A stretch of 64,000 nt of DNA from Diacronema lutheri (taxonomy: Eukaryota > Haptophyta > Pavlovophyceae > Pavlovales > Pavlovaceae). Position 1 is the first letter of the stretch; each line of letters begins with the position of its first letter. This document shows positions 1 through 64,000 of the stretch, one piece after another. A program made the translations under genes and the position numbers. The stretch is from contig JAGTXO010000043.1 of NCBI GenBank assembly GCA_019448385.1, positions 228,501-292,500 of the forward strand, read 5' to 3'. Under the pieces are notes generated by a model. That model was not told where the DNA came from. It saw only the letters and a list, made by a program, of their open reading frames with translations, and did not search any database.

Positions 1-224
1 TCCCTCCGCGCTGCGCTCGCGCCGCTCTCGGCCAGCCGGCTCGCGAGCGCCGCGTCCGCGTCGTGCAGGTCGGCGCCGAGCGTGGCCGTGGCCACCTCGG
101 CACGCAGCTCGCCGTCGGCGCAGCGCAGCCGCGCCGGCGCACTGGCCGCGCTCGACGCGCGCGCGGCCGTGCGCGCGAGCTCGCTCTCGACGCGCGAGAG
201 GAGCGAGACGGTCTCGGCGAGCAT
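1..224 (-). CDS. Unidentified protein, 5' exon (partial at window edge)
   Basis: The minus strand from an ATG at 224 is open to the window edge. It reads MLAETVSLLSRVESELART and continues as an Ala/Arg/Glu-rich helical sequence of about 74 residues. Nearly every third codon position is G or C, as in the recognised genes here, so I take it as coding. No family is recognisable from this fragment. Its start lies 38 bp from the divergent start of the amidase-like gene, suggesting a shared promoter. The rest of the gene lies to the left of the window. Confidence 0.45.
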   Translation of the reverse strand, partial: MLAETVSLLSRVESELARTAARASSAASAPARLRCADGELRAEVATATLGADLHDADAALASRLAESGASAARR

Positions 225-262
225 CGCGTCGTGAAGAAGATGAGAGGGGGTCGGTGACCAGG

Positions 263-1816
263 ATGGCGCCGACGTCGCGCGTGGGGCGCGTCCGCGTGTT
301 GCACCACTGCCTCTCGGCGCCCATGCAGCCGCGAGAAGTGCCCGGCGCGGCGAAGGGGCCGCTCGGCGGGCTGCGCTTCGTCGCGCAGGCCAACATCGAC
401 GCGGCCGGCGTGCGCACGGGCAACGGCTCGCCCGCGTGGGCGATGAGCCACCAGCCGAGCCGGCGGAGCGCGCCGTGCGTCGGCGCGCTGCTGCGCGCGG
501 GCGCGCTGCTCATGGGCATGGCGCACATGGATGAGCTCGGCCTCTCGCTCGCGGGCATGAACGCGCACTACGGCGCGCTCGACAACCCGGCCGCGCCCGG
601 TCGCGCGCCCGGCGGCGCCGCGTCCGGCCCCGCCGTCGCCGTCGCGTCGGGCGCCGCGGCGCTCGCGCTCGCGACGGACGCGCGCGGCTCGGTGCGCATA
701 CCCGCCTCGCACTGCGGGCTGTACGGCTTGCGCACGACGCACGGCCGCATCCCGCTCGACGGCGTCTGCCCGCTCGCGCCATCGCTCGACGCGTTCGGCC
801 TCCTCGCCGCCGACGCCGACGTCGCGCTCGCGGGCGCGCGCGCGCTGCTGCACGCGCCGCGCGCCGACGCCGAGCCGGACGAGGGCGGCGGTGAGGGCGC
901 GCCGCGCGAGCCGCCACCGCCGACGCGTGTCGTCGTCCTCTTCGCTGACGACGCGATGCGCCTCTTCTCCTCCGCCGAGCAGACGGACCTCGAGCCCGGC
1001 GCGGCGGCTGAGCTCGACGCGCGTTTCCGCGAGAGCGCGATGCGCGCGGCGGCCGAGCTCGGCGCGCACGGCGGCGAGGGTGGCGAGCGCGAAGCGGGCG
1101 AAGCGAGCGTGCGCTGCATCGATGTGGGCGCGCACCTGCTCGACGCCGTCGGCGCGCCGCTCGCCGCATTTGTGCCCCCCACGCCCCCTGCCGGCAACGC
1201 GTCCCCGGGCTGTGCGCTGCCGGCCGACTCGCCGGGCCTGCGCGCGGCCGGCGCGCTGCTGGAGAGCGTCTGGGCGGAGGAGGTGAGCGAGGCGCTGAGC
1301 GACTGGCTGCACGCGTACGAGGAGATCGCCGGCTGTCCGCCCGCGCTCGGCGAGGGCACGGCCGAACTCCTCGCGCGCGCGGCGAGCGCTGCGCGGTTGC
1401 CCGACGGCGGCCGTGGCGTGCGCGCCGCGCTCAGCAGCGCACTTGACACGCTTCTCGCGTCGCACGAGGAGCCGACGGCGGATGGTGCGGCCGTCGAAGG
1501 CGCGCGTGTGCTCGCGCTTCTCTGCATGCCCGCCGCGCCATCCGTTGCGCCCGCTGCCGACGGAGCGCTCGAGCGCGGCGAGTGTGGTGAGGAGTACGTG
1601 GCGCGGGGCGCAGCGCTCAGCGCACTCGCCTCGCTCGCCGGCTGCCCGCAGCTCGTGGTGCCCACCGGCACGGCGCGGCTCGCCGGCGGCGCGTCGCTTC
1701 CGCTCGCCGTCTCATTCGTCGCGCGGCGCGGGCGTGACGAGCAGCTTGTGTGCGCGGCCGCACGCGCGGCGCGGGCGCGGGCGCGTGTCGAGCTGGGCGG
1801 CGCCGCGCGCGCGTGA
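263..1816 (+). CDS. Amidase-signature family protein, probable pseudoenzyme
   Basis: Single exon, 517 residues from the first in-frame ATG at 263. Residues about 33-165 align by eye with plant AMI1/TOC64-type amidases: PLGGLRF, GNGSPAW, HMDELGLSLAG, NPAAPGRAPGG, TDARGSVRIPASHCGLYGLR. The family's catalytic triad is Lys, cis-Ser, Ser. Here the Lys position is Gln42 (FVAQANID where FAVKDIFD is usual) and the cis-Ser is Ala119 (GGAASG for GGSSSG). Only the nucleophile Ser143 (RGSVR) remains. The C-terminal half keeps family-like pieces (CPQLVVPTG) but has Ala/Glu-rich insertions. An active amidase is therefore unlikely. TOC64 is a known precedent for an inactive amidase fold used in protein binding, but no TPR repeats are visible here. 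There are no introns. Confidence 0.75.
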   Translation: MAPTSRVGRVRVLHHCLSAPMQPREVPGAAKGPLGGLRFVAQANIDAAGVRTGNGSPAWAMSHQPSRRSAPCVGALLRAGALLMGMAHMDELGLSLAGMNAHYGALDNPAAPGRAPGGAASGPAVAVASGAAALALATDARGSVRIPASHCGLYGLRTTHGRIPLDGVCPLAPSLDAFGLLAADADVALAGARALLHAPRADAEPDEGGGEGAPREPPPPTRVVVLFADDAMRLFSSAEQTDLEPGAAAELDARFRESAMRAAAELGAHGGEGGEREAGEASVRCIDVGAHLLDAVGAPLAAFVPPTPPAGNASPGCALPADSPGLRAAGALLESVWAEEVSEALSDWLHAYEEIAGCPPALGEGTAELLARAASAARLPDGGRGVRAALSSALDTLLASHEEPTADGAAVEGARVLALLCMPAAPSVAPAADGALERGECGEEYVARGAALSALASLAGCPQLVVPTGTARLAGGASLPLAVSFVARRGRDEQLVCAAARAARARARVELGGAARA

Positions 1817-1961
1817 CGTGGGGGAGTGAGTGAGCGGCTGTGCGGGCTAAGCTCGTCAGCGACCGGGAGCGGGGGTTGAAAACACGCCGGGCGGCGCGCC
1901 AGGCGAGCGCGGCACGCCGGTCGACGGACGGACTTGGTGGAGCAGAAGTTGTACCCCCATA

Positions 1962-1990
1962 GGGGGGGGGGGGGGGGGGGGGGGGGGGGG
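1962..1990. repeat. Poly-G tract
   Basis: A run of 29 G lies about 65 bp upstream of the topoisomerase start codon, in the 239-bp gap after the amidase-like gene. Similar homopolymers elsewhere in the window sit in introns, so this could mark a 5'-UTR intron, though here the G run is on the coding strand. Confidence 0.8.
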
Positions 1991-2055
1991 TCTTGCGATT
2001 TTCTTGTTTTCTCCCTCTGCTTGAGAAGGGAATTCCAGCAGTCCACGCGCATGGA

Positions 2056-3777
2056 ATGAGGAGCGGCTGGCGGCTGATGCTCGCGCTGTTGGCCGGCGCG
2101 TCGGTGCGATCGCGCGCGGGCGTGGCGGCGCGCGTCGCCACGCCTCGCTTGACCGCGTCGCTATCTGGCGTGCACATGCTCGCGCGCGCCGCCAAGCCGA
2201 CGACCGCCGACAAGGCGCGCGCGCCACGCTCACGCCGCAAGTCGGACGCTGCGGCGCCAGCGGCGGGCACCGAGACGGCGAGCGGCGAGGCGGTGGCGGC
2301 GAGCCCGTCGCGGCGCAGCCTGTTTGTCGTCGAATCGCCATCCAAGGCGAAGACGCTCGGCCAGTACCTCGGCGACGACTTCCGCGTGCTCGCGACCAAG
2401 GGGCACGTGCGCGTGCTGCCGACGCGGAAGGACTCGGTCCTGCCCGACGACGACTTTGCGATGACCTTCGAGGTGCCGGCGCGGCAGCGCGAGCACGTCG
2501 CACAGATCGTGCGCGAGGCGCAGCACGCGCGCGCCGTCTACCTCGCGATGGACCCCGACCGCGAGGGCGAGGCGATTGCGTGGCACTTGCTGAGCGAGTT
2601 GCGCGCGGCGGGCGTGCCGCTCGCCTCGTCCGCGCACGCGTCGCTCGGCTCGAGCGGCGAGTGCGACGTGGCGCGCGCGCCGGGCGCGTCGGGCTCGACG
2701 GAGTCGACTCCCACGCCGAGCGCGCCGCCGTCGCGCGCGTGCGAGGTGGGCGTGTGGCGCGTCTCGTTCAACTCGGTCTCACGCGAGGCGGTGCTTCACG
2801 CGCTCGCCTCACCGCGCGCCATCGACCTTCACCTCGTCGCCGCGCAGCAGGCGCGCCAGGCGCTCGACTACCTCGTCGGCTTCACGCTCTCGCCCGTGCT
2901 GTGGCGCAGGATGCCCGCCGCCCGCTCTGCCGGCCGCGTGCAGTCGGCGGCCCTGCGCCTCGTCGCGCAGCGCGAGGGTGAGATCGAGAGATTTGTTCCG
3001 CTCCACTTTTGGGACGTGACCGCACACTTCGCACGCGGCACGGACGGCGTGCGGCCAGACGCGCCGCTCGCCGCTCGCGCGGCCGCGGGCGCCGACGCCA
3101 CCGACGCGCGCGCCGCCGGCCGGAGCGGCGGGGTGGGCTTCGCCGCGCGGCTGAGCGCGGTGAACGGCGTGCGGCTCGGCGCGCACGCGCTGCGCTGCGA
3201 GGCGGACGCCCTCGCGCTGCGTGACGCCGCGCTGGGCGCCAGCTGGACCGTCGAGGCCGCGCGCGCGTCGCGCATGCGCCGCGCGCCCAAGCCGCCGTAC
3301 ACGACCGCGTCGTTGCAGCAGGACGCGTCCGCACGGCTGCGCATGTCCGTGTCTCGCACGATGGCTGTCGCGCAGCAGCTCTACGAGGGCGTCACGTTTG
3401 CCGACGGGCAGCAGCTCGGGCTGATCACATACATGCGCACCGACGCGGTCAACATCTCGGCGGCGGCGATCGACGCCGTGCGCGCGACGCTCGGCGCGCA
3501 GTTTGGCGCCGCGTCGGTTCCGCCCGCGCCGCGCGTGCACGCGTCCAAGTCGAAGAACTCGCAGGAGGCGCACGAGGCGGTGCGGCCCGTCGACATGGCG
3601 CTGCTGCCGTGGGCCGAGACGCTCACGCGCGCCCTCACGCCCGAGCAGGCGCGCCTATACGACCTCATCTGGAGGCGAACGGCCGCAAGCCAAATGGCAG
3701 ACGCGCAATATGACCAGACGACGGTTGTGCTCCGCGGCGGCGAGGATGGCGGCGGCGGCGGCGGCGCGGCCGACGCA

Positions 3778-3814
<37 letters not shown>

Positions 3815-5942
3815 TCGACGGCGAGCCGCGCGGGTCGAGCGGCCCCGCCGCGGGCGAGGGCGGCGACGCGGTCGACGTGCGCGCGCTCGTGCGCGGCGGC
3901 GTGCGCAGCGTGCGCGCGCGTGCGAGTGGGCGCGTGCTTGTTGAGCCGGGCTTCTTGCAGGCCTACCCGCCGCCGGCTGGACGGCAGGCGAGCGCTCTGG
4001 GTGGCGAGGCGGACAGCGGCGGCAGCGCGCGCGCGCCCTTCGGCGCGGCTGACGGCGCGGACGGCGCGGACGGCGGCGCGGACGGCGGCGCGGACGAGGG
4101 CGCCGCGGCCGACGCGGCCGATTCGACGCTGCCTCCGCTCCGCGCAGGCGAGGCGCTTGTGCTCCTTGGCGCACACGCGCGCGCGCACTCGACGAAACCG
4201 GCGGGGCGGTTCTCAGAGGCTACGCTTGTCAAGCGGTTGGAGGAGCTTGGCATCGGTCGGCCGTCCACCTACGCGCCGACGCTGCAGGTCCTGCGCTCGC
4301 GCGAGTATGTTGCGCTCAGCGGCAGACAGCTCGTCCCCACACTGAACGGTCGCTTCGTCGACGCGTTCCTGGCCGCGCACTTTGCGCGCTACGTGGAATA
4401 CGGCTTCACCGCGCACGTCGAGGCGGAGTTGGACGAGGTGTCAGCCGGGCGGCTGACTCGGACGTCGTTGCTCGGCGCCTTCTGGCCGCCGCTCGCCGAG
4501 CTTGCCGACGCGATCAGCTCGCAGCCCGCGGCGGAGGCGTGGGCGGCGCTCGACGAGCAGCTCGGCCATCTCGCTTTCGACGCGGATGCGGCCAAGCTCG
4601 GCGAGGGCGCGCTCGGCAGCGGCGCGCGCGCGGCGAGCGCGCCGGCCGCGGCCGACGGCGGCGCGGCCGCGGACGGCGCCAGCGCCGGCGCCAGCGCCGG
4701 CGCGCCTGCGCACGCACTCCTGCCGCGCGCGTGCCCGCAGTGCGGCGACGGCCGTCTGACGATCAAGCACTCTCGCTTCGGCCCCTTCGTTGGCTGCTCG
4801 AACCATCCGGCGTGCACGCATACGAAGCCGTTTCCCCACTCAGCGCTGCAGCCCGCGGACGGCGGCGCGCTCGATCCCTCGCACTTCCCGCGCGTCCTCG
4901 GCGAGGAGGCTGACGGGTGCGAGCTGAGCGTGCGGATTGGCCCCTTTGGCGCCTACGTGCAGCGCACGCACGCGCAGCCCGACGCGCCCGACGAGGCAGC
5001 CGTCGAGAGCGCGCGGCTCGCCACGTGCGCGCGCGCTCCGGCCCCACCGCGCGGCGCGCGCGCGCGCGCCGCGCGGTGGCTTTGGCTCCGACCCCACAGC
5101 TCGCCGCCTGCGCGCAGAGGTCAAAGGGCGGTGGCTCGCCGCCCGTGCGCAGAGCGCTGCTTCACGCCCCCCACCGCCTCCCCTCGCACCATCGTTCGTG
5201 CTGCTGCTGCCCCCCCCCCCCCCTTCCCCCCCCCCCCCGTGTGCCCTTCCCCCCCCCCTCTCGCGTCTCGCGCAGGCTCGCCGTGCCCGAGCTCAAAGCT
5301 TGCTTGCGCGAGGCGGGCGCGGCGCAGACGGGGCGCAAGGCCGAGCTGCTGCACAGGCTGCGCGAGGCGCGGGGCCTGCCGCCGCCGCCGCCGCGCGCCG
5401 AGCAGCCCGAGCGGCGGACGCTGCCGTTCGCGCTCTCCGCGCACAACGTGACCTTTGAGGGCGCACGCCGCCTCTTCCTCCTTCCGCGCGATCTCGGCGA
5501 CCATCCGCAGCTCGGCGGTGCGATGAGGGCCAAGCTCGGGCTCAAGGCAGGGTACGTCGAGCACAACAGCTCCTACTACTGGCTCGAGACGCCCGAGCTG
5601 GCGTACACCGTCACGCCCGACGATGCCGCCGCGCTCGTCACGCGGACGCGCGAGGCGCGCGAGGCGGGCGCGGCGTCGCGCGCGAATGCGCCGCGCGCGC
5701 AAAAGCCGGCGGGCGCCGCGAGCGCCGCGGGCGGCAGCAAGGCGAGGGGGGGCAAAGCGAGGGCGGGCAAGGCGGTGCATGCGCAGCCCGCCGTCGCGGC
5801 CGCAGTGGATGCACAGCCCAGTCGACGGCACACGACCCCATCGCCCGCCGCTGCACCTGCTGCCCGCCGGGTGAGAAGCGCGCGTGCGCACGCCGGCGGC
5901 CCGTCCGCTGGCGGGGGCGCATCGGGCAGGGCGCTCGCCTGA
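2056..5942 (+). CDS. topA: DNA topoisomerase IA (TopA-like), organelle-targeted, with SAP domain
   Basis: CDS join(2056..5024,5276..5942), 1211 residues. The start is the first ATG in frame. It opens a basic, Ser/Ala-rich leader of about 85 residues that looks like an organelle targeting sequence. The TOPRIM domain follows (FVVESPSKAK near residue 90, DPDREGEAIAWH), then the strand-passage core with the active-site Tyr in GLITYMRTD (about residue 459). Next come Gly/Asp-rich insertions, one Cys4 zinc ribbon (CPQCGDG...GCSNHPAC) and TopA C-terminal repeats. The intron has GTGCGC and CAG ends and C-homopolymers; splicing is phase-consistent (ACG|CTC). Exon 2 begins with a SAP motif, LAVPELKACLREAG, ahead of a last TopA-type repeat (LPRDLGDHP). 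The enzyme relaxes negative supercoils by a single-strand break; mitochondrial or plastid location is inferred from the leader. The SAP domain is unusual for this family. Confidence 0.93.
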
Positions 5943-6068
5943 CTAGCGCCATGCGTGCACGCGGCAGGATGGCGGGGGACAGCACAGCAAAGAACGTCAG
6001 CGTGGTGTACAAACTGACACAGAAACGTTGCCATCCCCCGAAAACAACAGCCTCACAGAACTCTGTTT

Positions 6069-7235
6069 CTAAGCCAGACCTGACATGTGCAGCGCCGCGT
6101 TCTCCGACGACTGCCACGCGTTGCGCAAGGAGCCCATGCGCTTCACGCGGCAGCCCGGCGGCGGCAGACCCAGTGACGGCACGGCGCTGTCCAGGCCGAG
6201 CGGCGCGCCGGGCGCGACGGGCGACGACGCCGGCCTGCTGCGCGCGCCGTCGCTGCCGTTGCTCGCACTGCCCGTGCTCGTGCGGCCGCCGTTTGGGTGG
6301 CGCGCCGCCCCGACGGCCGCAACGTCGGCAGGGCCGGGCGGCCGGGCGATCAGCACCACGGTCGACGGAGCGCTGCCGTTCGGCTGCAGCGGGGCCGGTG
6401 GCTCGTCTTCGCGCGAGCCGCTCGAGCAATTGCCATTGATGGCGCCCGCCCACGCACCGCCCTTGGCGGCGGGCGCGGCGCGGTGGGGCGCACGGCCAAA
6501 GCGCACGTAGAGCGCGTATCGTGTGAGCACGAGCCCGAGCGCCAGGAGCGTGACGAGCGCCGAAAGCACCGCGACGACCATCGTGCCGCCCGACAGCCGC
6601 CCGTCCACGTCAGTGCGCCCGGGCTCGGGGCCCGCCGTGCCCGACCACGTGCGCATCGCGACGGCCGCGTCGCCCAGCTCATGGTCCAGCGCAGCCGCTC
6701 GCCTGGCGATTGCGCGCAGCGCCACGGGCACCTCGAGCGCGCAACTGCGCGCGAGCTCAGCCGGTAGGATCCCCGCGCAACCGACCGCGTCCAGTGTGCC
6801 AACGACGGAGCACGCGAGCGCGCGCGTCTTGCGCATCTGCCCGGTGCAATCGCTCGTCGTGCACACGGACTGGCACGCGCGCGCTTCCACGATGTGCTCG
6901 CCGAGAGCGCCAACGTCGCCGAGCCACGACGGCAGTCCGCCCCGGCTGACGAGCGCGCACGCGCTGCCGGGCACCGATCCGTGGCTCGTGGCCGCGCTGT
7001 CGGAGAGGACGCGCGGCGCGACGTGCCGAGCCCACGCGAGCAGCGCCATGTGCCCATCGAGCAGCGACTGCTCACAATCGCGCACGCTCGGCTGGCCATG
7101 GGCCGCGAGGCTGAGCAGCAGCAATGTGACGACGGGCCGCAATTCGCGACTGCTGAGCCCCATCGTTGGTTTGCAGCCAAAAGGAGCGCCGGCTGCAATT
7201 ATTATTGCCACGCCCGCGACTTTCCGTTGAAACAT
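6069..7235 (-). CDS. Single-pass membrane protein of unknown function
   Basis: Single exon, 388 residues from an ATG at 7235. A second in-frame ATG at 7163 would give a cleaner signal peptide (MGLSSRELRP then VVTLLLLSLAAHG), so the true start is open. The predicted outer part has several Cys (CEQSLLDG, ACQSVCTTSDC, CAGILPAELARSC) that could form disulfides. One transmembrane segment follows at about 215-243 (MVVAVLSALVTLLALGLVLT) with a basic stop-transfer end. The tail is Ser/Pro/Asn-rich. This looks like a type I plasma- or endomembrane protein, but no family is recognised. It converges with topA (126 bp between stops). A dispersed repeat overlaps its extreme 5' end. Confidence 0.55.
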   Translation of the reverse strand: MFQRKVAGVAIIIAAGAPFGCKPTMGLSSRELRPVVTLLLLSLAAHGQPSVRDCEQSLLDGHMALLAWARHVAPRVLSDSAATSHGSVPGSACALVSRGGLPSWLGDVGALGEHIVEARACQSVCTTSDCTGQMRKTRALACSVVGTLDAVGCAGILPAELARSCALEVPVALRAIARRAAALDHELGDAAVAMRTWSGTAGPEPGRTDVDGRLSGGTMVVAVLSALVTLLALGLVLTRYALYVRFGRAPHRAAPAAKGGAWAGAINGNCSSGSREDEPPAPLQPNGSAPSTVVLIARPPGPADVAAVGAARHPNGGRTSTGSASNGSDGARSRPASSPVAPGAPLGLDSAVPSLGLPPPGCRVKRMGSLRNAWQSSENAALHMSGLA

Positions 7236-7307
7236 ATACTAACGACGCTTACAGGCGGGTCAGCAGGAGGGGCGCGCACGGGGCCGAGGCTGGACAAACG
7301 GAGCGAG
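7233..7307 (+). repeat. Dispersed repeat, copy A
   Basis: About 75 bp starting TATACTAACGACGCTTACAG and running through GTCAGCAGGAGGGGCGCGCA to GGACAAACGGAGCG. It is nearly identical to the reverse complement of 14645-14720 and weakly like 30379-30430. The first 20 bases resemble a branch point (TACTAAC) followed by a 3' splice site (TTACAG). Confidence 0.8.
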
Positions 7308-7382
7308 CGAAAGGGCGCACGCAACATCAGGCCGAAATCAGGGAAACGACGTCACTAGGTCATCGTCCCGGGCTCATCAGAG

Positions 7383-9158
7383 TCAAACTGCCATCTGCAT
7401 CGCGATCTTGGCGTGCGGCTCGTACCCGACGAGCTGCAGGTGCTCCATGCGCAGCGCATCGATGTCGGTCAAGCCGTCCGCACCGACGATGCGCAGCTTG
7501 GGTGGAGGGCGCGGCGTGCGGCCGAGCTGCTCGCGCAGCGCATCGACGTGGTTCTCGTAGACTGCGGCGCGCGCGAGGGGGCGGGGCGGCGCGCATGGGC
7601 GCGCCAGCCCCGACGATACGCGCCCGCCGCGCTGGACGGTCGGCGGCGCCGCGCGGTGCGCGGTGCGCGCGCGCGCAGCCGCACCGTGCGCGTCGCCGAG
7701 TGTGTGCACAAGCTCGCCTGGCTGCAGGCCGGTGACGTGCGCGACGAGGCGCGTGAGCAGCGCGTAACTGGCAATGTTGAACGGCACGCCGAGCCCGAGG
7801 TCTGCCGAGCGCTGGTAGAGTTGGCACGACAGGCGGCCATCGTGCGCGTAGAATTGAAAGAGCACGTGGCACGGTGGAAGTGCCATTTGCGCCAAGTCGG
7901 GCGGGTTCCACGCGGAGACGACGATGCGACGGTCGTGCGGGTTGGTGCGCAGCAGCTCGATCGCGCGCGCGAGCTGGTCGACGCCCTTGCCCTCGTAGCC
8001 CGCGGCGCGGTGCGTGTAGCGGGCGCCAAAGTGACGCCACTGAAAGCCGTAGACGGGGCCGAGGTCACCCTCCTCGCGCTCGCTCAGGCCCAGGCCGTCG
8101 AGGAAGGCGCGGCTTGAGTTGCCATCCCAGATCTTGATGCCCTTCGCCTGGCGCGCACACGCACGCACGCACGCGCGCACGCGGTGCGGTGCGGTGCGCG
8201 CGGTCAGCGGCGCGCGGCGCAGCGCCCGGCGGTGTGCGCGCCTCGCGCAACGCGTGCCGCGCCGTGCCTGGAGCGTTGCAGCGGAGGTGTCGCCCGAGAT
8301 GAACCAGAAGAGCTCCTCGGCAACGCCGCGCCAAAAGACGGCCTTCGTCGTGAGCAGCGGGAACGAGTCGTCGCGCAGGTTGAAGCGCAGCTGTGCGCCG
8401 AAGACGGAACGCGTGCCGACGCGCGTCCTGTCGGAGCGGTGGTTCCCCGCGTCGATCACGTGCCGCACGAGCGCGAGGTAGCCGGCCTCGCCGTGCAGGG
8501 CGGGCGGCGTGGTCGGTGCCGGCTGCAGCGCCGTTGGCAGCCCCGCCGCCGCCGCCGCGTCGCGCGCGAGCACGACGAACTCGGGCGCCGCTCCGTCGGG
8601 GCCGGGCGCGCCGCGCGCCGCGCGCACGCGCGCGAGGCGGTCGAGGCAGCCGCTCGGGAGGAGCGCGTCGAACGCGGGCGCGGGCGCGTTGGCGGGCAAG
8701 TCGACAAACGTCACGTACGCGCGCTCGAGCCGCTCGCTCGCCAACGCCTCCGCGTATACCGCCGCGCCGCCGATCACAAAGATCGACTCGACAGCTTCGG
8801 CGGTGGGCGCCGCCGCGAGCAGCGCGAGCGCAGCGTCGAGCGAGCCGGCAACGAGGACGTCGGGCGGGAGGCAGAGGCGCGCGCGTAGCTCGGCTTCGGG
8901 TGTGCGCGAAAGCACCACATTGAGCCGCTCCGCCAGCGGGCGCGCCTTAGGCGGGAGCGACTCCCACGTCCGCCGGCCCATCACGACCGCGTTGCGCCGC
9001 AGCGGGTCGCGCGTCGAAGTGGTGAGCTGGCGGAAGTACTTGAGGTCGGCGGGGATGCGCCAGGGCAGCGAGCCCTCCGCGCCGATCCCGAGCGTCTTTC
9101 GGCACGCCGCCACCACCACGTCGAACGACCGCCGCTCGGCTGGCATCGCCTGGCACAT
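7383..9158 (-). CDS. DHFR-TS: Bifunctional dihydrofolate reductase-thymidylate synthase
   Basis: CDS complement(join(7383..7561,7685..8147,8268..9158)), about 510 residues. The start is the first ATG in frame ([18 protein letters not shown]); a second ATG 12 bases on is equally possible. DHFR occupies the N-terminal part ([39 protein letters not shown]). TS follows with [20 protein letters not shown], the catalytic Cys in [11 protein letters not shown], and YEPHAKIAM at the end. The enzyme makes dTMP from dUMP and regenerates tetrahydrofolate. Fusion of the two is the usual arrangement in plants and most protists. Intron 1 (8148-8267) has a GC donor after CTCCAG, and splicing restores [13 protein letters not shown]. 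Intron 2 (7562-7684) is GT-AG and restores GDAH-VYENHV. Both lengths are multiples of three with no stop, so unspliced reading stays open. Confidence 0.95.
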
Positions 9159-9339
9159 GCGACCGCGGGGAGGGGTCGAGGGGATGGCGGCCGGCGTGGA
9201 AGGGCGCGAAAATACTGGACAGGAGAGGCCCAACGGTCAACCAACGGTCAGACTGGACGACTGGTGCCGCGCCCGCGCCGCAGACCCAGCCACTCCGCCC
9301 CCCGCCCCACCGCAGTCTTCCAATCGCGCCGCCGTCCGT

Positions 9340-9916
9340 TCAGTGCCGCGCAGCGCGCACCACCTCGACGGCGGCCGCGGGCGGCGGCGGCGGCATCGCC
9401 TCCAGCCCGCGCGAGCCTCCGCCCACCACCGCGCTCGCGGCGAACGAGAGCGCCGCCGGGTCGAGCCGACGCAGCTCGCCCGGCCCGTAGCGTCCGGGCA
9501 GCGTCACCGTCTGCGGGCGTGCGAGCACGTCGGCTGCCGTGCGCACGCGTTGCACCTCCGCGCTCGGCCGCGCGGCCGTGCCGGTGGCCGGCGATGCGTT
9601 CGCGCCAGGCACGCGTCGCACGGCCGTCGGCCAGTCGCTGTCGGCGGGCAGGCCGACGCGGGGGTCAGCGATGGCGGCGGGGGTCAGTCGGTCGGTCGGT
9701 CGGTCGGTCGGCGCGGGGGTCAGCGATGGCGGCGTCGTGCAGGCCAACGCGACGGCAGCATGCGCCGGGGGCGATGGCGTCGTCGTCGGACTGAGAAGTG
9801 GCGGTGGCGGCGGCGGTGGCAGCGGTATCTTTGGCGGCGGCGGCGGCGGCGGCGGCGGCGCGAGCGCGAACGCCGCCGCCTGCGCGCGCGCCCCTGGGCG
9901 CGCGATCGCCTGCTCG

Positions 9917-9963
<47 letters not shown>

Positions 9964-10836
9964 GCCCTTCGCAACGACCGGCGCGGCGAGTGCCATTGCC
10001 TCGAGCGCCTCGGTGGACCAGCGCACGCGAGCGGCCGCGTTGAAGGGCACGCCGAGCGGGAACCGGCACGCGTGCCCGCCCGCCGCCGACGGAGGCACGG
10101 CAGGCAGCGTGGCCGCAACGGCGGGCGCGCTCGGCGGCGGTGAGGTGCGGCCGCAGCCACTCGCGGAGAGCGGCGGTGGCGGCGGCGGTGGCGGCGGAGT
10201 GGAGGTCGGATGCGCGTGCGGCTGCGCACCAGCCGCGCGCCGGCTTCCCGCGCCCTCAGCGTGCGGGCAAGCGGGCCGCGCCAGTGACGCGCGGACGACT
10301 GCGAGGGGCGGGTCCGGCGGACAGCGGGGCGGCAGGTGCTCGTCCAGCGAGCGGGGCACGGCGGTGCGCACAGGCATGGGCGCACAGTAGCCCAGGGAGA
10401 GCGTAGGCGGCGGCGTCGGTGCCGCGCGTGCGCACGTTGGCGGATGCGTCGCGCCAACCCAGCGCACGCCGCTCGGACGGCAGTGCGCGCCGGCAGCGGG
10501 CGCCAAGGCGGCCGGCGGCGGCGGGGCGGACGGCGGCGTGACCTCAGCAGCGGTAGCTCCGGCAGGGCCAAAGCGTGAGCCCGTCTTGCGCAGCCGAATC
10601 CCCGCGATGTCGCCGAACGGACCGACCGTGTGCGCCGCGCGCGACGACGTGGTGTGTCCAGGCAGCGTGGCAGCCGCCGCGGCCGAGGCCGGTCGGCAAG
10701 CTTCCGCACCGCTCCCTTGCGCGGGTGCCGAATCGTCGTGCACGCGGCCAACGGAGGCGCCCAGCTCGCGTGTCTCCGACTTGCGCAGACCCTTGGCGCC
10801 AACCGCGAGGTCTGCGCGGAGCCTCGCGGAGTCCAT
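9340..10836 (-). CDS. Proline-rich protein with WH2/beta-thymosin-like motifs (putative actin binder)
   Basis: Single exon, 498 residues from the ATG at 10836. Residues 5-25 read LRADLAVGAKGLRKSETREL, close to the WH2/beta-thymosin pattern, with LRKSET matching the thymosin LKKTET core. A second candidate at about 72-88, GDIAGIRLRKTG, also fits WH2. Long polyproline runs follow, separated by ordered-looking islands (FPLGVPFNAAARVRWSTEALEAMALA, shown here as two pieces: FPLGVPFNAAARV and WSTEALEAMALA). The C-terminus has GRYGPGELRRLDPAALSF. WH2 plus polyproline is the layout of WASP, verprolin and related actin-assembly proteins, whose polyproline binds profilin-actin or SH3 domains. No VCA acidic tail or other WASP domain is visible, so the assignment is inference. 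The opposite strand is also open, but its composition fits less well. Confidence 0.5.
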
Positions 10837-10948
10837 GGCCCGCCCTTCCACGTTTGGTGAAACCGCGAAAGTCTCCGCAGTTCAAAAAGAGGCAGAAGGC
10901 GCGAAGTCCGCCCTCCGGCCCTCGTGTTCAAACACATCGAACACCGAT

Positions 10949-12540
10949 ATGGTAAGCGCGCGCGCAGCGCCGGCGGCGCTCGACCGTGACGCCGATGCTG
11001 AAATGGCGAGCGCGCGCGATATGCGTCCGCGCACCCCCGCGCAGGCGTCCTTCACCGCGCACCCTACCGACGCGAGCACAGATGCTGTCGATGCGCCCGC
11101 GAGCGCGATGCGCGGCGGCGCGACCGAGCAGCAAGACGAGAGCGTCGTGGCCGCGATGCTGCTCTCGTCGTCGCGCGCGGGCACGCTGCTGCCGACCGCC
11201 ACGCCCGCGCGTGCTGATTTCTCCGCCCTCGCGTTCGCACGCCACGGCCGCCGCTCAGCCGGCACGTCGCCGGCCGGCGCGCTCGCGCCAGCGGCCGACG
11301 CTGGCTCAGCACGTGTCGGAGGTGGCGCGCCGATCCTCGACATCGGCTCACTGATCAACGCCGCCGTCGCGATCCGCACGCCACGTGCGATCGCACCCCT
11401 CTGCGCCGCGTGCGGCCCTGACGCAGCACGCGCCGCCCGCCAACCGGCTGATCTTCGCGCGCACGCTGCGCAGGCGTGCGGTCTGACGCCCCCCCCCCCC
11501 CCCCCCCCCCCCGCGCGCGCGCGTGCCGTTCTCCGTCTGCGCCGTGCGCCCATTACGTGGCGCGCAGCCAACCCGTTCGGCAGCGGCGCGGCACTCGCCG
11601 CCGTCGCCGCATACGCCGGCAAAGCCAACGGGGCGCCTCCCGCCGACGCCGACGCTCAGTACGGCGCAGCCGGCGGCTTTCCCGCCAAAGCAGACGGCGA
11701 GGTGCGTTTGAACGGCGGCGGCGGCGTCGGCGCGCGGCGCGCGGCGGCGGGAGCGGGCGTGGCGGCGGCCGGCGGCCTGCGCCCGCGCAGGCAGCTCCTC
11801 TCGCGTGACGACGTCGACGCGCACGATGGCGCGCGGATCTCGGCGCACGCCGGCGGCCGGCGCCACCATCGGCGCGCCAAGGAACGTGGCGACAAGGGCG
11901 ACCACGCCGCGGCCTGCGGCGCGCACGCGAGCGCGGAGCGCGCGTCGGTGAGAATGCCGGACGGCATTGCGGAGCAGCGCGGCGTGTTGCGCCCGTGGGC
12001 GGCTGACAATGCGAATGGCTGTGTGCGCGTGATCAAGCGCAAGGCGGGGCACACCCTCGTCTCGCGCCATCCCGGTGCGCGCGCTGGCGGGGCGAACACG
12101 GCGCATGCGCTGCCCTTGCAAGTGCCGGCCGCGCGTCGATGCGCGCGCGTGCCGTTGCTCGCGCGCCCCGTCGTAACGTTCCGTCGCAACGCCTTGCCGC
12201 TCATCCGGACCTTCCATTGCCGCTGCGCATCCGGACGTCCTCCCCCCCCCCCCCCCCTTCTCTGATAGGCGTGCCCAACGTGCTCTCGTGCGCGCTGCAC
12301 CGGCCGGCACCGCTCATCCCGAACGCGCCCGCGAGCGGGACGCCGGCGATATCGCGTGGTGGTGCAGGGGCGACGTTGCTGTCGGAGACCATGTCGTCAA
12401 CCGTGCGCACGGCGTGCTGGAGTTTCGCGCTCGCCGCGCCGCGCGTGCCGGCCGCCGCGCTCGACGGCGCGCGCGCACACGGCTGCACAGCGGAGAACGT
12501 CGCCGTGGGTCCGCACTTTGGGACGCCGCCGTGCGCATGA
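10949..12540 (+). CDS. Hypothetical disordered protein, three exons (uncertain)
   Basis: Proposed CDS join(10949..11480,11568..12074,12269..12540), 436 residues. The first exon has strongly GC-biased third positions and reads MVSARAAPAALDRDADAEMA, later QQDESVVAAMLLSSSRAGTL and LDIGSLINAAVAIRTP. Intron 1 contains a C-homopolymer and has GT-AG ends; splicing gives QAC-ANPFGSG. Intron 2 starts GTGCGCGC and ends after a C-run in TCTCTGATAG. All three phases fit to a TGA at 12540. No domain is recognised. An ATG at 10835 in the same frame is an alternative start, but it shares a CCATGG palindrome with the divergent WH2 gene's start. The minus strand of 12300-12540 also has good codon usage, so strand assignment at the 3' end is not secure. 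Confidence 0.35.
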
Positions 12541-12954
12541 GGTACAGGCTGCGGCGCAGACGGGCGCCTGCTGAGGGGGCGAGGGGGCGAGATGCGCGCG
12601 TCTGCGCACACGGGCTGCGTAGGGGCGACGGGTGACCGTCGCCCTGCGCGACTCCAACGTCGACGGGTCAGAGTGATGGGCAGAAAGCGCGGCGCGCGTG
12701 CTGGCGCGGCAGCAGCGCGTGCTGCCAGCAAGCACGCCAGTCGCAAGGAGAGTCAAAAGGGGGGAAGGGAGGGCGGCGGAGGGGGGAAGGGGGGGGGGGG
12801 GGGGGGGGAAGGCGATGCGGAGCGAGGTGCGCGCGGCCACTGTCGACAATTGAGCGCAGTTCCGAGCGTCGCGCGTTTCCCGCGCGTCGCCTCCCACGAC
12901 CTGGCTCCAAACGCAAAAAAAGTCAAAAGAGTCAAAAACTAGTTGTGAAAATTA
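12541..12954. other. Intergenic gap with poly-G tract
   Basis: No supportable gene. It holds a purine-rich stretch with a G-homopolymer at about 12779-12808, which on the minus strand would be a C-run of the kind found before acceptors in this window. A minus-strand exon could therefore be hidden here. The last 50 bases before the ankyrin gene are AT-richer (AGTCAAAAGAGTCAAAA) and look like a promoter/5' UTR. Confidence 0.4.
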
Positions 12955-13491
12955 ATGACGTCGTCCGCGGAGGTAGCTGAGCTGTCGGACGTGGAGCTCG
13001 CGCAAGCGTTGGACGCAGATGCGACGATTGCTCTGGCCGCGGATGCGCAGACGAGGTGGACCATGCTCCACCACGTCGCCATGGCAAATCGAGCCACGGC
13101 CATCGAGCTCCTCCTCGCGCACGGGGCCGACGTGAACGCGCGCACATGCCACGACTCGACCGCGCTGCATGTCGCCGCGTGCAACGGGTGCACCGAGGCG
13201 GCCGCCGCTCTTGTCGCGGCCGGCGTGCATGTGGATGCGCGAGACAATAAGCTAAACACCGCACTGCTACGCGCCGGTCAGCACGGCCACGCGCCCATTG
13301 CCGAGCTCCTCCTGCGCTCGGGTGCAGACGCGTCGGTGTGCAATGCGGACGGGCAGACTGTGCACGATCGCGCGCGGGAAGGTGGGCACGCCGGTGTGCT
13401 CCACGCGCTCGACTTCGGCGAGGCAAGGAAGAAGGAACCCACACACTCCTCCATCTCGGCCGGGTGCGCCACCCTGCTGGCGCGAACGTAA
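12955..13491 (+). CDS. Small ankyrin-repeat protein
   Basis: Single exon, 178 residues, starting at an ATG preceded by an AT-rich stretch. After an acidic leader (SDVELAQALDADATIALAA) there are three to four ankyrin repeats: MLHHVAMANRATAIELLLAH then GADVNARTCHDSTALHVAA; CTEAAAALVAAGVHVDARDN; TALLRAGQHGHAPIAELLLR then SGADASVCNADGQTVHDRA. A short Ser/Lys tail ends the protein. Ankyrin repeats mediate protein-protein binding, and nothing in the sequence indicates the partner. It converges with the next gene (79 bp between stops). Confidence 0.8.
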   Translation: MTSSAEVAELSDVELAQALDADATIALAADAQTRWTMLHHVAMANRATAIELLLAHGADVNARTCHDSTALHVAACNGCTEAAAALVAAGVHVDARDNKLNTALLRAGQHGHAPIAELLLRSGADASVCNADGQTVHDRAREGGHAGVLHALDFGEARKKEPTHSSISAGCATLLART

Positions 13492-13570
13492 ACGGCAAGT
13501 CGGCATCTGGCGTTTCTGTGTCCGGCCGTGGAGCGCCGGGTGGCATCCAGCGCCCATCTGCTCGTGGAGT

Positions 13571-14470
13571 TTAGCCAGCTTTCCTCGCGGTCGGAGATGG
13601 CACGGGCGCGCAGCCGCACGCGACGGCTAACCCCCCGCGCTGCTGCGCGTCGACCGTGCGCAGCGCGCCGTGCGCAGGAGCGCCGTCGCGCGCGGCCGTG
13701 CCGGCCGTTTCCGCTGACGTCGTCGCCGTGCGCGCCGCCAAGCTCACCGCGTTGCGCGCGGTCGGCAGCACGTGCTGCACAGAATGCCACCCGCCGCGCG
13801 TGTGAGCGTCACCAGCAACCGTTGCAGCGCCCACGCCACGCGCATGCAGCGCGGCACCACGGAGCGCGGCGTTGCGCTCAGCATCCGCGCACAGTCTCGC
13901 CGGCTCAGACGAGCCACTGCCGCCGCCGTTGCGCGGCTCGGCTCCGCTTGGGATGCGATTGGACGCCGAGCCGGCCGCACCGGTCGAGCTCGCCGCGCCG
14001 CCAGACAATTGCGCGGCGGGCGCGGCACGCGCGGTGGCGGCAGCATGATCGGTGCCACACGCCACGCGCGGCTCATGCATGTGCGGCAGGTCGGCGAACC
14101 GCGCCGAGAGCGAGCTGACCTGCAGCTCCGAAACCGCCGCTCGCCCACGGCCCGGGGGCGAGCCGACAAGCGCGGCCACCTCATCGTCGTCCTCGTCCTC
14201 GGAGCCGACGGGGCGGGCTTCGAGGCTGGACTCCTCATCGATCATGCGCGACCACGCCTCGCGCGCGCGGCTCCGCTCCCCCGCCGCCCCGGCAAAGCGC
14301 GGCGCGAGCCTGCGGACCGCCGGATCATAAACGCCCTCGATGGGCGGAGGCGCACCGCGCTCCGCCTCGCGCGTGTGCGGCGGCGTCTCGAGCGTCGCGG
14401 CAAGCGATGTTGCGGATGATGCCGGCGACGCCGGCGAAAACCTGTTGACGTGCAAATCCGGGCTGGGCAT
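13571..14470 (-). CDS. Hypothetical, mostly disordered protein
   Basis: Single exon, 299 residues from the ATG at 14470 (MPSPDLHVNRFSPASPASSA). A short ordered-looking part reads EGVYDPAVRRLAPRFAG then SRAREAWSRMIDEESSLE, followed by an acidic run (GSEDEDDDEVAALVGS). The rest is Ala/Gly/Ser/Arg-rich. Codon usage supports this strand, but no family is recognised. A dispersed repeat with splice-acceptor-like ends lies about 170-250 bp upstream in the same orientation and could belong to its 5' UTR. Confidence 0.5.
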   Translation of the reverse strand: MPSPDLHVNRFSPASPASSATSLAATLETPPHTREAERGAPPPIEGVYDPAVRRLAPRFAGAAGERSRAREAWSRMIDEESSLEARPVGSEDEDDDEVAALVGSPPGRGRAAVSELQVSSLSARFADLPHMHEPRVACGTDHAAATARAAPAAQLSGGAASSTGAAGSASNRIPSGAEPRNGGGSGSSEPARLCADAERNAALRGAALHARGVGAATVAGDAHTRGGWHSVQHVLPTARNAVSLAARTATTSAETAGTAARDGAPAHGALRTVDAQQRGGLAVACGCAPVPSPTARKAG

Positions 14471-14636
14471 GCCCAGCCGACGGGCTCGGGGCACCCTTAC
14501 TCACTGGCTCGAGGCCGTCCGCTGCCTTGCCACCTCTTGCACCTCCAACAAAATCAAAATGAGAGGTGGACCCGCTCAGGTCCCTCTCAAGCACCGGCGT
14601 CTGAGTATGGAAGCATACCAATGAAACAAATACCTT

Positions 14637-14721
14637 TAGTATAAAACGCTCCGTTTGTCCAGTCTCGGCCCCGTGCGCGCCCCTCCTGCTGACCCGCCTG
14701 TAAGCGTCATTAGTATAAAAC
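14637..14721 (-). repeat. Dispersed repeat, copy B, flanked by 12-bp direct repeats
   Basis: The reverse complement of about 14645-14720 matches 7233-7307 almost base for base. It is bounded on both sides by TTAGTATAAAAC (about 14637-14648 and 14710-14721), which looks like a target-site duplication. On the minus strand it carries TACTAATGACGCTTACAG, a branch-point and acceptor-like core. Confidence 0.75.
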
Positions 14722-14881
14722 AAATACGGGGACATCGATGTGTATTCGTTTTCAAAGTGGAACTGGACGAGCCCGCTTTTCGCGCTCCGGCGCGACCTCG
14801 CCGGCCCCTCGCCAGCGGCGCGTTCCCTCTGCGGCCCTCGCCTCGTCGAGTTCGCGGCGCTCAGCAAGCGTTCTGGCCGGA

Positions 14882-14965
14882 GTCTGGCCGGCGCGCGGGC
14901 GCTTCCACAATCGGCGCTTCCACATTCACGGACCGATTGTGGAAGCGCCCGCGCGCCGGCCAGAC
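14882..14965. repeat. Perfect 33-bp inverted repeat with 18-nt loop
   Basis: The left arm 14882-14914 (GTCTGGCCGGCGCGCGGGCG...) and right arm 14933-14965 are exact reverse complements. The loop 14915-14932 repeats CGCTTCCACA, which is also in the arm. The RNA would form a very stable stem on either strand. Confidence 0.9.
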
Positions 14966-15282
14966 GCCGCGCGCCTGGCGCCGGACCGGCACGGCGCGCC
15001 CGGGCTGGTGCGCAAGGCCGCTGAGATTGAGGCGTTCCCTTCTTAGCGCCTGCCTCGACTGACCCGCTTGACCGCGCAGCGCAGGAGCCCAACGCCCAAC
15101 GCTTCCGGGGTGAGCTTGCTTCACAACGGGCGCTCGCCGGCACACATGGATCGCCTCACCGTCGCCGCGCGACGCTCTCCGTGCTCTCGTGCATTCCGTG
15201 CGCGCTCCGTGCACAGACCTCGCCGTCGTCGTCCATATTTGGCGCGGTCCGGGCTGGTCCCTCTAGTGCTCCTCGGACCGCG

Positions 15283-15321
15283 GAGAAGGCTCGGACCGCA
15301 TCGTGCGGTCCGAGCCTTCTC
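15283..15321. repeat. Perfect 18-bp inverted repeat with 3-nt loop
   Basis: GAGAAGGCTCGGACCGCA, then TCG, then the exact reverse complement. It lies 32 bp beyond the stop codon of the histidine kinase gene, so it would fold in that gene's 3' UTR. It may act in transcript 3'-end formation or stability. Confidence 0.85.
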
Positions 15322-15352
15322 GCCGCGCCAGACCATCAATTGAATCGGCACT

Positions 15353-18300
15353 TCACTTTGTAAGCTGCATCGTGTCGAGTTGGCTGAGCAGCTCGGTCAA
15401 GCAGCGCGCGAGCGCGTGGACCTGCGCGCGCACGGCGAGCGGCGCCTCGACCGTCGCCGGGTCGGCGACGGCGCTTTGCTGCTGCTGCAGCGCGCGCGCC
15501 TGCGTCTGCAGCTCAAGCGAGAGGGCGTGCACGCGCTCTGCGCCAATGTAGCCGGCCGACCCCTTGCACTGGTGAACGGCGCGGTGCAGCTTTTCAAAGT
15601 TGTGCGCTTCGAGCGCCGTTTCGATCGTAGCGGGCACATCGCGCGAGGAGGTGACAAACATGGTGACCGCCTGCAGCATGAGCTGCGTGTTGCCTGCGAG
15701 CAGGGCAGCCAGCCGGCCGGTGCGAAGGGAGGCCGGCGGGGTGAGCGCAGAGCGCGCGCACGAGAGCGCGTGCGATCCATCCATCGCACCGCTCACCTCC
15801 AAAGATTGCCTGCATCTGCTGCGAGTTGACAATGCTCTTGTCCGAGACCGCCGCGTATGCCTCGTCGACCGCCGCCGCGAGCTCTGCGCTCAGCGCGGAG
15901 CCCGAGCCACCCGCCGCGGCGGCAGCGGCAGGCTCGGCCGCTGCGCCCGTCTGTGCGATTGGTAACGGCGCATCTGCCGCCGTCGGCGAGTTGGCCTCGT
16001 CGGGCGATGCGCCCGGCAGCGACGCGTCGGTGCTGACGGGCTGCGCGGCCGCGCTCAAGGCGGTCGGCGCGGCGGTCGGCGCGGCGGTCGGCGCGCTGCC
16101 CTGCACGCCGGGCGCGGTCGCAGCCTGCGGCTGCGGCGGCTCGTTGCGCAGCATGTGCAGCGCGATCTTCTGGCGCAGGGCGGAGAGCGAGTAGGGCTTG
16201 GTCAGGTAATCGTCCATCCCAAGGTCGATGGAGCGCGCCTGCGAGTCGGACGAGGCGTACGCGGTGACGGCGATGATCGGCAGGTGCACCCAGCCGCGCT
16301 CCTCCTCGAGCTTGCGGATCGCCGCCGTCGCCTCCCACCCGTCCATCACGGGCATGTCGCAGTCCATCAGCACGAGCGCAACGTCGTTCTGGTTGGCCTC
16401 GCGCAGCTCGAGCAGCCGGTCGACGGCGATGCGCCCGTTCTCCGCGGTTGAGACCTGCACGCGGGGGGGGGAGGGGGGGGGGGGGCAAGAGCAATGGCGC
16501 CCGGGAAAAAGGGGGAAGGGGGGGGGGGGGGGGGGGGGCAAGAGCAATGGCGCCCGGGAAAAAGGGGGAAAGGGGGAAAGGGGGGGGGGGGGGGGGTCGG
16601 CGGGCGAGGGCGCGCGCACGGCGGGGCACGGCGGGCGGGCGGGCGGACGCGGGGCGCGCGTACGCGGTGGCCGAGCATCTGCAGCATGTTCTTGGCCACG
16701 TCGATGTTGTACGCATTGTCATCGACGGCGAGCACGTGGCCGCGCAAGCCGGCGTGCGGCTCAAAGGAGGCGCTGCCGCCACTGAGCACACCGTTGATGA
16801 AGTTGCCCGACAGGCCCGTGTTCGTCACGGTGCGCACCTGGAACGTGCGCTCGCGCGAGTCGTGCGCGCGCGCGCCCGCCGCGTCCGCGCGCGCCGCCGG
16901 TTCGGTGCTGACAAGATCCGCCTGCATCGACGGGTGGGCGAACGCGCCGGTCGCGCGCTGGTCCGATGCGGCCGCGGCTGGTGCTGCGACCTCGAGCTGC
17001 ACGTGAAAGGCCCACGCAATCGAGTTGGAGGCACCGTGCGGGCTCATCCGCCCGCCCAGCTGCGCGACGAGCTGCGCGCACGTCTGCAGTACGGCCGCGC
17101 GATCGGCCGCGCTCGCGTGCGCGCGCCGGCCGGCCGCGCCGCCCTTCGCGTTGCCGCCGCCGGTGGCAGCGGCCGCACCGCCGCCAGGGTCGCCGCCGGC
17201 GGTTGCGGCGACCGCGACGTGCAGCGCAACCTGCGCGCCTGCCGGCGGCGTATGCGAGACGGGCGCATCCGTGCCTGCGTCAAGCGTGAGCCGCACCTCG
17301 ATCTCCGACGTGGCGCGCGACGAGCGGATCGCCAAGTCGAGTAGCGCGACGATCACACGCACGAGGCGGTGCGGGTCGCCCCGCAGGAAGACGCTGCGCA
17401 TCGCCGGCTCCATCGCGGTGAGCAGCCGCACCGCCTTCTGCTGCGCGCTCAGGTTGACGACGGCGAGCGCCACGTCCATCGCCTCGTGCGCCGTGAAGAC
17501 CTCCGCGGCGAGCGTCGTCGTCGCGCCGGCGCCGTCGGCGCCGGCGGCGGCCGGTGCGAAGTTGCCCGTGCGCGCGAGCAGCTTGGCGGTCTCGTTCTGC
17601 GCGCTCGCGTCCTCGACGATGCAGCCCATCACCTGCGCCGACGTCCACGCCTGCCTCAGCGCCTTGCCGGAGCGCGTGCCTGGCGCGCCGCGCGCGCCGG
17701 GCGGGTGGGCGGGCGGCGGTGAAGCGCCGCGCCGCGTGGCGCGCGCGGCGCACGGCGCGCTCGAGCGCGCGCGCGCGCGCGCGCACTCGAGACAGCCGGA
17801 TCGCGTAGCGCGAGCTCGAGCACGCCCACGACGCCAGCGAGCGGCGGCCTCAACTCCTGCAGCACCGACTGGCCAACCGCTGACTGGCCAACCGTCGGCG
17901 CGCCCGCGCCGCCGACGAGCACGTTTGACTGGGAGGTGCTCATGGCGACTGCGGCGCCGACGGTGGGCGCGCGCGTCTCGCCGATGCACACCACGCCGGT
18001 CACGACCGTCGTGTCCGTGACGATTGGCGTCATCGAGAGCGTGAGCGCGTGCAGCGCGCCCCCGCCCGGCGTCAGGTCGATGTGGACTGTCTGCGCGCCA
18101 CTGTCGACGGAGAGAGGTTGCGCGTCCGAGCCGGCGGCGTTGGACGCGCGCTCAGCGGCGAGAGGCGAGTCGAGCACGCGCAGCAGCGCGCGCACGAGCG
18201 CGCGCCGCTGCCGCTCGCCCTGGCCGGCGGAGTCGAGCGCGGCTGTGAGCATGTCGACAATCGAGCGGCCAACCGCCTCCTCCGCAGGGATGCCCGAGAT

Positions 18301-19513
18301 GATCTCCATGCGCCGGTTCCACAGCGTGACGAGCAGCTTCTGCGACGCGTCGACCGCAAAGATGGGCGTCGACGCCGACTGGATCAGGTTTGTGAAGTTT
18401 GAGACGGACGCCTCGAGCGAGCGCTGCGTCTCGCGCATCTCCGACGAGAGGGTCATCAGCACGCGCGCCATGTTCTCGTGCGCGATGCGCGTCGCGCGCG
18501 AAACGAGCTCATGCTGCACCGTGTCCGCGAGCATTTGCAAAATCTGCGGCGCGCCGCCCGACGGCCGAGGCGCAGCGCGCGGTCGGCGCGCGTCGGCGCG
18601 GCACGGCAACGGCGGCGGTGCGCGGGGGCGGCTGCGCGGCGCGGTCGCACCTGCCGGTTCTTGTCGGTGAAGACGGGCCACGGCTTGGTGTCGAGCACGC
18701 AGAACGAGCCCATCTTGTGCTGCGAGTCGGGGTGGTAGATGGGCGCGCCCGCGTAGAACTGGATGAAGGGCGGGCCTGTGACGAGCGGGTTCTTCGCAAA
18801 GCGAATGTCGTTGCGAGCGTCGAGCACGACAAATGGGCCGGGCATGTCGCGCAGCACGGTGTACGTGCAAAAGGCAGCGTCGCGGCCCGTCGACGACGAT
18901 TCGAGCCCGACCGCCGACTTGAACCACTGCTCGTCCTCGTCGACAAACGAGATGAGGCACATAGGCGTCTCGAAGAGCGTCGCGCCCATCTGCGTCACGC
19001 GATCGAACGACTCCTCGCGCTCCTGCACGCGCGACGGGGCGGCAAGCGGCAGCAAGCGGTGGTAGCGCGGCGGCCACCACGATACGCGCGCGTCAGCGCG
19101 GGCCCTCGGCCGCACGGCGCGCGCGCCGAGGCCCGACGCGCGGCGTTGCGCGTGGGCGCCGCCGAGCGCGGCGTGCGCGCCAGCGCGCGCCGCACCGTGA
19201 GCAGGATGCCGAGCTTGCGCAGCGCGTCGGTGCGCTCGTGGTCGTCGCTGCTTGACGTCCATCGGCCGGCCAGCCACCCGGCCTGGTGCGGGTCCGAGCC
19301 GAGGAAGGCCTTGTTGCGCTGCGCGCGCGGCATCCCGCAATAGTAGTGCACGTCGGCCGCGGGCGCGTTCTCGGACGGCCCGGCTTCAGCGCTGGCGCGG
19401 GCATGCTCATCTTTGACGGGCACGGCCTTGACGTCCTTGCTCGGGCGCGGCGCGGCGGTCGGCGTCGTGTACGCCTCCACTTTGACGGCGTCGGACGACG
19501 CGCCACATCCCAT
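15353..19513 (-). CDS. Hybrid histidine kinase (GAF-PAS-degenerate kinase-REC-HPt), myristoylation signal
   Basis: CDS complement(join(15353..15693,15797..16454,16664..17679,17787..18543,18651..19022,19196..19513)), 1153 residues; all five introns are phase-consistent. The start MGCGASSDAV is a classic N-myristoylation/palmitoylation signal, so membrane attachment is likely. GAF covers about 100-225 (LFETPMCLISFVDEDEQWFK) and PAS about 280-395 (STPIFAVDASQKLL, WNRRMEIISGIPAEEAVGRS). The dimerisation box reads LQELRPPLAGVVG near residue 458, so the phospho-acceptor His is Gln. The ATP-binding N-box is also degenerate (GDPHRLVRVIVALLDLAIRS) and no DxGxG box is visible. The receiver domain (about 793-920) is intact: VLAVDDNAYN, LVLMDCDMPVMDGWEA, LTKPYS. 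The C-terminal HPt domain keeps its His (VHQCKGSAGYIGA, about 1081). It probably does not autophosphorylate on the usual His and may act as a receiver/HPt relay or scaffold. Intron 4 has G-runs on the + strand. Confidence 0.88.
16449..16592. repeat. Intronic homopolymer cluster with 30-bp duplication
   Basis: This lies in intron 4 of the histidine kinase. Runs of G (C on the coding strand) separate two copies of CAAGAGCAATGGCGCCCGGG followed by AAAAAGGGGG. The tract directly precedes the 3' splice site on the minus strand and serves as a polypyrimidine tract. Confidence 0.8.
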
Positions 19514-19855
19514 GGCGACCCCCTGACCGGGAGATCCAATTTTCTCGGGTTTAAGCTCGCACATAGGCGGAGTAACGTGGGGTCCAACCCCTGTCCCACT
19601 CACGGGGGACAGCCTATTGGCCACGGGGGACAGTAAAATTGTTGCGGAGCTGCTGGCACAGTACAATCTCACTCACGGTCCACGAGCTGGCTCGACGCAG
19701 CTGGCTTGCGGCAGGGCGGCGCGCCACGCGCCGCGGCGAAGCCGAGTCGCTCGCCAGCGGCACGCCGCGTCGTGGCGGCGTGCTTGCCTGCGCTGCACTT
19801 AGCGGCGGACGAGCGCGAGCGCGAGAGCGGCCGCGGCCGCGCGAGGTGTCGGCGC
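19514..19855. other. Intergenic gap with 12-bp direct repeat
   Basis: This 342-bp gap lies between the 5' end of the histidine kinase and the 3' end of pyruvate kinase, both minus strand. CACGGGGGACAG occurs twice, at 19601-19612 and 19622-19633, about 90-120 bp upstream of the kinase start, a position that would suit a transcription-factor site. Nothing else is recognised. Confidence 0.5.
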
Positions 19856-22457
19856 TCAGCCGAGGAGCGGCGTGTTGGGCTGCGAGTAGTCGGAGACCTC
19901 CATCACGCGCATCGTGTTGGTGTGGTGCCCGCCCGCCTTCCAGCCGTGCACGGCGATCACGAGGTCGCCCGGCTCGAGGAGGCCGTTCGCCTTGGCCTTC
20001 TCGAGCGCCCACTTGAAGCGCGCGTTCACATCGGCCTCCCACGGCTGCACGCGCTCGGCGTCGTACAGGAAGGGGAAGCAGCCGCGGAAGAGGTGCGACT
20101 GGCGCGCGACGTGCGGCGCGCGCGTGACGACGATGATGTCGCACGACGGGCGGTATTTGGAGATGAGCCGGCCGCTCTCGCCCGTGCCGGAGAGGGTGAG
20201 GATCGCCTTGCATCCACGGTTGTTCGCCGCGGTGACGGCGGCGATCGCGGTCGTCTCGTTCGTGTCGGTCGTCACGCCGCGGATCGTTTTCATCATGTCT
20301 GCGCGGCGCGCGGCGGCGCCGAGCGGCGGCCGAGCGCGCGGCGTGAGCGGCCGCCCCCCCGTGCGCGCGCGCGCCGCTCGCCTGCGCGCGCGCTGGCGCG
20401 CACCGGAGAGGAAGGTGGCGGGCGAGAAGGCGTGCTCGGCCTCGCGGCAGATGGCCGCCATCGTTGTGACCGCCTGCAGCGGGTACGCGCCCTTTGCCGT
20501 CTCGCCCGACAGCATCACGCAGTCCGCGCCGTCGAGCACAGCGTTCGCGACGTCCGACACCTCCGCGCGGGTGGGGCGTGGGTTGGAGGTCATCGACTCG
20601 AGCATCTGCGTCGCGCAGATGATCGGCTTGCCCGCCAGGTTGCACTTGGCGATCATCATCTTCTGCGCGACGAAGACCTTGTGCGCCGGGATCTCAATGC
20701 CGAGGTCGCCGCGTGCCACCATCACGCCATCTGTCACCTGCACCGTCGAGAGCGCGCGCACCGGCGTGGCGTGCGGAAGGGGGCGCAAAGGCGGTGGGCG
20801 GCAAGGCGCGCGCGCGCGCGTGGCTGCGCGCCGCACGCCGCGCGTACGGCGAGGATCTCGTCAAAGTTGCGCATGCCCTCGTGGTTCTCGATCTTGGAGA
20901 TGATCTTGACGTGGCGCCCCTTGGCGCCAAGCGCCTCGCGCACCGCGAGCACGTCTGAGCCCTTGCGGATGAAGGAGGCGAAGATCATGTCGACGTCCTG
21001 CTCGACGCCCCACTTGAGGTCCGCCTTGTCCTTCTCCGAGAGCGCGGGCAAATCGACGTTCACCTCGGGCAAGTTGCAGCCCTTCCGGCTGCCGAGCGCG
21101 CCCGAGTTGACGACGCGGCACTTGAGCGAGAGCCCGTCCTGCCCCTTCTCGAGCACCTCAAGCGAGATGAGACCGTCGTCGACAAAGATGACCTTGCCCA
21201 CATCGACCACCTTGACGATGTTCTTGTAGTCCACCCAGATCAGCTCGTTGGTGCATTGCTGCGCGGATGCGGGTGGAGACGAGAGGACGCAAGGGGCAAG
21301 GGAGGAGGGGAAGGGAGGAGGGGAAGGGAGGAGGGGAAGGGAGGAGGGGAAGGGAGGAGGGGAAGGGAGGAGGGGAAGGGAGGAGGGGAAGGGAGGAGGG
21401 GAAGGGAGGAGGGGAAGGGAGGAGGGGAAGGGAGGAGGGGAAGGGAGGAGGGGAAGGGAGGAGGGGAAGGGAGGAGGGGAAGGGAGGAGGGGAAGGGAGG
21501 AGGGGAAGGGAGGAGAGGAGGGGAAGGGAGGAGGGGAAGGGAGGAGGGGAAGGGAGGAGGGGAAGGGAGGAGGGGAAGGGAGGAGGGGAAGGGAGGAGGG
21601 GAAGGGAGGAGGGGAAGGGAGGAGGGGAAGGGAGGAGGGGAAGGGAGGAGGGGAAGGGAGGAGGGGAAGGGAGGAGGGGAAGGGACGCGGCATAAGCGCA
21701 AGAGGCGCGGCCCAAGCAAGCGGCGGTGGCCGTGCTGGCGGTCGCGCGGATGCAGCACGTCCGGTCCCGATACGCTCCGCTCCTGCGGCAAGCCTCCCGC
21801 CGCGCGTACGGAGAGGCGCGCCACGCGACAGCAGGCCAGGGCGCTCGCGGCGCGGCCGCCCCACGCCAAGCCATTTCGCGCGGAGAGCCAGAGCGGCGCG
21901 TGTTTTCCCCTTCACAGCTCCTCCCAGTTTGCGCCTCCGTGCCCGGCTCGACGCGTCGCGCCTCGCGCAACCCGCCCGGGGCGCAACCCGTTGCGCGCCT
22001 CTCCCGCGCGGCGCGCCATCCGGCCAGCCCGCCGGCCGCGGCGGACGCCTGCGCGCACCTCCTTGAACTGCTCGTCCGTCGTGACGGTGACGATCGAATC
22101 CATCGCGAGCGTGACGGTGTCAGTCGCCATGTCGCCCTTGAGCAGGCCGGTGCGGATCTCGGGGCCCTTGGTGTCGAGCGCGATGGCAACGGGGCGGCCA
22201 TTGAGCGGGAACTGCTTGACCGACGCGCGCGTGTTTGCGATCACCTCGCCGTGGTACTCGTACGAGCCGTGCGAAAAGTTCATCCGTACGATCGACATGC
22301 CCGCCTCGCGCAGGCTCGTGAGCATCTCGACCGACTTGGTCTTGGGGCCGATCGTGCAAATGATCGAGGTCTTGCGGAACTTGCTCGGCTCGTTGTAGAT
22401 GTCCAGGTGCGAGTTGTGCACCACCAGTGACACATCAACCTCCTTCTGCATCGACAT
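19856..22457 (-). CDS. PK: Pyruvate kinase
   Basis: CDS complement(join(19856..20298,20404..20737,20848..21258,22059..22457)), 528 residues, the usual length for the family. It transfers phosphate from phosphoenolpyruvate to ADP in the last step of glycolysis. Signature motifs appear in order: [118 protein letters not shown]. There is no obvious targeting leader, so a cytosolic location is likely. All junctions restore conserved motifs ([30 protein letters not shown]). Intron 1 is 800 bp and contains a 13-bp minisatellite; the others are about 105-110 bp. Alternative start codons are not needed because the ATG at 22457 fits the family's N-terminus. Confidence 0.96.
21297..21686. repeat. 13-bp minisatellite in pyruvate kinase intron 1
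   Basis: About 29-30 copies of GGGAGGAGGGGAA, nearly uniform, with one short interruption near 21510. On the transcribed strand it is an almost pure pyrimidine tract. Confidence 0.95.
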
Positions 22458-22759
22458 GGCCGCTGCGCGCGCACAGCGCGCGCGCGGCGGTCGAGCGTGG
22501 CGCGCAACGGTGCCGGCAGCGCGTCGGCGGTGGCGCGCCGGAAAGGCACACGCGCACGTTGCTCGTGCGGCTGCGCCGCCGGGCGCGGGCTGCCCAACGA
22601 CGCGCACGAGCCGCGCGCCGCGCACGAACAGTCACGCGGCGCGCACAAATCAACAGAGCGATCGGGCCAAACTTTCTCGGGAGCGAGGGACGCGGATTCC
22701 GCGCGCGATTTTTAAAGCAAAGGCAATGGGTGGGGTGCCTTGTAAAGTCACTAGTCCGT
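22458..22759. other. Intergenic gap (pyruvate kinase 5' flank)
   Basis: 302 bp between the pyruvate kinase start and the stop of the cyclic-nucleotide-binding gene, both minus strand. It should hold the pyruvate kinase promoter. I see no recognisable motif beyond slightly lower GC around 22660-22750. Confidence 0.4.
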
Positions 22760-24712
22760 CTACACGTACTCGTCGACGTCCATCGAGAGCGTGCCGCGCT
22801 GCGGCTGCCGGCTCTCCGTCTCGCGCGCGTACGCTGCGTCGAGCGCGCCGTGCACGAGGGTCGCCCAATTCTTGAGCGGCCCGCGCGCGTTGGTGCGCGC
22901 GCCGGCGGCGGCGGCGCCGCCGCCGACGCCCGCCGCCTGCCGGTCGTAGTATGCGCGGTTGACCGCGCGGTACCCTTTCATCGCGCTGTGGAAGGCGAGG
23001 TTAAGCTCAGGCGCGATCGCGCCCATCTGCGCGAGCTCGTCCGCGCGGAGAGCGCCGAGCGTGCACGCGGCGACGACGATCGCGGTGGCCGAGCGTGGCC
23101 TGCGCGTGAGTACGCCCACCTCTCCGAGCCATGGCGTCTGGTCTGTGTGCGCGACAAGGCGAAGCATGTCGGTTGGCTCGCACGGCTCGCGGAAGACGCC
23201 AACTCGGCCGCTGAGCACGAAGAAGATGCAGTCGGGCGCCTCGCCCTGCTTGAAGAGCGCCTGCCCACGCTGCAGCGTCGACAGCGCGAGCAGCCGCGCC
23301 GCCGCCTCGAGTGCGTCCCTGCCGAGCTGCTTGAACGGGCGCAGCCGCGCGAGCAGCTGACGCGAGACCGTGCGCGTCAGCTCGGCGATGTGCGCCTTGT
23401 CAAACAGGTGCGCGAACGGCACGACGTCGGCGTGGCGAAAGGTGAGCAGCTCGCTCCGCTCTGCCGCTTGAAGTGACGCCTCGCGCGGCGCCTCGAACGC
23501 GACGAGCACGCCGTCGCCGCAGTGCCACGCGGCGGTGCTCCGCTCGCCGCCATCGCTCCCGCCCGCCGCGCTGTCGAGCGAGGCGCCGGCCGCGCCGCCG
23601 GCCGCGCCGCCGGCCGCGCCGCCCGCCCCACCGCCGCCCGCGCCCGCCCCACCGCCGCCGGTCGTGGCCGCGAGCGCTCGCGCGCGCGGTGCGAGCGCAA
23701 GTCCCGCGGGGAGAAGGGAGCCGCTGACGAGGACGAGCAGGTGCGAGCCAACGACGCCATCGCGCACTACATCCGCATATTTGGGGACACTGCGCCACAC
23801 ACCCACCTTTGCGAGACCATGCAGCTGCGCGTCACTCAAGAGCCGCAGGTAGCGCACGCGGCGGAGCGCGGCGACCGCCTCGCTCGCGGCCGGCGGCTGG
23901 CCGGCGGGCGCGCAGCTCGCGCGCGCGAGCGACGTAGACGTCCTGCCGCGCCACCACGGCGCGTCGCCGAGCGCGAGCGTGCGCGGCGAGAGTCGTGCGA
24001 GCGCGCCGCATTGCGTAGCGGCGACCATGGCTGATGGCGGCGGCGGCGGATGCGGCGGTGGCGGCGCGTCCATTGGCGCCACGCCGCCAGCCGGCGCGCG
24101 CGATGGCCGGCGCGAGGCGCGCACCGACAGCTCGCCGTCGGGCGGCGCGGGCGCGAGCTGTGCGGCGCGCGAGGCGCGGCGCGAGGCGGCGGGCGCGACG
24201 ACGAGCGGCTCCGCCAATCGCGCGGCAGGCTCCGAGGCGAGGGCACGTACGCGCATCGGTGCTGCCGGCGGCAACGCTGTGCTCGGCGGTGGTGGTGCGC
24301 CCGCCGCGCATCCGCGCTGCATGGCGTCGTGCAGGCCGGCGACGCGCGGCGTACGCGCGCCGGCGACCGCGTTGGCGAATCGCGCGCCCGCCAGCTCCAC
24401 ATAGCGCGCGGAAAGCGGCGCAGACGTTGGTTCTAACCCAGCTCCGTCCATGGTGACAGCACGCGAGCGCGCGGCGCGCGCCGAGAAGGCGCGCCGCGAG
24501 CGCGGGCGTCCGCCACGCAGCAGGGCAGGTGACGGCGGCGGCGCGGGCGCACTCAACCCGCCGCGCGCGCCGCCGAGCGTCGGCGGGCTGAGCGCGCGGC
24601 GTGGTGAGAAGGAGACTCGAGAGATTGGTGAGCCCGTGGAGGCTGCATACGTCCCCGGCAGGAAGAGCTTGTCGGGCGGCGCGGCGCGCCGGAGCGTCGC
24701 GAGCTCCACCAT
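22760..24712 (-). CDS. Soluble protein with two cyclic-nucleotide-binding domains
   Basis: Single exon, 650 residues from the ATG at 24712. An internal ATG at about 24451 (MDGAGLEPTSA) is an alternative start. The N-terminal 280 residues are Ala/Pro/Arg-rich and look disordered. A first cNMP-binding fold at about 290-470 (RYLRLLSDAQLHGLAKVGVW, SHLLVLVSGSLL) is split by a Gly/Ala-rich insertion and seems degenerate. The second at about 480-600 is better kept: LFKQGEAPDCIFFVLSGRVG and a phosphate-binding cassette WLGEVGVLTRRPRSATAIVV with its Glu and Arg. There are no transmembrane segments, kinase domain or ion-channel pore. It could be a PKA-regulatory-like or Popeye-like sensor, but no inhibitor motif or dimerisation domain is clear. 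It diverges from AlaAT (125 bp between starts). Confidence 0.75.
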   Translation of the reverse strand: MVELATLRRAAPPDKLFLPGTYAASTGSPISRVSFSPRRALSPPTLGGARGGLSAPAPPPSPALLRGGRPRSRRAFSARAARSRAVTMDGAGLEPTSAPLSARYVELAGARFANAVAGARTPRVAGLHDAMQRGCAAGAPPPPSTALPPAAPMRVRALASEPAARLAEPLVVAPAASRRASRAAQLAPAPPDGELSVRASRRPSRAPAGGVAPMDAPPPPHPPPPPSAMVAATQCGALARLSPRTLALGDAPWWRGRTSTSLARASCAPAGQPPAASEAVAALRRVRYLRLLSDAQLHGLAKVGVWRSVPKYADVVRDGVVGSHLLVLVSGSLLPAGLALAPRARALAATTGGGGAGAGGGGAGGAAGGAAGGAAGASLDSAAGGSDGGERSTAAWHCGDGVLVAFEAPREASLQAAERSELLTFRHADVVPFAHLFDKAHIAELTRTVSRQLLARLRPFKQLGRDALEAAARLLALSTLQRGQALFKQGEAPDCIFFVLSGRVGVFREPCEPTDMLRLVAHTDQTPWLGEVGVLTRRPRSATAIVVAACTLGALRADELAQMGAIAPELNLAFHSAMKGYRAVNRAYYDRQAAGVGGGAAAAGARTNARGPLKNWATLVHGALDAAYARETESRQPQRGTLSMDVDEYV

Positions 24713-24837
24713 GACCAGTCGAACGTCCGAAACGGAAGAAGCGGCCCAGGCTTGATTACGCCTAAAATAAAAAAGGTCACGCGGCGTCTGCCCACATCAC
24801 AACTTCCAGCGCGTCGCGGAGCACGACGGCCGTTGCG
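24713..24837. promoter_or_regulatory. Divergent promoter region, cNMP-binding gene / AlaAT
   Basis: 125 bp between two opposing start codons must hold 5' ends for both genes. It includes an A-rich stretch (CCTAAAATAAAAAAGG at about 24760-24775), unusual in this GC-rich window. Confidence 0.45.
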
Positions 24838-26928
24838 ATGAGCGCTGCCTCTGTGGCGTTGCCGCCCGAGTCGAGCTGGCCAGCCGCGCCGCGTGCGCAG
24901 CTCGTGCAGCCCTCCGCCCCACCGGCCAAGGTGCTCACCAGCGCAAGCATGTCGCAGGCGCTCCGCACGATGCAGTACGCGGTGCGCGGCTCGGTCGTGC
25001 AGCGCGCGGAGGAGATCGAGCGGCAGCTCGCGTCGGGCGAGGGCGCGGCGCTGCCGTTCGATAAGATCGTTTTTTGCAACATTGGCAACCCGCAGGCTGT
25101 CGGCCAAAAGCCCATCACCTTCTTCCGCCAGGCGAGCCGCGCGGCGCCGTCGCGCGGCGCAGCGCGCAGCGCGCACCTCGGGCGTGGCCGCGGCCTGGGC
25201 GAGAAGCCCGCGCGGTGGCGTGCGGTGCGCGTACACGGACGCCCCTTCTCTGCCCGGTCCGCCGGCTGTCTCCCAGCACGCGCGTACGCGCGCGCGCGTC
25301 TCGAGCTGCGCTCGCCGCCGCGGCACCCCCCCCCCCCCCCCCCCCCCCCGCGCGCCTCTCCTCGGCCGCGCGTCGCCGCCCGCCCGCAGGTGCTCGCACT
25401 GTGCGATCTGCCGGCCGAGAGCGGCGTGGACCACCCGTCGGCGTCCCTCCTCTTCCCGCCCGACGCGATCGCGCGCGCACGCGAGATGCGTGCGGCGATG
25501 GGCCCCGGCGGCACGGGCGCGTACTCGACGACGCAGGGCGTCTCGCGCTTCCGCGAGGACGTCGCCTCCTTCATCAGCCGGCGCGACGGGCATGCATGCG
25601 AGGGCCGCAACGTGTTTCTTGCGAACGGCGCGTCCGCCGCAATCCGCATGGTGCTCACCGCCACCGTCTCTTCCGCCGACGACGCGGTGCTCGTGCCGAT
25701 CCCGCAGTACCCGATCTACTCGGGCCTCCTCTCGCTCCTCGGCGCGCACCAGGCGGGGTACATGCTCGACGAGGCGCAGAACTGGGCGGTGACGGTCGAG
25801 TGCCTGCAGGCCGCGTATGACGACGCGCGTGCCGCGGGCAAGTGCCCGCGCGCGTGCGTGATCATCAACCCGGGCAACCCGACAGGCAACGTGCTCTCGC
25901 GCGACGTCCTCGAAACGGTCATCGCCTTTTGCGTCGCGCACCGGCTTGTGCTCATGGCGGACGAGGTGTACCAGGAGAACGTACACGAGCCGGGGCTGTC
26001 GTTCGTCTCCGCGCGCAAGGTGGCGATCGAGATGGGCGAGCGTGCGCGCGCCCTCGAGCTCTTCTCGTTCCACTCGACGTCCAAGGGGCTGCTCGGCGAG
26101 TGCGGCAAGCGCGGCGGCTACATGGAGCTGCACAACATCGACCCGTACGTGCAGTCGCAGATTTTCAAGCTCGCCTCGTCGGGGCTCTGCGCCGCCGTGC
26201 CCGGCCAGGCGCTCACCTCGCTCATGGTCCGGCCGCCCGTCGAGGGCGAGCCGTCGCACGAGCTCTACGCGCGCGAGACGGCTGACATCCGGCAGGCCCT
26301 CGCGGAGCGCGCGCGCCTGCTCGTCGACGGGCTGCGCGCCATTCCGGGCTTCAGCTGCAACGACGCGAGCGGCGCGATGTACGCCTTCCCCGCCGTCGAG
26401 CTGCCGCCCAAGGCCGTCGAGCACGCGCGCGCGCAGGGCCTCGCGGTGCGCGCGCGCGGCGCACGGCGCGCCCGCGCGCCGCGCGCGGCGCGCGGCGCGC
26501 CGCGCGCGCGCGCCTTACGCGCGCGCCGCACCGCGCCAACGCGCCGTAGCCGGACGAGGTGTACGCCGTCTCGTTGCTCGAGAGCACGGGCATCTGCGTC
26601 GTGCCCGCGTCGGGCTTTGGGCAGGCAGCCGGCCGTTACGGCTTCCGCACAACCTTCCTCCCCTCGACGGACGAGCTGCGGCGCGCGGTGCGGCACATCG
26701 CGCAGCACCACGAGGCTTTCTGCCAAAGGTGCGCCGGCCGGCCCGCGCAACGCGCGTCTCGCACTCGCAAGCGAACGTCGCAGCAGGCGCAACGCGCGGC
26801 AGCGCCCCGCGTGCGCTGCCCTCGTCGCAGCAGGCGCGCGCCGCCGCAGCTCTCACCGATCATCGGCCGGCGCTGCCCTGCTGTGCCCATGCGTTGTGCC
26901 GCACGGTCGGCGCCGCAGGTACGCCTAG
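24838..26928 (+). CDS. AlaAT: Alanine aminotransferase
   Basis: CDS join(24838..25131,25390..26445,26550..26728,26919..26928), 512 residues. A PLP-dependent fold-type I enzyme interconverting alanine + 2-oxoglutarate and pyruvate + glutamate. Family motifs: MQYAVRGSVVQRAEEIERQL, NIGNPQAVGQKPITFFRQ, LALCDLP, GAYSTTQGVSRFREDVA, PQYPIYSGLL, INPGNPTGNVLS, LMADEVYQENVH, the PLP Lys in FHSTSKGLLGECGKRGGYME, and GICVVPASGFGQ. A short leader (about 35 residues, SAASVALPPESSWP) could be a weak targeting signal. Intron 1 has a GC donor (CAG|GCGAGC) and a long C-run before its acceptor; splicing gives FFRQ-VLALC exactly as in the family. The last exon supplies only 10 coding bases, giving the C-terminus QRYA. 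Its stop is 38 bp from that of the next, convergent gene. Confidence 0.95.
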   Translation: MSAASVALPPESSWPAAPRAQLVQPSAPPAKVLTSASMSQALRTMQYAVRGSVVQRAEEIERQLASGEGAALPFDKIVFCNIGNPQAVGQKPITFFRQASRAAPSRGAARSAHLGRGRGLGEKPARWRAVRVHGRPFSARSAGCLPARAYARARLELRSPPRHPPPPPPPPRASPRPRVAARPQVLALCDLPAESGVDHPSASLLFPPDAIARAREMRAAMGPGGTGAYSTTQGVSRFREDVASFISRRDGHACEGRNVFLANGASAAIRMVLTATVSSADDAVLVPIPQYPIYSGLLSLLGAHQAGYMLDEAQNWAVTVECLQAAYDDARAAGKCPRACVIINPGNPTGNVLSRDVLETVIAFCVAHRLVLMADEVYQENVHEPGLSFVSARKVAIEMGERARALELFSFHSTSKGLLGECGKRGGYMELHNIDPYVQSQIFKLASSGLCAAVPGQALTSLMVRPPVEGEPSHELYARETADIRQALAERARLLVDGLRAIPGFSCNDASGAMYAFPAVELPPKAVEHARAQGLAVRARGARRARAPRAARGAPRARALRARRTAPTRRSRTRCTPSRCSRARASASCPRRALGRQPAVTASAQPSSPRRTSCGARCGTSRSTTRLSAKGAPAGPRNARLALASERRSRRNARQRPACAALVAAGARRRSSHRSSAGAALLCPCVVPHGRRRRYA

Positions 26929-26966
26929 TTCTATACGGAGCGTCCTGCCCCCTTTCTTCCCGCGCG

Positions 26967-28138
26967 CTACCCCGAGGCCGCGCGGACAAATGGGAGCGGC
27001 TGGTCAAAGTCGACGTTGCCACCGCACAGGACGAGGCCCACTCGGCGCACGCCGAGCGCGTCTGCGGCGGCGAGCGCGGCGGCGAGCGACATGGCGCCGC
27101 TCGGCTCAACGACGAGCTTGGCCAGGTCAAAGGTGAGGCGCATCGCCTCTGTAATCTGCGCGTCCGTCACGGGCACAACCGTCCGGTCGAGCAGCTCGTG
27201 ACAGATGGGCCATGTGATGCGGCCGAGCGCCGCTGTGCGGCAGCCGTCGGCGAGTGTGGAGAGGGGCGGCAAGTTCTCAGGCCAGAGTGGCCGACCAGCC
27301 TCGAGGGACGCGCCGAGCCCCTTGCCCGCCGGCTCAACCGCAATCACACGCGTGGCCGGTGACAAGGAGCGAGTGGCGATCGCGACGCCCGCCGCCATGC
27401 CTCCGCCCGAGATGGGAACGAAGATCGCGTCAAGCGGCGGCCGGTCGGGCTGCAGCTCGGCAAGCTGCCGGTGCATCTCGATCGCGAGCGTGCCCTGCCC
27501 GGCGATCACGTGCGCGTCGTCGTACGGCGGGATCTGTGCGGTGCGGGCGCGGCCGGCGGCGCGCGGCGCACGGCGCGGCGTCAGCGCTCGCAAGAGAGGC
27601 GCGTCCGAGGCGCACGCGGCGGTGGCGCGGCGCGCACAATATCGTAGCCGAGCTGTTCAGCGATCCGCATCGTCGCTGCCTCGCGGTTGGCCGTGCCCGG
27701 CTCGCACAGCTCGACCGTCGCGCCGTGCGCGCGCGCGTTGGCCACCTTTGCGGCGGGCGCGGTGTGCGGGATCACGACCGTGCACGGAAGCGCGCGCGAG
27801 GCGGCGGCGAACGCCACGGCGGCGGCATGGTTGCCGAGCGAGTGCGCGACTACGCCGCGCGTGCGCAGCGCAGGCAGCGACAGCACTGCATTGAGCGCGC
27901 CGCGCGCCTTGAACGAGCCCGTCGCCTGCAGGTTGTCGCACTTGAGGAAGAGCTCGCGCCCAGCTAGCGCGTCGAGCCGCGCGCACGTGAGCAGCGGCGT
28001 AGGGGGCAGGTGTGGCAGGAGCTTGGCCTGCGCGCGAGCCACGTCCGCGTACGTCACCGCCGCCGCGCCCTCCGACCAGTACGCGCGCGCGCGCGCCCAC
28101 CCTCCGCCTCGTCGCGTGATGCGCATCGGCGCCGCCAT
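26967..28138 (-). CDS. Serine racemase / threonine-serine dehydratase family enzyme
   Basis: CDS complement(join(26967..27533,27638..28138)), 355 residues. PLP fold-type II. Motifs: TPLLTCARLDALAGRELFLK, PLP Lys77 in GSFKARGALN, HSLGNHAAAVAFAA, IPPYDDAHVIAGQGTLAIEM, the phosphate-cradle loop SGGGMAAG, and LCGGNVDFDQ near the C-terminus. It is 355 residues long, near the serine racemase length, and lacks the ACT regulatory domain of biosynthetic threonine deaminase. The position equal to the re-face catalytic Ser84 of mammalian serine racemase (SSGNH) is Leu101 here. Racemisation is therefore doubtful and beta-elimination (dehydratase) activity more likely. The intron is GTGCGC...CAG and phase 0. 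The gene diverges from the RING gene, with starts 90 bp apart. Confidence 0.88.
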
Positions 28139-28228
28139 CGTGCTGGGCCTGCGCGCGCTTTTCGCGCGCACACGCAGCTTCAAATCGTCGAGCCAACGCG
28201 CGCAAGAGAGCCGCGCGGAGTGGGGCCC

Positions 28229-30363
28229 ATGGCGAGCCACACGCGCCCGCTCGAGCAGCACGTGCGGCCGCCGCCCGTGCCACGATCGCGGCCGCTTGCG
28301 CCGCACGCGCTGCTCGCCGCATCCGGTGCCGGCGTGGGTGCAGGCGCAGGCGCGCCGCGACGCGATTCGCTCGACGGGTGCGCCGGCAGCCAGCAGAGCC
28401 AGCAGCAGCTGTTCCTCGCCGCCTTCCGCTCGCCCGCACCTCGCGTCGCGCCGACCACCGATCTGATTACCGATCGCGCCGGTCTATCGCGCGCCTCGCT
28501 CGCGCACGCGGATCGCTCCACAGCCTCGCACGAGCGTGGGCCCATCGGCGCGCCTCGTGCTCCGCCGCCACCGGCGGCGGAGCGCGCAACGCCCAACAGC
28601 TCGACCGGGGCGCTCATGAGCACACCGAACCATGACGGCGCGGCCGACACCGTCGCGCCGCGCGCCGCGTCCGCGGCGTGGGCCGCCATCTTGAAGCCGT
28701 TGGCCACGGCAGCGCCCACAGCCGCGCCCGTCGCCGCGCCCGCGGCCGCCTGCTCAGGCGCGCAGGACGCGGCGCGCGCGCATGGAGCAGTGCCCGCATG
28801 GGTGCACTGCCCGTCATGCGGCGCGTTCATGCACGCGCTGCAGCTCGACGACCATCTCGACTTCCAGTGCCCGACGCTGCGCCCGGCCGTCGGAGGCGGC
28901 GACGGCTCAGCGTGCGGCGCGGGCGGAGGAGAGGCGCGCGCCGAGCGGCGCGCGCACGCGTTGCGGCAGGCGGAGGGGGGCAGCGGCGAGCGCGGCGCGC
29001 TGGGTGCCTTGCGCCGTTCCGCTCCCGCGCCACACGCCGCGCACCCTCCGCCGCCGCTCGCGCGGGACGAGCAGGAGGTCGTGAGTGCGGTCGCGAGCGC
29101 TGACCATCAGTGGGTCGAGTGCCCATGCTGCTGTGCGCCAATGCCCCTCGCGTTGGTCAGCGACCATCTCGACGGCGGCTGCTCGGCGCTGGCGCGGCCA
29201 GACGCGGGCGCAAGCGGTTGTGGCGACGCCGTGCCGAGCAGCGGCGCCGCCGCTGCAGATGGTGGCGGGCCCGTCGCGGCCGCAGCGCGTGTGGACAGCG
29301 TCGCGTGCCCATGCTGTGCGCAATCCCTGCCGTGGGCTGCGCTTGACGAGCACCTCGACCGGTGTGGCGTGGACGGGCGCAGCGACGCGCGCTCGGCCAA
29401 GCGCGAGCGCTTGGCCGAGCGCACGGAATGCGTGCTGGTGTCGCCGGGCACGCGTGGCGGTGAGGGCGGTGAGGGCGGTGGCGGCGGTGGCGGCGGTGGC
29501 GGCGGTGGCGGCGGGCGCGCGGACGCGCACGGCGCGTCGGGCGGCGCGGTGCGCCCGCCGACGGAGTGCAAAAACGCGCGCGCGCGCTTCTCACCGCGCA
29601 CCAAGCCCGACTGTGGCGCGGCGTGCGCCGCCGAGCCGGGCGGTGGCGCGCGTGCGTTGCCCGCGGCAAATGGGCTGCCCCTGGCGTGCCTCGAGGCGGA
29701 GTTGTGCTGTCAAATCTGCCTCGCCACATTCGACGACCCGCACTCACTGCCGTGCCAGCACACGTTCTGCCTTTCGTGCATCATCTCGCACATGGTCGCC
29801 ACCAGGGTCAACGACTGTGCGGCCACGCGCCGCGCACGCCGCGGCCACGCCGCACGCGCGCGCGGCGCCGCCGCCGATCGGCCGTGGCGTGCCGCCGCCG
29901 CGCGCTGCGAATGTGTGTGCGCGCAGGCCCGCTATGCAGGCAGCCGGCGTGGCGCCGCCAGCTGCGCAAGAATCACAAGCTCGCGAACATCGTCGCCATC
30001 GTCAACGGGCTCCGGCCGCGCGCGCGCAACCAGCCGCAGAGCCCGCCGGCGCGCACGGCCGACCTGGCGCCCACCGGCGCGCAGGCTACGATTGCGCCGG
30101 CGCGCGAGTTGGAGGCGTCGCCAGCGCGCGCCGCGCCGCCATCGCCCCAGTCGCGGGGCGAGCGCGAGGCCAAGCGACAACGACGCCGGCGGCCTGAGGC
30201 CGGCGCAGGTGCGGCGCGGGTGCGGCGCGGGCGCGCAGATCGACGCGCGCGACAGCCGCCGACGCTCACGGCGACGCCCGAGCTGGGCGGCATGGCGTGC
30301 GAGCCGCATGGCGCCGTGCCGGAACCCGACGCGACGCGCTCGCCGCCCTCGCCCGCCTACTGA
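28229..30363 (+). CDS. RING-finger protein with three UBZ4-type zinc fingers
   Basis: CDS join(28229..29816,29927..30363), 674 residues. After a disordered N-terminus there are three C-x2-C-x11-H-x3-C fingers of the UBZ4/RAD18 type at about residues 192, 297 and 359: CPSCGAFMHALQLDDHLDFQ, CPCCCAPMPLALVSDHLDGG and CPCCAQSLPWAALDEHLDRC. A Gly-rich linker leads to a C3HC4 RING at about 492-545: CQICLATFDDPHSLPCQHTF then CLSC, completed across the intron as NDCPLCRQ. The donor is ACT|GTGCGG, the acceptor GCGCAG|GCCC, and phase 1 rebuilds the Cys. After the RING is a helical segment (LRKNHKLANIVAIVNGLRP) and a basic tail. RING implies E3 ubiquitin ligase activity; UBZ4 fingers bind ubiquitin. RAD18 has RING first and one UBZ, so this order and number differ. 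No SAP domain is seen. Confidence 0.85.
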
Positions 30364-30804
30364 CACTCGGCAGTGGCCCTAAAAATACTAACGGCGCTTA
30401 CGTCAGGACAGCGGGGTCAGCACCAGCTGCGGGGGAATCGAGTAGCCACCAATGTCGTCGATCCCCGCGCATCCCGGTCACCAGCGAGCGGGCAGCGAGG
30501 CCCGACGGGCCCAAAGGGCCCGCACGTGCCTAACCGCCGCGCGCTGCCGGTCGCGTGCCGCCGCCCGCGTGCAGGCGACACACGCCGCCCAGGTCACCGC
30601 ACGTGTCAGCGCCCGCTTCCGCCGCCCGGTCGGCCGCACGACGCGACGCCGCCCCTGCGCGCACCACCGGTGCCGCGTAAAAATGCGCTTTAAGACCGTT
30701 TTGCACCGTAGCCACATTCAGGGTCCTCACAGTTTCGGCCCGAATTCGGCAATTTGCCCCGCCAACCCGGCGGACGCGCGTGCGTGGCCCTCGACGAGCC
30801 GCGA
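30364..30804. other. Intergenic gap with repeat copy C
   Basis: 441 bp between the RING gene and the R3H gene, both plus strand. Dispersed-repeat copy C lies at about 30379-30430. An AT-richer part (AAAAATGCGCTTTAAGACCG, about 30678-30697) may be promoter or 5' UTR of the R3H gene. No gene seen. Confidence 0.4.
30379..30430 (+). repeat. Dispersed repeat, diverged copy C
   Basis: AATACTAACGGCGCTTACGT followed by CAGGACAGCGGGGTCAGCAC. It shares TACTAACG-CGCTTAC and GGGTCAGCA with copies A and B but has small insertions. It lies about 380-420 bp upstream of the R3H start in the same orientation. Confidence 0.5.
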
Positions 30805-31365
30805 ATGGCCCTTGACGAGCCGGCGGCGCCGGCGCCCGACATCCTCGATGACCTGCCGTCTCTGCTCAACCTGCGCGAGCACCCGACCGCCGAGGTATAC
30901 GCCGCGCTGCGCCGCTTCATCTGCTCGGACGAGCCGGAGGTGCAGATGCCGTGGATGGATACCGCGCAGCGGCACGTGATGCACACGATCTGCGACGCGA
31001 TCGGCCTGCAGCACGAGTCGCGCGGCGAGGATGCCTATCGCGTCATGTTCGTCAGCCGCCCTTCCGCCGACTGGCGCATGCCCGAGTCAGTCCAGCCCAT
31101 CCCGCGCCTCGGCCGGCGGAGGCACACGCCGTCCGTCGTGCCCGCACTCAGCGCCGACATGCCGATGTGCGCGTGCTGCGGCCGCGAGCCGGACGAGTGC
31201 ACGCGCCTTGTCCTCATGGTCGATGGCACCGTCAGCTGCATCACGTGCATGCGCGAGCGCTCCGAGCTCGCGGCCGCACTGCCTCAGCACGCGCAGGCGG
31301 CATTGCTTCCCGCGGTGACGGGCGGCGTGGAGCTCGGCGCTCGTGCCGTCGAGTCGGCACGCTGA
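30805..31365 (+). CDS. R3H-domain protein with C-terminal CxxC pairs
   Basis: 186 residues from the first in-frame ATG (30805, MALDEPAAPAPDILDDLP). The frame is open upstream, so an earlier exon is possible. Residues about 50-100 fit an R3H single-stranded nucleic-acid-binding domain: TAQRHVMHTICDAIGLQHES then RGEDAYRVMFVSR, with the R-x3-H signature in RHVMH. Two CxxC pairs follow (CACCGREPDEC and CITC), enough for one zinc site. The start region contains a small duplication (ALDEP twice). The role is likely RNA or ssDNA binding; no specific orthologue is recognised. Confidence 0.65.
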   Translation: MALDEPAAPAPDILDDLPSLLNLREHPTAEVYAALRRFICSDEPEVQMPWMDTAQRHVMHTICDAIGLQHESRGEDAYRVMFVSRPSADWRMPESVQPIPRLGRRRHTPSVVPALSADMPMCACCGREPDECTRLVLMVDGTVSCITCMRERSELAAALPQHAQAALLPAVTGGVELGARAVESAR

Positions 31366-31590
31366 GACGCGCGCGCCTGCGCGCGCTGCTTTGGCGCTAT
31401 CGCCCGGCCTTGCACGAAATCCGCGGCTGCCGCCGCGCCCGCACTGCGTCCGTCGCTCAAACTCCGGCAATTGGCTCCGCACGCGCGAGGGCAACGTCCC
31501 GGCCGCTGCCAGGCGATGGCCGCGGGCCTCATGTGCCCCGCGACGCACTCGCTACTGCTCTGCTCTGTTAAGGGTTTTGGCCCGGATAGG

Positions 31591-32822
31591 TCAAACCTTG
31601 CCCGTGAACATGTTGTAGCAGTAGGTCGCGATGCCCAAGATGATGACGATCAGGATGAAGTCGATGATGAACCGGTCCGCGGACCGCACCTCCTTCAGCG
31701 CGTTCTTCATCTTTCGATTCAGGTTGTGCAGGTGCTCGTTGGCTCCGTCCACCTGCGTGGTCAGCGCGGGTTCGGCGCGCGCTGAGCGCGACGCGCGCGC
31801 GAGCTCGGGGCATCCGCTGCGCCGCGCCGGCCTCGAACGCATGCGCGCGCGCGCGGTGCAAGGGCCTAGCGGCTGCAGCGCTCAATCGTGCGCACCTTAT
31901 TGGTAATCTCGTCGACCATCGCTGACTGCAGCCTGACCTCCTCTTTCATGTCGAGCGCAATGTGCTTGAGATCCTGCACACGTGCAGCGCGCGGCGCGGC
32001 GCGGCGACGGGTGGCGCGCGTGAGGGACCTGTGCTTCCTTATGGGGGAAGGGCGAAGGGGGAATGGGATGGGGGAGGGGGGATAGGGGGGGGGGGGGGGG
32101 GGGGGCGGGGGGGGGGGGGGGGGGGGGGGGAGGGGAGGTTGGCGCGAACGGCGCGTCAGCCCGCTGACCTGCACGCCTGCGGAAATCTCCTCGAGCTCCT
32201 GGTCGATGCGCTCGTCGGTACGCGCGAGTTGCGCAAGGCCTTCCTGCGTCTCGATGTCGGGCAGGTCCGTGTCTGTCGCCGCCCGGCCCCCGGCGCTCGG
32301 CCCCGCGCCGTCGGGCATGTTCACAACGACGGAGCGCAGGCCGCCAACATCGACGCCCGTCGACGTGCCGCGCAGCCCGGAGGTCGCAAAGAGGCTGCCG
32401 CGCGCCTCGCTCTCCTTGGTCTGGTAGCGGCGCTTCTCAAGCATCTCGACCTCCTCGATATGCTTGAGCACCAGCTCGACCACCTCGGCACGATGCTCGA
32501 TCTCCTGCACGTTCTTGCCGCGCCTGCGGTTTGCCTGCGTCTGCTGGATTTTGACCATCTGCCGGTGCTCCTCGCGCACGGTCTTGATGACGGCGCGGAT
32601 GCGCGCGGACATCTCGACCGTGGCCTTGGACCCAGCCTCCTTGGTCAGCATCTCGTCCCGCTCGGCGATCGCCTCGCGCACCGCTTTGATCTCGCGGTGG
32701 ATCTCGCGCTTGAGCCGGCCAAACTCGTCGAGCGACTCGCGCGAGCGGCCCTTGTCTTTCTTGCCGTCGCCCTCGGCGGTCTCCTGCTCGATCGCCTCGA
32801 GCTTGCGCATGAGACCCTGCAT
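31591..32822 (-). CDS. Qc-SNARE, SYP7-like syntaxin
   Basis: CDS complement(join(31591..31752,31896..31973,32169..32822)), 297 residues. A tail-anchored SNARE for membrane fusion. The N-terminal helical domain (MQGLMRKLEAIEQETAEGDG, FGRLKREIHREIKAVREAIA) resembles SYP71-type Qc-SNAREs. The SNARE heptads run from DERIDQELEEISAGVQDLKH through MKEEVRLQSAMVDEITNKVD to ANEHLHNLNRKMKNALKEVR. The zero-layer Gln is in LQSAMVDEI. A single C-terminal anchor follows, FIIDFILIVIILGIATYCYN. ER or plasma membrane are the usual sites of SYP7 proteins. Intron 1 contains C-runs on the coding strand; splices restore GVQ-DLKH and TNK-VDGAN. Confidence 0.9.
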
Positions 32823-33111
32823 CGCCGCGCCGCGCCGACGGGCCCCCAACCCGCGGAGTGCGCAGCGCGGGCGCCGCTCGACGCGGCTTCCGGCGTCAGC
32901 ACACCGGCGGGCGATGGCCGACTGTGAGGGCAAAACGACAGTGTGAATACCGCCGCTCCGGACTGAACCGTGTCCGGCGCGCCCGGACACGTCGCTCGTC
33001 GCCCCTGCCCTGCCCCAAAAGCGTGAAGGGCCGCCTCACGCGCACTGCCGAGCGCAGCCGCAGAAGACCCGGCGCACCAGCCGTCAAGGGGGCCCGCCAG
33101 CCCACATCCGA

Positions 33112-36100
33112 ATGGCTGACCGCGAGCGCGCACCGCGCAACGACAAGGCCGAGCGCCCGCGCGAGGGCGACGCGTCGAGCAACCCGGGCGCCGCGGCTGA
33201 CGGCCGCCGGCGCGAGCGCGACAAGGAGCGCGAGCGCGCCAAGCCCGACGTCGACGGCAAGGTATCGCTGCTCGTGCGCAACCTGAACCGCAAGACGACG
33301 TCGGAGGACATCAAGAAGTTCTTCGAGCAGTACGGCACCATCAAGGACGTCTACTTGCCCAAGGACTACTACTCTGGGTACGCGGCGCGGCGCGGCGCGG
33401 CGCGGCGCGACGCGTGCGCTCGCCGCACGGATGCAGTGGGCGCGTGGTGCACGTCTCGGCGCGTGGCAGGCAGTGTGCGCGCCAAGCAAGCGTGGGTCCG
33501 CGTCCAGTTCGCGCGCCGATGCCGGCAGCGCATATCCTGGGCGCTGTCGCCGAGTGGCTCGGCGACAGCTGCCGACGAGTCGCTCACGGGCCGCCGACGA
33601 GCCGCCGACGGCTCTGGCGGGCGCACGGCCCGCAGCTTCTCGGCGCGCGAAAGCAAAGGCTGCGTGCCTGTTTGCGAGGCACGGCGAGACGTGCAACCCC
33701 TTGGCGTGCGCCGTCGAGATGAGCGGAACGTCAAGGGGCAGGGCGTGCTCGTGTGGCGATGCAGTCAGTGTCTTGAGGGGGGGGGGGGGGGGGAGGGGGG
33801 GGGAGGTCACGCGGCGCAGCGTGCGCAGCGTGCACGATTGGAGCGCAAGCGGCCGTGCTTGCTGCTGCGCCGCCCTGACGAGCCGCATGAGCCGGGCTGG
33901 CCACGGCTGGGCTGGCCACGGCTGGGCTGGCCATGGCTGGGCTGGCCATGGCTGGGCTGGCCATGGCTGGGCTGGCCACGGCTGGGCTGGCCACGGCTGG
34001 GCTGGCCACACGGCTGGGCTGGCCATGGCTGGGCTGGCCACGGCTGGGCTGGCCACGGCTGGGCTGGCCACGGCTGGGCTGGCCACGGCTGGGCTGGCCA
34101 TGGCTGGGCTGGCCACGGCTGGGCTGGCCACGGCTGGGCTGGCCACGGCTGGGCTGGCCACGGCTGGGCTGGCCACGGCTGGGCTGGCCACGGCTGGGCT
34201 GGCCACGGCTGCCATGGCTGGGCATGGCTAGCGCGGTGGTCTCCCGCCCGTGCGCGCACCAGCCGCAGCGGCTCGCCACCGCGAGGCGGTGTCCAGCGCG
34301 GCTGTGCGGCGGTGTGGCGGTGCGGCCCCACGCAAGCGCCTGAAGCAGCCACAGCGGTGCCGCATTGCGGCTGATTGGGGGGGGGGGGGGGGGTGGGGGG
34401 GGGGGGGCATGCGAAGGGCGCGTGCGCGCGCCAGCCCCCGCTTTCGCTCCTGTGCTGCACGCTGCGCGAAGGTTGGTTGCGCAGTGCTCCCCTCCCTCTC
34501 CTCACCACCCGCCCCCCCCCCCCCCCCCCCCCCCCCCCTTATGTACCCTCCTCTTCTTCTCGCAACTGCCGTGCGTAGCGAGGCGCGCGGCTTTGGCTTC
34601 GTCGAGTTTGCGGATGCGACCGAGGCGGACGAGGCGCAGAAGCACCTCGACCACACGCTGCTCGACGGGCGCGAGGTGACCGTCGTCTTCGCGCAGGAGC
34701 GGCGCAAGTCGTCCAACGAGATGCGCGGACGCGAGACGGAGGCGGCGGACAAGGGATCGCAGGACGGCACGGAGGTCGCGCCGTCCGCGCCGGCGGCGGC
34801 GGCAAGCGCGCACGGCGCGCCCAAGCCGGCGGGCGGCAAAAAGGGTCCGTCTGCCGTGGACGGCGCGGGCGCGCCGCGCGCGCCGATGGCGGGCGGTCCG
34901 GGCGGTGCGGCCAAGGATGGCAGACCGCCGAGCGCCAAGCCAGCGGGCGCGCCGGGCGGCGGCGCGCGCGCGCCCGCCGAGCCGAGCGCCGTCTCCAACG
35001 GCTTCGCGTCCTTCCCGACGACGGTGGTCGCCTCGTCGGCGGCAATTGCTGCGCGACCTGCGTCGGCGGCGGGCGTGGCGCGCCCGTCCGTCGTCGCGCC
35101 CACCACACCCGCGTGGGGCCGTGGCGGCATCCCGCACGGCGTCAAGGAGGCGGCCGTGCGCGCGCCGCCGCAGTCGCAGGTTGGCGCGCAGCAGGCCAAG
35201 CCAGCCGACGTGGCGGCTGCGGCCGAGGCCGTGGCCGCGCCCGCCGTGCCGGCGCAGCCGCAGCCGCAGCAGCCGCCGCCGCAGCCATCGCAGCCGCAGC
35301 CATCGCAGCCGCAGCCGCCGGTGGCCGCAGCGCAGGCGGCGCCGCCGCACGCGCGCGCGGCGCTCGCGCCGCAGCCGCCGCCGCCAGCGGCGCAGCCGCA
35401 GCAGCCGCCGCCGCAGCCCGTTGCCGCACCGGCGCCGCTGCCGCTGTGGGCAACGCTCGACCCGCAGCAGCGGGTGCTGCTGCGCCCAAAGGTGGGCGTG
35501 GGCGTCTTCATCACCTCGCCAAAGCAGCACCCGGGTGCGGTGCTTGTCGGCGCGCGCACCGACTCGGATTCGTCAGTGATCTGGGCGCTGCCCGGCGGCC
35601 ACCTCGAGTACGCCGAGGATTGGATCAGCTGCGCGGCGCGCGAGGGTGCGCGCAGCTGCAGCGCCCACCGCGAGGCGTGCCATGTGCTGCAGCGCCCACC
35701 GCGAGGCGTGCCATGTGCTGCAGCGCCCACCGCGAGGCGTGCCATGTGCTGCAGCGCCCAACGCGAGGCGTGCGCGCTGGGCGCGCCGCGCCCGGCGCGC
35801 ATCGCCCGCGCGCCAAACTGAACGCGCGCGTGCCGCCGGCGTGTCCCCCCCTTCTCTTCCCTTCCCTTCTTTTCCCTTCCCCCATTTTGCGCCTTTCCCC
35901 TTTTGGGGGCGCAGTCCTCGAACAGACGGGCCTGGTTGCAACCAACATCCGCTTTGCGACGCTTGACAACTCGATCGAGGTGCGAGCGCTGCGTGCGGCC
36001 TGCTCGCCCTTTCCCCCTCCCTGAGGCCTGCTTGCCCTTGCCCCCTCCCTGAGGCCTGCTTGCCCTCCCTCCCTGAAGCCTGCTTGCCATTGCCCCCTCC

Positions 36101-36577
36101 CTGAGGCCTGCTTGCCCTTGCCCCCTCCCCCCCTCAGGTGACGCACGACTACCACTACGTGGTCATCTTCTGCATCTGCGAGGTGGAGTCGGAGCCGCTC
36201 AACAAGGAGCCCGACAAGATCCAGCACTGGCAGTGGGCGGTGTGGGACTCTGCCGACTTTGAGCAGATGCCGCTCTTCGCTGGGCTGCACAACGTGCGCT
36301 CCGCCGGTGCGTCGCACGCGCCGCAGCCGGCGGCGACCGCGCGGGCGGGGGCGCGGAAGAGCAAGAAGAAGGGGGGGAGGGAGGGGAGGGGGAGGGGGGG
36401 GAGGGAGGCAGGGTTTGGCCGCGAGAGCCCCGCCCGCTGCTCACAGCGCGCGCGGCGCGTGCACTCCCGCCACCGTCCGACGTTGGGTCGTCGCCTCGCC
36501 TCGCAGGCTACCACCCTTTCCAAAACCAGGGGCAGGCCCTGCCCGTTTTGCCGCCCCACGGTGCACTCAGCTGGTAG
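33112..36577 (+). CDS. RRM-Nudix fusion protein
   Basis: CDS join(33112..33377,34579..35645,35915..35979,36138..36306,36507..36577), 545 residues; all four introns are phase-consistent. A basic leader (RRRERDKERERAKPDVDGK) precedes an SR-protein-like RRM at about 50-125: VSLLVRNLNRKTTSEDIKKF, VYLPKDYYSG-EARGFGFVEF, GREVTVVFAQERRKS. A 250-residue Ala/Pro/Gln linker follows in the same exon. A NUDT15-like Nudix domain ends the protein at about 390-545: KVGVGVFITS, WALPGGHLEYAEDWISCAAR, then EVLEQTGLVATNIRF, HDYHYVVIFCICEVE, MPLFAGLHNVRSAGYHPF. The Nudix box G-x5-E-x7-RE-V-L-E-Q-x-G-L has Gln where the last Glu is usual. The RRM binds RNA; NUDT15-type Nudix enzymes hydrolyse nucleotide triphosphates. 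RNA-directed nucleotide or cap hydrolysis is possible but only inference. Intron 1 (1201 bp) carries a minisatellite. Confidence 0.88.
33892..34213. repeat. 15-bp minisatellite in RRM-Nudix intron 1
   Basis: About 21 copies of GCTGGGCTGGCCACG, with CAT/CAC variants and one 3-bp insertion near 34008. Flanked in the same intron by G-runs (33779-33803, 34378-34408) and a C-run (34513-34540). Confidence 0.95.
35655..35785. repeat. 33-bp tandem repeat in RRM-Nudix intron 2
   Basis: About four copies of CTGCAGCGCCCACCGCGAGG followed by CGTGCCATGTG. The last copy is diverged. It accounts for most of the first half of the 269-bp intron. Confidence 0.85.
36005..36137. repeat. Pyrimidine-rich imperfect repeats in RRM-Nudix intron 3
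   Basis: About five copies of TGAGGCCTGCTTGCCCTTGC followed by CCCCTCCC run up to the CAG acceptor, making the polypyrimidine tract itself a small tandem array. Confidence 0.75.
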
Positions 36578-36829
36578 GCGGGCGTAACGAACGCCGAGCG
36601 GTGGGCGGGCGTGGCGGCGGCAGGGGCGCCGCGCCGCGCCGCAGCGCGCGGCGACGTGCGGTGGGCGCGGCGGGCGCGGCGGGAGCGGCGGGAGCGGCGG
36701 GAGCGGCTGCGCGCAGAGCGGCGGCGGCGGGCGGTGGCGCGGCGGTGGCGGCGTTTGAGCGCCAGGCGCACGGGCGGCCGATGGGCGGCGCGGGCGCGGC
36801 GCGGCGCGGCGCGGCTTGCTGCGCGTGGC

Positions 36830-37771
36830 ATGGACGAGGAGGAGACGGTGGACGAGGCGGTGGTGCACGCGGTGGTGACGGCGGTGGAGCACGCAGCGGA
36901 GCCGCGCAGCGCCGCCGCGCAGCGTCGGTTGGCAGCCGATGCGATGCAAGCGCCGAGGCCGCCGCTGGGTGCGGAGGCGCGCGCGCGGCAGCTGCCGGGA
37001 CAGCGGGAAGCGTGCGGCAGGGAAGGGAGGGAAGGGAGGGAGGGATGGGGGGGGGGGGAGGGGGGGACGGCTAGGGCGGCGGCCATCACTTTGCGCGATC
37101 GATGGCCAGAGGGCACTTTGCACGATGGTCGCGGGCAATGGCGGCGATGGCGGCGATGCCCCGCCCGGGGCAATGGCGGCACGGCATGGCGGAGAGAGGG
37201 GGGGGGGGGGGGGGGGGGTGGGCAAGCCGGACACACGGCAAGCGTTTCTCCAGCCGCGCGGTTTGGCGAGCACTGCCGCCATCGCGTGGTGGCGCGCCGT
37301 GGGTGCGCGCTGCGCGGCTCGCCGCGCGCGGAGGTGCGGGATGCGGCGCCGTGCGATCGTCTGGTGTGGCGCTACCACGCTGAGTTGCGCTGGGCTGAGC
37401 AGCGCAAGGCGTGAGCCGCTCCGTTTGAGCACACGCATGACACGCGCTCGCACGCACAACCAGCAAGGCGGGTAGGTCCGCGCAGCGGCTGCGTGCGGCT
37501 GGCAGCCTCCGAGCACCTGCGGCTCTCACGCGCCTTTGCCGACGGGCAGCGCCGCGTGCGCATGAGCGAGAAGTGCGCGCAGACGCGCTCCGCGCGCCTC
37601 GTAGCGGCTCCCCGCCCGTGGCTGGCGCCGAAGTGTGGACGACACATCTCGCGCGAGTTTGAGAGAGGCATGGGCGGAAGCAGGCAGCTGGCAGCCCCTT
37701 GCCCCAGTCGTTGCACGTTGAGAGCATTGCGCGTCCGCGCTGACTGGTCGCGACAAGTCGCGCAAAAGTGA
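36830..37771 (+). CDS. Hypothetical protein, multi-exon (boundaries partly unresolved)
   Basis: The last two exons are supported: 37334..37410 reads VRDAAPCDRLVWRYHAELRW then AEQRKA. A GTGAGC donor and CGCGCAG acceptor join it in phase 2 to 37486..37771 (GCVRLAASEHLRLSRAFADG, later CGRHISREFERGMGG), ending at TGA. Upstream, 36830 onward reads MDEEETVDEAVVHAVVTAVE in a coding-like way, but I cannot find a phase-consistent splice linking it to 37334. G-homopolymers at about 37050 and 37200 lie between. No family is recognised. Confidence 0.35.
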
Positions 37772-38184
37772 AGTCCTTCCCTCGGGTTCGCCTGACTGCG
37801 CTGGCGCCACGAACAGCGAAGTTTGTCGCGATTGGCACGCTGACGGCGCGTTCACCGGCGTCGACGAGCCGCGCGGCGCCGTGTGGCTACCCCCCCCCCG
37901 TACGGGTGGGGGTGGGTGCTCGGGGTGGGCTGGGTGCGGGGTGACGGCTGGGGCTCATGTCGTGGTGCGGGTTCGGGCGACGTGGCAGACGGCGGCTCGC
38001 TAGTGAAGCGCGGCGACGCGCGTGTTGGCGGCGTCGGGCTGCACGGCGGCGTGGATGGTGGCGGCTCACCCCCCTGGTGGCGGACGGCTCACTTTTCGGT
38101 GGGCGGTGGCGTGGCCGCACCCCCCCCCCCCCCCCCCCCTACCCCTAACCCCCCCCCCCCCCCCCCCCCTCTTTGATCATTGTG
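37772..38184. other. Intergenic gap with poly-C tracts
   Basis: 413 bp between convergent genes. It ends in C-homopolymers at 38120-38169, interrupted by TACCCCTAA, just beyond the stop of the PEBP-like gene. A GGTGGGGGTGGGTGCTCGGG-type G-rich stretch lies near 37905. No gene seen. Confidence 0.45.
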
Positions 38185-39210
38185 TCAGGCGGAGAGCGCG
38201 GTCAGCGTCGTCTTGCCGAGCACTTTACCCTTCATGGCGGCAAGCACGTCCTCCTTACTCGCACCGGCAGGCAACCCGAGCCTGCCGTTGAGTGCATAGA
38301 GTTTGAAACTAATCGAGCCCCTCCCCGTCGGCCCCTGGGGGGGGGGGGGGGGGGGGGGCAGCAGCAGCGCGGCACAGGCGCAAGGCGGCGAGGGCGCACA
38401 ACGGGTTGTTAGAGCGCAGCGCAGAGCGCGCCAAGGACGCGTGCATGGCGCGCGCACGGATGAGGCGGAGGCAGGGCGAGCGGGCGCGGTCGGTGATGCG
38501 CGGCAGCGGCGCACGTGGTAGCCGGTGCGGCCCGTCGAGCCAAGCCGCCCCTCCTTGGCGCGCAACGACGGATCGAAGCCGGCGTCCACCGCACCCGAGA
38601 TCATACGGCGCATGTCTGCCATCTCGGGGTCTTCATACCCGCCCAGCCCCATCCCCATCATCGCCTGCGAAGGGGGCGCAGTGGGGCGCGTGAGCGCATG
38701 GGGCCGTCGGCAAGGGCGGACGGCCGCGGCAGGCAGCGAGCGGCGGGCGGCGCGCCGCGCGTGGCGCACGTTCTCCATCGGGTCGACGACGATGGGCTCT
38801 TGCCCCGCGTCCTCCTTCATGCCAAGGCGCGGCACGTCCGAGGCGCCAGCGCCGGACAGCTCGTCGCGCAGCTGGTCCACAGACGACGGGATGTCGTACA
38901 CGAGCCAATTGGTGGTGGACGGGCCGGCGGAGGAGGCATCCGACTCATCGGCGATGAGGACAAAGGCCTCGGTGCCCACGGGCGCGTTCTTCCACGAGAG
39001 TGCCGGGCTCACGTCGTCGCCATCGCCGCGATTGTCCGAGGGGAAGCTGCCACCCGATTTGAACGCGTCGGCCGCGAGCTCGAACGGCCCAGTCGGCGGC
39101 GGTGGAGGCGCGGGTGATGCGGTCTTCTTCGCCTTTGGTTTGGCGGTAACCCCCACCAGCGCGCTGCCGAGGCACGCGACGACGACAACAAGGCGCGCGC
39201 CGGTGAGCAT
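38185..39210 (-). CDS. Secreted PEBP-like (YbhB/YbcL family) protein
   Basis: CDS complement(join(38185..38334,38515..38664,38770..39210)), 246 residues. A signal peptide (MLTGARLVVVVACLGSALVG) leads to a Lys/Pro linker. The PEBP fold follows: FELAADAFKSGGSFPSDNRG, DDVSPALSWKNAPVGTEAFV, TTNWLVYDIPSSVDQL, TGYHGPTGRGSISFKLYALN. Bacterial YbhB and eukaryotic PEBP proteins bind anionic ligands in a conserved pocket. The pocket His of the usual HW motif is Asn here (TNWLVY), so ligand binding may differ. An extra Met/Gly-rich segment (AMMGMGLGGYEDPEMADMRR) is encoded by exon 2. The acceptor of exon 3 is preceded by a C-homopolymer on the coding strand. Introns are phase 0. Confidence 0.8.
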   Translation of the reverse strand: MLTGARLVVVVACLGSALVGVTAKPKAKKTASPAPPPPPTGPFELAADAFKSGGSFPSDNRGDGDDVSPALSWKNAPVGTEAFVLIADESDASSAGPSTTNWLVYDIPSSVDQLRDELSGAGASDVPRLGMKEDAGQEPIVVDPMENVRHARRAARRSLPAAAVRPCRRPHALTRPTAPPSQAMMGMGLGGYEDPEMADMRRMISGAVDAGFDPSLRAKEGRLGSTGRTGYHVRRCRASPTAPARPASASSVRAPCTRPWRALRCALTTRCAPSPPCACAALLLPPPPPPPQGPTGRGSISFKLYALNGRLGLPAGASKEDVLAAMKGKVLGKTTLTALSA

Positions 39211-39422
39211 CGGCCGCGCCGTCGAGTCGCGTCACGTCCGGGTCTCGACGAATCTCAGTCGGAAGCAGACACTGAGCGCCAGGGCCCACTCCTGAGTCCG
39301 GGTCTCGACGAAGTCGCGAGCGCAGCGGTGGCCTCGCCCGCGTCCGTGTGACGGCGGCTTGGGCACTGTCAGAGTTGCCGCAGGTCGAGACACTCGCGCC
39401 GCCGAGTCAGAGCCAGCCAACG
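39211..39422. other. Intergenic gap with 17-bp direct repeat
   Basis: GTCCGGGTCTCGACGAA occurs at 39236-39252 and again exactly 60 bp on at 39296-39312, just upstream of the PEBP-like start (minus strand). This could be a promoter element or a small duplication. Nothing else seen. Confidence 0.45.
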
Positions 39423-42400
39423 TCAGGGTGACCGGCTGACCGCTGCAAATGCGGGCGCCATGTGCGCATACTTGCGCCGCAGCGCCTCCTCGCGTTCCAG
39501 CTCGCCCTGCACGGCCAAGCGCATGCGGCGCAAGAGAGGGTTGGGTTAGGGTTTGGAGATGCGGCGCAAGAGAGGGTTGGGTTAGGGTTTGGAGATGCGG
39601 CGCAAGAGAGGGTTGGGTTAGGGTTTGGAGATGCGGCGCAAGAGAGGGTTGGGTTAGGGTTTGGAGATGCGGCGCAAGAGAGGGTTGGGTTAGGGTTTGG
39701 AGATGCGGCGCAAGAGAGGGTTGGGTTAGGGTTTGGAGATGCGGCGCAAGAGAGGGTTGGGTTAGGGTTTGGAGATGCGGCGCAAGAGAGGGTTGGGTTA
39801 GGGTTTGGAGATGCGGCGCAAGAGAGGGTTGGGTTAGGGTTTGGAGATGCGGCGCAAGAGAGGGTTGGGTTAGGGTTTGGAGATGCGGCGCAAGAGAGGG
39901 TTGGGTTAGGGTTTGGAGATGCGGCGCAAGGAGAGGGTGGCGCGGGTGAGCGCAGACGTGCGCAGCTGCGCCACGCAGACGCGCAGCGCGCACCTGGCAC
40001 AGGTCGCAATACCAAGTCTCGGCCTCAGAGGGTGGCGCGCTCAGGCCTGCGCACGAGGCGTGGAAGGCGCTCGTGCAGCCTGGCCGACGGGACAAGGGAC
40101 GCGCGCGGAGGCGTCAGGTGCACGTGCGAGGGCAAGGGCTAGCACGCCACACGAGGGTGCACGCGCCGTGCCCTCGGCTCGCAGCCCGAACTGCGTCCCC
40201 AATCGCACCGGCGCTGCCCCTCCTCCCAACCCCAGCGCGGCTTCCCCGTTGCGTTTGCGCCATTGCCACGCGAGGCGCGCGCGTACCATCGCAGCAGACG
40301 AGCAGGCCGCCATCGTTGCACGCGGCGCAGAGCGAATCGTGCTCTGGCTCGTCCTTGCAAAACGCTGGCCCCGCCCCTGGCCCCGCGCCTGGCCCCGCCT
40401 CGGCCCTCAGCTTGCCGAGCGGGTGGCCAGAGCGGCGCAACCGGCCGCCACGCGCGCGCCGTGCAGCCGATGCGAGGTAGCGCCCGAGCTGCGCCTCGAG
40501 GCACGCCGCCAGAGCCGCGCCCTCCCGCGTGCGCAGCCGTGCGGCCGCGAGGCGCGCGCGCGCCGCCGACTGCCCGCCGCCGGCGCCCAGCGGCGCCGGC
40601 GTGCGCTCGCCGTCGCCGCGCTCAGCGCTGCCGCCGGCACCGCCCTCGGCGCGCGCCGACGCGCCGTGCGCGCCGACCACGGATTCGGCGCCGGCTTCAA
40701 GCTCCGCACTGAGCCGCGCATGGAGGGCAGCGGCTGTGTGCCGGTTGATCGCGGCTGTCTCGTCGCGCAGTCCGCAGAGGAGCGCGAGCTCGACATCGAG
40801 CGATCGTTTGCCCACATCGGCCATCCACCGCTTGAGGCCACGGTCAGTGAGCGGCAGCTCCTTGTTGCCGCGGTCACGGTCGTGCACCGAGGTGACCTCG
40901 TCGAGGGCCTCGTAACTGACGAGCGGCCACCATGCGCGCGGCGGCTGCGCATCGGCGGGCGGCGGAGGCGGCGCGGCAGCGGAGGCGCCGCGCACGGGCG
41001 CGGGTGCGAGCGGCGCAGGCGCCGGTGGCAAGGGCAGATCGCTCGCCGCCCACACGCGCAGCGCGCCGTCGAGCGGCGCGGCGCCGTCGCCTAGTGCGCA
41101 GGGCGCTCCGCCCGCGCCCGCATCGGCTGCGGCTGGCGCCGCGCGCTGCTCGCTCGGTGCACGCCCGCCGCGCGGCGCGCAGCCACTCGCGGCGGGCGCG
41201 GTGGAGCGCGCGCGGGCGCGCGGCGGCGGCATGGCGGGCGCGGGTGCGAGGCGAAAGCGCGCGACGAAGCCGCTCGCGCCACTCACCCAGCCGCATTCCG
41301 CCATCGGCGAAGGTTCCGCCCAGCCGCACTCCGCCATCGGCGAAGGTTCCGCCCAGCCGCATTCCGCCATCGGCGAAGGTTCCGCCGCGCGCAGCGTGCG
41401 CGACGAGGCGCCCGCCGCCTCGCTCGCGCGCGCGCGCAACAGCACGTCGCAGTGCAGCCGCAGCCGCACGTCCTCCGCTCCAGCCGTCTGGCTGCTCGGC
41501 GCGGTGGCGCGCTCTGCCGGCAGGGCGCGCATCTCGAGGGCTGCGTCCTCCTCGGCGGCCAGCAACGCCTCGGCAACGACGGGCGGCGCGGAGGGCGGCG
41601 GCTGGCCGCGCGCGCCGCTCAGTGGCACGGCGGCCGCGCGCGCCAGCTCCGGGTGCGCGCTGCCCAACCGCGAGAGCAGCGAGCACGGCTCGAGCACGCA
41701 CGCGCAGAGCGCGTCGAGCGTGCCGCCGTCCGCAGGCGCGAAGAAGGCCTCATCGAGCTCGGCCCAGAGCGCGCGCAGCGCCGCTGCGCCGGGCGAGGCT
41801 GGCGACAGCGGCTCGCCCGCACACGCCCCCGCGGCCGTGGCCACGGGCCGGCCGCGCTCGCGCGCGCCGGCGGACGCGCCGCGGCCGACGCGCGCGCGCC
41901 GCCTGTCCGACGCCCCGTCCGCGTCCGACATGCTCGCGTCGGACGCGCCGGACGCGGCTGCGTCGGACGCATCAGACGCGTCAGACTCGTCCGACGCCGA
42001 GATGCGGCGCACGCGGCGCAGCGCGGAGCGCGCCCGGTCGGCACGCGCCGCGCGACGGCGCGCGGTGCGCAATGCCGCGTCGACGTCGTCGTCGTCGCCC
42101 TCCTCGCCGCCATCACTGGCGAGCGCAAGCTCGGCGCGATTGCCACTGTCGTCGGCGGCATCGTCCGCCTCGCGGCTCGCAGCGTTCGAGCGGTCGGACG
42201 TGCCGCCGTTTCGCGCGCGCGCGCCGCGTCGCGCGGTGGCGGATTTCCCAGCGGCGAGGCAGCTTGAGCTCCCACGCCCCGACGGCCCAGCGCGCCCGTC
42301 GGGCCCGCTGCGACCACGGGCGCGGCCGTCGGCGACAGCACGCGCACCAAGCACGCTGTCATCAGCCACGCCGCGGTCGGCGCGAGGTGCGCCAACGGCC

Positions 42401-42993
42401 GAGCCGCCGCCTCCGACGACGAGCGTCGGTCGCACGAGCCCCGCGGGCGGTCGCACGCGCACGCGCACAAACGCGTGGTCGGTGGCGCAAGCGTCGGGCG
42501 CGGCGGAGCGCGCGGCAGGTGCACGACCAGCGACACGCCCCACCGGCGGCGCGAGGTCGCGCGCAGGCTGGCGTGGCGGCTTGATGACGACGCGCAGTCT
42601 GCCCGCGTCGATTGCGCGCGCAATGTTTGCGTCGAGCTGCACGGGCGGGCGCGCACCGGGCGCAGCCGGCGCGGCCCGGGTCGCACCGGGCGCGCCGATG
42701 CCATCAAACGGCGGTACCGCGAGCGCGCGCCGCTCGCTCGCGTGCGCGTCGCGCGCCAAGCGTGGTGCCGTGCGCCGGCCCAAGAACCGGCACGCGATGC
42801 ATGAGCCGTCGGCGCAGTGTATGCACGCGTTCGCCGCGACCGGTCGCAAGCCGTCGGGCGTGACGTATGAGGCGCGCATTGCAATCGTGCCGAGCGGCGG
42901 GCGGAGCTGCTTGGCGTCATGCACGGCCACGCGCGTCGGCCGTGCGGACTTGTTCCGCGCGTGATGTGCGAGTGCAGCCCGCGCGGGCTCCAT
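39423..42993 (-). CDS. PHD-finger protein
   Basis: CDS complement(join(39423..39506,39994..40079,40287..42993)), 958 residues from the ATG at 42993. Near the N-terminus is a Cys cluster, CIHCADGSCIACRFLGRR. The middle is disordered, with an acidic Ser/Asp run (SDESDASDASDAAASGASDA) and three tandem copies of AEPSPMAECGW. A helical part follows (LPLTDRGLKRWMADVGKRSL). The PHD finger is split by an intron: CAACNDGGLLVCCDG-CTSAF then HASC and WYCDLCQ, completing Cys4-His-Cys3. The last exon encodes GELEREEALRRKYAHMAPAF. PHD fingers read histone H3 tails, so a nuclear chromatin role is likely; no catalytic domain is seen. The last intron (39507-39993) is mostly a telomere-like minisatellite. Confidence 0.82.
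39523..39930. repeat. 36-bp telomere-like minisatellite in PHD gene intron
   Basis: Eleven nearly perfect copies plus a partial one of ATGCGGCGCAAGAGAGGG followed by TTGGGTTAGGGTTTGGAG. Each unit contains GGGTTAGGGTTT, matching plant/algal-type TTTAGGG telomere DNA, with the G-rich strand on +. Confidence 0.95.
41288..41386. repeat. In-frame 33-bp tandem triplication
   Basis: Three copies of a 33-bp unit, CAGCCGCATTCCGCCATCGG followed by CGAAGGTTCCGCC, within the PHD protein exon. It encodes AEPSPMAECGW three times. Near-identity at the base level suggests a recent expansion. Confidence 0.95.
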
Positions 42994-43380
42994 CGATTTG
43001 GGCCGTTGACCGGGGACCAGTGGTACCGGGTACGACGTATTTCTTTTTCGAGCATCGGGATGTCGGACGAAGAGCTGGGTGCGAGAGGGCAGGAAAGGAA
43101 GGTGCAGGAGAAGATGCTGGCAGCACGGCGCGAGGCCGGTCGTTCGCACTTGCACGTGTGGAGAAGAAAAGGGCGGAGGGCGCGCGGGCGCCGCCCTCCG
43201 ATCAGCGCATGGGCGTGACGAGTGACGAGTGACGAGTGACGAGTGACGAGTGACGAGTGACGAGAGACGAGTGACGAGCGACGAATGACGAGCGACGAGG
43301 CATCAAGGGCAAACGCGCCAGGGGGGCGCGCGCCACCCTCTAGGCAACACGTGCGCCCCTGGGCGTGCCGTCCTGCCCTC
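42994..43380. other. Intergenic gap with 7-bp tandem array
   Basis: 387 bp between the PHD gene start and the stop of the NDPK-MTHFR gene. It contains about 12 copies of GTGACGA and variants at 43215-43300. The first 70 bp include ACGTATTTCTTTTTCGAGC, AT-richer and promoter-like for the PHD gene. Confidence 0.6.
43215..43300. repeat. 7-bp tandem repeat (GTGACGA)n
   Basis: About 12 units of GTGACGA with variants near the end (GAGACGA, GCGACGA, ATGACGA), about 80 bp beyond the stop codon of the NDPK-MTHFR gene (minus strand). Confidence 0.9.
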
Positions 43381-45097
43381 CTAGGCGATATGCGTGCCCT
43401 TGAGCGTGTCGCCCTCGTCGAGTGCCTCTGTCGGCTGCTCGAGCAGCAGGCCGAGGCGCTGCAGGATCTGCTGCGTGTTCGCCGATTGGTTGAGCGTGTA
43501 GAAATGGAGGCCGGGCACGAGCTGCGAGGCGACCAGCTGCTTGCACAGCGCGACTGTCCAGCTGAGACCCATCTCCTTGAAGCCCTCCGCGTCCTCCTTG
43601 AGGGCCTCCGCCTTGGCCACCAGCTCAGCGGGCACGCGTGACTTGCAAAAGCCCTGCACGCACGCCGCGTGCGGCCGCGCGGCGCCGGGCGCGGCCTTCA
43701 GCGCGCAGGAACACGCAACGCTGCACGGCGTGCGGCACGGGAGGGGGTGGGAGCGCAGCTCGAGTGTCGTGGCGCGCACGCACCGTCATGCGCGTGAAGC
43801 CGCCATAGGCAGTAATGAGCATAATGCCCGGCAGGATGGGCGCGCTGATACCCTTGGCGCGCGCCTGCGTGACAAAGGCCTCAAAGACCTCAAAGTCAAA
43901 GAACATCTGAGTGATCACGCAGTCCGCACCCGCGTCGCACTTCTGCTTGAGGTAGCCCAGCTCGCGGTCAAAGTCGGCGTCGGAGCAGACGAACTGCTCG
44001 GCGGACGCGCCCGAGCCGACGGTGACGAGCCGCTTCTGCTCCGACGCGCTCAGCGGGCGGCCGAGCTCGGCGACGGGCTTGATCACGTCTGGGTGGCCCT
44101 CGGGGTAGCCCGACACCTGGATGCCGAACCAGTCGCCGAACTGCTGCCGCGTGTACCTGCACCCCGCCGGGGGCGGGCGGGGAGCGCTCGCGACGGCTGA
44201 GTTGCGCGCGCGCGCCAAGGGCGCGGCACGCGGCGGTGCTGTGCGGCGCGCGCACTTGACGAGGTCGAGCGCGCAGGAGAAGCCACCGGCGACCGCCTCC
44301 CACTTCTCCTGCCCCTTTGGCGGGTCGCCGCGCAGCGCGACGATGTTGCGGATGCCCTTGCGCTTGGCCTCGGCCAGCGCCTCGCCGCACAGCGCCGGCG
44401 CCTGGTTGGTGCATGTGAGATGCATGTTGACCTCGATGTCGTGTGCGGCGTACGCGTCCGCGCAAAGCTCGATCGTCAGCTCCGACGTCGAGCCGCCCGC
44501 GCCCCACGTGAAGTCGAGGAAGAGCGGCCGCTGCTGCGCCATGAGCGCGAGCGTCTGCCGCAGCTTTGCAACACCGTCGGCTGTCTTCGGCGGGAAGTAC
44601 TCGAACGAGATGAACGGGCGCGTGCCGTTCTCAGAAACCCAGTGCGCGATCTTGTCGACGAGCTTGATGCTCTTGTGCAGCACCGGCTCTGTCAGCTCGC
44701 TCGCGCCGAACCAGCGCGTCGCGTCGGCGCGCGCACCGTCGGCGTCGGCCGCTGGCTCGACAACGCACGACGACGAACCGCTGCCTAGGTCGCCGCGGAT
44801 TGTGCCGGGCGCGCACGTGAGGGGCGCGAGCGAGTCGCCAGCCATCGCGAGCGCCGTGCTCACCGCCGACGCGCCATACACCACGACGCACACGCACGGG
44901 CCCTCGACGAGCGCCGCGGCGCGCGTCGCCGCGTCCGGCTGGCCAGCGTACCGCGACTCGGCGACCGAGCGCGTGACGTTGAGCATCTTGAGCCCAATCA
45001 CGGCAAAGCCACGCCGCTCAAAGCGCCCGACGACGTCGGAGACGAGGCCTCGACGGACCACGTCCGGCATGATGAGCACCGTCGTGAACTCGCTCAT
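43381..45097 (-). CDS. MTHFR: NDP-kinase-like domain fused to methylenetetrahydrofolate reductase
   Basis: CDS complement(join(43381..43653,43784..44156,44256..45097)), 495 residues. Residues 4-137 are a nucleoside diphosphate kinase fold: TTVLIMPDVVRRGLVSDVVG, RFERRGFAVIGLKMLNVTRS, PGTIRGDL, TRWFGASEL. The family's Lys12 (IKPDG) is Met10, and the phospho-His118 position is Glu114, so NDP-kinase activity is unlikely. In the same exon follows an MTHFR catalytic barrel: RPFISFEYFPPKTADGVAKL, LDFTWGAGGSTSELT, NMHLTCTNQA, IRNIVALRGDPPKGQEKWEA, FGIQVSGYPEGHPD, CDAGADCVITQMFFD, PILPGIMLITAYGGFTRM, GLHFYTLNQSANTQQILQRL. It reduces 5,10-methylene- to 5-methyl-tetrahydrofolate. The C-terminal SAM-binding regulatory domain of most eukaryotic MTHFRs is absent. 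Introns are phase-consistent (LV-K-YTRQQ, RMT-GFCKSR). Starts are 81 bp from the divergent ClpR gene. Confidence 0.92.
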
Positions 45098-45178
45098 GGT
45101 GTCGTGCGTCGTGTTGCGCGCGCCTTTCTAAATGGCGAGAACAAAGTCCGGGACGCGCTCTCTCGCGAAGGGGCAACA

Positions 45179-46190
45179 ATGGCCGCTTTCGCGCTGACGG
45201 TGGTGTCGGCCCTCGCGCTCGTTGCGCCGCCGGCGCGCCTCGGTGCTCCGGCCTCGCGCGCCGGGCGTGGCGTGCCCGCGCGACCTATGGCTGCCGCGCG
45301 CGTCGCAATGGGCGCGATCAACATTGACGGCGTGCGCATCGGCCCGCCGCCCGATTTGCCGTCGCTACTGCTGCACAACCGCATCGTCTATGTCGGCACC
45401 GGCCTCGTGCCGCAGGTGGCTGAGCTGATCGTCGCGCAGCTGCTGTACATCCAGGCACGCTTCGACCACTCGCCCGCCGCCGCGCGGCCGGGCGCCGCCT
45501 GCCCACCCGACCGCCCGCCCTTACGCCGCGACGCGCGCGCGCGCGCGCTCGCGCGCGCGTCGCGCACCCGCGCAGTTTGACTCTGGCGACAAGCCCTACT
45601 TCATGTACATCAACTCGCCGGGGACGGCGTCGCAGGACGGGATGACGGGCTTTGAGACCGACGCCTTCGCTATCGCCGACACGATGCGCTACATCCGCCC
45701 CGAGGCGCAGACGATCTGCCTCGGCATGGCGTACGGCACCGCTGCGATGCTCCTCGCGTCGGGCGCGCGCGGCAAGCGCGCGATGCTGCCCAACGCGGTC
45801 GCGATGCTGCACCAGCCGCGTTCGCGCACGCAGGGCCAGGCAAGTGACATTTCGCTTCGCGCCAAGGAGGTGCTTTACAACCGGCGGGTGCTTGCATCGC
45901 TGCTCGCAGAGCGGTGCGGCCGCCAGCTCGGCACCGTCGAGGAGGACATGGGCAGGACCAAGTACCTGACCGCGGAGGAGTGCAAGGCGTACGGACTCGT
46001 GGACACTGTGCTCCAGAGCGACGCGGTGCGCGCATCGTGCGCACGCGTCGCCGCGCCGCGTCGCGGCTCGCGCTGCGACGCTGCACGCGCCGCGCGCCGC
46101 GCTGAGCTCGCGCGTGCGGCCCGCGCCCGCGCCGCGCCGCGCGCCTTACAGAGCCTGCCTGCCGTACCCACCTTCATGAACAAGCTTTAA
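45179..46190 (+). CDS. CLPR: Plastid ClpR (non-catalytic Clp protease subunit)
   Basis: CDS join(45179..45454,45576..46025,46152..46190), 254 residues. The leader MAAFALTVVSALALVAPPAR then LGAPASRAGRGVPARPMA looks like a signal peptide followed by a transit peptide, as in algae with secondary plastids. ClpP-fold motifs: LLLHNRIVYVGTGLVPQVAE, YINSPGTASQDGM, MLHQPRSRTQGQASDI, EEDMGRTKYLTAEECKAYGL. The catalytic Ser motif is GMAYGTAAMLL; Ser is replaced by Gly146, the YG signature of ClpR paralogues, while the His (AMLHQP) is kept. ClpR subunits build the plastid Clp core without proteolysis. Intron 1 has a GC donor (CAG|GCACGC); the spliced sequence LLYIQ-FDSGDKPYF matches the family. It converges with the sterol reductase gene (183 bp). 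Confidence 0.9.
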
Positions 46191-46373
46191 GCTCGACGGG
46201 CGCAGGCGGAGCGTCAGAGAATTGGGCGCTCCTCAGAGGGCGTGTGCGAGTCTGCGAGAGTGGTGATGCTGATCCAATCTAGCCCTTTGGACCTGCGTTG
46301 ACCCCGGGTGCGTCGTTGGCACTTGAGTCGTTGGCCTCGGGGCGGAGCGCCTGCGGGCATGTAGCATGGCAAT

Positions 46374-48032
46374 TCAGTAGATGCCGGGCACGAACGTGTA
46401 GGGCACGAGCGCCGTGTACCGCTCCCAGTCGCGGCCGTACTTTGCCGCACACCGCTGCTGGTCGCGGTGTGCACGGTGCACGATCATCGCGAGGAAGAAG
46501 ACGAAGTAGAAGTAGGGGATCAGCGAGCTGAAGCCGCACGTGAGGCCCCATGCGAGCGCCTGCCACGCGCGCGGCGTGCGAGGAACGTGGCGCGTTACGC
46601 TGCGCGCGCCGGGCGCGCATGGCAGGGCGGAGCACTGGGCAGATGCCTACTCACCATCGCAATGTCCGCCGTGTAGTTCACCTTGCGCGCCACGCCCCAC
46701 CAGCCGGAGGTGAGCAGCTTCGAGCCGTGCTCCGTTTGGATGTACTTGGCATCCTGCGGAGGCACGACGCGCGCGGCCGTGCGGGGCGACACGGCGTCGG
46801 GTGCGCGCGCGCGCGCAGAACGCGGGGCGACGCACGCGGCGAAGGGCGCGCACCTTGAGGAAACGTCCCGGCAGCCACGGGAGGAAGAGGCCAATCCTCC
46901 AGCGGAAGGTGCCCTCCTGCTGCATCCGGAAGTAGCAACGCTGGGAGTTGGACACATCCCATACGTACCAGCCGGCGAGGAGCAGCAACAGCGTGGCCGC
47001 CGTGTACGCAGCAGAGTGCTCAAAGGGCGGGAGGGAGGCGAGGTAGATGGACTGGTAGCAGTAGGTGAAGGGGACGCCTGCAAGGTTCCAGAAGATGAGC
47101 ATCCAACCCCACTTCTCGTAAAAGATGTCCCACGTCACGGGGATCCCCTCCTCGCCGCGCATGATCGTGTGCGTGTACAGGCCATGTGCGAGCACCATCA
47201 GGCACATTGGCCCAGAAATGCTCCCGTGCCGGCGGAGCTGCAGGAGCGCGGCGGAGAGGGTGAGGAGGAAGAGCACGATCCACGAGACGCGCGCCTCCGC
47301 GAACATCTTGAGGTCGAGCGAGCCGATGCGCGGGTTGAGCGGCGCTCCCATGAAAAAGTCGTACAGCCGGTGGCCTGACATCCGGTGCTGCGTGCCGAGG
47401 CAGAGCGCGCCAACGTAGGCGCCGATCGCGGTCACGTCGGCGACGATGATGGCTGATGTCATGTACGCGCCCAGATCTGCCTGAATCCCCGCCAGGTCGA
47501 AGGCGCCCGACATGTGGAGCGCTGCGAGGCCTGCGAGCGAGAGCGTCCAGCAGCCGAGCCCGTTGCAGCAGTAGGAGAGGCGCACGCCGCCAAGGTGGGG
47601 GAGCGGATAGCCCTGCACTTCGTGGCCGGGCACGCACATCGCGAGCACCGCCTGCACAACGATGAAGAGCACGTACGCGCCGACCGTGCGCGCGGTCGGC
47701 GCGCAGCCCGTCCGCACCTGGTGCGCAAAGTCGGCCCAGTCCGTCACCACGAGCGACGCGTTGTTATGCGTGATGCAATACCAAAAGTAGTAAAGCTGCG
47801 CGTGCGACCAGACAATGAGCGCCAGCGCGCCCCAGGTCCCGCCAAACTCGAAGCCCTCCTCCAGTGCCTTGGCCTTGGCGTCGCGCGCGCCGCGCGCTGC
47901 GCCATTGTGCTTCGCGACGCCGTTGGCGGCGCCGTTGGCGGCGCCGTTGGTGGCGCCGTTGGCAAGGCCATGCGCCGCGCCTTTCACCGCGGCGCCGTTG
48001 CTGCGCGTCGTCACTCCTGCCGTGATCGTCAT
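46374..48032 (-). CDS. ERG4: Sterol C-24(28)/C-14 reductase family protein, ERG4-like
   Basis: CDS complement(join(46374..46559,46655..46753,46854..48032)), 487 residues. A multi-pass ER membrane enzyme using NADPH to reduce a sterol double bond. After a low-complexity NGAANGAANG leader there are several hydrophobic helices. ERG4-type motifs: YEKWGWMLIFWNLAGVPFTY, LLAGWYVWDVSNSQRCYFRM, GSKLLTSGWWGVARKVNYTA, and the C-terminal ALVPYTFVPGIY. The wording WMLIFWNLAGVPFTYC favours the C-24(28) reductase ERG4 over ERG24 or DHCR7, but substrate specificity cannot be settled from sequence. The donor of intron 2 is GTGAGT, the strongest consensus in the window; splices give RFLK-DAKYIQ and DIAM-ALAWGL. 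Confidence 0.88.
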
Positions 48033-48196
48033 GGCCGCGACCGCCCGGAACGCGCCCGCGCAACCAGGCCGGTTGCCGACTTCGGTGTTGGTCGGTCCGA
48101 AGATGGGCGAAAGCCGCCGCGGATTGAATTTGCGGGGTCAATTGACATCAAGTGTTATCCGGCCGTGACACACGGCGCAGCCAAAGTCACATCGCG

Positions 48197-48905
48197 TCAC
48201 TCCGTCGCTGCCTCGGGCTCGTCGTCGGCCGCGGCGTCTGCCTGCGAGCCCGACACGCCCGGCTTATACTCGAGAAGCTCGCGCCCGGGCCCGCTCACGA
48301 CACGCCGGCGCGCGAGCCGCTCGGTCTCGTCCTCAGCCGCCACCTCGCCGGTGCGCGTCAGCGAGATGGCCGCCGGCCGCAACGCGTTGATGCCCGAGTG
48401 CACGCGCTCAGCAGCCGACCGGCGTGTGAGCTCGATCCGGGCGGACAGCTCGTTGTACAGCGCGCTGCCGTCGTCCGCGAGCACGATTAAAAAGGAGTCG
48501 GCCGCGCGGAGCTTTTTAATATCCATCGAGTACTCGCGCACCCACTCGTAACGTTCGGCCGCGCGCGGCAGCGGCTGCTGCTGCCGCCGCTCGGCCTCCT
48601 GCAGCGCCGCCGCCTCGACCGCGTCCGCGGGCAGCAGGTACGCGAGAAAGTTGGCCGGGCCGGACGGCAACTTGTGCGCCTGAGCCGTTACGCGCGCATA
48701 AGGCGGCGAAGGGCGCGCGGCGCGCGGCGCGCGTGAGCGCGCGCTGCACTGCCACACGGCGCGGAATGTGGTGCAGCGCGCCGCACCTGCCCAACCGCCC
48801 GCTCGAGCTGCGCGAGCTCGGCGCCCGTCGATCCGATGGCGCCATCGCCGTCCGTGCCACCGCCGAGTGTGGCCACCGCCGGGTCGCCATCAAACCTGGC
48901 GCAAA

Positions 48906-48936
<31 letters not shown>

Positions 48937-50375
48937 GGGGCGGGAGGGGCGGTTGGTGCGCGATGCGCGGTGCCGCGCGGAACGCGGCGGTGCGCTGGTT
49001 GCGAATGGTCGCGTCGCGCATCCGTCAAGCTTGGCGCCATACTTGACGCATGTGTAGATGTTGGGCCAGCATATCGCATCGGGCAGCAGGGGCGCGACGG
49101 ACACGGCGCGCAGCTGCGGGTTGAGCGGGTGGGTGGGGCCGTCGGGGCCGTCGCACTGCGCGGCGACGGCCTCGAAGGACAGCTCGATCGCCTCCACCTT
49201 CTCCGCCAGCGTCTGCGCGTGCACCGCTGTCGACAGCACACCGCCGCCGCCACCGCCGTCCACGTCGGCCGCGCGCGCCTGCTCCTGCTCGGCGCTGCCG
49301 CGCACAAGGGGCGCGGGGCGGGAGGGCGCACGCGGGGGCAGCGCGCGCGAGACGGGTTCGGAGCGCGCCATCGCGCCGCCGCGGCGCATCGCACGCGCGC
49401 ATGTGCTCGCGCCGCCGCCGGCCACGCGCGCGAAGGGGCGGAGCGCGCGCACTCGGCGGCGGCCGCAGAGGCGGCGGCTGCAACGCCGACGCCGTCCGCG
49501 CCGTGCGGCGCCTTGCGCTGGGCGTAGAGGTCGTTGCTCAAATACGTGTGCCGGCGGAGCCACGACTTGTGCACCTCGCCCAGCCCACCACCCGGCGGCT
49601 TGCGCACGCCTGGCAGCGCCGGCGCGGGGCCGCGGCCCGCGCGCGCGCCGGCCGCTGCCGCCAGCCCACCCGGTGGATCGACGCCCGGTACGGGGCCGAG
49701 GAGCGCAGCGTCTTCGGGTGCGAGGTGGTCGCGCGAGGCGAGCGCGAACGGATTCATCCGCGCCGCCGGCGACGCGAGCAGGTCGGCGCGCAGCGCGAAG
49801 GGGCCGGCCGCGCTCGCGGCTGCCAGATCGAGGACGTGGTGGACGCCAATGCCAAGGGTCCCCTCTGCAGGCACCTCCCAGCGGTGCAGCGCCTCGAGGC
49901 CGGGCGCGAGGGCCGAGGCGGTGAGCTGCGCAAGGTCATCGCCCTCCTTGAGCAGCTTGAACTCGACAGGTGGCGGCGGCAGCGCGTTGGTGAAGGGCAG
50001 CGCGCAGACGAAATCGTTCTTGATGCGGCTCACGTCGCCGCCACGCTTTGGCGGCAGCATCTCGACGGCAGACGCGCCGGCCGGGCGGCTCGCCGGCGGG
50101 CGCGCGCCGGACGGAGCGCCACGCGAGGACTGGGCGCCACCGCCGCCGCCGCCACCGCCGCCGCCGCCGCCTGGGCGGTGCGGCGGCGGCGGCGGCGCGC
50201 CGCGCGGCGGCGGCGCGCCGCGCGGCGGCGGCGCGCCACGCGGCGGCGGCGCGCCGCGCGGTGGCGGCGGCGCGCCGCCGAAGCCGGGCGGCGGCGGCGG
50301 CGGCCGGCGGTGCGCCTCGCGCGACTCGTCTCGCGGGCGCTTGAAGCCGCCGCCTTGCACCACGGCTGCCGACAT
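48197..50375 (-). CDS. PAF1: RNA polymerase II-associated factor 1 (PAF1)
   Basis: CDS complement(join(48197..48679,48787..48895,49031..49284,49512..50375)), 569 residues. A subunit of the PAF1 elongation/chromatin complex, nuclear. After a Pro/Gly-rich start (MSAAVVQGGGFKRPRDESRE) come PAF1 pieces: NDFVCALPFTNALPPPPVEF, KLLKEGDDLAQLTASALAPG, HKSWLRRHTYLSNDLYAQRK, QTLAEKVEAIELSFEAVAAQ, PDAICWPNIYTCVKYGAKFD. The C-terminal part is FLAYLLPADAVEAA, ERYEWVREYSMDIKKL, SALYNELSARIELTRRSAAE, an acidic tail. The last intron is GT-AG and phase-fits. The first two introns appear to have GC donors (AAG|GCGCCG and AA|GCTTGA), chosen by phase and family alignment; these two boundaries are less certain. 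Intron 2 has a long C-run on the coding strand. Confidence 0.85.
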
Positions 50376-50580
50376 GCGCGCGTTCGCCTTCGAGTTGGCC
50401 TCGCGCGGCACCCCCCTCGCTCCTCCAAAACGCCGCCCTCGCAGAAGTCTGCGTTTGGAAAGTTGACCACCGGGCGGGCGGGCGGTCTCGGGGCGAGGAG
50501 CGCGCGTTGTCGGGTGGCACGCCCGCTGGCGGCGGCAAAACACCACGCCGCCGCGGCCGCGCAAGGCGGCCGCTGCCGAT

Positions 50581-51498
50581 GTGGATGCGCAGATCGCCAC
50601 GCTCACCGCCGGGCGCACCGCCACGATCCACGACCTGGTCGCCAACCCGTACTCGCTCGAGCGCGCGGGCAAGCTGTGTCCCGAGCGTGACCGCATCGCG
50701 GTCGAGCTGTACGAGCACAACCTGCGCGAGCTGACGCGGATCCTGAACGCGCAGCGCGGGATGTGGTGTGTCCGCCTTACCTCCGTCGGTGCGATCGACG
50801 AGGCGACGCGCTGCAAGGTTACGCAGCGGCTCGGGCGCGACTGCTTCACCGTCTTCATCCCGGCGCCGGGCGAGCGGCCGCTCTTCGGGCACACGAACAT
50901 GCTCAACGAGTCGCAGGCGAGCGTGCACGCCATCATGCAGCGCGACGCGACGACGATCGCGACAGCGCAGGAGCGCGCGCACTCCGCGCACAAGGCCGGC
51001 CTACTCAGTGCGGAGGACGCGGAGGGCACGCTCGCTGACCTGCGCCGCCGCTTCGACACGCTCCCGCCGTCCGTCTCGGCGCTGCAGGAGGCGCGGCAGG
51101 AGGAGGCGGACGCATTGGTGACGGCGGCGCGCGTGCGCGAGGCTGCCGAGGCCCTCGCCGCCGCCGAGGCGATGCCATCCTTCGAATCTCTGATGGCGGC
51201 GTTTGCTCTCGAGGATGAGCGGCACGGGCGGGGAAAGGGGCACGGGCACGGGCAAGTACACGGGCAGGGGCACAGGCAAGGGCAGGGGCAGCACGGCCGC
51301 CAGACCGCACCGCCCGCTGCGGACGGTGCCGGGCCCGCGGAGCGCGTCTCGGCAGGGGCTGGCGCCATCCTGAGCAAGAGCGCGCGCCGGCGGCAGGGCA
51401 AGAAGCTTCTTGCCGCAGTTGCCGCCAAAGCGGCCGCCGCCGCCGCCTCGTTGCCCGCGCGCGCGGCGCATGGCGGACTGGGCGGCGCGGACTCCTGA
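50581..51498 (+). CDS. Unidentified protein, 5' end unresolved
   Basis: About 305 residues open to TGA at 51498. No ATG opens this frame before the conserved-looking start region (DVDAQIATLTAGRTATIHDL); the first in-frame ATG is at about 50761. An upstream exon or a different start must exist, and 50581 (GTG) is only where the support begins. Readable parts: VANPYSLERAGKLCPERDRI, AVELYEHNLRELTRILNAQR, RLGRDCFTVFIPAPGERPLF, SVHAIMQRDATTIATAQERA. Then a coiled-coil-like Ala/Glu region, a Gly/His/Gln repeat (HGHGQVHGQGHRQGQGQHG) and a Lys/Arg/Ala tail. No family is recognised. It is divergent from PAF1 and converges with MYG1. Confidence 0.55.
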   Translation: MDAQIATLTAGRTATIHDLVANPYSLERAGKLCPERDRIAVELYEHNLRELTRILNAQRGMWCVRLTSVGAIDEATRCKVTQRLGRDCFTVFIPAPGERPLFGHTNMLNESQASVHAIMQRDATTIATAQERAHSAHKAGLLSAEDAEGTLADLRRRFDTLPPSVSALQEARQEEADALVTAARVREAAEALAAAEAMPSFESLMAAFALEDERHGRGKGHGHGQVHGQGHRQGQGQHGRQTAPPAADGAGPAERVSAGAGAILSKSARRRQGKKLLAAVAAKAAAAAASLPARAAHGGLGGADS

Positions 51499-51603
51499 CG
51501 CAGTGAGTCGGGCGTCACCAGCGGTCAGTGACGGGCCGTGACGAGTCCGTGAGTCATCCGCCTCGGCGAGTGGCGGCCTGCTCAATGGCCAGTGGCCACC
51601 CAA

Positions 51604-52888
51604 TCAGCATGCGCCGAGCAGCGTCAGCGCCTTGCTTGCGAGCTGCATCGCACCCTCCTTGGTCTCATGCCCGCCGATGAATCCGGCAGCGTGCACAAAG
51701 ACGCAGCCGGGGATGGCCGCCGCGTCCGAGAGCGAGCCGTCGCGCAGCCCGCGCCACGGCTCCGGGAGCGGCAGCTTGGACGAGAAGGAGCCCTCCTCCT
51801 GCGGAACGGCCTGCACGCGCCACTGCGCCCTCGCGTCGGCATAGAGCACATACTTGATGCACGCGGCGGGCTGCACGCCTCGCTCCGCCTCGAGCGCGAG
51901 CAGATGCGCCTGCCACGGGCAGCCACCACCGTCGAGAAGCAGGAGCTGTCGACGCGCGCTGCGCTCCGACCCACTCAGCTGCGCGGCGGCTGCCTCCGAT
52001 TCGTCGAGCGCGCGCGCAACGATGGCGCGCGCCGGCCACCACTCGGTGCACAGCCGCAGCACGCACGAGACGAGCTCGCCCGCCTGCGCCAAGGTCGCGG
52101 CCGCGCGGCGTGGAGAGAGGGGGAGGGAGGGGGGGGGGCACGAAACGTCGGCGCGGGCAATCCGCGCAGCGTGGCGCGCGTGCACGCGACGGCGAGGCGC
52201 GCACGGCGAGCTCCATCGCCTGCGCGAAGAGCGCGTTCGTGTCATCGGCCGAGACGTCCTCGTTCCACGCAGGGTTGAGGTAGCCGACGCGCGCCGAGAG
52301 CGACGTCGACACCGAGTACGCCTTGCCGCCGACGCCGGCCTCGATGCCGTTGTCAATGCCGTCGATGTGCTCGATGAAGCCGCCGTACACCTTGTTGTAC
52401 AGGACGCGCAGGTCGCTCTCGGGCAGCGCCTCAGGCCGCGTCAGCTCGCGCAGCAGCTCGAGACCGTGGTGCCGCCACACGAGCCCAGCCGACGACAGCT
52501 TGACGCTCCGGCCGCACTCGGAGAGGCTCTCGGAGAAGCCGCGCTGGTGGTGGTCATAGCGGTGACTGGCCGGATCGTACACGCCACCCACGTCGACGAG
52601 CACGTCGCACGCCGCGAGCGCCGCAGCGTCGCGCGTGCGCATAAGCTCGTGCGAGCGGAACGTGGGCAGCATCGCGAGCATCGCGCACGCGAGCGCCTCG
52701 TCGCAATGAAAATGGCCGTCGTGCGTGCCAAGGAGTCGCGGCGCGGGTGAGGGCGCGGCGCTGTGCACGCGCAGGGCACGCACGAGCTCGAGCGCCGAGT
52801 CGAGCCGCGGCGCGTAGCGCGGGCGCTTGACGACGTGCATGGCCGGTTTTTGACTTCTGTACGAAGATTTGAGTCGGTGTAGCGCCAT
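51604..52888 (-). CDS. MYG1: MYG1-family exonuclease
   Basis: CDS complement(join(51604..52083,52205..52888)), 387 residues. MYG1 is a DHH-like 3'-5' RNA exonuclease of nucleus and mitochondria. Motifs: LLGTHDGHFHCDEALACAML with the metal ligands, RDAAALAACDVLVDVGGVYD, RYDHHQRGFSES, SSAGLVWRHHG, VYGGFIEHIDGIDNGIE, NPAWNED, then WWPARAIVARALDE, PEPWRGLRD, FVHAAGFIGGHETKEGAMQL. The start MALHRLKSSYRSQKPAMHVV may be a short mitochondrial presequence. The intron (52084-52204) is GTGCGC...CAG, phase 0, giving MELA-AGELV. The gene diverges from ADA2, with starts 89 bp apart. Confidence 0.93.
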
Positions 52889-52977
52889 GTTGGAGTGAGC
52901 GGCCACTACCCCCCCGGCCCGCGCGTCGCACCGCGCCCGAGCCGGCCGGGCCGCTCGGCTCGCTCGCTGCGCGCGCC

Positions 52978-54033
52978 ATGGCTGATAGCTCTCCGCGTGC
53001 TGCGCCGCACGCGCGCGCGCGCAGGCGTTCGGGCGCGAAGCGTAAGCGCGCGGCGAGCTTCGGGTTGGGCGATGACGGTCCGTCCGCGCCACGCGCAATG
53101 CGCGCCGCCCTGCGACTCACGAGCGAGCCGCGCCGCATGGCCGCGTGGGCCGTGTGAGTGAGCACGCGGCGCGCGCAACGCGCAGCGCTCACGCGCGCGC
53201 ACCGCCGTCGCGCCCACGCGCGCTCGCTGCGCGCAGACGACTCGGAGTCGGGCACGGACGCGGGAGCGTGCGCGGTGGCGCCAAGCGGCTGCTCGTACAA
53301 GTGCGAGGGCTGCGCGGTCGAGATGAATTGCGGCGTGGCCACGTTCATCCGCACGGCCACATCGCGCACCGAGCTGTGCCTCGACTGCTTTGCGGCGGGC
53401 GTGCTCGTGCGTGGCCGCGGCCACTCGCGCAGCGAGGGCTTCCGCGTCGTCTCCCAGCCCGGCCGTGCGCTCCTCAGCGCAGCGTGGGGCGCCGACGAGG
53501 AGGAGCGGCTCCTACACGCAATCGAGCGCTTTGGGTGCGCGGCGTGCGCCGCTGTGCGCGCGCGCGCGCCAGCGTTGCCAGCCGGTGCACACGGCGCTCA
53601 GCGCGCGCGCGCCTGGTGCCCTCCCTCGCACGCGCGCGCGCCGCGCCGCGCAGCTTTGGCAACTGGTCCGAGGTTGCGGCCTCGCTCGGCTCGCTGAGTG
53701 AGAAGAGCGGCGCGCAGTGCAGCGCGCACTACTCGCTCCACTTCTTGTGCAGCAGCGACCAGCTGCGCACTGCCGCGCTGCGTGCCGCGCCCCTCTCCGC
53801 CGAGGCCGAGGCAGAGGCGCGCGCGGCATGGCAGGCGGGGCCGGGCGCGGCGCTCGAGGCGGAGGTGCGCGCGAGGCGCGAGGCAGCCTTTCGTGCGCAC
53901 GTCGACGCGGTCGGCGCGCCCGCGCTCGCCTACGGCGCGCTCTCGCTCGACGGCGGCGGCCACGGCGGCGGCGGCGTGGATACGGACGGCGGCGGTGCGC
54001 TCGCCAACGGCGGCGCGGCGGGCGAGCCGGCGG

Positions 54034-54064
<31 letters not shown>

Positions 54065-55166
54065 CGGCCGGCCGCGCGCGGGTCCGTCCAGGCCCGCCGG
54101 CCGGGGTGGCGCCGGCCCGTCTGCCGCCGAGCTCGCGGGGTACATGCCGTTGCGCGGCGAGTTTGACATTGAGTGGGCGAACGAAGCAGAGCTGCTGCTC
54201 GCTGACCTCGAGTTTGCGCGCGGCCAGGCGTCGGGCACGGAGGCGGCGGGCGGCGCGTCATGCGGCGAATCGGACGAGGAGCGTCAGCTCAAGCTCGAGG
54301 TGTGCGCGCTGTACAACGCCAAGCTCGACGAGCGTGCGCGGCGCAAGGTATTTGTGCTGCAGAGAGGCCTCCTCGACCACCGCAAAACGCAGGCGGCCGA
54401 CCGCAGGCGTGGTCGCGAGGAGCGCGAGCTGTGGGCGGCGCTGCGGCCCTTCGCGCGGCTGCACTCGGCGCAGGAGCACGCGCAGTTTGTGCGCTCTCTC
54501 CTCGCGGAGTTGCGGCTGCGCAGGCGGATTGCCCAACTGCGCCATTACCGGCAGATGGGTCTCCTCTCACTCGCGCAGGCCGAGCTGTACGAGCGCGACC
54601 GGCGTGCGCGCGAGCTGAGCACGCGCCACCACGACCCGCTCAACGCGACGCGCTTGGCCGTCGCCAAGGGCGGCGGCGTTGGCGGCGGCGGTGGCGGCGG
54701 CGGCGGTTGCGGCGGCGGCGGTGGCGGCGGCGGGCCCGTCGCCACGCAGCCGCTCGCGGCGGGTGGCGCGGCCAGCGGCGCGTCCGCGCTCGCTGTGGAG
54801 GAGGAGGACGCAGTGGAGCGCGCGCTCTCGGCACACGAGCAGCAGCTGTGCGGCTCACTAGGGCTGCACGGCGGACAGTGGGCTTTCATCAAGCAGACAC
54901 TCGTCGCAGAATGTGCGCGCGTGGGCGGGCTGCGGCGCGAGGAGGCGCGCGAGTTGGTGCGGATCGACGTTCGCAAGGCGGGGCACGTCTTCGACTTTTG
55001 TGTGCACGCCGGCTGGGTCGAGCCCGCCGGCGCGCCGCCACTGGCGCGCGCGGCCGGCGCGGCCACCGACGACGGCGCCGAGGCGGAGGCGGAGGAGATC
55101 GCCGCCGCGGCGGCGCTCGGCGGTGCGCGCGGCGTGCGCGTGTGCGAGTACGCGCTGCCGCCGTGA
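52978..55166 (+). CDS. ADA2: Transcriptional adaptor ADA2
   Basis: SAGA/ADA-type histone acetyltransferase adaptor. Supported exons are about 53237..53534 and 53654..55166; a short first exon from the ATG at 52978 (MADSSPRAAPHARARRRSGA) ending near 53151 is likely, but I could not match its splice phase, so the 5' end is open. Domains in order: ZZ finger (YKCEGCAVEMNCGV, LCLDCF), SANT (AWGADEEERLLHAIERFG-FG then NWSEVAASLG, rebuilt by a phase-2 splice), ADA2-type middle (MPLRGEFDIEWANEAELLLA, LKLEVCALYNAKLDERARRK, RRRIAQLRHYRQMGLLSLAQ), and C-terminal SWIRM (LCGSLGLHGGQWAFIKQTLV, RIDVRKAGHVFDFCVHAGWV). Gly-rich insertions separate the domains. The ZZ finger seems to keep fewer Cys than usual. 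Confidence 0.88.
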
Positions 55167-55671
55167 ACGGGGCGGCGCACGCGCCGCCGGCCGGCCGAGG
55201 CGCCGCGCACGGCGGCGCCCCTCCCGCCCCACGCCCGGCGGTGGGTGCGCCCAGTGCCGCCGCCACCGCCGCCGCCGCCGCCGCCGTGCCCGGCGCCAAC
55301 GCACCCATGGCCGCCGCCACTGCCGCGGCGCACGCCGGCCGCACGCTCGCGTTCGCGGCGCACGGCCGTGGGCAACGGTCGGGGCAGGAGAGGGCGCCGG
55401 GAAGGGTCTGTGGAGAGGGGGGTGGGTGGTGCCATGTTGTGCGCACAACCCTGGCCTCGAGGACCTCAGTGCCACCGTCAGTCAAGGCGCCAGTCCGTGG
55501 CACAGGTGGCGGTGCAGCCGCGGGCGCCGACACCTCTGGCCCGTGGCAGTGCCCCAGCTTGACTGGCAGAGCAGGAAAGTCTTTCGAGTCTTCCATCGCG
55601 GCTTGCGCGCTTGCCCTTCCCCTTTCTTTCCCTTAGCAGCAGACGGCTGAAACGCAAGCACACCGGCCAGC
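55167..55671. other. Intergenic gap
   Basis: 505 bp between ADA2 and the next plus-strand gene. A minus-strand ORF from 55596 (MEDSKDFPALPVKLG) is open but has poor third-position bias, so I leave it out. Immediately before the next gene is CTTTCTTTCCCTTAGCAG, a good 3' splice site at about 55622-55640, so a 5'-UTR intron may end here. Confidence 0.45.
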
Positions 55672-58600
55672 ATGGCCGCGCGGGCGACGCGGGCCGCGCC
55701 GCGCGCGGTGCGCGCGGCGCCGGCTTCGCCCGCGGTGCCGCCGCCAGCCGTGGCCGACGTCGTCACGCTCGACGACTTCCTCGGCGACGCGGCGGACGGC
55801 GACGGCGGCGACGACGGTGACGACGGTGACGGCGGCGACGGCGGCGACGCGCGGAGCGCGGCTGGCGGCGCGGAGCCGCGCGGCCGGCAGCCTGGGTCGG
55901 CTTCCCCGCGGGCGCAGCGCACGGCGCCGCCGCAGCCCGGCCCATCATCGCTGCCTATCGCCACGCAGCCGATTGCACGCTCCGACGAGCGCGCGCGCGA
56001 GGTGGTGCCGCTCGGGCTCGTCGAGGGTTGCGCCGAGCTCGTGATCACGTGCGTCGCCTTCCCCGCGCTTGGCGGCGCGCGCTCCGAGGGAGGTACGGCC
56101 GCGGCGGTGCGCGAGGCGCTTGAGCAGGCGGCGGCTGCATTCGCGTTTGCGCCGCGCGCGGCCGCGCGGCTGCGGCTCGCCCTGCGCGAGGTGGAGGCGG
56201 GCCAGGACGAGGCATCGCCGCACCACCGCACCGCAGAGCGCGCGGCGCTCGACCGGCTGATGGTCGCGCATGCCGCGCTGAGCGAGCGACTCGGCGTGCT
56301 TGGCGGGCTCTTCGGCACAGGCGTCGGCGTGCGCGGCACGGAGGCGGAGAGGTGCAGCGAGAGGGGCGGCGCGCTCAGCCTGTCGAGCCGTTACTACTCG
56401 GCGGCTGCCTTTGGCGAGCCGGCGCGCGCGGCCGCGTGGGCGCGACGCGAGTGCGACGAGCTGAGCTGGGCTCTGCGCGGCCTGGCGCAGCGGAGCGCGC
56501 AGCTCGAGCGCGCGCTCCGCGCGCACGCGGCTGCGCACGACGGCGTGCGCGCCGGCGGCGGCGCGGACGGAGCGCGCCCAGACGGTGCGCCGCCGCTCGT
56601 CCACGCCACCGCCCGCGCGCCGAAATCGGCCGCACGCTCGGGCGGCGCGGCCTTCACGTCGGAGGGCTGCAGTGGCGGTAGCGGTGGTGTGATCCGAGTG
56701 CATGCCGCGTCGGGCGAAAGCGCACCCGCGGGGGAGAGCGGCGCGGCGCGCATCCCCGTCGGCGCGGCGCGCGCGCGCGTCGTGCGCCGCGCGCGCGGCA
56801 CCTCGGCGCGCTTCTCCGCCGGTATGGCAATCGCGCGCTCGCTCGGCCGCGCACTCGGCGGTCCGAGCGCACGCGCGGAGTCGTCAGAGGAGGCGTGCAC
56901 GCAGGCCAACGGCGCGGGCCTGGGCGCCAGCCGTCGGAGGAGCGGCGGCGACGCCGGGCAGACGGGCGACGACAGGCAGACGGGCGACGACAGGCAGACG
57001 GGCGACGACAGGCAGACGGGCGACGCCGCCTCCGCCGCCCAGCCGACGCAGCAGCCGCGGCACGTGGGCAGCGCGCGAGGCGCGCGCGGCGAGGCACGCG
57101 CGCGCGATTCGCCACGCGCGTCGTTCGCACCGGCGGAGACGTCGGAGGGCGGCACGATGGCCGCCGAGCGGCGCGGGTCGCAGCACGAGGGCGCGGCGGC
57201 GTGCGCGCGGCCGGAGCGGCCGCGCGACGCGTTTGACGCCGCGTGCGCCGAGTGGGGCGCGCATGGCGTGTGGGAGCTGCTGCTCTGGCTGCTCGCGCAG
57301 CACGAGCTCGCGCAGGTGCCGCCATCGCGGCAGCCACCGCCGCCCCTCCTGCCGCCAAGCGCGCACGCGGCCGCGCGCGCGCGCGACGGGCGCACACCCG
57401 GCGATGGCGGCGGCGGCGGCGGCGGCGGCGCGCGCGAGGAGCGGCGCATCGTGCTGGTGGGTGCGCCGACCGAGCTCGCGCTGTCCGTGCTGCTCGAGAC
57501 GAGTCTGCGCATCGGCGTGGGCGCGCCGTTCCGCTCCGTTACGTGGCTCCGTCTGTGCACGCGGCTTGCGCGGCCAGCGGCGCCGCCCGGCTGCGTCGAC
57601 GAGGGGCGTGCTGAGGCGCTGCTGCTCGACGCGGCGGCGGTGAGCGTGCGGTACCTCGTGCCGCCGCCGCTGCCGCCGCCGCCGTGTCGGCCCTCCTCCT
57701 GCGCGTCCTTGGCCCCTCCGCCGCATGGCGCCGCGAGCAGCGGCGGCAGCGGCGGCGGCGGCGGCGGCGGTAGCGGCGGCGGCGGCGGCGGCGGCGGCAC
57801 GTCGGCGGCGTCGTCGCCCGGCCGCCAGTCGAGCGGGCGTGCGAGCGAGCGCTCGCCGGCACGCGAGGCGAGCAGCGCGTCGTGGGTGGGCAGGCCGGCA
57901 GGCGCGCCGGTCGGCTCGTCGCTCGCCGCGGCGGCGTCCGCAGCCGCCGCCGCGTCGGCGCTCGCGCTCGTGCCGCCACCCCGTCCGGCGCTGTGCGCCA
58001 TCTCGCCCGCGCCGTCGAGCGACGAGCTTTCGGGTTGGCACGTGTGGCACGAGGCGTGCGCGGGCGTTGCGGAGCTGGCGTACGGCTGTGGCTCGTACCA
58101 TTGGGCGGAGCGTCTCCTCTTCCTGCGCGGCCACCCGGCAGAGATGCACGCAGGCGCGCTCGCGCTCAGCGCAACGATCGCCGAGCGCGCGGCGCTCGGC
58201 GAGGCCCTCGAGGCCCTCGAGCGGCTGGCGCGCGAGCGGCTCGGCGCGTGCGCGACCGCGCTGGGCGGCGCGCGCGGCGGGCTGCGCGTGCGCCAGTGGG
58301 CAGCCATCGTGCAGCTCTGCGCGAGCGCGCGGTACGACCCGGTGCGCGCCGAGCTCGCCGCGCGCAGGCCCGACGAGGCGCTCGCGCGCACGCACGGCCT
58401 CGTCGACGCGGCGCTGGCGGACGCGGTGGGATTGGCGCTCGACGGTGCGGAGCTCGACGCGTGCGAGCGAGCGGCGAGCGCGGCTGGCGCGTGGCACGGC
58501 TCGGACCTTCTCCTCGAGGTTGCGGCCCTCGCGACACCGGCGATGCGCGAGGCCGCGCTGCGGCTGCTCGGTGGCTTCGCGCATCTCTGCGCCAAGCCGC

Positions 58601-60200
58601 CATGCCGCGCAGCGGCGCACGCGTCGCGCGTCGACCCGCTCGCCGGCGCGCTCGCCGCCGCCGCCGCGCCCGCGCGCGACGAGCCGACCGCCGCGGGTGC
58701 GTACGGCGGGCTGTGCGGCGGGCCGTACGAGCTGGGCGCGCGCGCGCACGCCGCGCTGTGCGCGCGACTGCGCGAGCGGCTGCGCGCGCTCTGCGCGGCG
58801 CTCAGCGGAGGCGGCGGCGGCGGCGGCAATGGCGGCATCGACGGCGAGGAGGAGCTCGGTCGCATCGCCCGGCGGATGTGCGAAGTCTACGCCGACGCGT
58901 TGCACGCCGAGGCGCAGCTGCGCGCGCGCGTCGAGGCGCCGGCCGCGCGCTCGGCCGTCTCGCTCGGCGCCGCGCTCGGCGCCGAGCTGGCGGGCGCTTT
59001 CGGCCCGCACGTGGCCGCGCTCGTTGGCGGCTCGTTGCGCGAGCTGCGCCGCTGGGCGCGCCGCGCCGTCAGCGCCGAGCCGTTTGCGCGCGCGCCGACG
59101 GGCGGCGGCAGCGGCGGCGGCGCGCGCGCGCGCGCGGCGGCGGCGCTGCCGCCGGCCGCGCCGCCGGCGGCGTTCGCGCTCGGCGCGGCGGGCGCGGCCC
59201 GCGGCGCGGCGGCGCGCGCCGCCGCCGCGCGCGCGCGCGCCGCCGACGGCGCGGGCGTCGAGCAGCGCGAGGCGGCGGCGGCGGACGGCGGCGGGGAGGA
59301 CGGCGACGCGTGCTGCGCGTGCGTCACCGACCTGTGCATGTGGGCGCACGCGCTGCTCGACGGGCTGCAGCCGTACGCGCACCACCTGCGCGCGCGTCGC
59401 GCGCACGAGCCGAGCGGGAGCGGCCTCGAGGCCGTCGGCGTTTCGCTCTGCGCGACGCTGCGCGAATTCGACGCGGCGCTGTGCGCGCGCGCGCTGCTCG
59501 AGGCGGGCGGCGATGCGGCGGACGGCGCGGCGCGCGCGGGCAATCCGGGGCTGCACCCGCACGCTGAGCAGGCGGCGCTCGTACGCGCGCACCGCGCCGC
59601 CGCCGCCGTCGCCGCCGCCGCCGCCGCCGCCGCGCCGCCGGCGGCGCCGCCCGCGCCGCCGCCCGCCGCGCTGCGCGCGCCCGGCGGCGTGGCCGAACCG
59701 CCGCCGCCGCCCTGTGCGGACGCGACCTTTGAGGCCGCGCGCCGGCGCGGGCTCGCGCTCGACGTGCGGCGCGCGGCGCTGTACGCCGGGTCGTGCGCGC
59801 GCGCGAGCGAGGCGGCGCGCGCGCTCGGCGCACGGCTCGTCGAGATGGGCGCCGAGCAGGGCGCCGTTGATGGCTGGCTTGATGGCGCGTACGGCGCACT
59901 CCACGCGGGCCGCAGGCGCACGCTGCGGCTGCTCGCCGACGCGCTCGGGCACGACGCGCGCGCGCGCGTCGACGCGTGCGTCGCGCCGCTCTGCCACGCG
60001 CTGCTCGCGCCCGCCGCCGCCGCCGACGCGGCCGCGCGCGCGCGCGCGCGGCTGCTCGCGCGGCTCGACGGCCGCCTGGGCGAAATTGCGACGTCGGGCC
60101 TCGACGCCGAGGCGGTCGCGCTCGTCGCGCAGCGGCTCTGGCACGCGCACCTCGCGCACCGGCTCGAGCAGCTCGCCACCGACCCGACGCTCGCGCTCGA

Positions 60201-60239
<39 letters not shown>

Positions 60240-60657
60240 GCCGGACGGCGCGCCGGGCGGCGGCGCGCCCGGCGGCGCGCCCGCGGGCGCCGCGGGCGCG
60301 GGCGTCGTGCGCTACTACGCGACGCGCGACGCGTCGGCGCGCGCGCTCGGTGCGGTGGGTGCGCTGCTCGACGCGCTGCGCGCGCACCTGCACTGCGGCG
60401 GCGAGGGCGTGCCGCTCGCCTACCTCGACGCAAAGTCGGCCGGCGCGCGCGCGGCGCTCGCGCGCGCGGCGGCGCCGACGGCCGAGCTGCTGCGCGCGCT
60501 CAGCGAGGCCGAGGCGGCGACGGACGCGGCGCGTGCGCGCGAGGCCCTCGCCGCGCTCGCGATGCGCATGGACGAGCCAAGCGCCGCGCGCGCGGTGAAC
60601 GCGCGCGCGCGCGGCGCGTCCAACGCGCCGGGCGGCGACGAGGTGCGCCCGCCGTGA
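55672..60657 (+). CDS. Unrecognised 1661-residue Ala/Gly-rich protein
   Basis: Single exon, 1661 residues from the ATG at 55672, with no intron despite nearly 5 kb. An acidic stretch (DGDGGDDGDDGDGGDGGD) follows residue 40. Ordered-looking pieces alternate with Gly/Ala/Pro runs: AREVVPLGLVEGCAELVITC, VWELLLWLLAQHELAQ, RRIVLVGAPTELALSVLLET, VAELAYGCGSYHWAERLLFL, LRVRQWAAIVQLCASARYDP, VTDLCMWAHALLDGLQPYAH. The second half looks like an all-helical solenoid, as in tethering or scaffold proteins, but I cannot name a family. An 18-bp coding repeat gives QTGDDR three times near residue 430. Long open frames exist on the other strand and in another + frame. This frame is chosen for its length, start codon, third-position bias and helix-like composition. 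Confidence 0.65.
56950..57025. repeat. In-frame 18-bp tandem repeat
   Basis: About four copies of CAGACGGGCGACGACAGG, encoding QTGDDR, within the 1661-residue protein's exon. Confidence 0.9.
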
Positions 60658-60985
60658 GGCGCGCGGCGCGCCGCCGGCGGGAATGGCGCAGTGGCCGGCG
60701 GCGCCGTCGGGAGGCGCGGGGCCTGGAAAGGGACTCCCTGGGTTCCCCCAGGATTCCTGCAGGGGGGATGAAACGATTCTTGCCGGGCGCGAACCGGTGA
60801 GATTTAGCCATCCTCACGATCTCAAGCTGACGTTCGAACATATATTGAGCCTCATTACTCATCCTTCACAATCCCAAGCCGCATCGAGGGCCTTGGACCG
60901 TGAGCCGCAGCAATCAAGCCGCGCGTTTGTGCGAGAAGGCCACCTTGTTCGGGTCTCAAGGCGGGCGGCCACGCGGCCGCCGTGC
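60658..60985. promoter_or_regulatory. Putative promoter region of the second histidine kinase
   Basis: 328 bp with a clear drop in GC. A TATA-like ACATATATT lies at about 60837-60845, some 145 bp before the chosen ATG, followed by a pyrimidine/AT-rich stretch (CTCATTACTCATCCTTCACA). An in-frame ATG at 60683 would extend the protein, but the intervening sequence looks non-coding. Confidence 0.5.
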
Positions 60986-63850
60986 ATGTACGTACCGACG
61001 GCGTCGTTGATGCAATCGGCGCTCAAGCAGGACACGCAGCCGCACGCCCTCTTAACTTGCCGCCGGACCGGCACCGGCTCCGAGTCGCCGCCGACGTCGA
61101 TCGACATTGGCGGTGACGACCTCGACCTGGGCGTGAGCAACAGCGCGTCAACGCCAGAGGACGGGTCGCAGGCGGCGTGCGCGCACGAAGACGACAGCTC
61201 ACAGACGTACGACGTGGGAATCGATGATCTCGCCGAGCTCAAGCGCGCATGGACCGGCGAGTTTGTCGACCGCGACGTCGAGCACGCGTACCGGACGGAG
61301 CGCTTGTGGCCGAACCTCTCCGTGTCCGTCTCCAACGTGCTCGCGGCCGTCGGCGCGGTCAACCTGCTCGCGCTTGCGTGGACGATGGAGCACTCGCCCG
61401 ATCTCTGGCACAGCACGCTCGCCACGGCCGTCACGTCGTGCGTCTTCTTTGCGGGCGCGGCGCTCTTCCGCACGTCGACGTTCTGCTGCTGCCTACCCGT
61501 CTGGACGGTGGAGTGCGTTTCGACGTGCGTGCTCGTCGCCATGGGTGTCTTCCTGCGCTTCCACCAGCTGCTGATTCCGACGTACGCCTGCCGCTCCAAC
61601 GCGACGCTCATGCTGCGGCTCGGCGCGTACCTCGCGTTTGTTGCGACGTCGGTGCCGCTGTCGGTCCCGCTCTTCGCGCTCGTCTGCGTCGTCTCCACCT
61701 CGATGGCGGCCGGGCTCGACGCGTTGCACGCCGACGCGGCGGGGGCGTGCCCGCTCAACATTATGCACCTCGTGCTTCTCGCCGTCGCCGCTGCGGGCTG
61801 CCGTGGGCGCATCGCGCGCGTCGATCGCGGCGAGTGGGCATTCCGCCGGACGGTGCTCGCCGCCGAGGTTGAGCGCCGGCGCCTCCACCGCCAATACGAG
61901 CGCACGCGCGCCAAGCGGCTCAAGGCGCAGCACGCAGCGGCGGCGCTTGAGGCGGAGGTGGCCAAGCAGCACGGCGCGCGCCACGCGCGCGCGCGCCTTA
62001 TCCGCATGGTGCGCGCCGCGCGTTGCGCCACGCCGCGCGCCACGCGCCGCGTCGCACGCCGCCGCGCGCCGCCGATGGCCGCCGCCGACGGCCGCCGCCA
62101 CGCTGCGCGCGCGGCGCGTGGCGCGCGGCGCGCGCGCAGGTGATGCACGACCTACGCTCGCCGCTGCTCTCGTGCCTCAACGTGACCGAGCAGATGCGCG
62201 AGTTGCCGGCCGACATGCCGATGGGCGACGCGCGCGTGGTCGAGTCGGTCGACGCGATGCACGCGTGTTCGGCGCTCATGGAAAATATCGTGCGCGGCGC
62301 AGCCGCAACGCCGCGCGGGCCGCGCGGACGGGCCGCACGCCGACCGCGTGGCGCCGCCGTCGCGCGCGTGGTGCGGACAGGTGTCTGACATGCTCGACTT
62401 TGAGAGGATCGACACGGGTCGGCTCGTGCTCGTCTACCAGCCCTTCACGCTCGGCCGGCTGCTTAAGGACACGTACGCCACCTTTGACGGGCTCGCCAAG
62501 GCTAAGGGCGTGGTCATCAAGCGCGCGCCGCCCGATGACGACCTCATGCGCACGCGCTGGCTCGGCGACAAGCGCCGGCTGCAGCAGTGCCTCAACAACG
62601 GCGTCTCGAACGCGGTGCGCGCGCGCGCGCGCGCGCGCTTGGCCGGCGCTTGCGGCGCGCGGCGCGCGCAGCGCACGAGCCGTCCGCGCGGCGCGCGCGG
62701 TGCGGCGCGTGCAGATCAAATTTACCGAGCTGGGCGGCACCGTCGCCTTCTCCGCGTGGGTCGTCAGCGCGAGCGCGGACGCGGCGCAGCTGAACGAGGC
62801 GACGGCGGAGCTGCACATCGCCGTCGACGACACGGGCGTTGGGCTCTCGGCCGCGGAGCTCGCGCTGCTCAGCTCGGGTGAGGCGTTCACGCAGGTGGGG
62901 CGCGGGCAGCTGCAGGGCAACGGTGGGACGGGCCTCGGGCTGAGCATCGTCCGGCAGATCTTGCAGCTGCACAACAACTCGGAGCTCGTGCTCAGCTCCG
63001 ACGGCGAGGGGCGCGGCGCCCATTTCGAGATGGTGGTCAACATCGAGATGGCGGCAAGCCACGTGGGCGGGGACGAGTCATCGTCCGATCTGCTCGCGGC
63101 CGAGTCCGCAGACGGCGAGCAGATTGTCGGCCTCGCCGCGCTCGCGCCCGACGCCGATGGAGCGCCGACCGCGTGCGCGCCGCTCCGGCCGCGCGCCGAC
63201 CCGTGCGCGGGCAAGGCGCTGCCGACCGGCTTCCGCGTGCTGCACGTGGAGGACGACAAGATCCTGCAGCGCATGCTGCCGCTCTCCACCTTTAAAAAGG
63301 TGGGCGCCGAGTGGGACACCGCCGAGAACGGCGAGCGCGCGCTCGCTATGCTCGCCGAGCGCACCGCGCGCGGGCTCGGCGGGTACGGCCTCATCGTGAT
63401 GGACAATCAGATGCCGTGCATGAACGGCACGCTCGCAACGCGCAAGATGCGGCGCATGGGCTACGACGGCACCATCATCGGCATGACCGGTGCGCGCGCA
63501 AGCACCCGCGCGCCGAGGCATGCGCCGCTGTGCGCCGCTGTGCGCCGCTGTGCGCCGCTGTGCGCCGCGTGCGCCGCTCACGCTCACGCGGTCTGCACGC
63601 GCGCGCGGAGCGCGTAGGCGACCCGGTCGGCTCGCCCGAGCGCAACGAATTCGAGGCGGCGGGGCTCAACGCGTGCTGCGACAAGAGCAGCGTGGGGATC
63701 AAGTACATCCACCTTCTGCTGCTCGGCATGATGGTGCCCACGCCGGATGGCGCGCACCGGGCCGAGACCGCGGTGTGCGGCGGCGTGCCGATACTCGCCG
63801 CGCGCCACCGGCCGGCAGCCGCGGCGGCGGCGGCGCTCCACGCGCACTGA
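60986..63850 (+). CDS. Membrane-bound hybrid histidine kinase (TM-HisKA-HATPase-REC)
   Basis: CDS join(60986..62008,62140..62289,62381..62614,62715..63489,63618..63850), 804 residues; all four introns start GTGCGC and are phase-consistent. The N-terminal half has about six hydrophobic helices (SNVLAAVGAVNLLALAWTME, VSTCVLVAMGVFLRFHQLLI, LGAYLAFVATSVPLSVPLFA) and a coiled linker (RRRLHRQYERTRAKRLKAQH). The kinase core is canonical: phospho-acceptor His in VMHDLRSPLLSCLN, SDMLDFERIDTGRLVL, N-box RLQQCLNNGVSNA-IKFTELG, G1 VDDTGVGLS, G2 GGTGLGLSIVRQIL. The receiver domain follows: RVLHVEDDKILQRML, GLIVMDNQMPCMNG, Lys in CCDKSS. It should autophosphorylate and pass phosphate to its own Asp. The ligand-sensing domain is unknown. 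Intron 4 holds a tandem repeat. Confidence 0.92.
63528..63575. repeat. 12-bp tandem repeat in kinase intron 4
   Basis: About four copies of GCGCCGCTGTGC inside the 128-bp last intron of the second histidine kinase. Confidence 0.8.
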
Positions 63851-63897
63851 AGCAGAAATGGCGCAGTAGTTGAAAAGAGAGTCAAAGAGTGCTTCTT

Positions 63898-64000
63898 TCA
63901 GTTAGTATAGATGGTCAAGCCAAATCCGATCAGGGGCACGATCGCGCCCCGAGTGCAGCGCGGGCCGTTCGGAAGGACGTCCTTGTGAGGGAGCTCTTCG
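63898..64000 (-). CDS. Unidentified protein, C-terminal end (partial at window edge)
   Basis: The minus strand from the right edge reads EELPHKDVLPNGPRCTRG then AIVPLIGFGLTIYTN and a TGA at 63898-63900. Third positions are nearly all G or C, and the hydrophobic end suggests a membrane segment close to the C-terminus. Too short to name. It converges with the second histidine kinase (47 bp between stops). Confidence 0.5.
   Translation of the reverse strand, partial: EELPHKDVLPNGPRCTRGAIVPLIGFGLTIYTN

Follow-up and report, generated by a model that had tools for sequence, protein, structure and literature searches.

A pseudo-NDPK domain fused to a eukaryotic-type MTHFR in Diacronema lutheri, and similar N-terminal heads on MetRS and UBA5

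The window analysed here is a 64-kb stretch (64,000 nucleotides) of the genome of the pavlovophyte alga Diacronema lutheri, with a GC content of 68-82% per 2 kb. Its minus strand carries a gene with three exons (45097-44256, 44156-43784 and 43653-43381), which together give 495 codons and a stop codon and encode an NDPK-derived domain, here called the head, followed by an MTHFR barrel. Both introns were placed by us, with GT-AG borders and the reading frame kept. The gene is composed of the following features:

44256..45097, minus strand: exon 1, coding for residues 1-280 plus two bases: start codon, pseudo-NDPK domain, linker and the beginning of the MTHFR barrel
44687..45091, minus strand: pseudo-NDPK domain, residues 3-137, with Met10 at 45068-45070 and Glu114 at 44756-44758
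44624..44686, minus strand: linker, residues 138-158, without methionine
44256..44623, minus strand: first part of the MTHFR barrel, from residue 159, with Glu166 within FEYFPP
44157..44255, minus strand: intron 1, 99 bases, GT-AG
43784..44156, minus strand: exon 2, which continues the MTHFR barrel and has a stretch that exceeds its counterpart in PDB relatives by about 30-35 residues
43654..43783, minus strand: intron 2, 130 bases, GT-AG
43381..43653, minus strand: exon 3, which completes the MTHFR barrel and holds the stop codon, with no MTHFR_C domain after it

A ClpP-like gene occupies 45179-46190 on the plus strand (CLP_protease, 146.4 bits on 45429-46190), and its likely start (45179, judged by eye) is 81 bases away from the start codon of the fusion gene on the opposite strand, so that one promoter region may serve both genes. 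A sterol reductase of the ERG4/ERG24 family, matched in two pieces (240.5 and 93.3 bits), lies at 46374-48137 on the minus strand, and just downstream of the fusion gene, at 43215-43299, about 12 GTGACGA repeats form an array.

Exon 1 is a single open frame. Its start codon at 45097 is preceded, 11 codons upstream, by an in-frame stop, and no other in-frame ATG comes between the two. Methionines occur at residues 1, 10, 38 and 85 and next at 186, with none between residue 85 and the barrel residue Glu166, which we take to be catalytic by its correspondence to human MTHFR Glu63. Because Met186 lies beyond Glu166 and the earlier methionines are all at residues 1 to 85, no ATG start would yield an MTHFR free of NDPK sequence. 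The third-codon-position GC is alike in the NDPK part (0.88) and the MTHFR parts (0.89-0.92), which fits a single coding sequence. The sequence-only reading, which had placed an NDPK-like domain and MTHFR in one exon, is borne out: Pfam gives NDK and then MTHFR, the interval that it had delimited is exactly exon 1 (the strand, absent from it, is minus), the motifs that it quoted, Met10 and Glu114 are all present as given, and the frame break at the junction that would have split the gene in two was looked for and is absent, with no stop between the domains. As the fusion is read from genomic sequence, two genes or a misassembly might have been taken for one, but this is very improbable given the uninterrupted exon with no ATG between the domains, the in-frame stop before the first ATG, and two further NDPK heads on other contigs whose frames are likewise open from head through enzyme.

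The MTHFR profile PF02219 matches residues 159-280 of exon 1 alone (128.4 bits, Pfam) and residues 159-473 of the spliced 495-aa protein (315 bits, profile positions 9-287 of 287). The barrel also scores above the cut-off of the NCBIfam eukaryotic MTHFR equivalog TIGR00677 (320.7 bits vs 310.05) and contains the FEYFPP, LRGDPP and QMFFD motifs. Its best PDB matches are 8uy2 (233.6 bits, with 8uy1 as a near copy), 8qa4 (214.4) and 6fnu (183.7), followed by the lower matches 3apt (178) and 3fst (111.7); we take these five structures to come from Chaetomium, human, yeast, Thermus and E. coli, respectively. Judged from its sequence, the fused protein is a eukaryotic-type MTHFR catalytic domain with a complete barrel. 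The longer stretch in exon 2 (residues ~305-341) splits the barrel alignments.

No MTHFR_C domain was found by Pfam in the fused protein, which ends 22 residues past the barrel match. Both MTHFR_C matches in the genome (2/2) are on another contig, C37, where a second MTHFR is encoded in several exons on the plus strand (L017 ~4430-8030), with MTHFR_C at 195.6 bits; the pieces that match are separated by repeated sequence rich in proline. As this gene carries MTHFR_C, the alga is not without a SAM-type MTHFR. The two barrels share 42% identity over 139 columns, compared with 49% between 8uy2 and 8qa4; the pair is therefore old, and a recent duplication was dropped as an explanation. The domain missing from the fused protein bears on assembly as well as on regulation: in the available parts of the sources, human MTHFR dimerises through its regulatory domain, and its catalytic domains are not part of the interface (PMC5995969), and the same is described for cMTHFR, a model enzyme, in a paper in which 6fcx is the human MTHFR structure (PMC11183114).

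At the other end of the protein, the NDK profile PF00334 matches residues 3-134 of exon 1 (68.3 bits, E 8.1e-19, cut-off 27) and residues 4-134 of the 495-aa protein (66.6 bits), covering profile positions 1-134 or 2-134 of 135 and passing the Pfam gathering score, so that the profile search that the sequence-only reading had proposed for this part came out positive. The best PDB match is 1lwx (E 1.7e-21, residues 3-137). The head stays below the NCBIfam NDK equivalog cut-offs (best 70.9 bits vs 155). Its active site was read at 11 positions aligned with 1npk, presumably the group I NDPK of Dictyostelium, and K12, Y52, F60, R88, T94, R105, N115, H118, G119, S120 and E129 correspond to M, Y, D, L, S, R, C, E, P, A and D, respectively; only Tyr52 and Arg105 are kept (2/11). 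Among 36 other NDK rows, five of them viral, the Lys12 column holds K in 36/36 and the phospho-His column H in all 35 rows that are filled there, and within the alga's own genome all 11 residues are present in the NDK domains of C9, C76 and C30 and in one domain of a C9 multi-domain protein. The loss of both NDPK catalytic residues (Lys12 to Met, His118 to Glu) claimed earlier is thus real and extends to 9 of the 11 active-site residues. On this alignment, phosphotransfer via His118 is excluded in the MTHFR head, and nucleotide binding in the usual mode appears unlikely, because Lys12, His118, the base-stacking Phe, Arg88, Thr94, Asn115, Gly119, Ser120 and Glu129 are all changed. The C9 multi-domain protein (C9:203584-204798, L009) has three NDK stretches and a Dpy-30 motif; two of the stretches have lost catalytic residues and the third is the one with 11/11.

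The genome searched is that of one eukaryote (assembly of 43,492,796 bases in 103 contigs). It yields at least 11 NDK matches over the cut-off, a lower bound with genes seen exon by exon, and among those listed are three N-terminal heads, that of the fused MTHFR and the following two:

Contig C70, L018:3356-6781, plus strand: MetRS with an NDPK head, head 95.6 bits
Contig C73, L019:2998-4695, minus strand: UBA5 with an NDPK head, head 56.3 bits

In the MetRS head the catalytic His is replaced by Glu and the Lys is kept, and the enzyme part consists of tRNA-synt_1g (479.3 bits) and a C-terminal tRNA-binding domain, with a cytoplasmic methionine--tRNA ligase as the best PDB match (666.3 bits). 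In the UBA5 head both Lys and His are lost; a ThiF domain follows, and the protein has UBA5 as its best PDB match (470.5 bits), which extends through the WGIEL motif. Both frames are open from head into enzyme, and both heads are joined to their enzymes by long low-complexity linkers. The start codon of the C70 MetRS is uncertain because its frame stays open further upstream; the MTHFR and UBA5 heads start at the first ATG of their own frames, immediately before the first NDPK strand, which leaves no room for a targeting peptide. Another MetRS gene, on contig C9, has no NDK match nearby.

The MTHFR and MetRS heads are sisters in a 37-row tree (98/86, supported), and again in further trees (96/84, and 96/93 without the UBA5 head). 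All three heads come out together in the 37-row tree (93/93) and in a reduced tree without five divergent own-genome rows (85/90), a grouping that is not starred. Two other trees each leave out one more head, and when this is the MTHFR head, MetRS and UBA5 heads group at 81/77 with a long-branch warning. The MTHFR head branch is long (3.1 in the 37-row tree, 3.4-3.7 in the later trees), as is that of the UBA5 head, and the letter make-up of the MTHFR head is flagged as unlike that of the alignment. In AU tests, whose groups were chosen after the tree was seen, holding the MetRS head together with two canonical NDKs is rejected (p-AU 0.0195), and rejection is not reached when the MTHFR head (0.09) or the UBA5 head (0.37) is held with canonical NDKs. 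By raw score, the best other genome match of the MTHFR head is the MetRS head (9.0e-18, 44%), followed by the canonical C9 NDK (3.1e-16, 34%), while this same C9 NDK comes first among the other matches of the MetRS head (7.8e-20) and of the UBA5 head (7.9e-15). Raw scores thus do not set the heads apart as a group. Overall, a common origin is supported for the MTHFR and MetRS heads and decided neither way for the UBA5 head; as far as the alignments can tell, the former two probably go back to a single group I NDPK ancestor.

Searches with single heads also gave weak matches. Matches to the MetRS head on C29, C75, C89 and C45 (E 0.018 to 1.8) look like chance by eye and were rejected as extra heads; further weak matches were seen for the UBA5 head on C12 and C4 (E 0.054 and 8.2) and for the MTHFR head at C9:1293391 and on C20 (E 3.3 and 5.1). 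Against viral contigs, no relatives were obtained with the exon-1 protein (17 pattern stretches), the UBA5 head (87) or the MetRS fusion, of which the N-terminal part served as query (24). When the three heads were aligned and used together, 15 stretches and 8 loci with 27-45% identity came up, some of which were used as NDK rows. A canonical NDK query against genome contigs gave 204 stretches and 175 relatives; among the best 80 of these 175, which were kept, 31 entered the alignment and 18 the trees and the interface test.

For the interface test, the dimer and trimer interface positions of M. tuberculosis NDPK given in the available part of PMC7554756 were transferred by an offset on the Dictyostelium row, no M. 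tuberculosis sequence being used, with a one-residue difference that we placed before position 94. Six domains were tested against 24 canonical rows (18 bacterial or archaeal, four PDB and two own), with five viral rows, Dl_C30 and Dl_C9multi_3 left out, by 20,000 random draws and 124 circular shifts. The p values are uncorrected over 18 tests, and the circular shifts are a partial control, the interface positions lying in runs and partly in the well-kept N-terminal part.

Of the positions so transferred, 12 of 14 for the dimer and 20 of 27 for the trimer hold, in the MTHFR head, a residue that also occurs among canonical NDKs; the figures are 2 of 7 for the active site and 43 of 84 for other positions. 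Averaged over the 41 interface positions, the loss of similarity of this head relative to canonical NDKs is -0.54; over the remaining non-active positions it is -2.30. Sparing of dimer and trimer positions together reaches p 0.0001, with 0/124 circular shifts, and is also seen for dimer positions alone (p 0.0058, 4/124) and trimer positions alone (p 0.0096, 9/124), all uncorrected over the 18 tests. The MetRS head (dimer p 0.065, 8/124 shifts; dimer and trimer p 0.11) and the UBA5 head (dimer p 0.072, 11/124 shifts; dimer and trimer p 0.43) show less sparing, and none for the trimer interface (p 0.40 and 0.81), so that in these two heads the aligned residues suggest a trend, for the dimer surface only. 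Three degenerate NDPK domains of the same genome, used as controls, show no dimer sparing (p 0.27, 0.17 and 0.31), and one of them reaches p 0.036 for dimer and trimer together. Within the reach of the transferred positions, the MTHFR head thus combines spared oligomer-interface positions with a lost nucleotide site.

The explanation that we prefer, with slightly better than even confidence, is that the gene produces one MTHFR, probably cytosolic, in which a eukaryotic-type barrel is preceded by an NDPK-derived assembly module. The pseudo-domain would still fold like an NDPK and would dimerise or oligomerise the fused enzyme, because the regulatory domain, which carries the dimer interface in the MTHFR papers cited above, is absent, and the NDPK dimer and trimer positions taken from the cited list are the best kept. 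If the head replaces a function of the missing C-terminal domain, it would be dimerisation and not SAM sensing, since the interface is spared and the regulatory domain is what forms the dimer interface in those sources; the fused enzyme would then be a SAM-insensitive partner of the C37 MTHFR. The head also has the appearance of a reused assembly module because two unrelated enzymes carry a similar N-terminal domain.

The sequence-only reading had instead seen in the head a nucleotide- or effector-binding module that replaces the SAM-sensing domain and would control MTHFR allosterically. The NDPK fold binds nucleotides, two of the active-site residues (Tyr52 and Arg105) remain in the head, and the C-terminal SAM domain is indeed missing, which is the part of the proposal that stands. 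Nucleotide binding at the usual site, however, finds little room among nine changed residues that include Lys, Arg88 and the base-stacking Phe, and a stand-in for SAM sensing has against it the MTHFR_C domain of the C37 enzyme and the presence of heads on MetRS and UBA5, tethered by long low-complexity linkers. The wider idea that the head substitutes for a SAM sensor missing from the whole cell was dropped, as the C37 gene has a SAM-binding domain, and with a SAM-type enzyme encoded there the replacement idea as such is weakened. We consider a sensor role quite unlikely, although the head could still bind some other effector.

Less remote, yet still improbable, is that the head docks into oligomers of active NDPK, which would then act as a scaffold for MTHFR and perhaps for MetRS and UBA5. 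The genes on C9 and C76 do encode canonical NDPKs whose active sites are complete, and the MTHFR head is canonical at most of the transferred dimer and trimer positions, but a homotypic interface accounts for the same data, and trimer sparing is not seen in the MetRS and UBA5 heads at those positions. Neutral fusion, with the NDPK part decaying as a passenger of no function, would agree with the long branch of the MTHFR head and with the differing degree of decay among the three heads; against it are an open frame whose codon-position GC matches the rest of the gene, the spared interface positions of the MTHFR head as transferred, and the occurrence of such heads on three proteins of one genome, and we regard it as about as doubtful as the sensor role.

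If the head is the assembly module that we prefer, it suggests a second way of building MTHFR oligomers that needs no SAM-sensing domain, in a cell that also has a SAM-type copy. Speculatively, and with a low probability, the dead NDPK heads of pavlovophytes might be homotypic docking tags that join cytosolic MetRS, SAM-insensitive MTHFR and UBA5 in one assembly, perhaps on active NDPK, and couple methionine supply to tRNA charging, the tags having the role that GST-like domains have in animal synthetase complexes. If true, the reuse of a catalytic fold as the head of three unrelated housekeeping enzymes in one genome would clearly exemplify how an enzyme domain is turned into a structural module, and a testable physical link is predicted that would connect methionine supply with tRNA charging and with the UFM1 pathway.

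No description of an NDPK-MTHFR fusion was found among the papers listed from open-licence PubMed Central text, nor in the available part of PMC13215547, in agreement with the sequence-only reading, which knew of none, although database annotation may exist. The fusion is a new combination and not a new kind of system, because dead NDPK domains and synthetase fusions are each already known. Compared with eukaryotic MTHFR (8uy2, 8qa4/6fcx and 6fnu), the fused protein is alike in its barrel, equivalog score and motifs, and differs in its NDPK-derived N-terminal head, its lack of MTHFR_C and the longer stretch inside the barrel. Group I NDPK is matched across the whole domain, and the head keeps PGTIRGD and most of the transferred interface positions; it departs from that group in its catalytic residues (His to Glu, Lys to Met), its fusion to another enzyme and its sub-equivalog score.

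Degenerate NDPK domains also occur in multidomain proteins such as RP2 and the group II members NME7 and NME8, which are mainly ciliary or multi-NDPK proteins. Like the head, the domains of NME7 and NME8 are NDPK domains within larger proteins, whereas the heads described here sit on housekeeping enzymes and the MTHFR head falls in the tree with group I, apart from the group II-like domains of the genome. According to the available part of PMC13256974, group II members were long held to be inactive, and domain B of NME7 is inactive yet indispensable. The C70 MetRS resembles synthetases with appended assembly domains, in that an N-terminal fold has been added to a cytosolic synthetase. Human MetRS has a GST-like appended domain, of a kind that forms oligomers; in the alga this place is taken instead by an NDPK fold, which MTHFR and UBA5 carry in similar form.
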